Source: Armatimonadota bacterium (GTDB taxonomy: Bacteria > Armatimonadota > Zipacnadia > UBA1398 > JAKPQA01). Taken from it: DNA of 41,056 nt. Under the pieces are notes generated by a model. It saw nothing but the letters and a program-made list of their open reading frames with translations, searched no databases and was not told the origin of the DNA. The stretch lies in assembly GCA_029547025.1 (NCBI GenBank), contig JAKPQA010000183.1:1-41056 (forward strand). The letters run 5' to 3'. Numbering within the stretch: the stretch's first letter is position 1; every line of letters starts with the position of its first letter. Shown here piece after piece: positions 1 to 41,056 of this stretch. A program made the translations under genes and the position numbers.

Positions 1-25
1 GTCGGCCGGACGACGACAGAGCGGC

Positions 26-54
26 CCGGGATGCGGCCTCCTGCCGCATCCCGG
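26..54. terminator. Perfect 12-bp stem-loop downstream of the MFS gene
   Basis: Positions 26-37 and 43-54 are exact reverse complements (CCGGGATGCGGC / GCCGCATCCCGG) around a 5-nt CTCCT loop. It lies about 155 bp beyond the stop of the minus-strand MFS gene and next to the 108-bp repeat at 61-168. There is no T-run on either side, so a classical intrinsic terminator is not certain. It could equally be part of the repeat element or a transcript-end stabiliser. Confidence 0.45.
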
Positions 55-60
55 CCTCCA

Positions 61-168
61 GATCGGGCGCGTTGGGGGCCCACCACGCTGAAGCCCGCGT
101 GGTTCCCCCCATGGCGCCCCTCCGCAACCAGGCTGATGGGCCACTGGAGCCCTGAGTTACCGCCGATG
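61..168 (+). repeat. 108-bp inverted repeat, copy A
   Basis: This stretch matches 4415-4522 read on the opposite strand over its full 108 bp with about 10 mismatches, five of them in one hairpin loop. The hairpin has stem 82-88 (ACCACGC) with 97-103 (GCGTGGT), extended by GGGGG at 74-78 with CCCCC at 105-109. Its loop is 89-96. No open reading frame with coding character covers it. It lies just past the 3' end of the MFS gene, and with copy B it brackets the MFS/MBOAT/SGNH cassette. Confidence 0.85.
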
Positions 169-210
169 CCCTCCATGGGCCTCGGGACCCGGGGGAGGCG
201 CCCAGCCGCA

Positions 211-1689
211 CTACTCGTCCCAATCATCCCCACGGAGCTTGTACGCCGTCCGTCTGAGCGCCGCGGCGCGCCGGACGGGCACGACCAGGGAGTGATGCAG
301 GTTCGAATGGAGGCTGGCGACGGCATCACGGATCGCCTTGCGCGTCGCATAGGCCCCCCGATCCTCGAGCCGCAGCACGAACAGCAGAGCGGCGAGCCGC
401 AACCCGCCTGAGATAAGGAACAGCAGCCCGTGGTATGTGAGGGGCCACCAGAGGAACTGGCCGTGCCAGTCCTTCAGAGCCCCGGCGACGGCGGCACCAA
501 ACACGCCGCTGAGCGCTCCCGCGATGGCCACCACAATGCTGTTGGCCGCCACATAGGCGCTCCCGTGATGGTCTGAAGAGTGTGAAGCCGTCAGGCCCAG
601 CAGCAAGTTGAAGTTCGCGAGGTCCACCCCCGGCCAGGCGAACACCGAGATCAGGATGAGGATGTAGCTCCACCAGAGGTTGTCCTTGGTGACCAGGATC
701 CACACGGCCGCGCCCGGGGTGATGAGCACCCCCGCGATGATCAGGATTGGCCGCCGCCCCATCCGGTCGATCAACCGGCCCCAGAACGGTGTGCAGATCA
801 GGGCCACGATGAGTGGCGCGCCGACCAGCACCAGGTTGGCGACCGTGTTGTTCAGCTTCACCACATCGAAGGCATACAGCCAGACATACTGCCCGACATA
901 ACCCAGACCGAAGGTCAGCGTCGCATTGTAGGCCAGGTAGCGCCGGAAGTTGGGGTTCCGCAACGGCCCGCCCAGCATGCCCCAGAAGTGAACTGAAGGG
1001 TCGGGCGCCCGCCCCGGCGGGTCCGGCACCGTCGCCAGGATCGCGAAATCGGCCACCCCGCAGAGAGCGGCAACCACGAGGCCGGCCGAGATCGTGCGCC
1101 GCAGCGCCACGTCGCCGATGACGCCGGCCTGGTCCAGGACCACGCCCACCAGCGTGGTCACGGCGAGGCCGACAAGCTGGCCCACCTGCATGCGGCGGGA
1201 GAAGTACCTTCCGCGCACCTGGCGCGGCACCAGATCGGCGAACCAACCGTAGACGCCGGGTGTCGCCACATGTCCCGCCAGGGATGAGATGGCCAGCAGG
1301 CCGAGCAGGGACATCCACCACCAGGCCTCAGGGATGAACCACGGGATGGCGGCCACGAGCACCCACATCGACCGATGGAACAACCCGGCGGCCAGGAACA
1401 GGCGTTTGCGGCCTCCGTAGTGCTCCATCACGTAGCTGGCCGGTAGCTGGGCAAGGGCACTGACGAACGGCACGGCAGCCAACAGGCCGAAGCCGTACTC
1501 AGGCATGTGCAGTAGTTTCGCGTAGCGAGTGAGCGCGGCGCCGGTGGTGATGTACATCCACAGCGAGCCAAACGCCCACGAGAGTGTCACCCGGCGCAGG
1601 GAACTGCGCAGGTTGTAGGGGATCAGGCGAGGAGGGACGTAGGTTTCCGGTCGGCCGTCATCCGACCCGACTGGACGCAACCGGGCCAC
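211..1689 (-). CDS. Major facilitator superfamily transporter
   Basis: This is a 492-residue integral membrane protein with about 12 hydrophobic segments and a central cytoplasmic loop near residues 220-240. The loop after TM8 reads GRLIDRMGRRP, matching the repeated MFS motif G-x-L-x-D-R-x-G-R-R. The C-terminus is a basic cytoplasmic tail. The substrate cannot be read from the sequence; distant relatives carry sugars or peptides. The reading frame opens with GTG at 1689, but GGAGG sits only one base before it. The TTG three codons downstream has a better 10-nt spacing, so the start is uncertain by a few residues. A promoter lies at 1716-1744. It is followed on the same strand by repeat copy A and is co-oriented with the MBOAT/SGNH genes upstream. 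Confidence 0.9.
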   Translation of the reverse strand: MARLRPVGSDDGRPETYVPPRLIPYNLRSSLRRVTLSWAFGSLWMYITTGAALTRYAKLLHMPEYGFGLLAAVPFVSALAQLPASYVMEHYGGRKRLFLAAGLFHRSMWVLVAAIPWFIPEAWWWMSLLGLLAISSLAGHVATPGVYGWFADLVPRQVRGRYFSRRMQVGQLVGLAVTTLVGVVLDQAGVIGDVALRRTISAGLVVAALCGVADFAILATVPDPPGRAPDPSVHFWGMLGGPLRNPNFRRYLAYNATLTFGLGYVGQYVWLYAFDVVKLNNTVANLVLVGAPLIVALICTPFWGRLIDRMGRRPILIIAGVLITPGAAVWILVTKDNLWWSYILILISVFAWPGVDLANFNLLLGLTASHSSDHHGSAYVAANSIVVAIAGALSGVFGAAVAGALKDWHGQFLWWPLTYHGLLFLISGGLRLAALLFVLRLEDRGAYATRKAIRDAVASLHSNLHHSLVVPVRRAAALRRTAYKLRGDDWDE

Positions 1690-1701
1690 GCCTCCATATC
1701 C

Positions 1702-1720
1702 ATGATGATAAGTCCATCAT
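1702..1720. promoter_or_regulatory. Inverted repeat overlapping the MFS -10 box
   Basis: ATGATG at 1702-1707 and CATCAT at 1715-1720 form a perfect 6-bp dyad with 7 bases between. The right arm coincides with the proposed -10 hexamer of the MFS promoter, a typical place for a repressor operator. A 19-bp dyad can occur by chance, so its operator role is inference. Confidence 0.35.
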
Positions 1721-1744
1721 CGACTCGACCCGGCTGGCTGTCAA
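1716..1744 (-). promoter_or_regulatory. Sigma-70-type promoter of the MFS gene
   Basis: Read on the minus strand, a perfect -35 box TTGACA (1744-1739) is followed by a 17-nt spacer and GATGAT (1721-1716, 4 of 6 matches to TATAAT). The predicted transcript starts near 1709, about 20 nt before the GTG at 1689. This suggests the MFS gene can be transcribed separately from the MBOAT genes upstream of it. Confidence 0.6.
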
Positions 1745-1910
1745 GACACGGACGGCAGCCGCCAGGACCAGACGCGGGCCCCCGGACCGCACGGGGCCGC
1801 GCCTCAGTCTCTCGCCCATCGCCGTTCGACCTCGTCGGCCTTGTGGGCGACCTCGTCGCGCTTCTCTGCATCACTCGGCCATGCCTCTTCCTCCTCGCAT
1901 CGGGCTGGGT

Positions 1911-3179
1911 CTAGCCGAACCCAACCAGGCGGGCGAGCGCGCGCAGCGCCGTCGGGAGCGGACACGCGAACAGCAGCCAGCCGAGGGTGACGAAGTGGAA
2001 GGTGATGGTCCACCATACGAGCCGACGCAGCGGAGAGGGCCGGGAGTGAGGAAGGACTTTCAGCGATACGGGCAGCACGGCGTAGATGCATAGCCCGAGC
2101 CCGTGGTAGAGCCCCCAGAGCAGTAGACCCGCGGTATCGCCATGCCACACGCCGCAGAAGGCGAACGTGACCAGGTAGCCGACCGACGCCACGAGCTTCG
2201 GATGACGGCGGAGTCGAGTTCGCATGAGCCGCTTCGAGATCGGCATGAAGATGTATGCCTGTAGCCAACGCGTGAGTGTGATGTGCCAGCTCCGCCAGAA
2301 GGACTGGATGTCGAGCTGCAGATAGGGGCGGGCGAAGTTCTCGGGCACGGCTACGCCGAAGGCGGCACCGAGCCCGATGGCGATATCCGAGACGCCGGCG
2401 AAGTTGATGTAGATATAGGCGGCGTAGCCATAGAGCGCGAGCCACAGGGGCCCGGCGCCGTAGGCCGCGGGCTCAGCCAGGACTGGCAGAACCCAATCGC
2501 CCAGGTGAGCGGCGAGGACCGACACCTAGAGGGTGCCCCAGGTGATGCGCCGGATGGCCGTGGCCCAGTCGCGCGCTCGAGCGCCCGGAAGAGCGTCGAA
2601 GCTCCGAGCGAACTCGTCGTAGCGGTGCACGGGCCCGCTCGCGTATGTGGGGGGAAAGAAGACCATCGCCATGACGGTGGTGGCCCTGGCCTCAGGCGGC
2701 CTGGGTCCTGCGGCGTCGGCCAGCAGATGCACGAGCTTGAGGACCACATACGATAGCCCCATCACGGGCATGCCGGCGGTGCCCAGTGCCTGGGACAGGG
2801 CGGGAACGTGTTCGCGGAGCACCGAGAGTTTGCACACGGTCCACAATGCCATCACGGCGCCGATGGCGCACGCAATGATGGCCCGCCGCCGACCGGGTAC
2901 CCGTCGCGCGACGGCTAACGCGCCACACGTCACGAGAACACACAGCAGTGGCACGGCGAACTGGACGGCCATGGCGCCCGCGTCTGAAAGCTCGTTCTCG
3001 ACCCCGGTGGTCCATCGCCAGCGTGAGACGATAGCCGCGACCATGGCGCCGTAGACAGACAACTGCCACGCGCGTACTCGCCAGAACGAGGCCACCACGG
3101 CGAGGGCGAACACGATGTGAAGCGTGCCCTTGGCAGTCCGGAGGAGCACCCTCGTCGCGAACAGGAAGTGCTCCAACAT
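1911..3179 (-). pseudogene. MBOAT-family O-acyltransferase (AlgI/DltB type) interrupted by an in-frame TAG
   Basis: Two open stretches in the same frame (3179-2526 and 2525-1911) read as one MBOAT protein of about 422 residues split by a single TAG at 2526-2528. The first part has membrane segments and the family motif FFPPTYASGPVHRY. The second has NFAGVSDIAIGL, FWRSWHITLTRWL and the catalytic-histidine region VWHGDTAG...WGLYHG. By alignment with the AlgI-type motif GLFKKVVIAD, the TAG occupies the first lysine codon with no other length change, so one A-to-T change (AAG to TAG) explains it. The intact family moves acyl groups across the membrane for polysaccharide O-acetylation. The start is ATG at 3179, overlapping the SGNH stop as TGATG. 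TAG is an ordinary stop in at least ten other genes here, so recoding is unlikely; pseudogene, readthrough or assembly error remain. Confidence 0.85.
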
Positions 3180-4216
3180 CACCGGCAGACACACTCCAGT
3201 GTGGGCACCATCGCTTGGGCGAGGCGGTCATAGACGAGACCCATGTGCTGGCGACCAAAGTGCACGTCGTCCGCGAAGCTCTCCGGCGGGAGGACGCCAG
3301 AGAGGTCTGCCAGGACGGCCCCGTGGGCCTCGCACCACGAGCTCAAGGAAGACCGAAAGTGCTGGAGCGCCCCCGGCCCGAAGCTCTCATCGGCGTAGGC
3401 CGCGGGGAGGATCGCGACGACCAGCCTGCACCCCGCCGTCTGGATACGGGGACCGAGTTGGTCAAGCGTCTTGGCCGCTTGGCTGACCGGGTATCGGGAA
3501 GGCGGGTGGACCGGTATCGAGGTTCGGGCTCTCGCGTCAGCCTCCATCCGCATGGCGGGAGGAGGTACCGGGATGACGTGTGGAGCGAAGAGCTGCAGGA
3601 CCCCCAGGTAGCGCTCGCCGGGCACGATGTAGCCGTACAGGTTGTGCACGACATTCCAGCCGTTGTCCCAGTTCAGATAGGCCAGATTCCGGGCCGCGGC
3701 AACGGGGCCGCTCCCATAGCGGACGGCGAGGGCGGGAACCTCGTCGACGAACACGCCGCGGGCGGAACGGCAATCGCGCATCGCCATAGCCCAGACAATG
3801 ACGTCGGGGCGGTAGGCGAGGGACCGTTCGAGAAAGTGGGCCTGGTCTGACACCGAGAGCGCGCCCCATGCGAGCCAGTAGAGCTCAGCCCGAGGGCAGC
3901 GGGCGGTCACGGCCCGGTGGAGGCTCTTTCTCGCCTCGACTCCCTCCACCATACAGTTGCCGGAAATGACGATACGGACTTCACCGGGGCGCTTGGGCCG
4001 CGAGAGCGCGTGGCTCTCAAAGAGCCCACTGAAGTCGCGAGCGTAGATCACTCCGAGCGCCTCGGGGGCATGCAGCGTGTGTTCCTTGGGCAGCCGTGAG
4101 GTCAGCCGCGGGCCGATCCAGGCGAGCGCCAGGTTGGCTCCCACGAAGGCCACGCACCAGATGCGCACGAGGGCCACATCGCGCTGAACTTGGGTGACGT
4201 CTCTGGAAGCGCGCAT
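3179..4216 (-). CDS. SGNH/AlgJ-DltD-like membrane-anchored partner of MBOAT
   Basis: This 345-residue protein has one N-terminal membrane anchor (about residues 14-35) and an extracytoplasmic alpha/beta domain. Seen features are a block-I-like ISGNCMVEG (around residue 84) and a C-terminal DDVHFGRQH (D316, H319), which fits the Asp-x-x-His end of SGNH hydrolases. The usual nucleophile serine is a cysteine (C88, codon TGT). Such proteins work with MBOAT acyltransferases to pass acyl groups to surface polymers. The stop overlaps the MBOAT start by one base, indicating coupled translation. The ATG at 4216 has no good ribosome site and lies inside the ORF of the short peptide at 4017-4319, so the true N-terminus is unsure. 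Confidence 0.75.
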   Translation of the reverse strand: MRASRDVTQVQRDVALVRIWCVAFVGANLALAWIGPRLTSRLPKEHTLHAPEALGVIYARDFSGLFESHALSRPKRPGEVRIVISGNCMVEGVEARKSLHRAVTARCPRAELYWLAWGALSVSDQAHFLERSLAYRPDVIVWAMAMRDCRSARGVFVDEVPALAVRYGSGPVAAARNLAYLNWDNGWNVVHNLYGYIVPGERYLGVLQLFAPHVIPVPPPAMRMEADARARTSIPVHPPSRYPVSQAAKTLDQLGPRIQTAGCRLVVAILPAAYADESFGPGALQHFRSSLSSWCEAHGAVLADLSGVLPPESFADDVHFGRQHMGLVYDRLAQAMVPTLECVCR

Positions 4217-4319
4217 AGACGTTGGCCGGGTCGGCCTTCTGGTACATGAGACACAGCACCCAGATGAGGACCAACAGGATCGCTTCCACTGCGGGGTGTC
4301 CCAGGAGCCTCACAACCAT
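4017..4319 (-). CDS. Candidate short membrane peptide, DltX-like start, overlapping the SGNH gene
   Basis: ATG at 4319 is preceded by a GGGGGG run. The first about 35 residues are one membrane segment (AILLVLIWVLCLMY) followed by a tail ending ADPANVYARF. That arrangement, a single membrane helix then a hydrophobic-Tyr-x-x-Phe motif, resembles the acyl-carrier peptide DltX of MBOAT systems. Unlike DltX, the frame does not stop after the motif but runs on about 65 residues inside the SGNH gene with no recognisable content. It may be a real peptide whose stop was lost, or the frameshifted N-terminus of the SGNH protein. Existence as a gene is uncertain. Confidence 0.3.
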   Translation of the reverse strand: MVVRLLGHPAVEAILLVLIWVLCLMYQKADPANVYARFQRRHPSSARCGPRAHLVRGLRGSQPGARLDRPAADLTAAQGTHAACPRGARSDLRSRLQWAL

Positions 4320-4414
4320 CCCCCCGTTGGCGGCACCCGAGCGGCGCGGCTTCGGTAATGCGACTCCTACCGGGGCCGGTTCGGTCTGCGCCCGACGCTG
4401 CCACCCCGTCTCCC

Positions 4415-4522
4415 CATTGGCGGTAACTTGGGGCTCCAGTGGCCCATCCGCCTGGTTGCGGAAGGGCGCCATGGGGGGAACCACGCGTCTCCCAGCGTGG
4501 TGGGCCCCCAACGCGCCCGATC
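4415..4522 (-). repeat. 108-bp inverted repeat, copy B
   Basis: This is the reverse-oriented partner of 61-168, about 91% identical. The hairpin arms are 4480-4486 with 4495-4501, extended by G-run 4474-4478 with C-run 4505-4509, and the loop is 4487-4494. All paired bases match copy A, while five of eight loop bases differ. It stands upstream of the peptide/SGNH/MBOAT genes and reads in the same direction as them, so it could also lie in their leader transcript. Confidence 0.85.
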
Positions 4523-4776
4523 CGCACGTCTCAGCCTCGGGCCGGTCAGGGGCCCCGCGCCCTCTGGGCGCACCCCTGTGCAGCCCCTCCCAAAGACCAG
4601 GCGGGCGTTCCGCGCGACCTTCGCGAGACCCAGCCGCCCGGCCAACAGCCCTATGTTACCGCCAATGCCCGGTCTCCCTCCGCGCACCGCTCACTGGAAC
4701 CCGAACCCAAGCCGTTGGCGCGGAGTTCAGCCTGCAGCAGGCGCGGCACCCCTGGGGGCCGCGCCCGTTCGGGTAG
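4523..4776. other. Gene-free stretch with degenerate repeat fragments
   Basis: No frame here has a convincing protein. 4647-4670 matches 21 of 24 bases of the AGCCCT..GTTACCGCC.ATGCCC end of repeat copy A in plus orientation. Around 4583-4604 and 4688-4722 there are shorter look-alikes of other parts of the repeat (CCCCTCC...ACCAGGC; CACTGGA.CCC...CCAAG). I read it as decayed repeat copies between copy B and the FUN14 gene. Confidence 0.5.
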
Positions 4777-5094
4777 GTGATCATCGTGAACCCTGGCGCG
4801 CTGGTGGAGCAGTTCGGCGTCGGCGGCCTGTTTGGAATTGCCGTGGGGTACACGGCCAAGAAGGCTACGAAGGCCATGGCGATCCTGCTGGGCGTGCTCT
4901 TCATCTGCATCCAGCTTCTGGCGCACTATCACCTCATCACCCCGCACTGGGACAAGGTGGGAGACCTGGCCAAGCACGCGACGGCCCCGGAGGCGACGTC
5001 GCCTCTGCGCAGCCTCATGTCCCTGCTCACCGCCAACCTGCCATTTGGGGCCGCCTTCATGGTGGGGTTCACATGGGGGTTCCGCCGAGGCTAG
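4777..5094 (+). CDS. FUN14-family small membrane protein
   Basis: This is a 105-residue protein with a glycine-rich first helix (FGVGGLFGIAVGYTAKKATK), a hydrophobic segment ILLGVLFICIQLLA, and a C-terminal membrane segment with GAAFMVGFTWGFRRG. The order Gly-rich helix, Y-x-x-K-K-x-x-K, hydrophobic helix, then terminal Gly-Phe helix followed by basic residues is that of the FUN14 domain. The length equals that of prokaryotic members, whose function is not established. The start is GTG at 4777. A second GTG at 4786 sits 8-10 bases after GGGTAGG and may be the real one. It is followed closely by the large secreted protein gene. Confidence 0.8.
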   Translation: MIIVNPGALVEQFGVGGLFGIAVGYTAKKATKAMAILLGVLFICIQLLAHYHLITPHWDKVGDLAKHATAPEATSPLRSLMSLLTANLPFGAAFMVGFTWGFRRG

Positions 5095-5161
5095 GCCCGG
5101 AGCGAGGCCGGCCTCGGCGCCGATCATGGTCTCACTCCTTCGCTCGAAGGGGGCTCTGTGC

Positions 5162-8014
5162 ATGTACCGCACCGATCTCGGGAACGTGCGGCCAGCCCTG
5201 GCGTGGGCGCTCGCCGTCTTGGCCGTGTCCGCAGCTACCTCGGCGCAGGAGGGCCGGCCGGACCGCCCAAACGCGCCCTCACCCTTCGTCACCGCAGCCG
5301 CCGTTCTTTCGGAGGCGCCCGCGCCGCGCCCCGGCGCCATTGTGGCCGACCCCCGAGCTGCCCGAGTCGAGGCATGGCTGGCGCAGGAGGACTACAGCGA
5401 ACTCGCGCAGGCACTCGTGGCCCTTGGTGTTGAGGTGGCGCTGTTCCAGCCGGGCGGCCAGGTGAAGGCGGCGGACGGGACCGTGGCGCTGTCCGGTTAC
5501 GCGCCGGACCGGGCCAGGGCGCTGGCCAAGTTCCTGGGCGAAGCCGAGCGCGCGGGGCTGCAGGTCATGCTCGGCCCCGTTGACGTCTCTCTCTCCGGCG
5601 CAACCGCACTGGCCAAAGCCCTGGCGTCGGCCGAGCGGGCGGTGCCAGCTCAGGGCAGCCTCGCGGGCCTGTGCCTTCGCCTACCCGCCCTCCCTGCTCC
5701 CCAGCCGGCCGCCACGCCGGAGGACTCGGACGCCGCCCTGGCCTCCTGGCAGACGCAAGTGCGCTCGCTGGTGGGGGAGGCCGCGCGGGCCTCTGGGCCG
5801 CTGGGCCGTCGGGTCTACGTGCTCAGCGACTCCCCCGAGCTGCTCGGTTTGGCGTTGCGCGATGCGCCCGAAGGCGTCTCTCCGATGTTCCACGCCGAGT
5901 TGGGGCGTGAGCCGACGCTGGGGTACGGCTATCGAGTGGCGGCGGTCTCGGGTAGCCTGGAGCCGCCGGGCGTATGGCTCGACAGTCCCACGGCCAGCGC
6001 GCACGCCATGGTCCGGGCCATGGCCCTGGCGTGCCTCCGTGGCGCTCGACTGCTGTGCCTGGGCGACGCGCGCTATCTGCTGGGCGAGGCGCTGGACGGT
6101 CGGTATGTGGCGGACATGGCGGCGTCGCTCAAGGAGTTTGCCTCACTGCCGGACCGCAAGGCCCGGACGGGCGTCGCTCTGGTCGTCGATGCCGAGGCCC
6201 AGGCCCGCGGTCTACTGGGTCCCGCTAGCGGACTCCCGTCGGAGACCCCGTCGAACCTGGCCGCGGCAATGGCTCTCAACTCATCCGGTTACCCGTGGTC
6301 GCTGGTGACCGATCCCACGGTGCTCGAAGCGCTGGACCCCGACGCGGTGGTCGTTCCTGCCGGCGCGGCGATGCCGGAGCAAGCCATCGCGGCTCTGGAA
6401 GCGTACACCCGCGGCGGGGGCCGGCTCGTATGCTTTGCCGAGTTCGGCGCGCGCCAGCTGTCGGGAGAGGATCGACTGAAGGCGGATCGACTGGGTGTCG
6501 ACCTGATGCTGCCCGCAGCCCGCGTCCGGCGTGTCCGGCACCCGCTGACCACCATCCGCATGGCAGCCGCCATCCCCGGGGCCCGTCACGCCAAGGGAGA
6601 CGAGATTCCGGTTCGCCCCGGTGAGGGCCAGAGTGTGTTCCTTCCCGAGGCCCACAGCGGATCGGAAACGCTGGCCGTGTACCCTGCTCTGGGCGCGCCA
6701 GCGGTTCTTGCGTGGGCGCTGGATGCCGGCCGGGTGGCGTGGGTCAACGGTTCTCCGGAGATGCTCGGGGGCAACCTGCTGGCCGACGTGTTGGCGCATC
6801 TGGGTGTCTCACCCGTGGTTCCCGACCGTGGCGGTGACCTGCGGGCGCCGACGAATCTCGACGGTATGCACGCCGAGCAGCGCGGCCGGGTGCTCGACTA
6901 CCGCACCGTGGCACTCAATCCGGAGTGGACCCCACTTCCCGCGGCCCCCGACGACGGCTCCATGTACGATATGTACCTGGCGGGGCCCAACCTAACCGCC
7001 GTGTCGCTCGGGTACCGTCATGAGAATCTCGCCGACGGATCGGTCATCGGCATCGGCATGTCGGACATCGGGCTGCACAGTTTCCGCACCGCCGTGGTTG
7101 CCGATGGCGGCCGGACGGTATGGACCGATGCGGTCGGCATCGTCGAGTGGCCGCCGGACAGCACGGTCGAGCACTTCGAACCCGCGACCGGGCAGTACGT
7201 CACCTGCATGTTCGCGCCGGGCAATCAGTGTGTTCGCGCCACCGAGCCCGGTCTCTATCGGCTGGCCGTCAAGCCACCCGGATGGTACCCGGCCGTCATC
7301 GACGACGGCGGGGCGGGCATTGCCCGTTGCGTTCAGGCGGCGGACGGCTCGTGCTCCCTGCGGGTCCGCGAACCCGGCGCGGTGGTGATCCGGCTGAGTC
7401 CGGACATTCTCGAAACCAAGAGCGTTGAGGTCCGGCGGACGGAAGACGTGTCGGGTGCCGGCCCCATGCCTGTTCCGGAGGGGCCGGCGTGGCATGTGGA
7501 CCACACCGGTGTGCTGCAGCTTGCCGCAACTCCGGGCGGGGAGTACACCCTCGTGTTCCCGGAGCGAGGCCCGGAGCCCCTCGAGTACGCCATCGAGATG
7601 GACCGTCTGTCGGGAGCGTCGGTGGGCACGGTCGACGGCACTCGGGCCGTATGGATGGAGCGGTACCAGGAGACCTCCTGTGAAGCGGTGATCACCCGCT
7701 GGGGTTCGCCCGGCCAGGGCGCCGATCTGATCCTCCATGCGGTCACTGGCGACCTCTACGGCGCCCAGGGTGCCGATCTCGTGAACCCGCCAGCGCGGCT
7801 GCGCGTGTTCGTGAACGGACAGGCCGTCAAGGAACTGGACTCGACGGCCCCCGCGTGCGTGCCGGACGGCGAGCCGTCGGAGTGGGGAGAGATCCGTGTG
7901 CCAATCCCGGCCCACTGCCTTCGACGGGGCACCAACACGGTGCGCCTAGTGAACCGGGGGCCGAACTGGTTCGCTTTTGACTCGTTGGTTGTCCGGATGC
8001 GTCCGGCACAATAG
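5162..8014 (+). CDS. Large secreted protein with GH42-like architecture
   Basis: This protein of 950 residues starts at ATG 5162, eight bases after GAAGGGGG. The frame is open further upstream but that part overlaps FUN14. Residues 1-28 are a signal peptide (hydrophobic LAWALAVLAVSAA, cleavage near TSA/QE). Residues about 60-330 have the alternating pattern of an alpha/beta barrel. Residues about 335-450 resemble the class I amidotransferase-like trimerisation domain of GH42 beta-galactosidases (DAVVVPAGAAMPEQ, RGGGRLVCFAE). The C-terminal half is beta-rich and ends in a jelly-roll-like module (about 840-950). I cannot point to a catalytic glutamate pair, so glycosidase activity is inference. 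It probably acts outside the cytoplasm with the DUF1080 protein that follows. Confidence 0.8.
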   Translation: MYRTDLGNVRPALAWALAVLAVSAATSAQEGRPDRPNAPSPFVTAAAVLSEAPAPRPGAIVADPRAARVEAWLAQEDYSELAQALVALGVEVALFQPGGQVKAADGTVALSGYAPDRARALAKFLGEAERAGLQVMLGPVDVSLSGATALAKALASAERAVPAQGSLAGLCLRLPALPAPQPAATPEDSDAALASWQTQVRSLVGEAARASGPLGRRVYVLSDSPELLGLALRDAPEGVSPMFHAELGREPTLGYGYRVAAVSGSLEPPGVWLDSPTASAHAMVRAMALACLRGARLLCLGDARYLLGEALDGRYVADMAASLKEFASLPDRKARTGVALVVDAEAQARGLLGPASGLPSETPSNLAAAMALNSSGYPWSLVTDPTVLEALDPDAVVVPAGAAMPEQAIAALEAYTRGGGRLVCFAEFGARQLSGEDRLKADRLGVDLMLPAARVRRVRHPLTTIRMAAAIPGARHAKGDEIPVRPGEGQSVFLPEAHSGSETLAVYPALGAPAVLAWALDAGRVAWVNGSPEMLGGNLLADVLAHLGVSPVVPDRGGDLRAPTNLDGMHAEQRGRVLDYRTVALNPEWTPLPAAPDDGSMYDMYLAGPNLTAVSLGYRHENLADGSVIGIGMSDIGLHSFRTAVVADGGRTVWTDAVGIVEWPPDSTVEHFEPATGQYVTCMFAPGNQCVRATEPGLYRLAVKPPGWYPAVIDDGGAGIARCVQAADGSCSLRVREPGAVVIRLSPDILETKSVEVRRTEDVSGAGPMPVPEGPAWHVDHTGVLQLAATPGGEYTLVFPERGPEPLEYAIEMDRLSGASVGTVDGTRAVWMERYQETSCEAVITRWGSPGQGADLILHAVTGDLYGAQGADLVNPPARLRVFVNGQAVKELDSTAPACVPDGEPSEWGEIRVPIPAHCLRRGTNTVRLVNRGPNWFAFDSLVVRMRPAQ

Positions 8015-8046
8015 CACGGTCTCAGTGGGTACTGGCCTACCCCCTT

Positions 8047-8090
8047 TCAGGGCTCCGAGTGCTGCCTCCAAGCGGCGCGCGGGGCCCTGA
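8047..8090 (+). terminator. Possible stem-loop after the 5162-8014 gene
   Basis: TCAGGGC (8047-8053) pairs with GCCCTGA (8084-8090) around a 30-nt GC-rich interior that can form its own small hairpin. It lies 32 bp after the TAG of the preceding gene. There is no T-run, so its terminator role is weakly supported. Confidence 0.25.
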
Positions 8091-8186
8091 GTGTTCGTAG
8101 GGGCGCGGCAGCCCGCCCGTGCAGGTGCCGGTCTGGCATCAGGCCGAACTGGTCTCGCCGCGCGGCATCGGGAAGGGCGGAGAGCC

Positions 8187-9359
8187 ATGTGGCGAGTCGC
8201 GACGGTGCTGGTTTGTCTTCTGGTCACCCACGCGGGAGCCGTCGACGATGGTTTCGTGCCGCTGGCGGGCGGCCCGGATCTGCGTCACTGGCAGACCATG
8301 GGTGCGGGCACGTGGGACTGGCAGGATGGGGCCATTCACTGCGATGGCCAAGGGAGCGGCTGGTTGCGGTCGGAGCGGGTCTATGAGGATTTCACCCTCC
8401 GGTTCGAGTACCGCATCGCGCCGGGCGGCAACAGCGGCGTGTGGCTCCGTGCCCCGGCCCAGGGACGGCAGTCGGCCGTCGGTCTGGAGTTTCAGATCAT
8501 GGGGGACGTCACGGCCACGCCCGACGTGGGCTCGACCGGTGCCCTCTACGACATGCTCGCGCCCCGGGTCAACGCCGCGCACCCGGCCATGGAGTGGAAC
8601 GAGGTCGAGATCTCGTGCATCGGCCCTCGGGTGCGCGCGGTGCTTAACGGGCAGGAGCTCTACGACGTCGATCTGCAGGATCCGCTTTTCAACGCCGCCG
8701 TGCCGATGGGGCGGCGGCCGTCCGAACGGCTCACCCGGGGCTTCCTGGGCCTCACGAACCACGGCAGCGAGGTGTGGTACCGGAACCTGCGAATCCGCGA
8801 GGAGCCCGAGGAGGGCTTCGAGCCTCTCTTCAATGGCGTCGGTCTGGAGGGCTGGCGCGCAGTCGGCGACGGCTGGAGTGCGGTCGGGGGACTGCTGACC
8901 GGCCGTGGGGGTGCCGACCAACGGCTCGTGCTCGGCCGTGAGGTTGAGAACTACGTTCTCCGGCTCGAGTACCGCTTGTCGCCCGGAGCGGCCGGTGCCG
9001 TGCGTCTCCGAGCGGCCGAGGACAGCACGCGCCACCGAATGGACGTCGTGCTCGCCGATGACGCCGGCCGCGAGCCAGGGTTGAGCACTTCCGGCGCCCT
9101 CCGGGGCCTCGGGGCGCCTCGGGTGAATGCGGCCTTCGTGGCCGGCGAGTGGAACGATCTCGAGATCGAGCACCGGGACGTGTGGCTGGCCGTCCGGCTC
9201 AACGGCGTGCCCGTTCTCGACGGCAGCATCTACTGGCTGTCAGGCTTCTACCGGCCGCCGATGCGGGGCACGGTCTCGCTGCTGGCATCGACGGGCACGG
9301 TGGAGTTCCGTCACATGCGGCTGAAGGCGCTCCCTCGCGAGACGCGGATGCCCGGGTGA
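8187..9359 (+). CDS. Secreted protein with two DUF1080 domains
   Basis: This is a 390-residue protein. Start ATG 8187 is preceded by GGAAGGGCGGAG. The open frame upstream (from 8091) lacks coding character. A short signal peptide (VATVLVCLLVTHAGA) is followed by two tandem DUF1080 units, about 21-215 and 217-385. The first carries the well-kept GGNSGVWLRAP, VGLEFQIMGD and VNAAHPAMEWNEVEI motifs. The second repeats the pattern in weaker form (GAAGAVRLRA, VNAAFVAGEWNDLEI). DUF1080 is a concanavalin-like sandwich now linked to 3-keto-disaccharide hydrolysis. The first copy looks competent, while the second may only bind. It probably follows the large secreted protein in one transcript. Confidence 0.9.
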   Translation: MWRVATVLVCLLVTHAGAVDDGFVPLAGGPDLRHWQTMGAGTWDWQDGAIHCDGQGSGWLRSERVYEDFTLRFEYRIAPGGNSGVWLRAPAQGRQSAVGLEFQIMGDVTATPDVGSTGALYDMLAPRVNAAHPAMEWNEVEISCIGPRVRAVLNGQELYDVDLQDPLFNAAVPMGRRPSERLTRGFLGLTNHGSEVWYRNLRIREEPEEGFEPLFNGVGLEGWRAVGDGWSAVGGLLTGRGGADQRLVLGREVENYVLRLEYRLSPGAAGAVRLRAAEDSTRHRMDVVLADDAGREPGLSTSGALRGLGAPRVNAAFVAGEWNDLEIEHRDVWLAVRLNGVPVLDGSIYWLSGFYRPPMRGTVSLLASTGTVEFRHMRLKALPRETRMPG

Positions 9360-9447
9360 GTGCGGCCCAGGCCAACCTGCGCGCGAGACGGGTCGTTGGA
9401 ACCACGGTACTGACACGCGCGCAGAATGACCTAGGAGGCCGTCGACC

Positions 9448-10146
9448 TTGAGCGAGAGACCGTCTATCGTCGCCATCGGTGCCCACGCCGCCGACATGGA
9501 GTTCTCGGCCGGGGCCCTGCTTGTCAAGCACGTGCGCGAGGGGTGGCAGGCGCACATCGTCCATCTCACGCTCGGCGAGAAGGGCAGCGCCACACTTTCG
9601 GCATCAGACTACGGCTCGCAGAAGCGGCGCGAGGCGGAGGCAGCCGCGCAGTGCCTGGGTTGCACCCCTCACTTCCTCCCCTACACCGACGGGGAGCTCA
9701 CGCCTTCGGGCGACGTGGTTCGCGAAGTGGCGGTCCTTTTGCGGAAGCTGAAGGCCAAGGTCGTGGTCGCCCACTGGCCGGGAAGCATTCATGGCGATCA
9801 CTCAGCCGCTCACGATGTGGTCCATAAGGCTATCTTCATGGCCGCCAACCGCCACTTCGACCTAGATGGCCTCCCCCCGGCGGGTGGCATCCGCCTCTAC
9901 TATGCCGACAACTGGGAGGATGCCGAGGGTTTCGAGCCCCTGGTCTACGTCGACATCAGTGAAGTGGTGGAGGACTGGGAAAAGGGTTTCAAGTGCTACG
10001 CCATTGGACGAGGAGAGGGAGGCTATCCTTACTGGGACTGGTACCAGGCCCGCACGCGGCTGCACGGCATCAAGATCGGCGTGTCCCACGCCCAGGCGGT
10101 ATCAGTGGACCGGTGGCGAATGATCCAGCGGCGGGACACGCTGTAG
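9448..10146 (+). CDS. PIG-L (LmbE/MshB-type) family deacetylase with altered active site
   Basis: This 232-residue protein has TTG start 9448 placed nine bases after AGGAGG. The PIG-L fold is clear: IVAIGAHAADMEF near the N-terminus and the HxDH-like HWPGSIHGDHSAAH near residues 110-125. The family removes N-acetyl groups from amino-sugar conjugates with a zinc ion held by His, Asp and His. Here the first motif is H13-A14-A15-D16. The zinc ligands H13 and D16 stay, but the Asp at position 15, the general base in MshB, is alanine. The gene is followed 21 bases later by a tandem-GNAT acetyltransferase, an order recalling MshB and MshD of mycothiol synthesis. Its activity and substrate are open. 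Confidence 0.85.
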   Translation: MSERPSIVAIGAHAADMEFSAGALLVKHVREGWQAHIVHLTLGEKGSATLSASDYGSQKRREAEAAAQCLGCTPHFLPYTDGELTPSGDVVREVAVLLRKLKAKVVVAHWPGSIHGDHSAAHDVVHKAIFMAANRHFDLDGLPPAGGIRLYYADNWEDAEGFEPLVYVDISEVVEDWEKGFKCYAIGRGEGGYPYWDWYQARTRLHGIKIGVSHAQAVSVDRWRMIQRRDTL

Positions 10147-10167
10147 AACGGGACGGGGGCCACCGCC

Positions 10168-11115
10168 ATGGCCGGATTCGAGGTCCGAGGGTACCGGTGC
10201 GAGGACGAAGAGGCCCTGCTGAGAGCGTGGGCCTCGGCGCTCCCTCTGGACGCCATCGACCATGTGACGTTCTGCCGCAAGGTGTTACTCGACCCCAACT
10301 TCGACCCCGAATGGCTGATCGTGGCTGAGGCCGATGGGCGTGTGGTGGGCTTCTCATTGTGTCTGGTACGGCGAGCGCCACTCGAGAAGGTGGGGCTCGA
10401 GCCCCATCGTGGCTGGATCACGGCCTTCGGGGTCGTCCCGGACTCCCGGGGCCAGGGCGTGGGCTCGGCGCTGCTCGAGCGGAGCGTCGAGCTCTTCGCC
10501 CGCGAGGGGAGAACCGAGGTCTCGATCGCGCCGTACACACCGAACTACTTCGTGCCGGGTGTCGACGAACAGGCCTATGCCGATGGGCTGAGGTTCCTCA
10601 CGGCTCGGGGTTTCGAGGTCGTTCAGCGCCCCTTGAGCATGGACGCGAACATCGTGAAGCTCGATGAGAGCCCCTACGCAGGGCGCGCCGCGCGGCTGGC
10701 CGAGCAGGGGATCGAGGTGCGGACGCTCCGCCCCCACGAGATCCCCCTCCTGCTCGGATTTCTGCGCGATCACATGCCCGGCGACTGGCTTCGGCACGGC
10801 CGGGCCCTTCTGGACGACGCATCGCGCGGCCTGGCGCGCTTCGAGCAGTTCACCATTGCCGTGCACGCCGGCGAGATCCTGGGCTACTGCCAGTGCGATG
10901 GCGACCACTTTGGCCCGTTCGGTGTTCGGGACGATGCCCAGGGCAAGGGCATTGGCACGGTGCTGCTCGCCCGGTGTCTGTCGGGGATGAGGCGTCGAGG
11001 CCACCACGCGGCCTGGGTGCTGTGGACCAGTGATGACACGGCCAGCAAGGTCTACTCACGCTTCGGGTTCGCGGAGACGCGCCGGTTCTCCGTGCTCAGA
11101 CGGCGGCTGGGCTAG
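10168..11115 (+). CDS. Tandem GNAT-domain acetyltransferase
   Basis: This 315-residue cytosolic protein has two GNAT folds. Domain 1 (about 1-160) has acetyl-CoA loop FGVVPDSRGQGVGSALL. Domain 2 (about 172-315) has FGVRDDAQGKGIGTVLL and the late motif ASKVYSRFGF. Both loops keep the R/Q-G-x-G-x-G/A signature. Double-GNAT proteins of this length include mycothiol synthase MshD, but the many other families with this layout prevent a firm name. The start is ATG 10168, 21 bases after the PIG-L stop. Deacetylase followed by acetyltransferase suggests successive steps on one amino-sugar conjugate. Confidence 0.88.
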   Translation: MAGFEVRGYRCEDEEALLRAWASALPLDAIDHVTFCRKVLLDPNFDPEWLIVAEADGRVVGFSLCLVRRAPLEKVGLEPHRGWITAFGVVPDSRGQGVGSALLERSVELFAREGRTEVSIAPYTPNYFVPGVDEQAYADGLRFLTARGFEVVQRPLSMDANIVKLDESPYAGRAARLAEQGIEVRTLRPHEIPLLLGFLRDHMPGDWLRHGRALLDDASRGLARFEQFTIAVHAGEILGYCQCDGDHFGPFGVRDDAQGKGIGTVLLARCLSGMRRRGHHAAWVLWTSDDTASKVYSRFGFAETRRFSVLRRRLG

Positions 11116-11135
11116 GGCGTTCCGGCAGGTGGGTC

Positions 11136-12497
11136 GTGCCCGTGGACACGCTTCGAGAGCCACGATCCATTGCCATCATCGGTGGCGGGCCCGCGGGTGC
11201 CCTGACGGCCCTTCATCTGCTGCGGCTCGCCCGCGAGAAGGGTCGATCCATCGATGTGACCGTGTTCGACCGCAAGGAGTTCGGCGTCACGGGGCCGCGC
11301 GGGTGCAACATGTGCGCGGGGGTCGTGTCGAACTCACTCATCGTGCGGCTGGAGCGTCTGGGAGTCTCCATCCCCTCGTCGGCGGTGCAGCGGGCGGTTG
11401 ATGGCTACTGCATTCACTCGGGCGGCCAGGTGGTTCGGCTCGAGAAGCCGGTGGGATCGCGCATCTACACCGCTTTTCGCAGCGGCGGGCCCATGGGCGA
11501 GGAGTTCGGAACCGCCCGGAGCTTCGATCACGCGCTGCTCGCCGCCGCGGTTCGAGGAGGCGCGCGCCATATCCGCCGCGTTGTGATCGGCATCGAGCGT
11601 CCGGCTGGCGCGCGCGACCCGGTGGTCATCACGGATGCCCGAGGCGGCCGCCACCTGGCTGACGCGGTGGTCGGCGCATTCGGTGTGAACAGCCGCACGG
11701 TCCTGACCTTCCGTGCGCTCGGGTTCGGGTACTCGCCTCCGCGAACCGCCATGGCGGCCCAGTGCGAGATCCCACTGCCATCGGCCGAGATCGATCGGCG
11801 GTTCGGCAGCGACATCCACGTGCTGGCCGTCGGCATGGAAGGCGTCATCGTGGCCGTGATGGTACCCAAAGAGCGCCACGTGACCGTGTCGCTGATCGGT
11901 CCCTGGGTGGGGCAAGCTCACCTGGAGCGATTCATGCGACAGCCCGAGGTGGGCCGTCTTTTGCCCGAAGGCTTTCACATGCCCGAGCGGTACTGCCACT
12001 GTCATCCGCTGTTGCCCATCACGGGGGCCCGGAATGTGGTCGCGGACCGAATCGTGGTGGTCGGCGACGCCCACATCTCGCGCTACCTCAAGAACGGCCT
12101 GGACTCGGCCTTCACGACCGCCGAGCTTGCCGCGCACGCCATTATCGAAGGCGGGGTCGACAGAACGAGCCTGGTCGAGTGGTACGTGAAGCCCTGCCGG
12201 CGCGCCTTCGTGTGGGACAATCGCTCCGGTCGCATTCTGTTTTCTGCCTATCAAGCTCTGGGCCGGCACCCCAGCCTGACCCGGAGGATCTGTGCGGCGG
12301 CCCAAGACGAGTCAGACTCGGCGGCGCCGCTGCGGTCCATTGCCTGGGGGTTGCTCACCGGCGATGAGCCATACGCGGCTCTGCTGCGCCAAGCACTGAG
12401 CCCGCGCCTTCACTGGCACTGGGCCATCGGCGCGACTCGGGGACTGCGGACCCGCGACACTGGCGCTGCCGACCGCCCCAAGGAGGGACCGTCGTGA
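11136..12497 (+). CDS. Geranylgeranyl-reductase-like FAD oxidoreductase 1
   Basis: This 453-residue flavoprotein has an N-terminal dinucleotide fold IAIIGGGPAGALTAL, a cysteine motif GCNMCAGVVS near residue 55, and a second FAD contact IVVVGDAHISRYLKNGLDSAF near 310. These place it in the geranylgeranyl reductase / FAD-dependent oxidoreductase family; the substrate is unknown. The C-terminal about 100 residues are not conserved features I recognise. The start is GTG 11136. GTG 11142 is nine bases after AGGTGG and may be used. The stop overlaps the next gene by four bases (GTGA), so the two are translationally coupled paralogues. Confidence 0.85.
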   Translation: MPVDTLREPRSIAIIGGGPAGALTALHLLRLAREKGRSIDVTVFDRKEFGVTGPRGCNMCAGVVSNSLIVRLERLGVSIPSSAVQRAVDGYCIHSGGQVVRLEKPVGSRIYTAFRSGGPMGEEFGTARSFDHALLAAAVRGGARHIRRVVIGIERPAGARDPVVITDARGGRHLADAVVGAFGVNSRTVLTFRALGFGYSPPRTAMAAQCEIPLPSAEIDRRFGSDIHVLAVGMEGVIVAVMVPKERHVTVSLIGPWVGQAHLERFMRQPEVGRLLPEGFHMPERYCHCHPLLPITGARNVVADRIVVVGDAHISRYLKNGLDSAFTTAELAAHAIIEGGVDRTSLVEWYVKPCRRAFVWDNRSGRILFSAYQALGRHPSLTRRICAAAQDESDSAAPLRSIAWGLLTGDEPYAALLRQALSPRLHWHWAIGATRGLRTRDTGAADRPKEGPS

Positions 12498-13735
12498 GGA
12501 TGTCGAGGGTTCTCATCGTGGGCGGCGGGCCGTCCGGCTGTGCCTGTGCGCTGGCTCTCCGGTGCGGCGCCCAGGCCCGGGGCGAGTCGGTGGAGGTCAT
12601 CCTGCTTGAGCCCAAACGCTTCGGCCGCCACTTCAACCAGTGCGCCGGGGTCGTGATGCCCTCGCAGATCGACGAGGTGCTGGGGGAGTGGGGGACCTCA
12701 CTGCCCCGGCGTCTGATCCAGCGCGAGGTCGGCGGCTATGTGCTCCACGCCGAGCAGGACCGAATCGAGCTACCCCCACGGCCGGGTGATCCCGCGTCGA
12801 GCGCCACGCGGCGCGTGCGGCTGGACCAGCATCTGCTCAACGAGGCCCATCGGGCCGGCACCCTCATCGTCCCAGACCGGGCGAGCGACATCGAGATCGG
12901 CGACGACGGAGTCGTGGTGTACACCGATGGCGACACCTACCACGCCGACGCCGTCATCGGCGCCTTCGGCCTCGACCCCGGGACGGCGGGCGTGTTCGCC
13001 CGGTGCACCCGCTATCGACCGCCCCCGGCCCTGAGCACGCTGGTCACCAAGGTGCATCCCCATGGACTGGAGCCGGTGCCAGGCCTCCTCGGCGACCAGA
13101 TCCATGCGTTCCTGCCCCGCCTGCCTGGTGTCGAGTTCGGTGCGCTCATACCCAAGGGGAACCACGTGTCGATCATCGTGGCCGGCCGCCGTGTCACCGA
13201 GGCGGACATGCGAGCGTTCATCGCAAGCCCGCGGGTTCGGGAGCTGCTGCCCTCGGCTGCCTCGCACGGCGACTGCTTCCGCGGGGCGTTCCCCGCCGGC
13301 CGGGCGCGTGGGATCTTCAGCGAGCGCTGCATCATCGTCGGCGATGCCGCCGGCATGGTGCGTCCCTTCAAAGGCGGGGGCATCCGCGCGGCGTTGCTCA
13401 CCGGCCGGGCCGCCGGACGCGCCCTGCTCGAGTTCGGGCCGTGCAGCCAGGCCGGGGCCTCGTACGTGGCGGCATGCGGCGATCTCGCCAGCGACGTCGC
13501 CTACGGCCGCCTGCTGCGGGCGCTCGTAGCCCTGCTCTCGGGGCCCTTCCGGCTCGAGGCCGTGATTGCCCTGGCGCGGCACTCACCCGAGCTCCAGAGA
13601 GCGCTCTATGACTGCGTTTCCGGTCGCACCTCGTACCGCCAGGTGTTCCGAGAACAGCTCACGCCCCGGCTGCTCAGCCGGATCGCCTGGGATTGCCTCA
13701 CCTGGCCCCTGCGATCACGGGGCCCGGGGCGGTGA
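12494..13735 (+). CDS. Geranylgeranyl-reductase-like FAD oxidoreductase 2
   Basis: This 413-residue paralogue of the preceding gene has VLIVGGGPSGCACAL (FAD-binding), HFNQCAGVVMP near residue 53 (only one of the two Cys of the partner's motif), and IIVGDAAGMVRPFKGGGIRAAL near 285. The last is closer than its partner to the classical GDAAG...GGGI signature. It starts with GTG 12494 seven bases after GGAGG, with an ATG at 12500 as alternative. The tight coupling and different cysteine content suggest two non-redundant enzymes or a heterodimer acting on related substrates. It ends seven bases before the convergent esterase stop. Confidence 0.85.
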   Translation: MRMSRVLIVGGGPSGCACALALRCGAQARGESVEVILLEPKRFGRHFNQCAGVVMPSQIDEVLGEWGTSLPRRLIQREVGGYVLHAEQDRIELPPRPGDPASSATRRVRLDQHLLNEAHRAGTLIVPDRASDIEIGDDGVVVYTDGDTYHADAVIGAFGLDPGTAGVFARCTRYRPPPALSTLVTKVHPHGLEPVPGLLGDQIHAFLPRLPGVEFGALIPKGNHVSIIVAGRRVTEADMRAFIASPRVRELLPSAASHGDCFRGAFPAGRARGIFSERCIIVGDAAGMVRPFKGGGIRAALLTGRAAGRALLEFGPCSQAGASYVAACGDLASDVAYGRLLRALVALLSGPFRLEAVIALARHSPELQRALYDCVSGRTSYRQVFREQLTPRLLSRIAWDCLTWPLRSRGPGR

Positions 13736-13752
13736 ACCGGCCTAGCGGTTCA
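13733..13752. terminator. Hairpin shared by convergent stops
   Basis: TGAACCG (13733-13739) pairs with CGGTTCA (13746-13752) around a 6-nt loop. It contains both the TGA of the plus-strand flavoprotein and the CTA (TAG) of the minus-strand esterase. A symmetrical hairpin between convergent genes is a plausible bidirectional terminator, although there is no T-run. Confidence 0.45.
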
Positions 13753-15826
13753 GCCACCGGAGCACCTCACTGACGGAGAGCCTCTCGCGCTCCGCTCTCA
13801 GGTTCGCGCCGGCATCCGCGGCCGCGTACGCGGCGCGGGTCATCGACAGGTCGAGGTCGGGGCTCACATGGTGGAGCAACAGCGCGCCCGGTGCGGCCAA
13901 CGCGCCGGCGGTCTGCACGCCGCCGGCCCGGAGGAGTAGGGGCACGTAGAGGTCCGACAGATACGCCTCATCGGTTCCCGGGAACCCATCGAGGTCGAGA
14001 GCCGCACGACTCACGGACGGCGCGAATGCCCGCGCCAGCAAGCACCACAGGCCGGCCTTCTCGAGTCCCACCAGATCCACCCGATCCACGTCGACGCGCG
14101 ACTGCAGATAGGCGATGGCGGTAAGGACATCTTGCACGCGCTCTGCCGTGTCGGTGCGGTTGAACGTCGTGAAGAACTTCACTCCCTCGCGCTGGCTCGC
14201 CGGATTCGCGGCAACACTGGCCCCCGTGCCGAACGCGTCGATGGCCAGCACGAGCGCGCCCGCATCGAGTAGACCGCGCAGCAGAGGGCGAGGATCCCCC
14301 CCTTGACCGAGCAGGGACGCGATGCCACGCTCGGCCACCACGAGGGCAGCCCGGCCGGATCGAGGCCCCCGTGGGGGCATCCAGGCCACCGCAGGCACCG
14401 CATCGCCCCGGGAGGTGGATCCAAGCACCAGCCGGTCGCCGCGGAGCGATCCAGTCGTCACAGGCCCCAGCGACTCGGCCCTCACATCGCCCGGGGCCGG
14501 TCGCGTCACGTTCAGGCTGTGGGCCAGCGTCACCCCCAGGCTCCCGGGCAGCGCGGCGAGCTCCTTGGCGTCGCGGGGCACTGACGCGGCAATCTGCGCT
14601 CTGGCCTGAGCTTTGAGGGCCTCAATGACCCCCCGTTGATCGAGCGCCCCCGCGGGTCTCTCGTGGCCGGCCCACACGAGCATGGCTTCGTCCGGCTCGA
14701 GACCGAACGGGGGCTCGCCGAGCTTCGACTCGTCGTCCTCGCCGAGCAGCCACTTGCCCAAGTGCTTGTAGACGGCCAGACGGCTGGCCTGGTTGTAGTT
14801 GTGCGGCGCATCGATCTGGACCCAGCCCACGCGGTCTTCGGCTCCGAGCAGGCGGTAGACGCTCTGGATGGCGGGGAACTCGACCTTGGGCGTGTTCGCC
14901 GTCCAGTCCCCCGTGCAACTCACCATCAGCAGCGGGCGCGGAGCCATCAGGGCGCCGATCTCGACGTTGAAGGTGTCGATCCGGAGGTTTGGGGCATTCT
15001 CGCAGATGCAGCCGCCCTGGAAGTGCGCCGAAATCATGTTCACGGGCGCGGCAGCCACGATGCGATCATCGACGGCCGCGACCATGAACGTCTGCGTACC
15101 CCCTCCGGACGCCCCCGTGCAGCCAATCCGGGCCGGATCGACGTCGGGAAGTGAGCGCAGGAAGTCCACGGCTCGAATGCTGTCCCGCAGCTGAAGTCCC
15201 ATGGCCGAGATGCCCCAGAGGTACTCAGCCTCGCCGCCAATGCTGTGGGCGACCTGGTCGCTGTCGTTGTAGCCGATCATGTCATAGGCAAAGACCACGT
15301 AGCCCTGCCGTGCCATGGTGATGCAGCGGCCGGGAATCGACCCAAGGTCCTCATCGTGGATGCGGCCCCGGGCCCAGTGTCCGTGCGGGCTGATGACCCC
15401 GGGGAACGGCCCCGTACGGCCCAGGGGACGGTACAGATTGCCGGTGACGTAGAAGCCCGGGAAGCTCTCGAAGTAGACCTTCTCGATGCTGTACCCATCG
15501 CGCTCGATGCGGCCGAAGACCTCGGCGTTGAGCGGCGCCGGCTCGGGCGGTGGCCACAGCCCCGTGCACGCGAGTATGTGCTCGCGGAGCTCGGCGGCCC
15601 GGGCCTCCCACTGGGCGACCGACACCGGCACGCTCAAGGTGTAGGCCGTGTTTCCGTCGCGAACCTGAGTGAAACGGCGGTCCGCCAAGCGCGGCAGAAC
15701 ATCACCAAAGACCTGCACGGGGCCACCCGCTCCCTCCGACGATTCGAGCATGAGTACCAACAGGACCAGACCGGCCGCGAGGGCACGGCCCCGAACGAGC
15801 TGTGGGGGATACGCCGAGCGATGCAC
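13742..15826 (-). CDS. Secreted alpha/beta-hydrolase (acetyl-xylan-esterase-like), double-lobed
   Basis: This 694-residue protein starts at GTG 15826, seven bases after GGAGGT. The frame is open to 15931 but the added residues are not signal-like. A signal peptide ALAAGLVLLVLMLESSEGAG occupies about residues 13-32. Lobe 1 (about 80-400) is a hydrolase with nucleophile elbow GASGGG (S240), the likely acid in SCTGDWTANTP and the likely histidine in DAPHNYNQAS. An HGHW oxyanion-type motif lies near residue 150. Lobe 2 (about 430-690) looks like a second hydrolase lobe whose elbow is GLEKAG, lacking serine. The family removes ester groups from plant polysaccharides; that substrate is inference. 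Confidence 0.85.
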   Translation of the reverse strand: MHRSAYPPQLVRGRALAAGLVLLVLMLESSEGAGGPVQVFGDVLPRLADRRFTQVRDGNTAYTLSVPVSVAQWEARAAELREHILACTGLWPPPEPAPLNAEVFGRIERDGYSIEKVYFESFPGFYVTGNLYRPLGRTGPFPGVISPHGHWARGRIHDEDLGSIPGRCITMARQGYVVFAYDMIGYNDSDQVAHSIGGEAEYLWGISAMGLQLRDSIRAVDFLRSLPDVDPARIGCTGASGGGTQTFMVAAVDDRIVAAAPVNMISAHFQGGCICENAPNLRIDTFNVEIGALMAPRPLLMVSCTGDWTANTPKVEFPAIQSVYRLLGAEDRVGWVQIDAPHNYNQASRLAVYKHLGKWLLGEDDESKLGEPPFGLEPDEAMLVWAGHERPAGALDQRGVIEALKAQARAQIAASVPRDAKELAALPGSLGVTLAHSLNVTRPAPGDVRAESLGPVTTGSLRGDRLVLGSTSRGDAVPAVAWMPPRGPRSGRAALVVAERGIASLLGQGGDPRPLLRGLLDAGALVLAIDAFGTGASVAANPASQREGVKFFTTFNRTDTAERVQDVLTAIAYLQSRVDVDRVDLVGLEKAGLWCLLARAFAPSVSRAALDLDGFPGTDEAYLSDLYVPLLLRAGGVQTAGALAAPGALLLHHVSPDLDLSMTRAAYAAADAGANLRAERERLSVSEVLRWLNR

Positions 15827-15983
15827 CGGGCCCACCTCCACCCCCCTATTCGGCCCGCGCGGGTCCCGTGCCTCGCCGGCAGTCCCGAGACTCTTGGACT
15901 CCAGTGACGGCAATCCATTACCGGCAACCATCCGTCAACAGACCAGGCCCTTCCGCGACAGACCCATCCGGACACCGCTGCCG

Positions 15984-16012
15984 TTGAAACGCTCCGAATG
16001 CAGAAGTAGAAT
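15984..16012 (+). promoter_or_regulatory. Near-consensus promoter of the NrpR-type gene
   Basis: TTGAAA (15984-15989), a 17-nt spacer and TAGAAT (16007-16012) match sigma-70 boxes at 5 of 6 bases each with ideal spacing. The transcript would begin near 16019, about 33 nt before the TTG start. ATGA-CA-TCAT (16011-16020) is a short dyad over the start site that might be an operator. The methanogen NrpR operator GGAA-N6-TTCC is not present. Confidence 0.75.
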
Positions 16013-16051
16013 GACATCATCTCTCAGACGCCAGGTGAGGAGGATCACGGC

Positions 16052-17038
16052 TTGCCGGAAATTGACCGGAAGCATGTAGCAATCCTGAGGGTACTCGAAC
16101 GTGCCGAACGCCCTCTCGGAGCCGGCAAGGTCGCCAAGGAGCTGCTGAGCCATGGCGTCGAGCTGACCGAGCGGGCGGTCCGCTACCACCTCGAGTACAT
16201 GGACCGCCTCGGACTCACCGAGCCCATGGGACGCCCCGGCCGCCGGATCACCGACGCGGGACGCCGCGAGCTGGCTGAAGCCCGCGTGGCCGATAAGTCC
16301 AGTCTCGTGTTCGCCCACCTTGAGGCTTTCGCATATGAGACGACGTTCGATGTCGAGACCGGCCGCGGGCGAGTGGCCGTCAATGTGTCGCTACTCCCGG
16401 CCGACGCGGGGCGTCAGGCGCTCCGTGTGATGCGCCCCGTACTCAACTCGCGCATGGCGACCAGCCGCCGTATCCGGATCTACCAACCGGGCGAATGGGT
16501 CGGCAACCAGGTGGTCCCTCGTGACTCGGTGGGCATCGGCACCGTATGCAGCGTGACGATCAACGGGATTCTTCTCAAGCGGGGTATTCCCGTGCAGTCA
16601 CTGTTCGGGGGGCTGCTGGCCATCGAGTCCCACACGCCCCGGCGGTTCACCGAGATGGTCCACTACGGGTGGACATCGCTCGACCCCATCGTGGTCTTCA
16701 TCAAGAGCCACTCAACCTCGGTGACGCAGGTGATGGCCACAGGCACCGGCATCATCGGCGCCAGCTTCCGCGAGTTCCCCACCGTGGCACGCTCCGAGGC
16801 CATGTCTGTGCTCGAGAAGATCATCCCGTGGGGGCTCTCGGGTGTCGTCGCGGTCGGCAGCCCCAGCTGCCCGCTCTTCGAGGTCGAGGTTGGCCCGGGC
16901 CGCTGCGGCATGGTGATCAGTGCGGGGCTGAACCCGATCGCTGCGGTCGAGGAGGCGAGGATCCCCACCCGGAGCCACGCCATGGCTGCAGTTGAGGACT
17001 TCGAGCACCTGACGGACATCAACGAGCTCAGCCTGTAG
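16052..17038 (+). CDS. nrpR: NrpR-type transcriptional regulator (winged helix plus NrpR domain)
   Basis: This 328-residue protein starts at TTG 16052, eight bases after GAGGAGG. Residues 1-70 are a winged-helix DNA-binding domain of the RNase R / NrpR type (ERAVRYHLEYMDRLGL). Residues about 85-325 are the NrpR (DUF128) effector domain, with VGIGTVCSVTINGILLKRGI, FGGLLAIE, RFTEMVHYGWTSLDPI and ATGTGIIGASFREFP. In methanogenic archaea NrpR represses nitrogen-assimilation genes and senses 2-oxoglutarate. No nif, gln or amt gene is adjacent here, so its targets are elsewhere or different. It has its own strong promoter and is transcribed away from the esterase. The family call is firm; the nitrogen role is inference. 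Confidence 0.9.
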   Translation: MPEIDRKHVAILRVLERAERPLGAGKVAKELLSHGVELTERAVRYHLEYMDRLGLTEPMGRPGRRITDAGRRELAEARVADKSSLVFAHLEAFAYETTFDVETGRGRVAVNVSLLPADAGRQALRVMRPVLNSRMATSRRIRIYQPGEWVGNQVVPRDSVGIGTVCSVTINGILLKRGIPVQSLFGGLLAIESHTPRRFTEMVHYGWTSLDPIVVFIKSHSTSVTQVMATGTGIIGASFREFPTVARSEAMSVLEKIIPWGLSGVVAVGSPSCPLFEVEVGPGRCGMVISAGLNPIAAVEEARIPTRSHAMAAVEDFEHLTDINELSL

Positions 17039-17069
17039 GTTCGCTGGATTGCCGGGGCTTCAGCGGGCT

Positions 17070-17624
17070 CTATACGGGCACGCCGAGCTCTCTGGCCCGA
17101 GCCACGCAGAACTCGAGCACCTGGGCGATGTGCTGTTGGCCCCATCGGCCCGACAGCCCCCGGCCGAGCGCCTGACTGGGCGGCATCAGGGCGCGCCCGG
17201 TGACTTCGCCCCGCTCGCCGAGTGGCGCGAGCCGAGACACGCGAGCGAGGTACACAAGCAGATAGCGCCGCCGGCCTTCATCCTCGGTAAGCACCTCGTG
17301 GGCAATGGGAGCCAGCCAGTCGGCCTCGGCGGCCGCTTCTTCCATCAGCTCGCGCCGCACGGCCTGCTCCGGCAACTCCCCGAGCTCGACATGGCCGCCC
17401 GGGAACTCCCATCCCGACTGCCCGCGCACCTGCACGACCACCAGCCGGTGATCGAAGACCGGTACGGCGACGACGCCGAAGGGCTGCACTCCATCCGGCA
17501 GCCCCGGGTCGGGCACGAACTCGATGCGCATACCAAGCCGGCTGTCATGGACGATGGCGAAACCATATGCGTTGGTGCCGCGCCACGCCAACTCCGGCCG
17601 ATGCGGGTCGAAGCACGCGGTCAC
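17070..17624 (-). CDS. Nudix hydrolase
   Basis: This 184-residue cytosolic protein carries the Nudix box GHVELGELPEQAVRRELMEE (G-x5-E-x7-R-E-L-x-E-E), with Ala in place of the usual late Gly. The domain spans about residues 45-165. Such enzymes split nucleoside diphosphates linked to another group, using Mg2+ held by the REx2EE glutamates. GTG at 17624 overlaps the DegT stop as GTGA; longer versions of the frame would run deep inside the DegT gene. Coupling with a sugar aminotransferase suggests a nucleotide-sugar or housekeeping substrate, but the sequence does not say which. Confidence 0.88.
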   Translation of the reverse strand: MTACFDPHRPELAWRGTNAYGFAIVHDSRLGMRIEFVPDPGLPDGVQPFGVVAVPVFDHRLVVVQVRGQSGWEFPGGHVELGELPEQAVRRELMEEAAAEADWLAPIAHEVLTEDEGRRRYLLVYLARVSRLAPLGERGEVTGRALMPPSQALGRGLSGRWGQQHIAQVLEFCVARARELGVPV

Positions 17625-18916
17625 GCGCCGCGGCGCTCCCACTCGCGCAGCGCGCCGAGGTTCTCCTCGACCTTCCAGAAGGCCGCGGCCAGCCGCTGGA
17701 TCCTCTCTGGGTCTTCCTCGATGTAGTTCCAGCTCATCTCGAGCGAGCGCGCCACTTTGGTGTGCGCGTTCGGACACTCCATGGTGCGGTAGTCGACGCC
17801 CGACTGACGAAGCGACTCGGTCCACATGACCCTGGGGCCGGTGTACGTCTGCCAGTTGAGGCGGGGCCACGTCGGGATGGGCGAGGGCACATAGGCGAAG
17901 ATGCCGACGCCCTCGGCATGTAGGGCAGCCAGATAGGTGTCGCGGGACACGCCCGCGACCTCGGGGCAGAAGTTCATGGTGAGCATGTGATACACCGGGT
18001 CGTCGCCCTCGGCGTAGGAGGGGAAGCGCGCCGACTCCACCCCGGCCATGGCCTGGCGGAAATGGGCCACGTTCCGCCGTCGGCCTTGGTTCTCGGCGTC
18101 GATCTTGCGCAGTTGCGCCGTCAGGAGCACGGCATTGATCGGAGAGAGCCGGTAGGTATACACGAGGGAGTCCACGTAGCGAAGGAGATCCTCAGGGAAA
18201 CCGGGCTCCGACGAGCGCCCCATGTGCTGCGTGCACAGCGATGCCTTCCAATAGACATCAGCCCGGGGCGTGACCATATAGCCCGCCTCGCTGGATGCCA
18301 GCAACTTGCCGCCCATGCACGAGAAGCCACTCGCATCGCCGAATGTACCCACCTTCTGGTTCTGGTGCAGCGCCCCATGCGCCTGGCTGCCGTCCTCGAT
18401 GACCACCAGGCCGTGCCGGTTGGCGATGGCGCGGATGGCGGACATATTCGCCGGCTGACCGAAGATGTGGACGGCCAGGATGGCCCGGGTCCGCGGCGTG
18501 ACTCGTTCCTCGATGGTGGCGGGGTCGAGCAGGCCCGTCTCCGGGCACACGTCGGCGAAGACGGGAATGGCGTTGTTGTGGAGGATGCAGGAGGTCGACG
18601 CACCCCACGTGTAGGGCGTCGTGATGACCTCGTCGCCCGAGGAGATCTCCAGGCCCATGAGGCAGCAATGGAGCGCCGCGTGCCCGGAGCTGGTGCCCAG
18701 ACAGTGAGAGACCCCCTGCCAGGCGGCGATCGACTCCTCGGCCTCGCGGATCTCGGCCACGTGCTTGTTGAGCCCGACGGTGCAGCCACGCCGTAGCAGG
18801 TCGCTCACCCGGTCGATGACATCCGGGGTGAAACGGGGGTGTGGCTCGGGGGCGACGGGCCCGGTGGGGGTCCCGCCCAGCAGGGCCAGGGTCGATCCGG
18901 ATCCAGACGGGCTCAT
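17621..18916 (-). CDS. DegT/DnrJ/EryC1/StrS family PLP aminotransferase
   Basis: About 431 residues from ATG 18916, which lies eight bases after GGAGG. The ATG at 18925 is directly against the ribosome site and so is less likely. Fold-type I landmarks are GTSSGHAALHCCLMGL (phosphate-binding region), GDEVITTPYTWGAS, the cofactor aspartate in VVIEDGSQAHGA and the likely Schiff-base lysine in FSCMGGKLLASSEAGY. The family transaminates keto-sugars linked to nucleotides for surface glycans or natural products. Its C-terminus overlaps the Nudix start by four bases. A sugar-nucleotide epimerase is encoded at 25018 but not in the same operon. Confidence 0.92.
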   Translation of the reverse strand: MSPSGSGSTLALLGGTPTGPVAPEPHPRFTPDVIDRVSDLLRRGCTVGLNKHVAEIREAEESIAAWQGVSHCLGTSSGHAALHCCLMGLEISSGDEVITTPYTWGASTSCILHNNAIPVFADVCPETGLLDPATIEERVTPRTRAILAVHIFGQPANMSAIRAIANRHGLVVIEDGSQAHGALHQNQKVGTFGDASGFSCMGGKLLASSEAGYMVTPRADVYWKASLCTQHMGRSSEPGFPEDLLRYVDSLVYTYRLSPINAVLLTAQLRKIDAENQGRRRNVAHFRQAMAGVESARFPSYAEGDDPVYHMLTMNFCPEVAGVSRDTYLAALHAEGVGIFAYVPSPIPTWPRLNWQTYTGPRVMWTESLRQSGVDYRTMECPNAHTKVARSLEMSWNYIEEDPERIQRLAAAFWKVEENLGALREWERRGA

Positions 18917-19014
18917 GGTGTGCATCCCTCCGCGAAGGCGCCGGGAATGCTACCCGGGCCGATGGTATGTGCGGAGCGGGCGCCGCGAGCACCTTCTGGT
19001 GGGGCGAAGCCAGC

Positions 19015-19890
19015 TTACCGGGGTGGCTCCTGCCCGGCCGCCTCGTCGTCGATCTGGGCCTTCCCCTGCTCCTCCAGCCGCCGGACCACGGCCTGGACGA
19101 ACTCCACCAGCATCTCCTCGGTCTTGGCGCCCGCCCGCCACTCCATGACCTCGGCGTCCTCGGGTAGCTCCAGGGCGAAGAAGCTCTCGGGCACCTCGAC
19201 ACCGTTCTCCGCCCCTAGATATGCGAGTGTCACTTTGAAGTCAGTCGTGGGTCCCCCGTTGGGTGCGAACTGGGTGCCGGTGAAGTCGAGACCGCGCACC
19301 AGGAAGTCCTGCTTGTCCACGCCGATGTGAACCGCCGACAGCGTCACGGGTTGCTCGCCCAGGATGATCTTGCTCCAGGCTTCGAGGCGCTCGGGAGCGA
19401 CGGTCATCACCCAGCAATCGCGTCCGTCGAAGGCGCTCTCGCGCTCGATCGACAGCGTCGCCTCCTCGGCCAAGGCGCGGTCCAGCACGCACAGCGGCGG
19501 GTTGACGCCCAGGTTGCGTTGCCGATCAGGCGCGGACTCGCCCAGCTTCTCGAAGGCCTCGCCCCGGGCGACCAGCGCGAGCCCCGCTTGCGCGCTGAAC
19601 AACGTGCCCCCCTCGGGCGACACGGCCAGGACAAAGTTCTGGGTGGACAGATCCGCGCGCAGGCGGTCGTCGCCCTGGTACCAGATCTCCTGGTCGGGCT
19701 GTTCCCGGGTCTGGCCCTGCGCCTCGACCTTGACCCGGATGACGCAGTGCCGGACCTTGCCATCGGCCGCGAAGGCCTTAAGCCCGTCCCTGACTCCCGG
19801 CAGGACATTCTCGTAGGCCGCCAAGACGTGGCTCGCGAGGATGGGAAGAAGAGCCGCGGCCGCCAGGGCCGGACAGCGTCGAGCCGTCAT
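19015..19890 (-). CDS. Secreted LolA-like protein of unknown function
   Basis: This 291-residue protein has start ATG 19890 eight bases after GGAGAGGGG; the upstream open frame overlaps the divergent promoter region. Residues 1-24 form a signal peptide (ALAAAALLPILASHVLA). The rest looks like the half-barrel fold of outer-membrane lipoprotein-sorting (LolA-type) proteins: strands around EIWYQGDDRLRADL, NFVLAVSPEGGTLFS, CWVMTVAP and DFKVTLAYLGAENGVEVPESFF. An acidic, helical tail ends the protein. No lipobox cysteine is seen. Its role is not known; similar proteins handle or sense lipids in the periplasm. It is divergent from the glycosidase-like gene at 20057. Confidence 0.8.
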   Translation of the reverse strand: MTARRCPALAAAALLPILASHVLAAYENVLPGVRDGLKAFAADGKVRHCVIRVKVEAQGQTREQPDQEIWYQGDDRLRADLSTQNFVLAVSPEGGTLFSAQAGLALVARGEAFEKLGESAPDRQRNLGVNPPLCVLDRALAEEATLSIERESAFDGRDCWVMTVAPERLEAWSKIILGEQPVTLSAVHIGVDKQDFLVRGLDFTGTQFAPNGGPTTDFKVTLAYLGAENGVEVPESFFALELPEDAEVMEWRAGAKTEEMLVEFVQAVVRRLEEQGKAQIDDEAAGQEPPR

Positions 19891-19966
19891 GAGGTGTTCC
19901 CCTCTCCGATGCCCGTGCAGACGACCGGCAGGGCTCCCGGTTGCGGTGGCGATTCCGTCCAGCCCC

Positions 19967-19972
19967 ATTGTA
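19967..19972 (-). promoter_or_regulatory. Possible -10 box of the LolA-like gene
   Basis: On the minus strand TACAAT (5 of 6 matches) lies about 77 bp before the ATG at 19890. The best -35 at 17-nt spacing has only about half the consensus bases. It is offered as the only AT-containing candidate in a GC-rich 166-bp divergent gap. Confidence 0.3.
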
Positions 19973-20056
19973 CAGCCTGCGAGTGCGGGTGTGCGGGCCG
20001 TACGGGTCAAGGACCGGTCCCCTCGGCCGGGGAATCAGCTCCACGGAGGTGCCGCC

Positions 20057-22612
20057 ATGCTTCGTTTCCTCGCCGCGGCCTCATGCCTGGCCGCCGCGCC
20101 GCCGGTCTGCGCCGCCGTCTATCACCTGCCTTCGGCTGAGGTCGAGGTCACCGCTGAGTCCAAGGTCGTCGTCCACTCTGCCGGCGCGAGCTTCCGGCCG
20201 CTGACCGGTCTGGGGCCGGTCTTCGAGGTCGGTGGCCGGCGCTATGGGCCGGACGACTACGCCCCGCGAGTTGTGGGCCAACGCGTCGTGGGGCGCCGCG
20301 TCGTTACCGGCTTCCGCGCTGTCCTGGGACCCATGACCGTCGGGTACCGCCTCGCAGTGTGGCCGGAAGGCGACAGCCTGCGCGTTCGCGTGCAGTCTGA
20401 CTCGCCATTGGGGCGTGGTGTTACGGCAGGCCGAGTGCTGTGCTCCGGTGCGTGGCGGCGGTACGACCTGACCCGGACACAGGAGGCCTATGGGCAGGAC
20501 TGGTGGACGCAGACCAACTACCTGGTGGACGAGGACACGTTCTTCTCCGCCGAGTGGATGCTTGAGGGGAGCCGCGCGTCTGGGTCGGAGGCTCCCGACC
20601 CAACAGACTCCGGCCGTGGTCCGTTCGCGGCGGCGCCCGTCCTCACATACACGCCGCTGACCGATGGGACGATCCCGGCGATCGATGAGACGCTGGTCCT
20701 TCGGGTCGGACACAGGCTGGCCGATGCCATGCCACGCCCGAGGCAGCGTCCCAGCGAGTACAAGGCCGAGATGGCGCGCATGGTGTATCTCGACCTGTGG
20801 GGCGGCTCCGCCCGGGACCTGGCCCACACACTGGCCCTGATGGAGGCTGCGACGGGAGGACGTCGGCCCTTCCTGACCATCCTCCAGCCGTGGGAGACCG
20901 GTGGCTGGGACGCACTGCTGCCGGACTCAATCCGTCTGCCGGCCTACGGGCCCGACCCCAAGGTGGGGTCGGTCGAGGATCTGCGAGACCTGGCCGACGT
21001 CGGGAAACGGCTGGGCCGCTTCGGATTCCGGACCAACTACATGGTTCTCCGTGCGAACAGCCCCAGCTACATCGAGGGCCGGGCCCGGTTCGCTCTCGGG
21101 CCGGATGGGGTGCCCAAGTGGCACACCAGCCCGGCAGACTGGGCCCATCTGGCGGCACGGCAGGAGCGGGAGATCCGCGCGCTGTGGCGACCATCGGCGA
21201 GTTTCACCGATCAACTCACCTCAGGTGCGGCCCCGGGTGCCTGGCTCGACTTCGACGCCGCCCACAAGCCCACGACCGGCACTCTGGGTGATGCCCTGGA
21301 GCGGATGCGGGGCATGGCCAGGGCCATCAAGGAGGTGCATCACGGTCCGCTGGGGTCGGAGTCGCTCATGGACCAGTATCTTCTGGGTGAGTTCGTGGAC
21401 TTCGGCGACTTCGGGATCATGGACGGCTATCACCGCGTGACATGCCCCGAGTACCATCTACGGGTGATGCGCGACTTCACGACGTTCTTCGGCATGGGGT
21501 TGCACTACCGGTTCGTCGAGAACGCGCCGTACCCCGAGTTCCACAAGGGCAAGTGCCGGTTCTGGACGGACCGCGCGCAGCAGGATGACTACCGGTGCAT
21601 GGAGGTGCTGTACGGCAACGGCGCGTACTTGGCCTACGATGACGGCACGCCCTGGACGTACGTGCTCACCGAGTTGCTGCTCGTCGCGAATCTGCAGGAC
21701 TATTACGCCGGTGCCAGGGCCTCCGCGGTGGAGTACCTCGAGCAGGGGCGGTGGCAGAGCCTGGAGGACCTGATCCGGGCGGGCTACACCTACCCGGTCT
21801 CGCCCTTCGGCACGCAGCCCGACGCGTTCCGTCGCGTTCGTGTGACCTACGACAGCGGGCTCATCGTCGCGGCGAACCGGTCCGACGAACCGCTTTCCGT
21901 CGACGCCGGGGGACTGGCATTGGTCCTGCCTCGGTCTGGTTGGGCGGCGTGGATGCCCGATGGGACGGTCCGAGCCTTCTCGGCCCTCCACCCCGACACG
22001 GGTCGGCGCGTCGATGCGATCCACGATGCCCGACGCCAGCTCCGCTACATCGACCCGCGCGGTGTGATCACCGAGGGCGCTTCAGTCCCGACAGCATGGC
22101 AGGCCGGACATGTGGCCGTCGAGCTCGACGAGCAGACCGATCGGCTCCGGGTGCGCGGCAGAGTCCTCCCGCTGCGCCTCGCGCGTCCGCCCGTCGAGAC
22201 CATCGATTTCGGCTTCGACGCGGGCACTGACGGGTGGCTGCCCGGAGAAGGCGTCCTCACATTCGGGGCGCACGACGGCCTGCTGGGTCTCCGGGCGGTC
22301 ACGCCCGATCCGCAGCTTCTGAGCCCGGAGCTGAGGATCAACGGCGACTCCGTGCGTATCCTCGTCGTGCGCCTTCGCACCTCGGCGGGCGAGATGGGCC
22401 AGCTCTACTTCGCCACCGGCGATGATCCGGCGATGACCGAGGAACGCATGTTCCGCCTGAGCATCACACCGGGACGGGAGTTCGTCGAGTGCCGCGTGCC
22501 CGTGGGCGAGAGCCAGGCCTGGCGCGGACACACCATCACGCGGCTCCGGCTGGACCCGGTGCATGGGCCGGAGTCGGCCGACATCGAGATCGATCGGATC
22601 TGGGTCGAATGA
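20057..22612 (+). CDS. Large secreted glycosidase-like protein
   Basis: This 851-residue protein starts at ATG 20057, seven bases after GGAGGT. A signal peptide (MLRFLAAASCLAAAPPVCA) is followed by an N-terminal beta domain (about 20-250). Then comes a barrel-like region (about 260-600) with acidic residues on putative strands (WLDFDAAHK, GPLGSESLMDQYL, MDGYHRVTCPEYH), a beta domain, and a C-terminal jelly-roll (about 735-851; LRTSAGEMGQLYFATGD) of the type that binds carbohydrate. The layout resembles the GH101-type / DUF5696 group of endo-glycosidases, but I cannot assign the family with certainty. It is convergent with the mono-haem gene. Confidence 0.8.
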   Translation: MLRFLAAASCLAAAPPVCAAVYHLPSAEVEVTAESKVVVHSAGASFRPLTGLGPVFEVGGRRYGPDDYAPRVVGQRVVGRRVVTGFRAVLGPMTVGYRLAVWPEGDSLRVRVQSDSPLGRGVTAGRVLCSGAWRRYDLTRTQEAYGQDWWTQTNYLVDEDTFFSAEWMLEGSRASGSEAPDPTDSGRGPFAAAPVLTYTPLTDGTIPAIDETLVLRVGHRLADAMPRPRQRPSEYKAEMARMVYLDLWGGSARDLAHTLALMEAATGGRRPFLTILQPWETGGWDALLPDSIRLPAYGPDPKVGSVEDLRDLADVGKRLGRFGFRTNYMVLRANSPSYIEGRARFALGPDGVPKWHTSPADWAHLAARQEREIRALWRPSASFTDQLTSGAAPGAWLDFDAAHKPTTGTLGDALERMRGMARAIKEVHHGPLGSESLMDQYLLGEFVDFGDFGIMDGYHRVTCPEYHLRVMRDFTTFFGMGLHYRFVENAPYPEFHKGKCRFWTDRAQQDDYRCMEVLYGNGAYLAYDDGTPWTYVLTELLLVANLQDYYAGARASAVEYLEQGRWQSLEDLIRAGYTYPVSPFGTQPDAFRRVRVTYDSGLIVAANRSDEPLSVDAGGLALVLPRSGWAAWMPDGTVRAFSALHPDTGRRVDAIHDARRQLRYIDPRGVITEGASVPTAWQAGHVAVELDEQTDRLRVRGRVLPLRLARPPVETIDFGFDAGTDGWLPGEGVLTFGAHDGLLGLRAVTPDPQLLSPELRINGDSVRILVVRLRTSAGEMGQLYFATGDDPAMTEERMFRLSITPGREFVECRVPVGESQAWRGHTITRLRLDPVHGPESADIEIDRIWVE

Positions 22613-22617
22613 GAACA

Positions 22618-22648
22618 ATGGCCCGGGCCTGGCTCGGGCCCGGGCCAT
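22618..22648. terminator. Bidirectional 12-bp hairpin between convergent genes
   Basis: ATGGCCCGGGCC (22618-22629) and GGCCCGGGCCAT (22637-22648) are exact reverse complements around a 7-nt loop. It lies 6 bp after the glycosidase-like stop and 24 bp beyond the stop of the minus-strand gene. The symmetry and position support a terminator for both transcripts. It has no T-run, as is usual at this GC content. Confidence 0.75.
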
Positions 22649-22671
22649 GGGTCATGACCACACTGCGCGCT

Positions 22672-23748
22672 CTAGCGTGATGGCGCCGGCGCTACGTCGA
22701 GGCCCGAGATCCGTCCACCCGCCACCGTGGCTAGCTCCTTGAGCTGGTTGTCAGGAAGTGTCACCCCATAAAGCGTCGCTGGCCCGGGCGGTGTGTAGGG
22801 GATGAAGAGCACCATGCTGTCGTCCGGCAGCCACACCACGCTGCGGGGGTCGACCATGATGTCGCCGCTCACCTTGGTGGGTGTGCCCGCAATGACCACG
22901 TAAAGGGCTTTGGGTCCCGGCTCGGCCCCCGCGGCCGCCGCCGGCCGGGCGATGAACCACACATAGGTCGCGCCGGCCGACCAGCCCCACGACTCCAGGT
23001 CCTGCATACCGGCCGACACGATGGTGTCCTGGCCCGCTTTGAGCAGATGCAGTTCCGATTGGCCCTGGTTCAGAGCGACGTACAGGATGGGATAGTCCCC
23101 CTTGGCCGCCGCGGTTACCGGCGGGGTCGGAGGTGGCGGCGCCGATCCCTGGGGCGGTGCGGTGGGAGGCTCCTCGACGCCCGGAACCGTCGGGACCGTG
23201 GGAGGCACCGAGGGCGGCGCACCGCCCGGCACGACGGGCTGGCCATCGGGCACCGCCGGGGCCACCTCGCGGCCCGGAACACCTCCGCCTCCCTCACGGC
23301 CTGGACCGCCGTCGTCGGGACTGGGCGGCGGCACGCTCTCGGTGCTTGGGGGGCGACTCGCTGTTGGCCGGTCGGGGTTGCCGACGGGCGGGACGCGCTG
23401 GGCGTCACCCGGATTCGATCCCTCGTGAATCTCACGGATGTTCGAGTACCCATCGCCATCGGAGTCGCGGCCCTCGATGTCCTTGAGGCCCATCTCACTG
23501 GCGCCAGCGGTCTTCCAGTCCCGGCCATAGCCATTGAGCCTCACATCGGCCTTGTTGGGTTCATCTTCCCCTTCCGGGACGAGATGGCAGACAGAACAGC
23601 GGCCGAGCTCCGGCGAACGCGAATGGTACGTGCGCTTGAACAGCTTCATGTTGGAGCTGGTGGCAGACGCGGCGGTCGCCACGCCCAGAGCGATCAGGAC
23701 TGCCAACAGCGCCACAGCTCGGGGGCGTACGCGTAAGGCGGCGGTCAT
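22672..23748 (-). CDS. Secreted mono-haem c-type protein with EF-hand/TSP3-like repeat and proline-rich linker
   Basis: This 358-residue protein starts at ATG 23748, eight bases after GGAG. An ATG two codons upstream lies too close to the site. Residues 1-29 are a signal peptide. C51-S-V-C54-H55 is a c-type haem attachment motif. Residues 95-106 (DSDGDGYSNIRE) are a calcium-binding DxDGDG loop as in thrombospondin type-3 or dockerin repeats. Residues about 115-210 are a Pro/Gly-rich low-complexity linker. The C-terminal about 145 residues look like part of a beta-propeller (YPILYVALNQGQSELHLL, DDSMVLFIPYTPPG). It may be an extracellular electron-transfer or redox-sensing protein; function unknown. 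Confidence 0.8.
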   Translation of the reverse strand: MTAALRVRPRAVALLAVLIALGVATAASATSSNMKLFKRTYHSRSPELGRCSVCHLVPEGEDEPNKADVRLNGYGRDWKTAGASEMGLKDIEGRDSDGDGYSNIREIHEGSNPGDAQRVPPVGNPDRPTASRPPSTESVPPPSPDDGGPGREGGGGVPGREVAPAVPDGQPVVPGGAPPSVPPTVPTVPGVEEPPTAPPQGSAPPPPTPPVTAAAKGDYPILYVALNQGQSELHLLKAGQDTIVSAGMQDLESWGWSAGATYVWFIARPAAAAGAEPGPKALYVVIAGTPTKVSGDIMVDPRSVVWLPDDSMVLFIPYTPPGPATLYGVTLPDNQLKELATVAGGRISGLDVAPAPSR

Positions 23749-23966
23749 GGGCATCTCTCCTCGAGTGCCGAGCCAACTGGTGTCACAGGCCCTGCCCGAC
23801 GACTCCATAGTTTGCCGTTCGCCGTCCATTACCTGCCCGGCAGGCGAACCGGCCACTCTATCAGACGCTCAAGAGGGCTGAATCGGTCGCGGTTCGCGCA
23901 CGAGGAGCCAGAGGACGACCGGCGGAGGAGGCGGAATGGATCTCGGGATCGGGAAGAAGGGATCGG

Positions 23967-24959
23967 ATGTGGCCAGCGATGCCTACCCCGGATGGCAAGC
24001 AGTGGGGACGCCTGCGCCTCTTCGATCCGCGCAAGGGTGTCACCATCCGCGCACCGTTGGGGTCAGCCCCAGGGTGGTGGGCGGGTGCCAGCTCGTGCGT
24101 CCGCGAGCATAGCACGGGGTTCTTCTTCATGTACTATCGCCTCCGCAAGCCGCGGGAACGGGGCCGCGGAGCCGAGTGCCGAATCGCCGCGAGCGCCGAC
24201 GGAGTCCACTTCGAGGATGTTTGGCACGCGACGCGCGACCAGATCGGAACCGTTTCCATGGAGCGATCGGCTCTCGTCCAGGGCGAGGACGGAGTCTGGC
24301 GCCTCTACCTCAGCTATGTGGACCCTGCCGACAACCGGTGGCGGATCGACCTGCTCGAAGCGGATGAGCCACGGCGCTTTGACCCGCAGATCCGGCAGCC
24401 AGTGCTCACCGGACCAACCATTGGCGCCGAGGGGGTCAAGGACCCCGTGGTGCTGGTGTTCGGCGGGATCTACTTCATGTTCGTGAGCTACGCTCGGCCA
24501 CCAGTCGGCCTCGAGCCCCATCAGGCCGCCGGTCTGCATGCCACAGCCGATGTGTTCAACACGGGCCTGACACTGTCCGCCACCGGCCTGGCGCTCAGCT
24601 CCGATGGACGCCACTTCGAGTGGCAGGGCGAGGTGTTCGGCCCGGCCCCTTCGGGTTGGGACCGCTACTGTGCTCGGATCAGTACGGTCGTGTACCTCCC
24701 TCCCGTCTTCGCCTTCCTCTACGATGGGAGCGCCACCGTGGACGAGAACTACGAGGAGCGGTGTGGACTGGGCATGTCGCTGGACCTGGCCCGGTTCCAT
24801 CGTGCCTCGGCGAATCAGCCGGTCCTCACATCGCCCCACGGCTCGGGGAGCCTCCGCTATGCCGATGCGGTGCGCGATGGTGACCGGTTGCTCCTGTACT
24901 ACGAGTACGCGCGGCCCGATGGATCGCACGAACTGCGGATGAGCCTGGTGACGTTCTAG
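23967..24959 (+). CDS. Beta-propeller glycosidase-like protein (GH43/GH130 type)
   Basis: This 330-residue protein without signal peptide starts at ATG 23967 after GAAGG. The blades are marked by repeated phrases typical of five-bladed glycosidases: FMYYR, ASADGVHFEDV, WRLYLSYVD, GVKDPVVLVFGGIYFMFVSY, LSSDGRHFEW and DRLLLYYEY. Acidic residues suited to catalysis occur in GVKDPVV and in the region near residue 250 (YDGSATVDENYEER). GH43, GH62 and GH130 all share this shape, so the bond cleaved is unknown. Lack of a signal suggests a cytosolic role on imported sugar. The epimerase gene follows 58 bp later. Confidence 0.8.
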   Translation: MWPAMPTPDGKQWGRLRLFDPRKGVTIRAPLGSAPGWWAGASSCVREHSTGFFFMYYRLRKPRERGRGAECRIAASADGVHFEDVWHATRDQIGTVSMERSALVQGEDGVWRLYLSYVDPADNRWRIDLLEADEPRRFDPQIRQPVLTGPTIGAEGVKDPVVLVFGGIYFMFVSYARPPVGLEPHQAAGLHATADVFNTGLTLSATGLALSSDGRHFEWQGEVFGPAPSGWDRYCARISTVVYLPPVFAFLYDGSATVDENYEERCGLGMSLDLARFHRASANQPVLTSPHGSGSLRYADAVRDGDRLLLYYEYARPDGSHELRMSLVTF

Positions 24960-25017
24960 CGGGGAGCCGTGGCACGCAGGCCTGCGGCCATCGGATGCGG
25001 GAACTGGGGGTAGTCTG

Positions 25018-25956
25018 ATGTCTAAGGCACTGGTAACGGGGGGCGCCGGCTTCATCGGTTCGCACATCGTGGACCGGCTGCTCGGCATGGGATTCGATGT
25101 GGCCGTGATCGACAACCTGTCGACCGGCTATCGGCGGAACCTGAACGCGAAGGCGACCTTCCACGAGCGGGACATCCGTGACGGAGAGGCTGTGAGGGCC
25201 ATCTTCGAGGCCGAGCGCCCCAGTGTGGTGTTCCACTTGGCCGCACAGATGGATGTGCGCCGGTCGGTGGCCGACCCCGTCTACGATGCCCAGTGCAATG
25301 TGCTCGGGAGCCTCAACCTGCTGGAGGCGGCGCGCGCCACCGGCGTGAGCAAGATCATCTATGCCTCGACCGGCGGTGCCGTCTACGGCGAGCCGCTCGA
25401 ACTGCCGGTGCGAGAGACCCATCCGATCAACCCGATCTGCCCCTACGGTGCGTCGAAGCACACGGTTGAACACTACCTGTTCATGTACCGCGCCAACTAT
25501 GGGCTCGAGTACACGGTGCTGCGCTACCCGAATGTGTTCGGGCCGCGGCAGGATCCACACGGCGAAGCCGGAGTGGTGGCCATCTTCAGCCAGCTCATGC
25601 TGGCAGGTAAGCAACCCAGGATCTTCGGTCGGGGTGACCAGACCCGCGACTACGTATTCGTGCGGGATGTAGTCGACGCCAACATGCTGGCCCTGGAGGG
25701 CGGACACGGTTGTATATACAACGTCGGAACCGGCGTCGAAACGAATGTGAACCAAGTGTTCGCCGCTGTGGCGCAGGCGCTCGGGTACTCGGGCCAGCCC
25801 GACTACGCGGAAGAGCGCCTGGGCGAGATCAGCCGCATCTGCCTCGATGCCGGGCTGTTGCGATCTGAACTGGGCTGGACACCGCGCTATACCTTCGAAG
25901 AGGGGATCCAGGAGGCGACCGCCTTCTACAAGGACCAGGCACAGTCGGGGATCTGA
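25018..25956 (+). CDS. NAD-dependent sugar-nucleotide epimerase (extended SDR, GalE-like)
   Basis: This 312-residue protein has N-terminal ALVTGGAGFIGSHIVDRLL (NAD-binding GxxGxxG), HLAAQMDVRRSVADP, the catalytic STGGAVYGE...CPYGASK (Y-x-x-x-K) and the NVFGPRQDP region. These features and the length match UDP-glucose/GlcNAc 4-epimerases and near relatives. It supplies activated sugars for surface glycans; the exact sugar is not visible. Start ATG 25018. A 35-bp gap separates it from the first EAL-HDOD gene, so the two may share a transcript. Confidence 0.93.
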   Translation: MSKALVTGGAGFIGSHIVDRLLGMGFDVAVIDNLSTGYRRNLNAKATFHERDIRDGEAVRAIFEAERPSVVFHLAAQMDVRRSVADPVYDAQCNVLGSLNLLEAARATGVSKIIYASTGGAVYGEPLELPVRETHPINPICPYGASKHTVEHYLFMYRANYGLEYTVLRYPNVFGPRQDPHGEAGVVAIFSQLMLAGKQPRIFGRGDQTRDYVFVRDVVDANMLALEGGHGCIYNVGTGVETNVNQVFAAVAQALGYSGQPDYAEERLGEISRICLDAGLLRSELGWTPRYTFEEGIQEATAFYKDQAQSGI

Positions 25957-25991
25957 GCTGGCTCGATCTGTGAACGGTTCGGAGTGGGAGA

Positions 25992-27230
25992 ATGGACGTC
26001 TGGGTTGGGCGGCAACCGATCTTCGATGGTGACGTCAAGGTACGGGCCTATGAGGTGCTGTACCGGAGCGGGGCTCGTGGTTCGCGCCACGTTGTGGGCG
26101 AGGATAGGGCGACGGCCGAGACGATCGTCCACACCTTCATCGACCTGGGGCTCGAGACCATCACCGGAGGCCGCCGGGCTTTCCTCAACTTCAGCCGCGA
26201 GATGCTCGTCGGCGGCTTCGCAGAGCTGCTCCCGGCCGACGCCGTCGTCATCGAGGTGCTGGAACACACCGGGGCCGATGACGCGGTCATCGAGGCCTGC
26301 GACCGACTCAAGCGGGCCGGGTACCGGCTCGCGCTCGACGACTACGTCCACGGCACCGGGTCGCACGAGCTATTGGTGCCGATGGCCGACATCATCAAGG
26401 TGGACTTCAAGCGGAGCAGCGTGGAAGCGCGGCTCGAGGCCGTGCGACAACTCAAGCGGCCCGGACGCGTTATGCTCGCGGAGAAGGTGGAGTCTGAGCG
26501 GCAGTTCGAGTGGGCCCGCCGGAACGGCTATGAGCACTTTCAGGGGTTCTTCTTTGCCCGCCCGTCCAACGTGCACGGCGAACAGATCCCGCAGGCCAAG
26601 GCGAGTTACATCCGCCTGCTCAGCGTGCTGCGCGAACAGACGCTGGACCTGGACGAGCTCGCGGGCATCATCAAGAGCGACGTGTCTCTCTCGCACACGC
26701 TGCTGCGGATGCTCAACTCGGCGGGCTTCGCGTGGCGCCGCCGGATCGAGTCAGTTCGCCATGCACTGGTGGCGCTTGGTGAGGACGCGACGCGCCGATG
26801 GCTATCGCTGCTGTGCCTTACGGCCATCGCCGCCGACCGGCCGCCAGAGCTCGTTGTGCAATCGCTGACTCGGGCGAGATTCCTGGAGGCCCTGGCGCCC
26901 GGGATCGGCCTCGAGTCACGTCAGACCGACCTGTTCTTCATGGGAGTGGTCTCCCTGCTGGGCGCGATCCTGAGGCGCCCACTGGCCGCCATCGTCCCTC
27001 AGCTGGGCTTGCCCGAGGACGTCGAGGCTGCGCTGCTGGGCCGCGGTACCGACATGGGTCATGCCCTGGACCTCGCTCGCGCGTTCGAGAACGGCGACTG
27101 GCGCTCCGTCTCCAAACTGTGCGGATCACTCGGCGCCAGCCTCCAGACCGTGCCCGGTCTCTACATCGAGGCCGCCCAACACGCGACGCGCGCGCTGGGT
27201 ATCGAGGACCGAGGTGACCAGGAGACGTAA
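25992..27230 (+). CDS. EAL-HDOD signalling protein 1
   Basis: This 412-residue protein has start ATG 25992 seven bases after GGAG. Residues 1-200 form an EAL-type domain of the YuxH group: AYEVLYR for the EAL motif, FLNFSRE (Asn), VIEVLE, LALDDY (Asp pair), IIKVDF (Lys), AEKVE and FQGFFFARP. Most metal ligands are kept, but the DDFGTG loop is altered to DDYVHGTG. Residues about 205-400 are an HDOD domain (helical, HD-related but without its metal site). Such proteins are c-di-GMP phosphodiesterases or degenerate binders. It is the first of three tandem paralogues and the only one with a longer C-terminus (DRGDQET). Confidence 0.92.
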   Translation: MDVWVGRQPIFDGDVKVRAYEVLYRSGARGSRHVVGEDRATAETIVHTFIDLGLETITGGRRAFLNFSREMLVGGFAELLPADAVVIEVLEHTGADDAVIEACDRLKRAGYRLALDDYVHGTGSHELLVPMADIIKVDFKRSSVEARLEAVRQLKRPGRVMLAEKVESERQFEWARRNGYEHFQGFFFARPSNVHGEQIPQAKASYIRLLSVLREQTLDLDELAGIIKSDVSLSHTLLRMLNSAGFAWRRRIESVRHALVALGEDATRRWLSLLCLTAIAADRPPELVVQSLTRARFLEALAPGIGLESRQTDLFFMGVVSLLGAILRRPLAAIVPQLGLPEDVEAALLGRGTDMGHALDLARAFENGDWRSVSKLCGSLGASLQTVPGLYIEAAQHATRALGIEDRGDQET

Positions 27231-27241
27231 GGGGGGCCGGG

Positions 27242-28462
27242 GTGGACTTCTGGGTCGGACGGCAACCCATCTTGGGGTGCCGGATGAACGTCGAGGCCTA
27301 CGAGCTGCTGTACCGGTCCGGGTCTGTGGGCGCTGCCGGTCCCATCGATGGCGACCAGGCGACGGCCCAGACGATCGTCCACGCGTTCGTGGACCTCGAC
27401 CTACCGTCGCTCACGGGCGGAAAGCGTGCGTTCATTAACTTCACCCGCGAGATGCTCGTCGGAGGCATCGCCGAGCTACTGCCGCCGGATGCCATCGTGG
27501 TCGAGGTACTCGAGACCGTGGACGCCGACGACCAGGTTGTCGAGGCCTGCACCCGGCTGAAGCACGCGGGGTACCAGTTGGCTCTTGACGACTACCTATT
27601 GGAGTCGGAACAGCACCAGCGGCTCCTGCCCCTGGCCGATGTGGTGAAGGTCGACTTCATGGGTAATGACCTGAGGGCCCGGGAGGAGGCCGTGCGGCGC
27701 CTCAAGAGTCCGGGCCGCCTCCTGCTGGCCGAGAAGGTGGAGACGGAGCCGGAGTTCGAGTGGGCCCGCCAACACGGTTACACGCTACACCAGGGGTACT
27801 TCTTCGCGCGGCCGACCACGGTCCAGGGGCAGCAGATACCGCCTGCCAAGCTCAACTACCTGCGGCTGCTGAATGCTTTGCGCAACCGCGAACTGGACCT
27901 CGATGCCGTCGAAGCGGCAGTTCGGGATGATGTCTCACTCACACACAGGCTTCTGAGGCTGCTCAACTCCGCCAGCTTCTCGTGGCGCCAGCGGATCGGC
28001 TCAGTGCGCCACGCGCTCGTGGCGCTGGGAGAGGATGCCACACGCAAGTGGCTCTCGCTCTTGTGTACCATGGGAATCGCGACCGATCGGCCCGCCGAGC
28101 TTGTGGTGCTCTCGCTGACGCGCGCCCGGTTCCTCGAGGAGGTCTCGGGCCTCATCGGTCTCGAGGCCCGTAGTGGTGATCTGTTCTTCATGGGCATGGT
28201 ATCCCTGCTCCCTGCGATCTTGGCGCGCGAAGCAGCGGAGGTCTATGCGCAGCTTGCCCTGCCCGACGACGTGCGACAGGCGCTCATGGGGGGCGGCAAC
28301 GTCCTGGCGAGTGCCCTGCGGATGGCCTTGGTGTTCGAGCGAGCCGAGTGGTCGCGGCTTCCGTCATTGTGCGCGGACCTTGGCACCACTCCCCGCGCGG
28401 TGTCGGACGCTTACATCCGGGCCGCTCGCCACGCGACGCGCGCCCTGGGCACTGAGGACTAA
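27242..28462 (+). CDS. EAL-HDOD signalling protein 2
   Basis: This 406-residue protein has GTG start 27242 behind AAGGGGGG, only 11 bp after gene 1. The EAL-type domain has AYELLYR, FINFTRE, VVEVLE, LALDDYLLESE, VVKVDF, AEKVE and HQGYFFARP; the loop after DDY carries no glycine pair at all. The HDOD domain covers about 205-400 and ends RALGTED, very like the neighbours. Within the trio it is the most changed in the HDOD C-terminal part (LARSGD-like region and MGGGNVLAS). A 165-bp gap follows, so transcript continuity to gene 3 is uncertain. Confidence 0.92.
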   Translation: MDFWVGRQPILGCRMNVEAYELLYRSGSVGAAGPIDGDQATAQTIVHAFVDLDLPSLTGGKRAFINFTREMLVGGIAELLPPDAIVVEVLETVDADDQVVEACTRLKHAGYQLALDDYLLESEQHQRLLPLADVVKVDFMGNDLRAREEAVRRLKSPGRLLLAEKVETEPEFEWARQHGYTLHQGYFFARPTTVQGQQIPPAKLNYLRLLNALRNRELDLDAVEAAVRDDVSLTHRLLRLLNSASFSWRQRIGSVRHALVALGEDATRKWLSLLCTMGIATDRPAELVVLSLTRARFLEEVSGLIGLEARSGDLFFMGMVSLLPAILAREAAEVYAQLALPDDVRQALMGGGNVLASALRMALVFERAEWSRLPSLCADLGTTPRAVSDAYIRAARHATRALGTED

Positions 28463-28627
28463 GTCTCCAGCCCGAGACCAAGATGGCGAGGCGGTCACCG
28501 TGTCGTAAGCATCCGGGAGGGATTGCGTACCGATTCCCTGAAGACGGGCTCTCAGCGGACGCGTCGGAAGCCTGGATGGGCGAGTCATGCGGTTACGCCC
28601 AAGCCAGTGGATTGAGGGGCGGTCGCA
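28463..28627. other. 165-bp gap between EAL-HDOD genes 2 and 3
   Basis: No coding frame and no clear promoter boxes are visible. I looked for a cyclic-di-GMP riboswitch because of the neighbours and did not find the class I or class II core sequences. The only assignable element is GAGGGGC just before the GTG at 28628. Confidence 0.5.
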
Positions 28628-29848
28628 GTGGACTTCTGGGTGGGCCGGCAGCCCATCTTCGACGGACAGGTAGTCGTTCAGGCCTACGAACTGCTGTACC
28701 GCCAGGGCCAACAGGGCCTTCGCTCGTCGGACCAGGGCGACCAGGCCACCGCGCAGACCATCGTTCACTCGCTGCTCGACCTGGGACTCCCGTCGCTCAC
28801 GGGCGGCCGGCGCGCGTATATCAACTTCACGCGCGAGATGCTCCTGGGCGGCTATGTCGAGCTGTTGCCCAAGGACGGTGTGGTCGTTGAGATCCTCGAG
28901 ACCGTGGACGTCGATGACGCTGTGGTCGGTGTGTGCTCGGAGCTTCAGCGCGCCGGCTATTGTCTGGCGCTCGACGATTTCACGCCCGGTGACGCCCGGG
29001 GGCCGGCCCTCCTCCCATTGTGTGAGCTGGTGAAAGTGGACTTTGTGGAGACCAGCGAAGAGGAACGTGCCGCGCTGGCTCGCGCGCTGCGGCCGTCCGG
29101 CCACACGCTGGTCGCTGAGAAGGTGGAGACCGAGCAGGAGTTCGAGTGGGCCCGGGCCAATGGGTTCTCCCTTCACCAGGGGTTCTTCTTCGCCCGGCCG
29201 ACGACGGTCCAGGGGCGCGTGAATCCGACGGCGAAACTGAGCTACGTACGTCTCCTGAGCACCCTTCGCCAGCCGGTGCTGGATTTCGACGAGCTCGAGC
29301 GCACCGTCAAGTCGGATGTGGCGCTCTCACACAAGCTCCTGCGCATGCTCAACTCGGCCGGATTCGGATGGCGGCGCCGGATCGAGTCGGTTCGCCACGC
29401 CCTGGTCGCTCTGGGGGAAGAGGCGATCCGCAAGTGGCTGTCTCTGGTCTGCATCGCGTCGATCGCCGCTGACCGCCCGCAGGAGCTGGTGGTGCAATCA
29501 CTGAGCCGGGCATGGTTTCTGGAGCAGCTCGGCCCTCATGTGGGCATGGGCGACCGCAAGACCGACCTGTTCTTCATGGGGATCGTCTCCCTGCTGGGAG
29601 CCCTACTCCTGCGGCCGATGGACGAGATCGTGGAGCAGCTCACATTGGCCAAGGACGTCGAGCGCGGGCTTCTCGGCCAGGATGGCCGGATGGGGGAAGC
29701 CCTGGAACTGGCACGAGCACTCGAGAACGCCGACTGGCGGGCCGTCCCGGTCATCTGTGGCGATCTGTCCACGGACCCGGGCATCGTCGCCCGTCTGTAC
29801 GTCGATGCGGTGCGCGAGACGTCGCGCATCCTGGGTGCCGAGGACTAG
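28628..29848 (+). CDS. EAL-HDOD signalling protein 3
   Basis: This 406-residue protein has GTG start 28628, eight bases after GAGGGGC. The EAL-type domain has AYELLYR, YINFTRE, VVEILE, LALDDFTPGDARG, LVKVDF, AEKVE and HQGFFFARP. DDF is restored here, unlike the DDY of the other two, but the rest of the loop differs from DDFGTG. The HDOD domain is followed by a C-terminus ending RILGAED. The stop TAG at 29846-29848 is in frame with the next gene, 30 bp upstream of its likely start. Confidence 0.92.
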   Translation: MDFWVGRQPIFDGQVVVQAYELLYRQGQQGLRSSDQGDQATAQTIVHSLLDLGLPSLTGGRRAYINFTREMLLGGYVELLPKDGVVVEILETVDVDDAVVGVCSELQRAGYCLALDDFTPGDARGPALLPLCELVKVDFVETSEEERAALARALRPSGHTLVAEKVETEQEFEWARANGFSLHQGFFFARPTTVQGRVNPTAKLSYVRLLSTLRQPVLDFDELERTVKSDVALSHKLLRMLNSAGFGWRRRIESVRHALVALGEEAIRKWLSLVCIASIAADRPQELVVQSLSRAWFLEQLGPHVGMGDRKTDLFFMGIVSLLGALLLRPMDEIVEQLTLAKDVERGLLGQDGRMGEALELARALENADWRAVPVICGDLSTDPGIVARLYVDAVRETSRILGAED

Positions 29849-29878
29849 CTGGAGTACCTGCCGCCGAGAGGAGGGACC

Positions 29879-30709
29879 ACGGCGAGGATCGATGCTCACT
29901 ACTATCAGCAGTTCGACGCCGATCTGAAGCGAGAGGTCCCCGGCGAGGGATACGGGGGCTGGAAGCACGCCCGCATCGACCTGGCGCCAGATCACACGGC
30001 ATTTGTGGTGATGCATGCATGGGACTGCGGCACGCCCGAGGAGTACCCGGGCTGGTACCGTTGTGTCGAGTACATCCCTCGAGCGAACCGCATTTGCCGT
30101 GAGGTCTTCCCTCCGCTGCTCGCGGCCATCCGGCGTTCGCCGCTCCCGCTATACCATGTGGTCGGCGGGGGTGATTACTATCGGCATCTGCCCGGCTACA
30201 TGCGAGCAGCGGCTTTGGCCGGTCCCGCGCCCGAACCGCCGCCTCTCGTGGCCAGTGATCCGGTGCTGGACGGCCTGCACGCCTTCCGCTCGACAACGGT
30301 GTTCGTGGGGGAACACAACCAGTCCGACGTCGCCCGGGGGTTCGAGCGGCTGGACTTCGCGCCCGAGGCGCGCCCGTACGGCGATGAGGGTGTGGCCGAA
30401 AACGGTCACCAGTTGGGGGCCCTGTGCCGGGCAGACGGCATCAATCACCTGATCTACATGGGCTTCGCCATCAACTGGTGCCTCCTGCTCTCGCCCGGTG
30501 GCATGCACGAGATGAGCCAGCGTGGCGTGATGTGTTCGGCCATCCGGCAGGCCGTCACTGCCGTGGAGAACCGCGAGAGCGCTCGCCGGGAGCTGCACAA
30601 GGAAGAGGGCCTGTGGCGGGTCGCCCTGGCTTTCGGATTCGTGTTCGATGCCGACGACGTCATCCGGGCCCTGAACCGGTTGTGTGGGCACGGGCCACAT
30701 GATGAGTGA
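29879..30709 (+). CDS. Isochorismatase-like cysteine hydrolase, apparent ACG start
   Basis: About 276 residues. The frame has coding character from just after AGGAGGG (29868-29874) but no ATG, GTG or TTG until GTG 30005. An ACG at 29879, four bases after the ribosome site, would give ARIDAHYYQQFDADLK as the following residues, so either ACG serves as start or an ATG was mutated. Family features are the early aspartate in VVMHAWDCG and the nucleophile cysteine in MGFAINWCLLLSPGG. The basic catalytic residue of the triad is not obvious (TVFVGEHNQ). The substrate is unknown. It overlaps the YesL-like gene by about 10 bp. Confidence 0.75.
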   Translation, partial: TARIDAHYYQQFDADLKREVPGEGYGGWKHARIDLAPDHTAFVVMHAWDCGTPEEYPGWYRCVEYIPRANRICREVFPPLLAAIRRSPLPLYHVVGGGDYYRHLPGYMRAAALAGPAPEPPPLVASDPVLDGLHAFRSTTVFVGEHNQSDVARGFERLDFAPEARPYGDEGVAENGHQLGALCRADGINHLIYMGFAINWCLLLSPGGMHEMSQRGVMCSAIRQAVTAVENRESARRELHKEEGLWRVALAFGFVFDADDVIRALNRLCGHGPHDE

Positions 30710-31487
30710 GCCGCGACTCGCCCCCGAGGACAGCCTGGTGGCTGCCTGGAAGTGTGCCACACGCCAGACCTACGACCGGCTGGGCCTGGTCATGTTCGCC
30801 AATGTTGCGTGGGTTGCGGCCACACTGGGGCCACTCGGTGTGTGGTTGGGCTTACCCGTGGTCCCGGCCTGGGCCCGCGCCACCGGCGCAGTGTTGTCCT
30901 TGGTGTTCCTGGGCGGGCCGGCGTCCCTTGGGTTGTACCGTGTGGCCCTGGCCGTGAGCCGTGGCGATGATGCTGGCCCTCTGCTGTTCCTATCGGGCTT
31001 CGGTCGCCTGTTCCCCCGAGCCGTGCTGGTGGCCGCGCTGAACGCGCTCGTCATTGCCACCGGCCTGAGTGTGGCACTCTTCTGGCTCCGGTTCCAGTCG
31101 GTGTATCTGGCCGCCATCGGCTGTGTCTGGGCATGGCTCCTCTCGCTGTGGTGCATCTCGCAGTGCGTTGCCTGGCCGCTCCTGGCCGATCCCGACGTTC
31201 GCGTTGGAATGGCCCTGCGCGCAGCCCTGGGCTTGACGATGGCGCGCCTGCCGTCGGTGCTTGCCATGGTCTGGGCCCCGGTGGCTGGGCTGGCCGTGTG
31301 CGTCCTGCCGGCTCTTGTTGTATCGCCCAAGCTGCTGGGCCTTCCCGTCCTGGTTGTCGCGCTGCTATTCTTCGCTCACGCCGCCTTCGTCCACACTCAC
31401 GTGTCATGGTGGTTGGTGGCCGGGCGCCCGGCAGGGGCATCAGAAAGGGTGCCAGAACCCTGCGACGGCTTGGAAAGCGGGGAGTGA
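30699..31487 (+). CDS. YesL/DUF624-like membrane protein
   Basis: This 262-residue protein has five to six hydrophobic segments. The opening YDRLGLVMFANVAWVAATLGPLGVW resembles the start of YesL (DUF624) proteins, which accompany sugar ABC transporters and glycosidases in other bacteria, but no such transporter is beside it here. The start is ATG 30699 or 30702, overlapping the hydrolase stop; no strong ribosome site is visible, so it is probably coupled. The PfkB gene starts four bases after its stop. Confidence 0.7.
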   Translation: MMSEPRLAPEDSLVAAWKCATRQTYDRLGLVMFANVAWVAATLGPLGVWLGLPVVPAWARATGAVLSLVFLGGPASLGLYRVALAVSRGDDAGPLLFLSGFGRLFPRAVLVAALNALVIATGLSVALFWLRFQSVYLAAIGCVWAWLLSLWCISQCVAWPLLADPDVRVGMALRAALGLTMARLPSVLAMVWAPVAGLAVCVLPALVVSPKLLGLPVLVVALLFFAHAAFVHTHVSWWLVAGRPAGASERVPEPCDGLESGE

Positions 31488-31490
31488 GCT

Positions 31491-32432
31491 GTGCCAGAGG
31501 TAACGACACTGGGAATTCTTGTGGCCGACGTGCTGGCGCGTCCGGTGGACCACTGGCCGGAGCGAGGGAAGCTCGAACGCGTAGACCAGATGGCTCTGCA
31601 CATCGGTGGCTGTGCGGCGAACACGGGTATTGACCTGGCCAGACTGGGGATCGACACGGCGGTCATTGGCAAAGTGGGCGCGGACGGCTTCGGCGATTTC
31701 GTGGCCCACGCGCTTGAACAAAGCGGCGTTGACGCCTCTGCCGTGCGCCGCGACGAGCATATCGGCACCTCGGCGACGATGGTCATGGTCCACGGCGACG
31801 GTGAGCGCACCTTCATCCACTACTGCGGTGCCAACGCGGCACTGCGCCCCGAGGATGTGGACATGGAGCTGGTGGGCCGCAGCCGCATCCTGCACATCGC
31901 CGGGGCGTTTCTCATGCCCGGGTTCGATGGCGCTCCCGCGGCCCAGGTGCTGAAGGCCGCTCGTGACCTTGGAGTTACCACATCCCTCGACACGTGCTGG
32001 GACGCCACCGGCCAGTGGATGAGCCTCATCGAGCCCATGTTGCACCATGTGGACTACTTCATCCCGAGCCTCGAGGAAGCCAAGCAGCTCACGGGTCGAG
32101 ATGATCCCCGCGACGTGGCCCGGGTACTGCGTGATTTCGGCATTGGTACCGTTAGTCTCAAGATGGGCAGCGCGGGCGCCTACAGCATCGGGCCCGAAGG
32201 CGAAGTGACCGTTCCGATCTTCCGCGTCGAGCCAGTGGATGCCACGGGGGCGGGGGACGCATTTGCCGCCGGCTTCCTCGCCGGCGTCGTCAAGGGGTGG
32301 GACCTGGAGCGGGCCACCCGCCTGGCCAATGCCACCGGCGCCCTGTGCGTCACCGGTCTGGGCGCCACGACCGGGCTGCGCTCGTGGGACGACACCCTGG
32401 CGTTCATCGAGACCGCGGAGGTCGTGCGGTGA
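31491..32432 (+). CDS. PfkB-family carbohydrate kinase
   Basis: This 313-residue protein has GTG start 31491 after GGGGAG. Both family signatures are clear: GGCAANTGIDLARLG near residue 40 and DATGAGDAFAAGFLAG near 250, with the catalytic aspartate in the latter. Members phosphorylate sugars or nucleosides with ATP (ribose, fructose, 2-keto-3-deoxygluconate, adenosine). The HpcH/HpaI aldolase downstream makes a keto-deoxy-sugar acid route thinkable, but it is not shown. The stop TGA overlaps the GTG of the next gene (GTGA). Confidence 0.93.
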   Translation: MPEVTTLGILVADVLARPVDHWPERGKLERVDQMALHIGGCAANTGIDLARLGIDTAVIGKVGADGFGDFVAHALEQSGVDASAVRRDEHIGTSATMVMVHGDGERTFIHYCGANAALRPEDVDMELVGRSRILHIAGAFLMPGFDGAPAAQVLKAARDLGVTTSLDTCWDATGQWMSLIEPMLHHVDYFIPSLEEAKQLTGRDDPRDVARVLRDFGIGTVSLKMGSAGAYSIGPEGEVTVPIFRVEPVDATGAGDAFAAGFLAGVVKGWDLERATRLANATGALCVTGLGATTGLRSWDDTLAFIETAEVVR

Positions 32433-33163
32433 GCGACTCAGCAGGACCCCGGCTCGGCCTCGCCATGGGCGCGGACTGTAGTGGCGAAGGGGTCTACAAG
32501 GGGCCGCTGGAGGCTCTGGGGGCGCGCGTAACCGTGTTCAGTTGCGCCCATGGCCCCGTGCCCGCTCAAGCGCTGAAGGACCTGGATGGGCTGGTGCTCT
32601 CCGGTGGTGGCGACGTGCACCCCAGCCACTACGGGCAGGAGCATGGCGGGCTCTCCAGGGGCATCGACATGCAGCGCGACACCTTCGAGATGGCTCTGGT
32701 CCACGGGGCTCTCGGGGCCGGGATCCCTCTGCTCGGCATTTGCCGGGGATGCCAGGTTCTGAACGTGGCTCTGGGAGGCACACTGTACCAGGATCTGAGA
32801 GCTGAGCACACTGGAAGGACGCTGGAGCATAGCTACGCCGATCACGACCCCGGGCGTTTCCACGGGCTTCGGCTGGACCCCGGGAGCTGGTTGGCGCGGG
32901 CAGCGGGGCGTTGTCGGATCACGGTGAACTCGCACCACCACCAGGGGGTTCGCGAGCCGGGCCCCGGCGTCAGGATCGTGGCCTGGGCCATTGACGGCGT
33001 CGGCGAGGCGATCGAGTTGGCATCATCGGTGGGGTTGGCCATCGGGGTGCAGTGGCACCCGGAGCGGCTGACACCGGACGAGCAATGGCCACTCCGAAGC
33101 TTCGTGCGCGCCTGCGCGCGGGGGCGAACCGAAACGGGCCCTGTCCGGTCCGAGGGAGCGTAG
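32429..33163 (+). CDS. Class I glutamine-amidotransferase-like hydrolase (peptidase C26, PuuD-like)
   Basis: This 244-residue protein starts at GTG 32429, overlapping the kinase stop; the longer frame upstream is a shadow of the kinase. The triad is visible: C in LLGICRGCQVLN, H in IGVQWHPE, and E two positions after it. LVLSGGGDVHPSHYG and NSHHHQGV are hallmarks of gamma-glutamyl-GABA hydrolases. It probably cleaves a gamma-glutamyl amide in the cytosol. The membrane GAF gene follows seven bases later. Confidence 0.9.
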   Translation: MSDSAGPRLGLAMGADCSGEGVYKGPLEALGARVTVFSCAHGPVPAQALKDLDGLVLSGGGDVHPSHYGQEHGGLSRGIDMQRDTFEMALVHGALGAGIPLLGICRGCQVLNVALGGTLYQDLRAEHTGRTLEHSYADHDPGRFHGLRLDPGSWLARAAGRCRITVNSHHHQGVREPGPGVRIVAWAIDGVGEAIELASSVGLAIGVQWHPERLTPDEQWPLRSFVRACARGRTETGPVRSEGA

Positions 33164-33170
33164 GAGACCC

Positions 33171-34256
33171 ATGCGATCAGTGACAGCCTTGGACCTGCTG
33201 TTTGGCCTGTTCCGCCTGACATTGGCGGTGTCCGGACTGGTCTGGTTCGTGCTCGAAGCGGGAACGGTGCCGATCGAGGGCTGGGTCTTCTGGGTTATCG
33301 TGGCCGTGTTCGCGCTGTACGCCCTCCTGATCCTCGCATGGTCGCAGCAGCGGCCCGAGAGCGCGGAGCGGGTGCAGGCCTGGTCCGCATTCGTGGATTT
33401 GGCGCTGATCACGTTCCTGGTGCAGGTATCCGGTGGCTTCGAGTCCTTCTTCTGGGGCGCCTACGTCTTCGTGGCCGCGTTCCACGCCAGCTACTTCGGT
33501 CTCGGACTGGGCCTTGCCGTGTCCGCCGCGTCCATGCTTCTCCTCTCCACCGTACTGATCACGCACCCGGAGGAGAGCCCCGACTGGGTCCGCATTATCT
33601 TCCAGGCCCTGCTGCCAGTCCTGGCCGCCTTCTGCTGCGGGGTGGTCAATGCGCGCCAGTCCATGATGCGCCAGCAGTCAGTCCGTTGGGCCATTGGCGC
33701 GCGGGGCTCGGTTGCCAGTATCCACAACGCGGGGCTGGCCGTCGCCCAACGTGTCCTGGAACTCCACGCGCTCTCCCGGATGTCCAGCAGCTTTGAGACA
33801 CTGCGCGACCTTATTGGCGGTGCCATGGGCGCCGCCCGGTCGGTGCTCGAGATCGAGGCATACGGATTGCTCTCCGTCGACCGCGACGCGCGGTGTTTGG
33901 TCCCCGTGGTGCAGCAGGGGTTCCCGGAGGCTTTCGAATCGGCTCGGCCGGACCTGTCGCACCCGATGCTGGCCCCCGTTCTTGAGGGGCGGGAGCCCAT
34001 CGTCTGGCGGGACGGTCCCACCGCGCTGGGGGATATCCTCGGCATGACGGACGTCGAGTGCGGGGCTGCGGTAGCCGTACCAGTCGCCCGGGGGGACCAG
34101 GTAGTGGGCGTTCTGATGGCGTGCGCGTCGGCGGGCCAGGAGATCCGGGCGCGGTCGCTGGAGGCTCTCGTCGCCGGTTCGGAGCAGATGGGGGAGGACC
34201 TGGCGGCGTTCGGCGAGGGACCCGGGGGCTCGCCAAGTTCCGAGGTGAACGCGTAG
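33171..34256 (+). CDS. Membrane protein with C-terminal GAF domain
   Basis: This 361-residue protein has ATG 33171 just after TAGGAG. Residues about 5-165 hold six membrane segments ending in CCGVVNARQSMMRQQS. Residues about 190-345 are a GAF-type sensory domain (EIEAYGLLSVDRDARCLVPVVQQG, GAAVAVPVARGDQVVGVLMA). No kinase, cyclase or HTH is attached. It lies 52 bp before the sensor kinase and in the same direction, so it may be an accessory sensor. The ligand is unknown. Confidence 0.82.
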   Translation: MRSVTALDLLFGLFRLTLAVSGLVWFVLEAGTVPIEGWVFWVIVAVFALYALLILAWSQQRPESAERVQAWSAFVDLALITFLVQVSGGFESFFWGAYVFVAAFHASYFGLGLGLAVSAASMLLLSTVLITHPEESPDWVRIIFQALLPVLAAFCCGVVNARQSMMRQQSVRWAIGARGSVASIHNAGLAVAQRVLELHALSRMSSSFETLRDLIGGAMGAARSVLEIEAYGLLSVDRDARCLVPVVQQGFPEAFESARPDLSHPMLAPVLEGREPIVWRDGPTALGDILGMTDVECGAAVAVPVARGDQVVGVLMACASAGQEIRARSLEALVAGSEQMGEDLAAFGEGPGGSPSSEVNA

Positions 34257-34308
34257 GTCACCCTCCGGTCTCGCGCGAAGCGGGGCGCGGACACGAGGGA
34301 GGTCGGGT

Positions 34309-36279
34309 GTGGCCGCGCAGGCTCCCCTGTCAGTCCGTCGCGTGCGCCGGACCGGTCTTCGGACCAAGCTGTTCGTCGCGCTGCTGGTCACCACGGTGCC
34401 CGGGTTGTCTGTTCTCGGCCTGTACGCGCATCAGTCGGCCGCTGACCTGATCCGCGATCTGATGGTGGGCTGGTGGGACGGCCGGGCCCAACTCCTCGCG
34501 CGCACCATGGGCGAACCCATCCGGATGGCCGCCGACGACGTGCGCATGCTCGCCCAGACGCCCTCGGTGACGAGGCTTGCTGACGGCGCTGTGGGTTCCG
34601 CGCCGCGTGCCACCGGTGTGGTCGAGGACGTGCGCCGTGAGTTCGAGGCCCTGGCGGCGAGGCGCCGCAACTACCGGCACATCATGTACATAGGACCCAC
34701 AGGCGCTCCGGTGGTTCGTGTCGACCCGGCGGGCCCGTGGGGCAGAGGGTCGGGTTCGGGGAGTCCGGTGGCTGACCTCGATCGTGGCCTCCTCGATCGC
34801 ATGCGAGACCTACCCCCCGGGGCCCTGTACGTGTCCGACCTGCGGCTCTATCGCGCCGGAGGACGCATCGAAGGCCCCGGGCGACCCTCGATGCGGTTCG
34901 CCACACGCGTCCGATCAGCATCCGGCCAGCCCGCGGGCTTCGTGATCATCGAGTTCGACGCCGGGCGGTTACTGTCGGGGCTCCGCTCGCCTGATCCGGG
35001 TGTGGAGTTGAGGGTGCTGGATGCACAGGGCTTCTACGTCTTGCATCCTGAGGCGACCGCCGAGTGGGGGGGGCCGGAGGACCGAAACACGGGCACCGGC
35101 ATCGCCGGCGAGTTTCCGCCGCCCACGGTCGAGCGCGTCCGAATGCCGCTGCCGGCCGTGATTGAGGATGCGGGGCGCATCGTGGTAACCCAGCCCGTCG
35201 CGCCCTTTGGGCCCCAGGGCACTCAGTGGCGCGTCATGCTGGTGGCCCGATCGAGTCTCATCGACGAGCGGGTCGCGGCTTCGGACTTCCATCGGGGTTT
35301 CGTGCTGGTTGCCATCGTATGCTCCGTGCTTCCGTTGGCCGCGGGCATCCTGCTGATCGGTTTCTTCTTACGCGCCATTCCGAAGCTCCAGGAGGCCGCT
35401 CGGGCGGTGGCCGCTGGCGATCTGTCGCACCGAGTGGCCATCCACTCTGGCGACGAGATGGAGGATCTGGCTCAGGACTTCAACTACATGGCTACCCGAC
35501 TGGCCGAGTACGGACAGCTCGAACGGGCCATTGCTCTCGAGAAGCTCAAGGACGATCTCATCCACATGATCGTTCACGACTTGCGCACGCCGCTGACGGG
35601 CATCCTCGGCACACTTCAGACGATTGAGTCCTGCGATTACGACGTTGAGGTCACCCGCGACCTGGTCCCTGGCGCTCGCCGCGCGAGCGTGACGCTGATG
35701 GGGCTGATCAACGACCTGCTGGACATCAACAAGATGGAAGCCGGCGCCATGGAGCTCGATGTGGCCCGCGTCGACACGACGGCGGTGGTTGAGGAGGCGG
35801 TCGACATGCTCCGCCCGTTGGCGGAGGACAAGGGGCTGAAGCTAAGGCTGCTCGAGTGCGAGGGGCTGCCGCCCATGGAAGCCGACGCGGACAAGCTTCG
35901 CCGGATCTTCGTGAACCTCATCGGGAACGCCATCAAGTTCACCCCTTCGGGCGGCGAAGTGATCGTGCGCGCCGGAGGCGGCTACGACGGCCAGGCGCTC
36001 CACTTCATGGTGGAGGACACGGGCGAGGGAATCCCGCCCGAGTACCTGGACCGCATCTTCGAGAAGTTTGGCCAGGTGGAGACGCGCAAGGCCGGGCGGC
36101 TAGTCTCGACGGGACTGGGGCTCACCTTCTGCAAGATGGCCGTCGAGGCCCATGGGGGGCGCATCTGGGTCGAGAGCACGGTGGGCAAGGGGAGCACGTT
36201 TCACGTGGAACTGCCCGAGCGCCCGCCCGCTCCTGCCGTCACGACCGGGGAGGACGACCATGTACACCAGGCACCCTGA
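34309..36279 (+). CDS. Sensor histidine kinase (extracytoplasmic sensor, HAMP, HisKA, HATPase)
   Basis: This 656-residue protein has GTG start 34309, six to seven bases after GGGAGG. Membrane helices lie at about 20-43 and 330-355 and enclose a Cache-like sensor region of about 285 residues. HAMP follows (about 355-410). The H-box is HMIVHDLRTPL (His near 423), the N-box NLIGNAIKFTP, the G1 box EDTGEGIPPEY, the F-box IFEKFGQVE and the G2 box GLGLTFCKMA, so the kinase appears intact. No response regulator is in the window. The 3' end overlaps the next gene by 20 bp. Confidence 0.95.
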   Translation: MAAQAPLSVRRVRRTGLRTKLFVALLVTTVPGLSVLGLYAHQSAADLIRDLMVGWWDGRAQLLARTMGEPIRMAADDVRMLAQTPSVTRLADGAVGSAPRATGVVEDVRREFEALAARRRNYRHIMYIGPTGAPVVRVDPAGPWGRGSGSGSPVADLDRGLLDRMRDLPPGALYVSDLRLYRAGGRIEGPGRPSMRFATRVRSASGQPAGFVIIEFDAGRLLSGLRSPDPGVELRVLDAQGFYVLHPEATAEWGGPEDRNTGTGIAGEFPPPTVERVRMPLPAVIEDAGRIVVTQPVAPFGPQGTQWRVMLVARSSLIDERVAASDFHRGFVLVAIVCSVLPLAAGILLIGFFLRAIPKLQEAARAVAAGDLSHRVAIHSGDEMEDLAQDFNYMATRLAEYGQLERAIALEKLKDDLIHMIVHDLRTPLTGILGTLQTIESCDYDVEVTRDLVPGARRASVTLMGLINDLLDINKMEAGAMELDVARVDTTAVVEEAVDMLRPLAEDKGLKLRLLECEGLPPMEADADKLRRIFVNLIGNAIKFTPSGGEVIVRAGGGYDGQALHFMVEDTGEGIPPEYLDRIFEKFGQVETRKAGRLVSTGLGLTFCKMAVEAHGGRIWVESTVGKGSTFHVELPERPPAPAVTTGEDDHVHQAP

Positions 36280-37648
36280 AGGGGCGATTGCAGTGGCAAT
36301 GGCACTCGCTGCCTCTGTTGCCGGGGCGGAGCCGGTCTATGGGCCGGGGCCCTATGTGCTGCTCGACGATGCACTCATCGCCCGGCAGGAACGCGTGACG
36401 CGGCGGGTCACGCCCCCGGAGCGCCTGTCAGAGCCGGTGGTCACGGGCCCCGAGGATCAGTGCTTCCAGCCCTACATCACCGTCATCCGCGACGCGTCCA
36501 CGGGGCGTTTCCGGATCTGGTATGGCGTCCCGGAGAACGCGGGCCAGTCGCACCTGGCCACCATGGAGTCGGAGGACGGCATCCACTGGATCCGGCCCCA
36601 TCAGGTCCTGGCCGATCCGGCACCCATCCAGTTTGGGGTGAGCATCCTCGACGAGGGACCAGGCTATGCCCATCCCGCCACGCGGTACAAGTTCGGGTGG
36701 TGGCATGGCGGTGGTCTACAGGTCGCCGGATCGCCCGATGGTCTGCACTGGACGCGGCTGGGCGATGGCGTCGTCTTGCCCCACAACCACGACATCAACT
36801 GCATCTATCGCGATGCCGTGCGGGACCGGTACATCGCGCTCGTGTCCACGTACACCGAGGGTGCCAGCTGGACCGGCTCCCGGCGTATCCCCATGCAGAG
36901 CAGCAGCCCGGACCTGCTGCACTGGTCAGAGCCCCGGGTGATCATCGCCCCGGACGAGCGGGATGAGGGAGAGACCCAGTACTACTGCATGGACGGGCTT
37001 CTGCAGCGGGGCGAGCTGCTGATTGGGCTGCTTCGCGTGCTGCGCGATGACCTGCCCGCCGACGAAGGTGGACCGGTCGCCGGCATCGGCTACACCGTGC
37101 TCGCCTGGACCCGCGATGGCGAGAGCTGGGAGCGGGACCGCGAGGCCTTCATGCCCCGGAACCCACAGCCAGGTAGCTGGGACCACGCGATGACCTGGGG
37201 CGGCTGTCAACTTCCGGTGGGCGATGAGGTCTACATCTACTATGGCGGGTACGCCCAAGGCCACAAGGTGAACCGGTTCACGGAAAGGCAGATCGGCCTC
37301 GCCCGCATGAAGCGCGACCGCTACGTGGCCCGCTCCGCGACTTCGCCCCGGGGGACCTTGGCCACGGTACCCCGGAGGCTGAACGCCGCGGCGATGACCC
37401 TGAACGCCTCCATCACTGGGGAGGTTCGTGTTCGGGTACTCGGACCCGACGGTCACGTGTGGCCCGGGTTCGGCTTCGATGAGTGTCGGCCGCTCACGGG
37501 GGATGGCGTGGCCTTGCCCGTTTCATGGACCCGGCCGCTGGCCGAGCTGGCCGGGCGCACGGTGGCCTTCGAGTTTGCCCTGCGCCATGCCCGTCTGTAC
37601 GCATTCGACCTGGTGGGTGCCGAGACGCGTGGAGGTGCGGATCGATGA
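36260..37648 (+). CDS. Secreted beta-propeller glycosidase-like protein
   Basis: This 462-residue protein has ATG 36260 seven bases after GGGGAGG; the frame open before it is a shadow of the kinase. Signal peptide IAVAMALAASVAGA. Blade phrases repeat: ESEDGIHWIRP, GSPDGLHWTRLG, SSPDLLHWSEP and TRDGESWERD, with RFRIWYGV, YKFGWWHGG and EVYIYYGGYA between them. This is the GH43/GH32/sialidase-like shape. The last about 90 residues form a beta-sandwich (MTLNASITGEVRVRVLG). Bond specificity is not visible. Its end overlaps the aldolase start (ATGA). Confidence 0.82.
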   Translation: MYTRHPEGAIAVAMALAASVAGAEPVYGPGPYVLLDDALIARQERVTRRVTPPERLSEPVVTGPEDQCFQPYITVIRDASTGRFRIWYGVPENAGQSHLATMESEDGIHWIRPHQVLADPAPIQFGVSILDEGPGYAHPATRYKFGWWHGGGLQVAGSPDGLHWTRLGDGVVLPHNHDINCIYRDAVRDRYIALVSTYTEGASWTGSRRIPMQSSSPDLLHWSEPRVIIAPDERDEGETQYYCMDGLLQRGELLIGLLRVLRDDLPADEGGPVAGIGYTVLAWTRDGESWERDREAFMPRNPQPGSWDHAMTWGGCQLPVGDEVYIYYGGYAQGHKVNRFTERQIGLARMKRDRYVARSATSPRGTLATVPRRLNAAAMTLNASITGEVRVRVLGPDGHVWPGFGFDECRPLTGDGVALPVSWTRPLAELAGRTVAFEFALRHARLYAFDLVGAETRGGADR

Positions 37649-38421
37649 ACCGGGTGCAGAGAAAGCTGGCTGCGGTGGGTAAGGCTCCGCTCCTGGGGGC
37701 GTCCATGTGCCGTTACGATCCCGACTTCGTCGAGCTGGCGGCCATCCTGGGGTACCACGCCGTCTGGGTCGACATGGAGCACTCGCCCGTGAGCTATCGT
37801 GAGGCCGCCGACCTCTGCCGTTTGGCCTACGCCTTCGACATGGTCAGCATGGTGCGCATCCCGAACGCCGACCGCGACCATGTGCTACACGGCATGGAGT
37901 GCGGCCCCGACATCATTGACGTCCCCATGGCCAACAGCCCCGACGTTGCTCGCGCACTGGTCGAGCACGGACGGTATGCCCCCCAGGGAAACCGAGGCTA
38001 TTTCGGCGCCCTGCGCTCGACTCGTTTCGGCACGCTGGGTGATCCGGCAGTCACCCATGAGCGAACCAACGAAGACGTCTGCCTGATGATCCAGATCGAG
38101 ACCATTCAGGCAGTCGAGCAGGCTCGCGAGCTGTGTCAGGTGCCGGGCATTGACGCGATCCTCATCGGGCCCGGTGATCTTTCGGTGACGATGGGGATCA
38201 CGGGGCAGTTGGACCATCCTGCGCTGTTCGCTGCCGCAGACCGCGCGGTGGCCGCAGCACAGGAGGCCGGCAAGCTCATTGCCACAACCGGGCCCATCCC
38301 ACTGCTGAGCGAGTGGGTCAAGCGGGACATCGACCTGTACTTCATCGCCAACGACCTGGCGTGCCTCCGCACGGCCCTCGAGCGTGCCATCGTCGAGGCC
38401 CGGGCCGTGCTGCAGTCGTAG
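37645..38421 (+). CDS. HpcH/HpaI-family aldolase
   Basis: This 258-residue cytosolic protein starts at ATG 37645, overlapping the previous stop; the open frame upstream has no support. Motifs: AVWVDMEHSPVS (catalytic His region), MVRIPNADRDHV (Arg), MIQIETIQAVEQ (metal-binding Glu) and IGPGDLSVTMG (metal-binding Asp). These fit class II aldolases such as 2-keto-3-deoxy-glucarate aldolase, which split 2-keto acids to pyruvate and an aldehyde. The substrate is unknown. It ends 15 bp from the convergent UroD-like gene, with no clear terminator between. Confidence 0.92.
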   Translation: MNRVQRKLAAVGKAPLLGASMCRYDPDFVELAAILGYHAVWVDMEHSPVSYREAADLCRLAYAFDMVSMVRIPNADRDHVLHGMECGPDIIDVPMANSPDVARALVEHGRYAPQGNRGYFGALRSTRFGTLGDPAVTHERTNEDVCLMIQIETIQAVEQARELCQVPGIDAILIGPGDLSVTMGITGQLDHPALFAAADRAVAAAQEAGKLIATTGPIPLLSEWVKRDIDLYFIANDLACLRTALERAIVEARAVLQS

Positions 38422-38436
38422 GCGACAGGAGGCTGC

Positions 38437-39483
38437 TCAAAGGCGAGGGCACCACTCGCGCATCCGCTCGTAGGTGGCCTTGGCCTGACCCAGCGGCTCA
38501 GCCGGCATGTTGAAGAGGAAGCGTGTCTCGCGTAGAGCCATGTCGAGCATCTCGCGACAGGCCTCGATGCCGGTCCATGCCACCATGAGCACCGTGCCGG
38601 GCGTGAAGGCCTCGATGGCGGGGCGTGGGCCGGGAGCCTGGAACACGCGGTTGAGGCCCCGCAGGTTCGGAATCCGCCGGAAGTTGGGGTACTGATGATC
38701 CGCCGTCGCGCAGCAATGAACGAACAGCCCGCCGAAGGCCTCGGACAACTCGATCAACGGAGGCAAACAGAACTCCTCGAACATGGCCGGCGACATGGCG
38801 CCCGCCTCATCCTCCGACAGCCAGCAACCGAGCTCGGGCGGTGCCCAGACATCGGGACAGTGAGCTAGAGAGCACTCGCCGACCTCCGCCATGAAGCGGC
38901 ACAGGAATCGCCGAAGCAGGCGCGTGCACTTGCTGACCAGCCGCTTCACGGCTTCGGGGTCATCGACTACCGCGGTGTACAGGGACTCCTTCCGCCAGAT
39001 CAGCGCGGCGATGTCGAAGGGGCTCTGGATGTCAGGCACCCGGATGGGGACGTCCGGGCCAAGGCGCTCGCGGAGTCGCGCAGCAGCTTCGTAAACCCGG
39101 GCCAGGGGACCGGCGTCCGGCTCGGGCTCCACAAGGGCATCGGCCTGGTGGGCCGTCTCGACCAGCGGGAGGGCACAGGGCGGCGAATCCACGAAGAGAT
39201 GTACGCGACACCCGAACGCAGCGGCAAAGAGCTGGGTGCCGGTGGTGATGCGCGCCACGGGTACCGAGTCATCGTCCAGTTCGGCCAGCACGCGCAGCTC
39301 GGCCTCATACTGACGCAAAGCTCGGTCCACCCAGAGCCCGACTGGCCGATCCGGACAGGTGACATCGCCGGGCAGCGGCGGACATGCCGATTCCGCGCTC
39401 ATCACGACCGCGTGACCGGGGAAAGACCCCGCAAACAGCCGAGCCAAATGCGAGCGATTGCGCTCGACCCGCGGATCCGCCAT
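38437..39483 (-). CDS. Uroporphyrinogen-decarboxylase-like protein (UroD / corrinoid methyltransferase superfamily)
   Basis: This 348-residue protein has ATG 39483 seven bases after a GGGGG run. The barrel motifs VARITTGTQLFAAAFG, VRVPDIQSPFDIAAL, EEFCLPPLIELSEAFGGLFVHCCA and MAWTGIEACRE-like ends are those of UroD-like proteins. The H-x-C pair in FVHCCA fits the zinc site of the MtaA/CmuA methyltransferases rather than true haem-pathway UroD. No corrinoid protein is adjacent. Many environmental bacteria carry such UroD-like genes in sugar loci with unknown role. Confidence 0.85.
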   Translation of the reverse strand: MADPRVERNRSHLARLFAGSFPGHAVVMSAESACPPLPGDVTCPDRPVGLWVDRALRQYEAELRVLAELDDDSVPVARITTGTQLFAAAFGCRVHLFVDSPPCALPLVETAHQADALVEPEPDAGPLARVYEAAARLRERLGPDVPIRVPDIQSPFDIAALIWRKESLYTAVVDDPEAVKRLVSKCTRLLRRFLCRFMAEVGECSLAHCPDVWAPPELGCWLSEDEAGAMSPAMFEEFCLPPLIELSEAFGGLFVHCCATADHQYPNFRRIPNLRGLNRVFQAPGPRPAIEAFTPGTVLMVAWTGIEACREMLDMALRETRFLFNMPAEPLGQAKATYERMREWCPRL

Positions 39484-39559
39484 GCCGCATCCCCCATCGG
39501 TGGGTCACGCGGCAACGATCGAGCGCCCATCGGCGCCCACCACGCCCGTGCCCGCAAGC

Positions 39560-39742
39560 TCAGCGCGATACGGTGGGCTGGGCCCGCTCGGCCAGAGCGC
39601 GCAGGCGGGCCAGTATCACCATCTGCTCAGCATACGACACGGACGCCCGCAGAGCATCCCGCAGGGCACCGACAGCCTCGGCCTGATGGCCCTCGGCGAG
39701 CAACGCCTCGGCCGAGGCCACACGCTCCAGAGTCGCGCTCAT
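39560..39742 (-). CDS. Short helical protein, possibly TPR-like
   Basis: A 60-residue frame with coding-like codon use, Ala/Glu/Leu-rich and fully helical in character. LLAEGHQAEAVGALRDALRA has the spacing of one tetratricopeptide helix pair. ATG 39742 lacks a good ribosome site, so it could be the tail of a longer protein or of the ORF just upstream. It lies 76 bp before the UroD-like gene on the same strand. Real gene status is uncertain. Confidence 0.4.
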   Translation of the reverse strand: MSATLERVASAEALLAEGHQAEAVGALRDALRASVSYAEQMVILARLRALAERAQPTVSR

Positions 39743-39782
39743 GGCCGGCGACTCATCGGCCGCAGCGGTGTCAGAAGCGGCC

Positions 39783-39899
39783 TCACGGGCAGGCGCAGCC
39801 CCGCACTGCGCGAACGGGATACGTAGACAACGTGATCGAACCACCCCAACCCCACCCCCTGCACAACCACGCGGCAGGACATGCCTGCCGCTTCTCCAT
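39783..39899 (-). CDS. Doubtful 38-residue ORF with good ribosome site
   Basis: ATG 39899 is about nine bases after AAGGGGGA on the minus strand and follows a promoter candidate. The product begins MEKRQACPAAWLCRGWGWGG and ends VRGCACP, with four cysteines. It has no recognised family. It could be a leader peptide for the UroD-like transcript or chance. The stem-loop 39871-39891 lies within its first codons. Confidence 0.22.
   Translation of the reverse strand: MEKRQACPAAWLCRGWGWGGSITLSTYPVRAVRGCACP
39871..39891. other. Perfect 8-bp stem-loop
   Basis: GCGGCAGG (39871-39878) and CCTGCCGC (39884-39891) pair around a 5-nt loop. On the minus strand it lies about 60 nt into the predicted transcript and inside the start of the doubtful short ORF. 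It may affect translation or be a leader structure. Confidence 0.4.
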
Positions 39900-39949
39900 T
39901 TCCGTTGTTCCCCCTTGACGTAGCCGAAACAGCACTTCGGCGTAACATT

Positions 39950-39978
39950 AGTGTAACAGTACCGGGCTCCCGCGTCCA
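39950..39978 (-). promoter_or_regulatory. Candidate promoter reading toward the UroD-like gene
   Basis: On the minus strand TGGACG (39978-39973) and TACACT (39955-39950) are spaced by 17 nt and each match 4 of 6 consensus bases. It overlaps the GTAAC direct repeat, a possible regulator site. Confidence 0.4.
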
Positions 39979-40303
39979 CGGCCAGGAGTCTCCTACCCAT
40001 TGGACGTTCGAGCGAGCCAGAAGGGAGCATCGCCCGCCCACATCCCGGTTGCGTGCGCGCACGGGGAGAGCGTGTGGCCTGAGGGGCCGGGCTGGGCGTT
40101 CGGTGTGGGGCGCGCGGAAGCGGGAGACCATATGCCAGGTTCGGCTACCCAAGCACCACGAGTGGTCTGCGACGATCTGCTTGTCGGCGCGGGAGTTGCA
40201 CGAGCCGCCTCAGACCCCCGGGCACATCGCCTTCAAGGGACGCGGCAGCCCGGGGGGCCGCGGCGGGGAAGGTCGGGATGGCCGGGCAGACGCATTCTGC
40301 CCC

Positions 40304-41056
40304 ATGGACCGATGGATGACCTGGGTGCGAGTCGCTGACTACCTCGGACCCGAGACGCCCGCCGGACTGGACCCGCCTGAGACGCCCGAGTGGACCCACA
40401 TGGTTCGGCTCGCGGCTGACCACGGCTTGGCGCCGCTGCTCCATCGTCGGCTGCGGGATCTCGGGCAACTGGAGTGCCTCCCGGGTCCGGAGGCGGAGGC
40501 GCTGGCAGCTCGGCATGCGGATGCGGTGGGCCGCTACGGAGAGATCGGCCTCTGGGCGCTGCCCGAGTTGGTGGCCCTCCGCGACGCGTTCGATGCCATC
40601 GTGCTCAAGGGCGCCGCCCTGGCTCATCGGATCTACCCCTCTCCCCACCTCCGGCTGTTCCGTGACCTCGATGTCCTGATCCGGCCCGAGGACCGCGGCG
40701 AGTGCCGTCGCATGCTGGCAACCCGCGGATGGCGGCTCATCGGCCGGGGACGGCTCGAGGACCAATGGACGAAAGGACCGGCCGGGCCCGGCAGGATGTC
40801 GCTGGACGTGCACACGCACATCGGCGACCCGGCGCTGTACCCCATCCCCGCATGGGCGACCGTCTGGTCCTCACGGGCGGGGTCTCGGCTCTGGGGCACC
40901 CCGTTTCCCGTGCTGCCGCTGGAGATGTCGGCACTCCAGATGGCGCTGCAGTTCGCCACGAATCTGTGGTACGGCGCGGTGCAGCTCTCGCAGCTTGTGG
41001 ACCTCCGCTACCTCATCGCCGATCCGCAGTTCGATCGGGCCCGGGCCGAGGAGGAA
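40304..41056 (+). CDS. Nucleotidyltransferase-family protein (NTP_transf_5 type), 3' end outside window
   Basis: 251 codons are open from ATG 40304 (or ATG 40316) to the window edge. The signature is IVLKGAALAHRIYP...RLFRDLDVLIRPED near residues 98-128, with the D-x-D pair of the nucleotidyltransferase fold. A following MSLDVHTHIGD carries the third acidic position. This is the uncharacterised nucleotidyltransferase family (PF14907), often found beside surface-glycan or peptide-modification genes; its reaction is not known. Neither start has a clear ribosome site, so translation may begin elsewhere. Confidence 0.85.
   Translation, partial: MDRWMTWVRVADYLGPETPAGLDPPETPEWTHMVRLAADHGLAPLLHRRLRDLGQLECLPGPEAEALAARHADAVGRYGEIGLWALPELVALRDAFDAIVLKGAALAHRIYPSPHLRLFRDLDVLIRPEDRGECRRMLATRGWRLIGRGRLEDQWTKGPAGPGRMSLDVHTHIGDPALYPIPAWATVWSSRAGSRLWGTPFPVLPLEMSALQMALQFATNLWYGAVQLSQLVDLRYLIADPQFDRARAEEE

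Follow-up and report, generated by a model that had tools for sequence, protein, structure and literature searches.

An inverted repeat pair in an Armatimonadota genome probably derives from two independent insertions of one MITE family

The window, i.e., the whole stretch of 41,056 nucleotides of an Armatimonadota contig analysed here, contains two inverted copies of a 108-bp sequence which enclose genes for an MFS transporter, an MBOAT acyltransferase and an SGNH-like protein, all on one strand. This arrangement raises the question whether the repeats move the enclosed genes or represent elements of their own. Our analysis indicates that they very probably belong to two copies of one MITE family that inserted independently of each other, with the transposase acting in trans. 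This reading is based on the inverted ends of the element, its 11-bp target duplications and high copy number, the location of complete copies between genes and the separate duplications of the two window copies.

The inverted repeats and the element behind them

Comparison of positions 61-168 with the reverse complement of 4415-4522 yielded 98 of 108 identical bases (90.7%) in an ungapped alignment, and the earlier note, which had described inverted copies of equal length and about 91% identity, was exact in its coordinates. The pair is by far the longest inverted repeat of the window. As also described there, half of the mismatches (5 of 10) fall in the 8-base loop of a hairpin, and the quoted stem is unchanged. 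When the copies were aligned with their flanks, they displayed a common sharp end after GTTACCGCC(A/G)ATG, and the border at 168/4415 is where the transposable element really ends. On the opposite side, two alternative modules occur instead of unique DNA: the border at 61/4522 is the point where two internal variants part, a class of 297/298 bp with an extra GC-rich hairpin module and a class of 253 bp, and homology returns farther out, in the left half. The length of 108 bp is a by-product of comparing two variants and not a natural unit.

The complete element in the window (copy 2, Table 1) is 253 bp long and has perfect 13-bp terminal inverted repeats, CATTGGCGGTAAC...GTTACCGCCAATG, which are also perfect in many further copies. 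The usual element sizes are 253 and 297-298 bp, the longer class being the one with the additional hairpin module, and no called gene lies inside complete copies. Internal duplication makes a few copies longer, with lengths of 405 bp (a 152-bp unit) and 615 bp (three related units); in such elements (L080, 2501-2905, and L081, 2501-3115), the unit of about 152 bp bears a hairpin and is tandemly duplicated.

The repeat is not confined to the window: a genome search with the 108 bp returned dozens of copies, many of them at contig ends. Reading of the copies as individual loci yielded 49 distinct copies of the 108-bp part, and the end pattern CATTGGCGGTAACNNAGGGC had 82 matches in the genome with one mismatch allowed, while its reversal had none in the same genome under the same setting. 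As each complete element has two ends, the 82 ends amount to at least 41 elements' worth. These counts bear out the earlier proposal that the repeat is a structured, non-coding element with many copies. The elements are short and devoid of a transposase gene, possess terminal inverted repeats and a target duplication of constant length, and occupy many unrelated sites, which are the properties by which MITEs are recognized. Hence, the repeats are a MITE family of at least 40 copies, non-coding and scattered between genes. The end pattern had no match in 290 other genomes of the phylum, and the end sequence had none in viral contigs; three matches in GTDB genomes, none with a good second end nearby, were taken as chance. 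As far as collections show, the family is new and apparently restricted to this lineage, and it represents an ordinary kind of element.

Table 1. Positions and strands of the repeat, element and gene features in the window.
Feature	Position	Strand	Evidence
108-bp part common to copies 1 and 2	61-168	+	98/108 identity
108-bp part common to copies 1 and 2	4415-4522	-	98/108 identity
Hairpin ACCACGC-loop-GCGTGGT, loop 89-96 belonging to one of a few haplotypes	82-103	+	Sequence and fold; haplotypes, pair counts
MITE copy 1, right 168 bp of 297-bp element	1-168	+	141-bp exact overlap with C312 end
Copy 1, right terminal inverted repeat GTTACCGCCGATG, differing once from the consensus	156-168	+	
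Target duplication CCCTCCATGGG of copy 1	169-179	.	11/11 with C312:8622-8632
MITE copy 2, complete, 253 bp	4415-4667	-	
Terminal inverted repeat CATTGGCGGTAAC of copy 2	4415-4427	+	
Terminal inverted repeat GTTACCGCCAATG of copy 2	4655-4667	+	
Target duplication of copy 2, one side, CCCCGTCTCCC	4404-4414	.	
Target duplication of copy 2, other side, CCCGGTCTCCC	4668-4678	.	10/11 vs. CCCCGTCTCCC
Block of bystander genes	211-4216	-	Pfam, in-frame TAG
MFS transporter	211-1689	-	Pfam PF07690
MBOAT acyltransferase with in-frame TAG (2526-2528)	1911-3194	-	Pfam PF03062
SGNH-like protein, 345 aa, without Pfam match	3179-4216	-	

Target duplications and insertion sites

Target-site duplications, which the earlier note had proposed to look for, were found with a length of 11 bp. 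The 11-mers flanking 22 complete copies matched at 10 or more of 11 positions in 12 copies and at 9 or more in 14, and both window copies have such a duplication. When lengths from 4 to 15 were tested, none but 11 bp brought any copy above 82%. As a control, the left flank of one copy was compared with the right flank of another. Of 462 such pairings, 3 matched, and each of these involved copies that seem to have swapped flanks through recombination or misassembly. The duplicated 11-mers tend towards a C-rich left and a G-rich right side, and 8 of the 22 complete copies are without a clear target duplication. Two groups of copies, L072, L076 and L078 (contigs C180, C278 and C306) and L074 and L075 (C65 and C66), have one flank in common and the other different, as would result from a swap of flanks between copies, either by recombination or during assembly.

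All 22 complete copies are located outside called genes, one of them touching a gene start by 3 bp, within surrounding sequence that is about 90% coding; genes were called by a simple method based on codon usage in the window. One further listed copy, the 23rd (L070), has an incomplete end and overlaps a weak gene call. With regard to a possible targeting of pre-existing hairpins, reconstructed empty sites folded slightly better than other intergenic DNA, which was not significant (P = 0.14). Orthologous empty sites were also sought in relatives and none was shown; the nearest of the genomes compared belong at most to the same taxonomic order and lack the SGNH-like gene.

Fold of the element

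A more far-reaching reading is a domesticated family, whose internal hairpin modules (the alternative modules at the left junction and the 152-bp tandem expansion), often located between convergent genes, would provide the host with genome-wide transcript-end or regulatory elements, and which would be moved by a transposase from outside the IS4 family. We regard such a scenario as very unlikely.

We consider it quite improbable that the element is in the first place a structured RNA or a regulatory element, maintained through selection on the fold and with its mobility secondary or ancient. It is true that the element as a whole has a strong fold (z -8.2) and a conserved core, and that its placement is intergenic, between convergent genes in 8 of the 18 classifiable cases. 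However, strong predicted folds, which arise from inverted ends and hairpins, are common to MITEs generally (PMC4133298), and an Rfam search of the window gave no match. When 45 distinct versions of the 108-bp part were compared, the mean minor-allele frequency was 0.18 in the loop, 0.028 in the stem columns and 0.017 in the unpaired columns of the first 67; the stem is no more conserved than its unpaired neighbours. TGGGAGA was the commonest loop haplotype, TGAAGCC occurred in six sequences and ACAGC in three, and the pattern of stem and loop reflects a few subfamilies with shared loop haplotypes. No compensatory change occurred in 28 pairs over the same sequences, where most pairs barely vary and the power is low, and the pair counts comprised 15 cells with compatible single changes versus 52 non-standard ones. 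As most pairs hardly vary, these counts represent a lack of support and no proof against structure. The selection for structure that had been read from the mismatches of the window pair is thus not supported.

The window copies, their neighbouring genes and the mobilising enzyme

Copy 1 is cut by the contig start, and its left 129 bp are located on contig C312 (from C312:8633). This left end was identified by a genome search for the right-hand 11-mer followed by the left end of the element, and C312:8622-8645 is the only place in the genome where all 11 bases precede a left end. The end of C312 overlaps the start of the window by exactly 141 bp, giving a joined copy of 297 bp; the join relies on an overlap inside a repeat and is backed by the matching 11-mer. 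The target duplication of copy 1 is perfect. Copy 2 is flanked by a duplication of its own (Table 1). As each window copy has its own 11-bp duplication, the two represent separate insertions and not the ends of a composite transposon.

A composite transposon moving the MFS, MBOAT and SGNH genes as one cassette, equivalent to the ends of a mobilised unit suggested in the earlier note, would fit the inverted orientation of the copies, their distance of 4.2 kb and the genes on one strand between them, and would be expected to show one duplication around the whole unit and none around its single ends. Yet separate duplications were found, and the sequences bordering the pair on the outside, CCCTCCATGGG and CCCGGTCTCCC, have only 4 of 11 positions in common. 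Similarly close pairs are present on C38 (2.7 kb apart) and C196 (3.6 kb apart), about as chance predicts (an estimated 1 to 2.4 such pairs for 41-60 copies in 6.3 Mb). In addition, no MITE copies occur in the 11 kb read around a paralogous SGNH-MBOAT pair on C203. We therefore consider movement as one cassette very improbable. The genes enclosed by the window copies are bystanders, and the false lead of a mobile O-acylation cassette is removed.

Both MBOAT paralogues carry one premature in-frame TAG each, at different conserved positions. The TAG of the window gene lies opposite a Lys codon of the C203 paralogue, and that of the latter (L139, C203:3000-14000, 7434) opposite a Trp codon, just before a conserved His. 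Reassignment of TAG as the cause of the broken MBOAT was rejected as unlikely, since TAG is the commonest stop codon of the called genes (81 TAG, 46 TGA and 7 TAA); both copies may be recent pseudogenes or consensus errors. Directly adjoining MITE copy 2 is a gene for a FUN14-family membrane protein (PF04930, 4777-5094, plus strand), here in a bacterium. Farther along the window, three tandem paralogous genes (25992-29848, plus strand) begin at 25992, 27242 and 28628 and contain repeated stretches that are 64-79% alike.

In the IS4 family, members of the IS231 subgroup have ends of the form CAT-------AA--TAA--- and direct repeats of 10-12 bp (PMC2266710); descriptions of the subgroup come almost exclusively from the Bacillus cereus group. 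The consensus end of the MITE, CATTGGCGGTAACTTAGGGC, agrees with this end at 7 of 8 conserved positions, sharing CAT, AA at 11-12 and TA at 15-16, and the duplication of 11 bp is within the published range; no other row of the published table fits both ends and duplication length as well (PMC2266710). Unlike the subgroup and its non-autonomous derivatives (MIC231), the MITE has G instead of A at position 17. It also differs from the subgroup in having no transposase gene, and no IS231-type transposase was found in the genome. We infer with moderate confidence that the element is mobilised by a DDE transposase from the IS4 family that resembles the IS231 subgroup most closely; such an enzyme would be expected to carry a YREK motif. 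Neither a longer element with these ends nor an IS4-type transposase (PF01609 or NF033592) was found in the 369-contig assembly, and as contigs of multi-copy IS are easily lost from an assembly so fragmented, the missing transposase is weak negative evidence. A REP/BIME-like element moved by a Y1 (RAYT, IS200/IS605-type) transposase, as might be suggested by its short, intergenic, hairpin-rich and high-copy nature and by two Y1_Tnp matches in the genome, has next to no probability in view of the 13-bp terminal inverted repeats and the 11-bp target duplications, since Y1 enzymes are not known to leave a target duplication.

The family resembles the BrickBuilt MITE of Porphyromonas gingivalis in having internal tandem repeats and no transposase remnant (PMC4596501). 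BrickBuilt, however, has a 23-nt repeat unit, ends resembling ISPg1/ISPg9 and variable target duplications (PMC4596501), whereas here the internal unit measures about 152 bp and is confined to a few copies, and target duplications are 11 bp long. The Tn3-derived miniature elements (TIMEs) are likewise small and non-coding, and they, too, possess inverted ends and are predicted to fold strongly as RNA (PMC4133298); they have Tn3-type ends and are usually single-copy, in contrast to the high copy number and 11-bp duplications observed here.

If the window repeats are parts of two independent MITE insertions, the element, which is about 253 or 297-298 bp long and is bounded by 13-bp terminal inverted repeats, would have been spread through the genome by a transposase acting in trans. 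An IS4-family transposase would bind the CAT... ends and then excise the element, and insertion would occur by an 11-bp staggered cut at GC-rich sites. Selection against gene disruption would let copies survive only between genes, and the strong hairpins may affect transcripts running through the elements. The analysis adds a GC-rich MITE family that has duplications of 11 bp and comes from a lineage without a detected presumed parent transposon, which is of modest wider interest, and it explains the breaks of the assembly, as many contigs end inside copies of the MITE.
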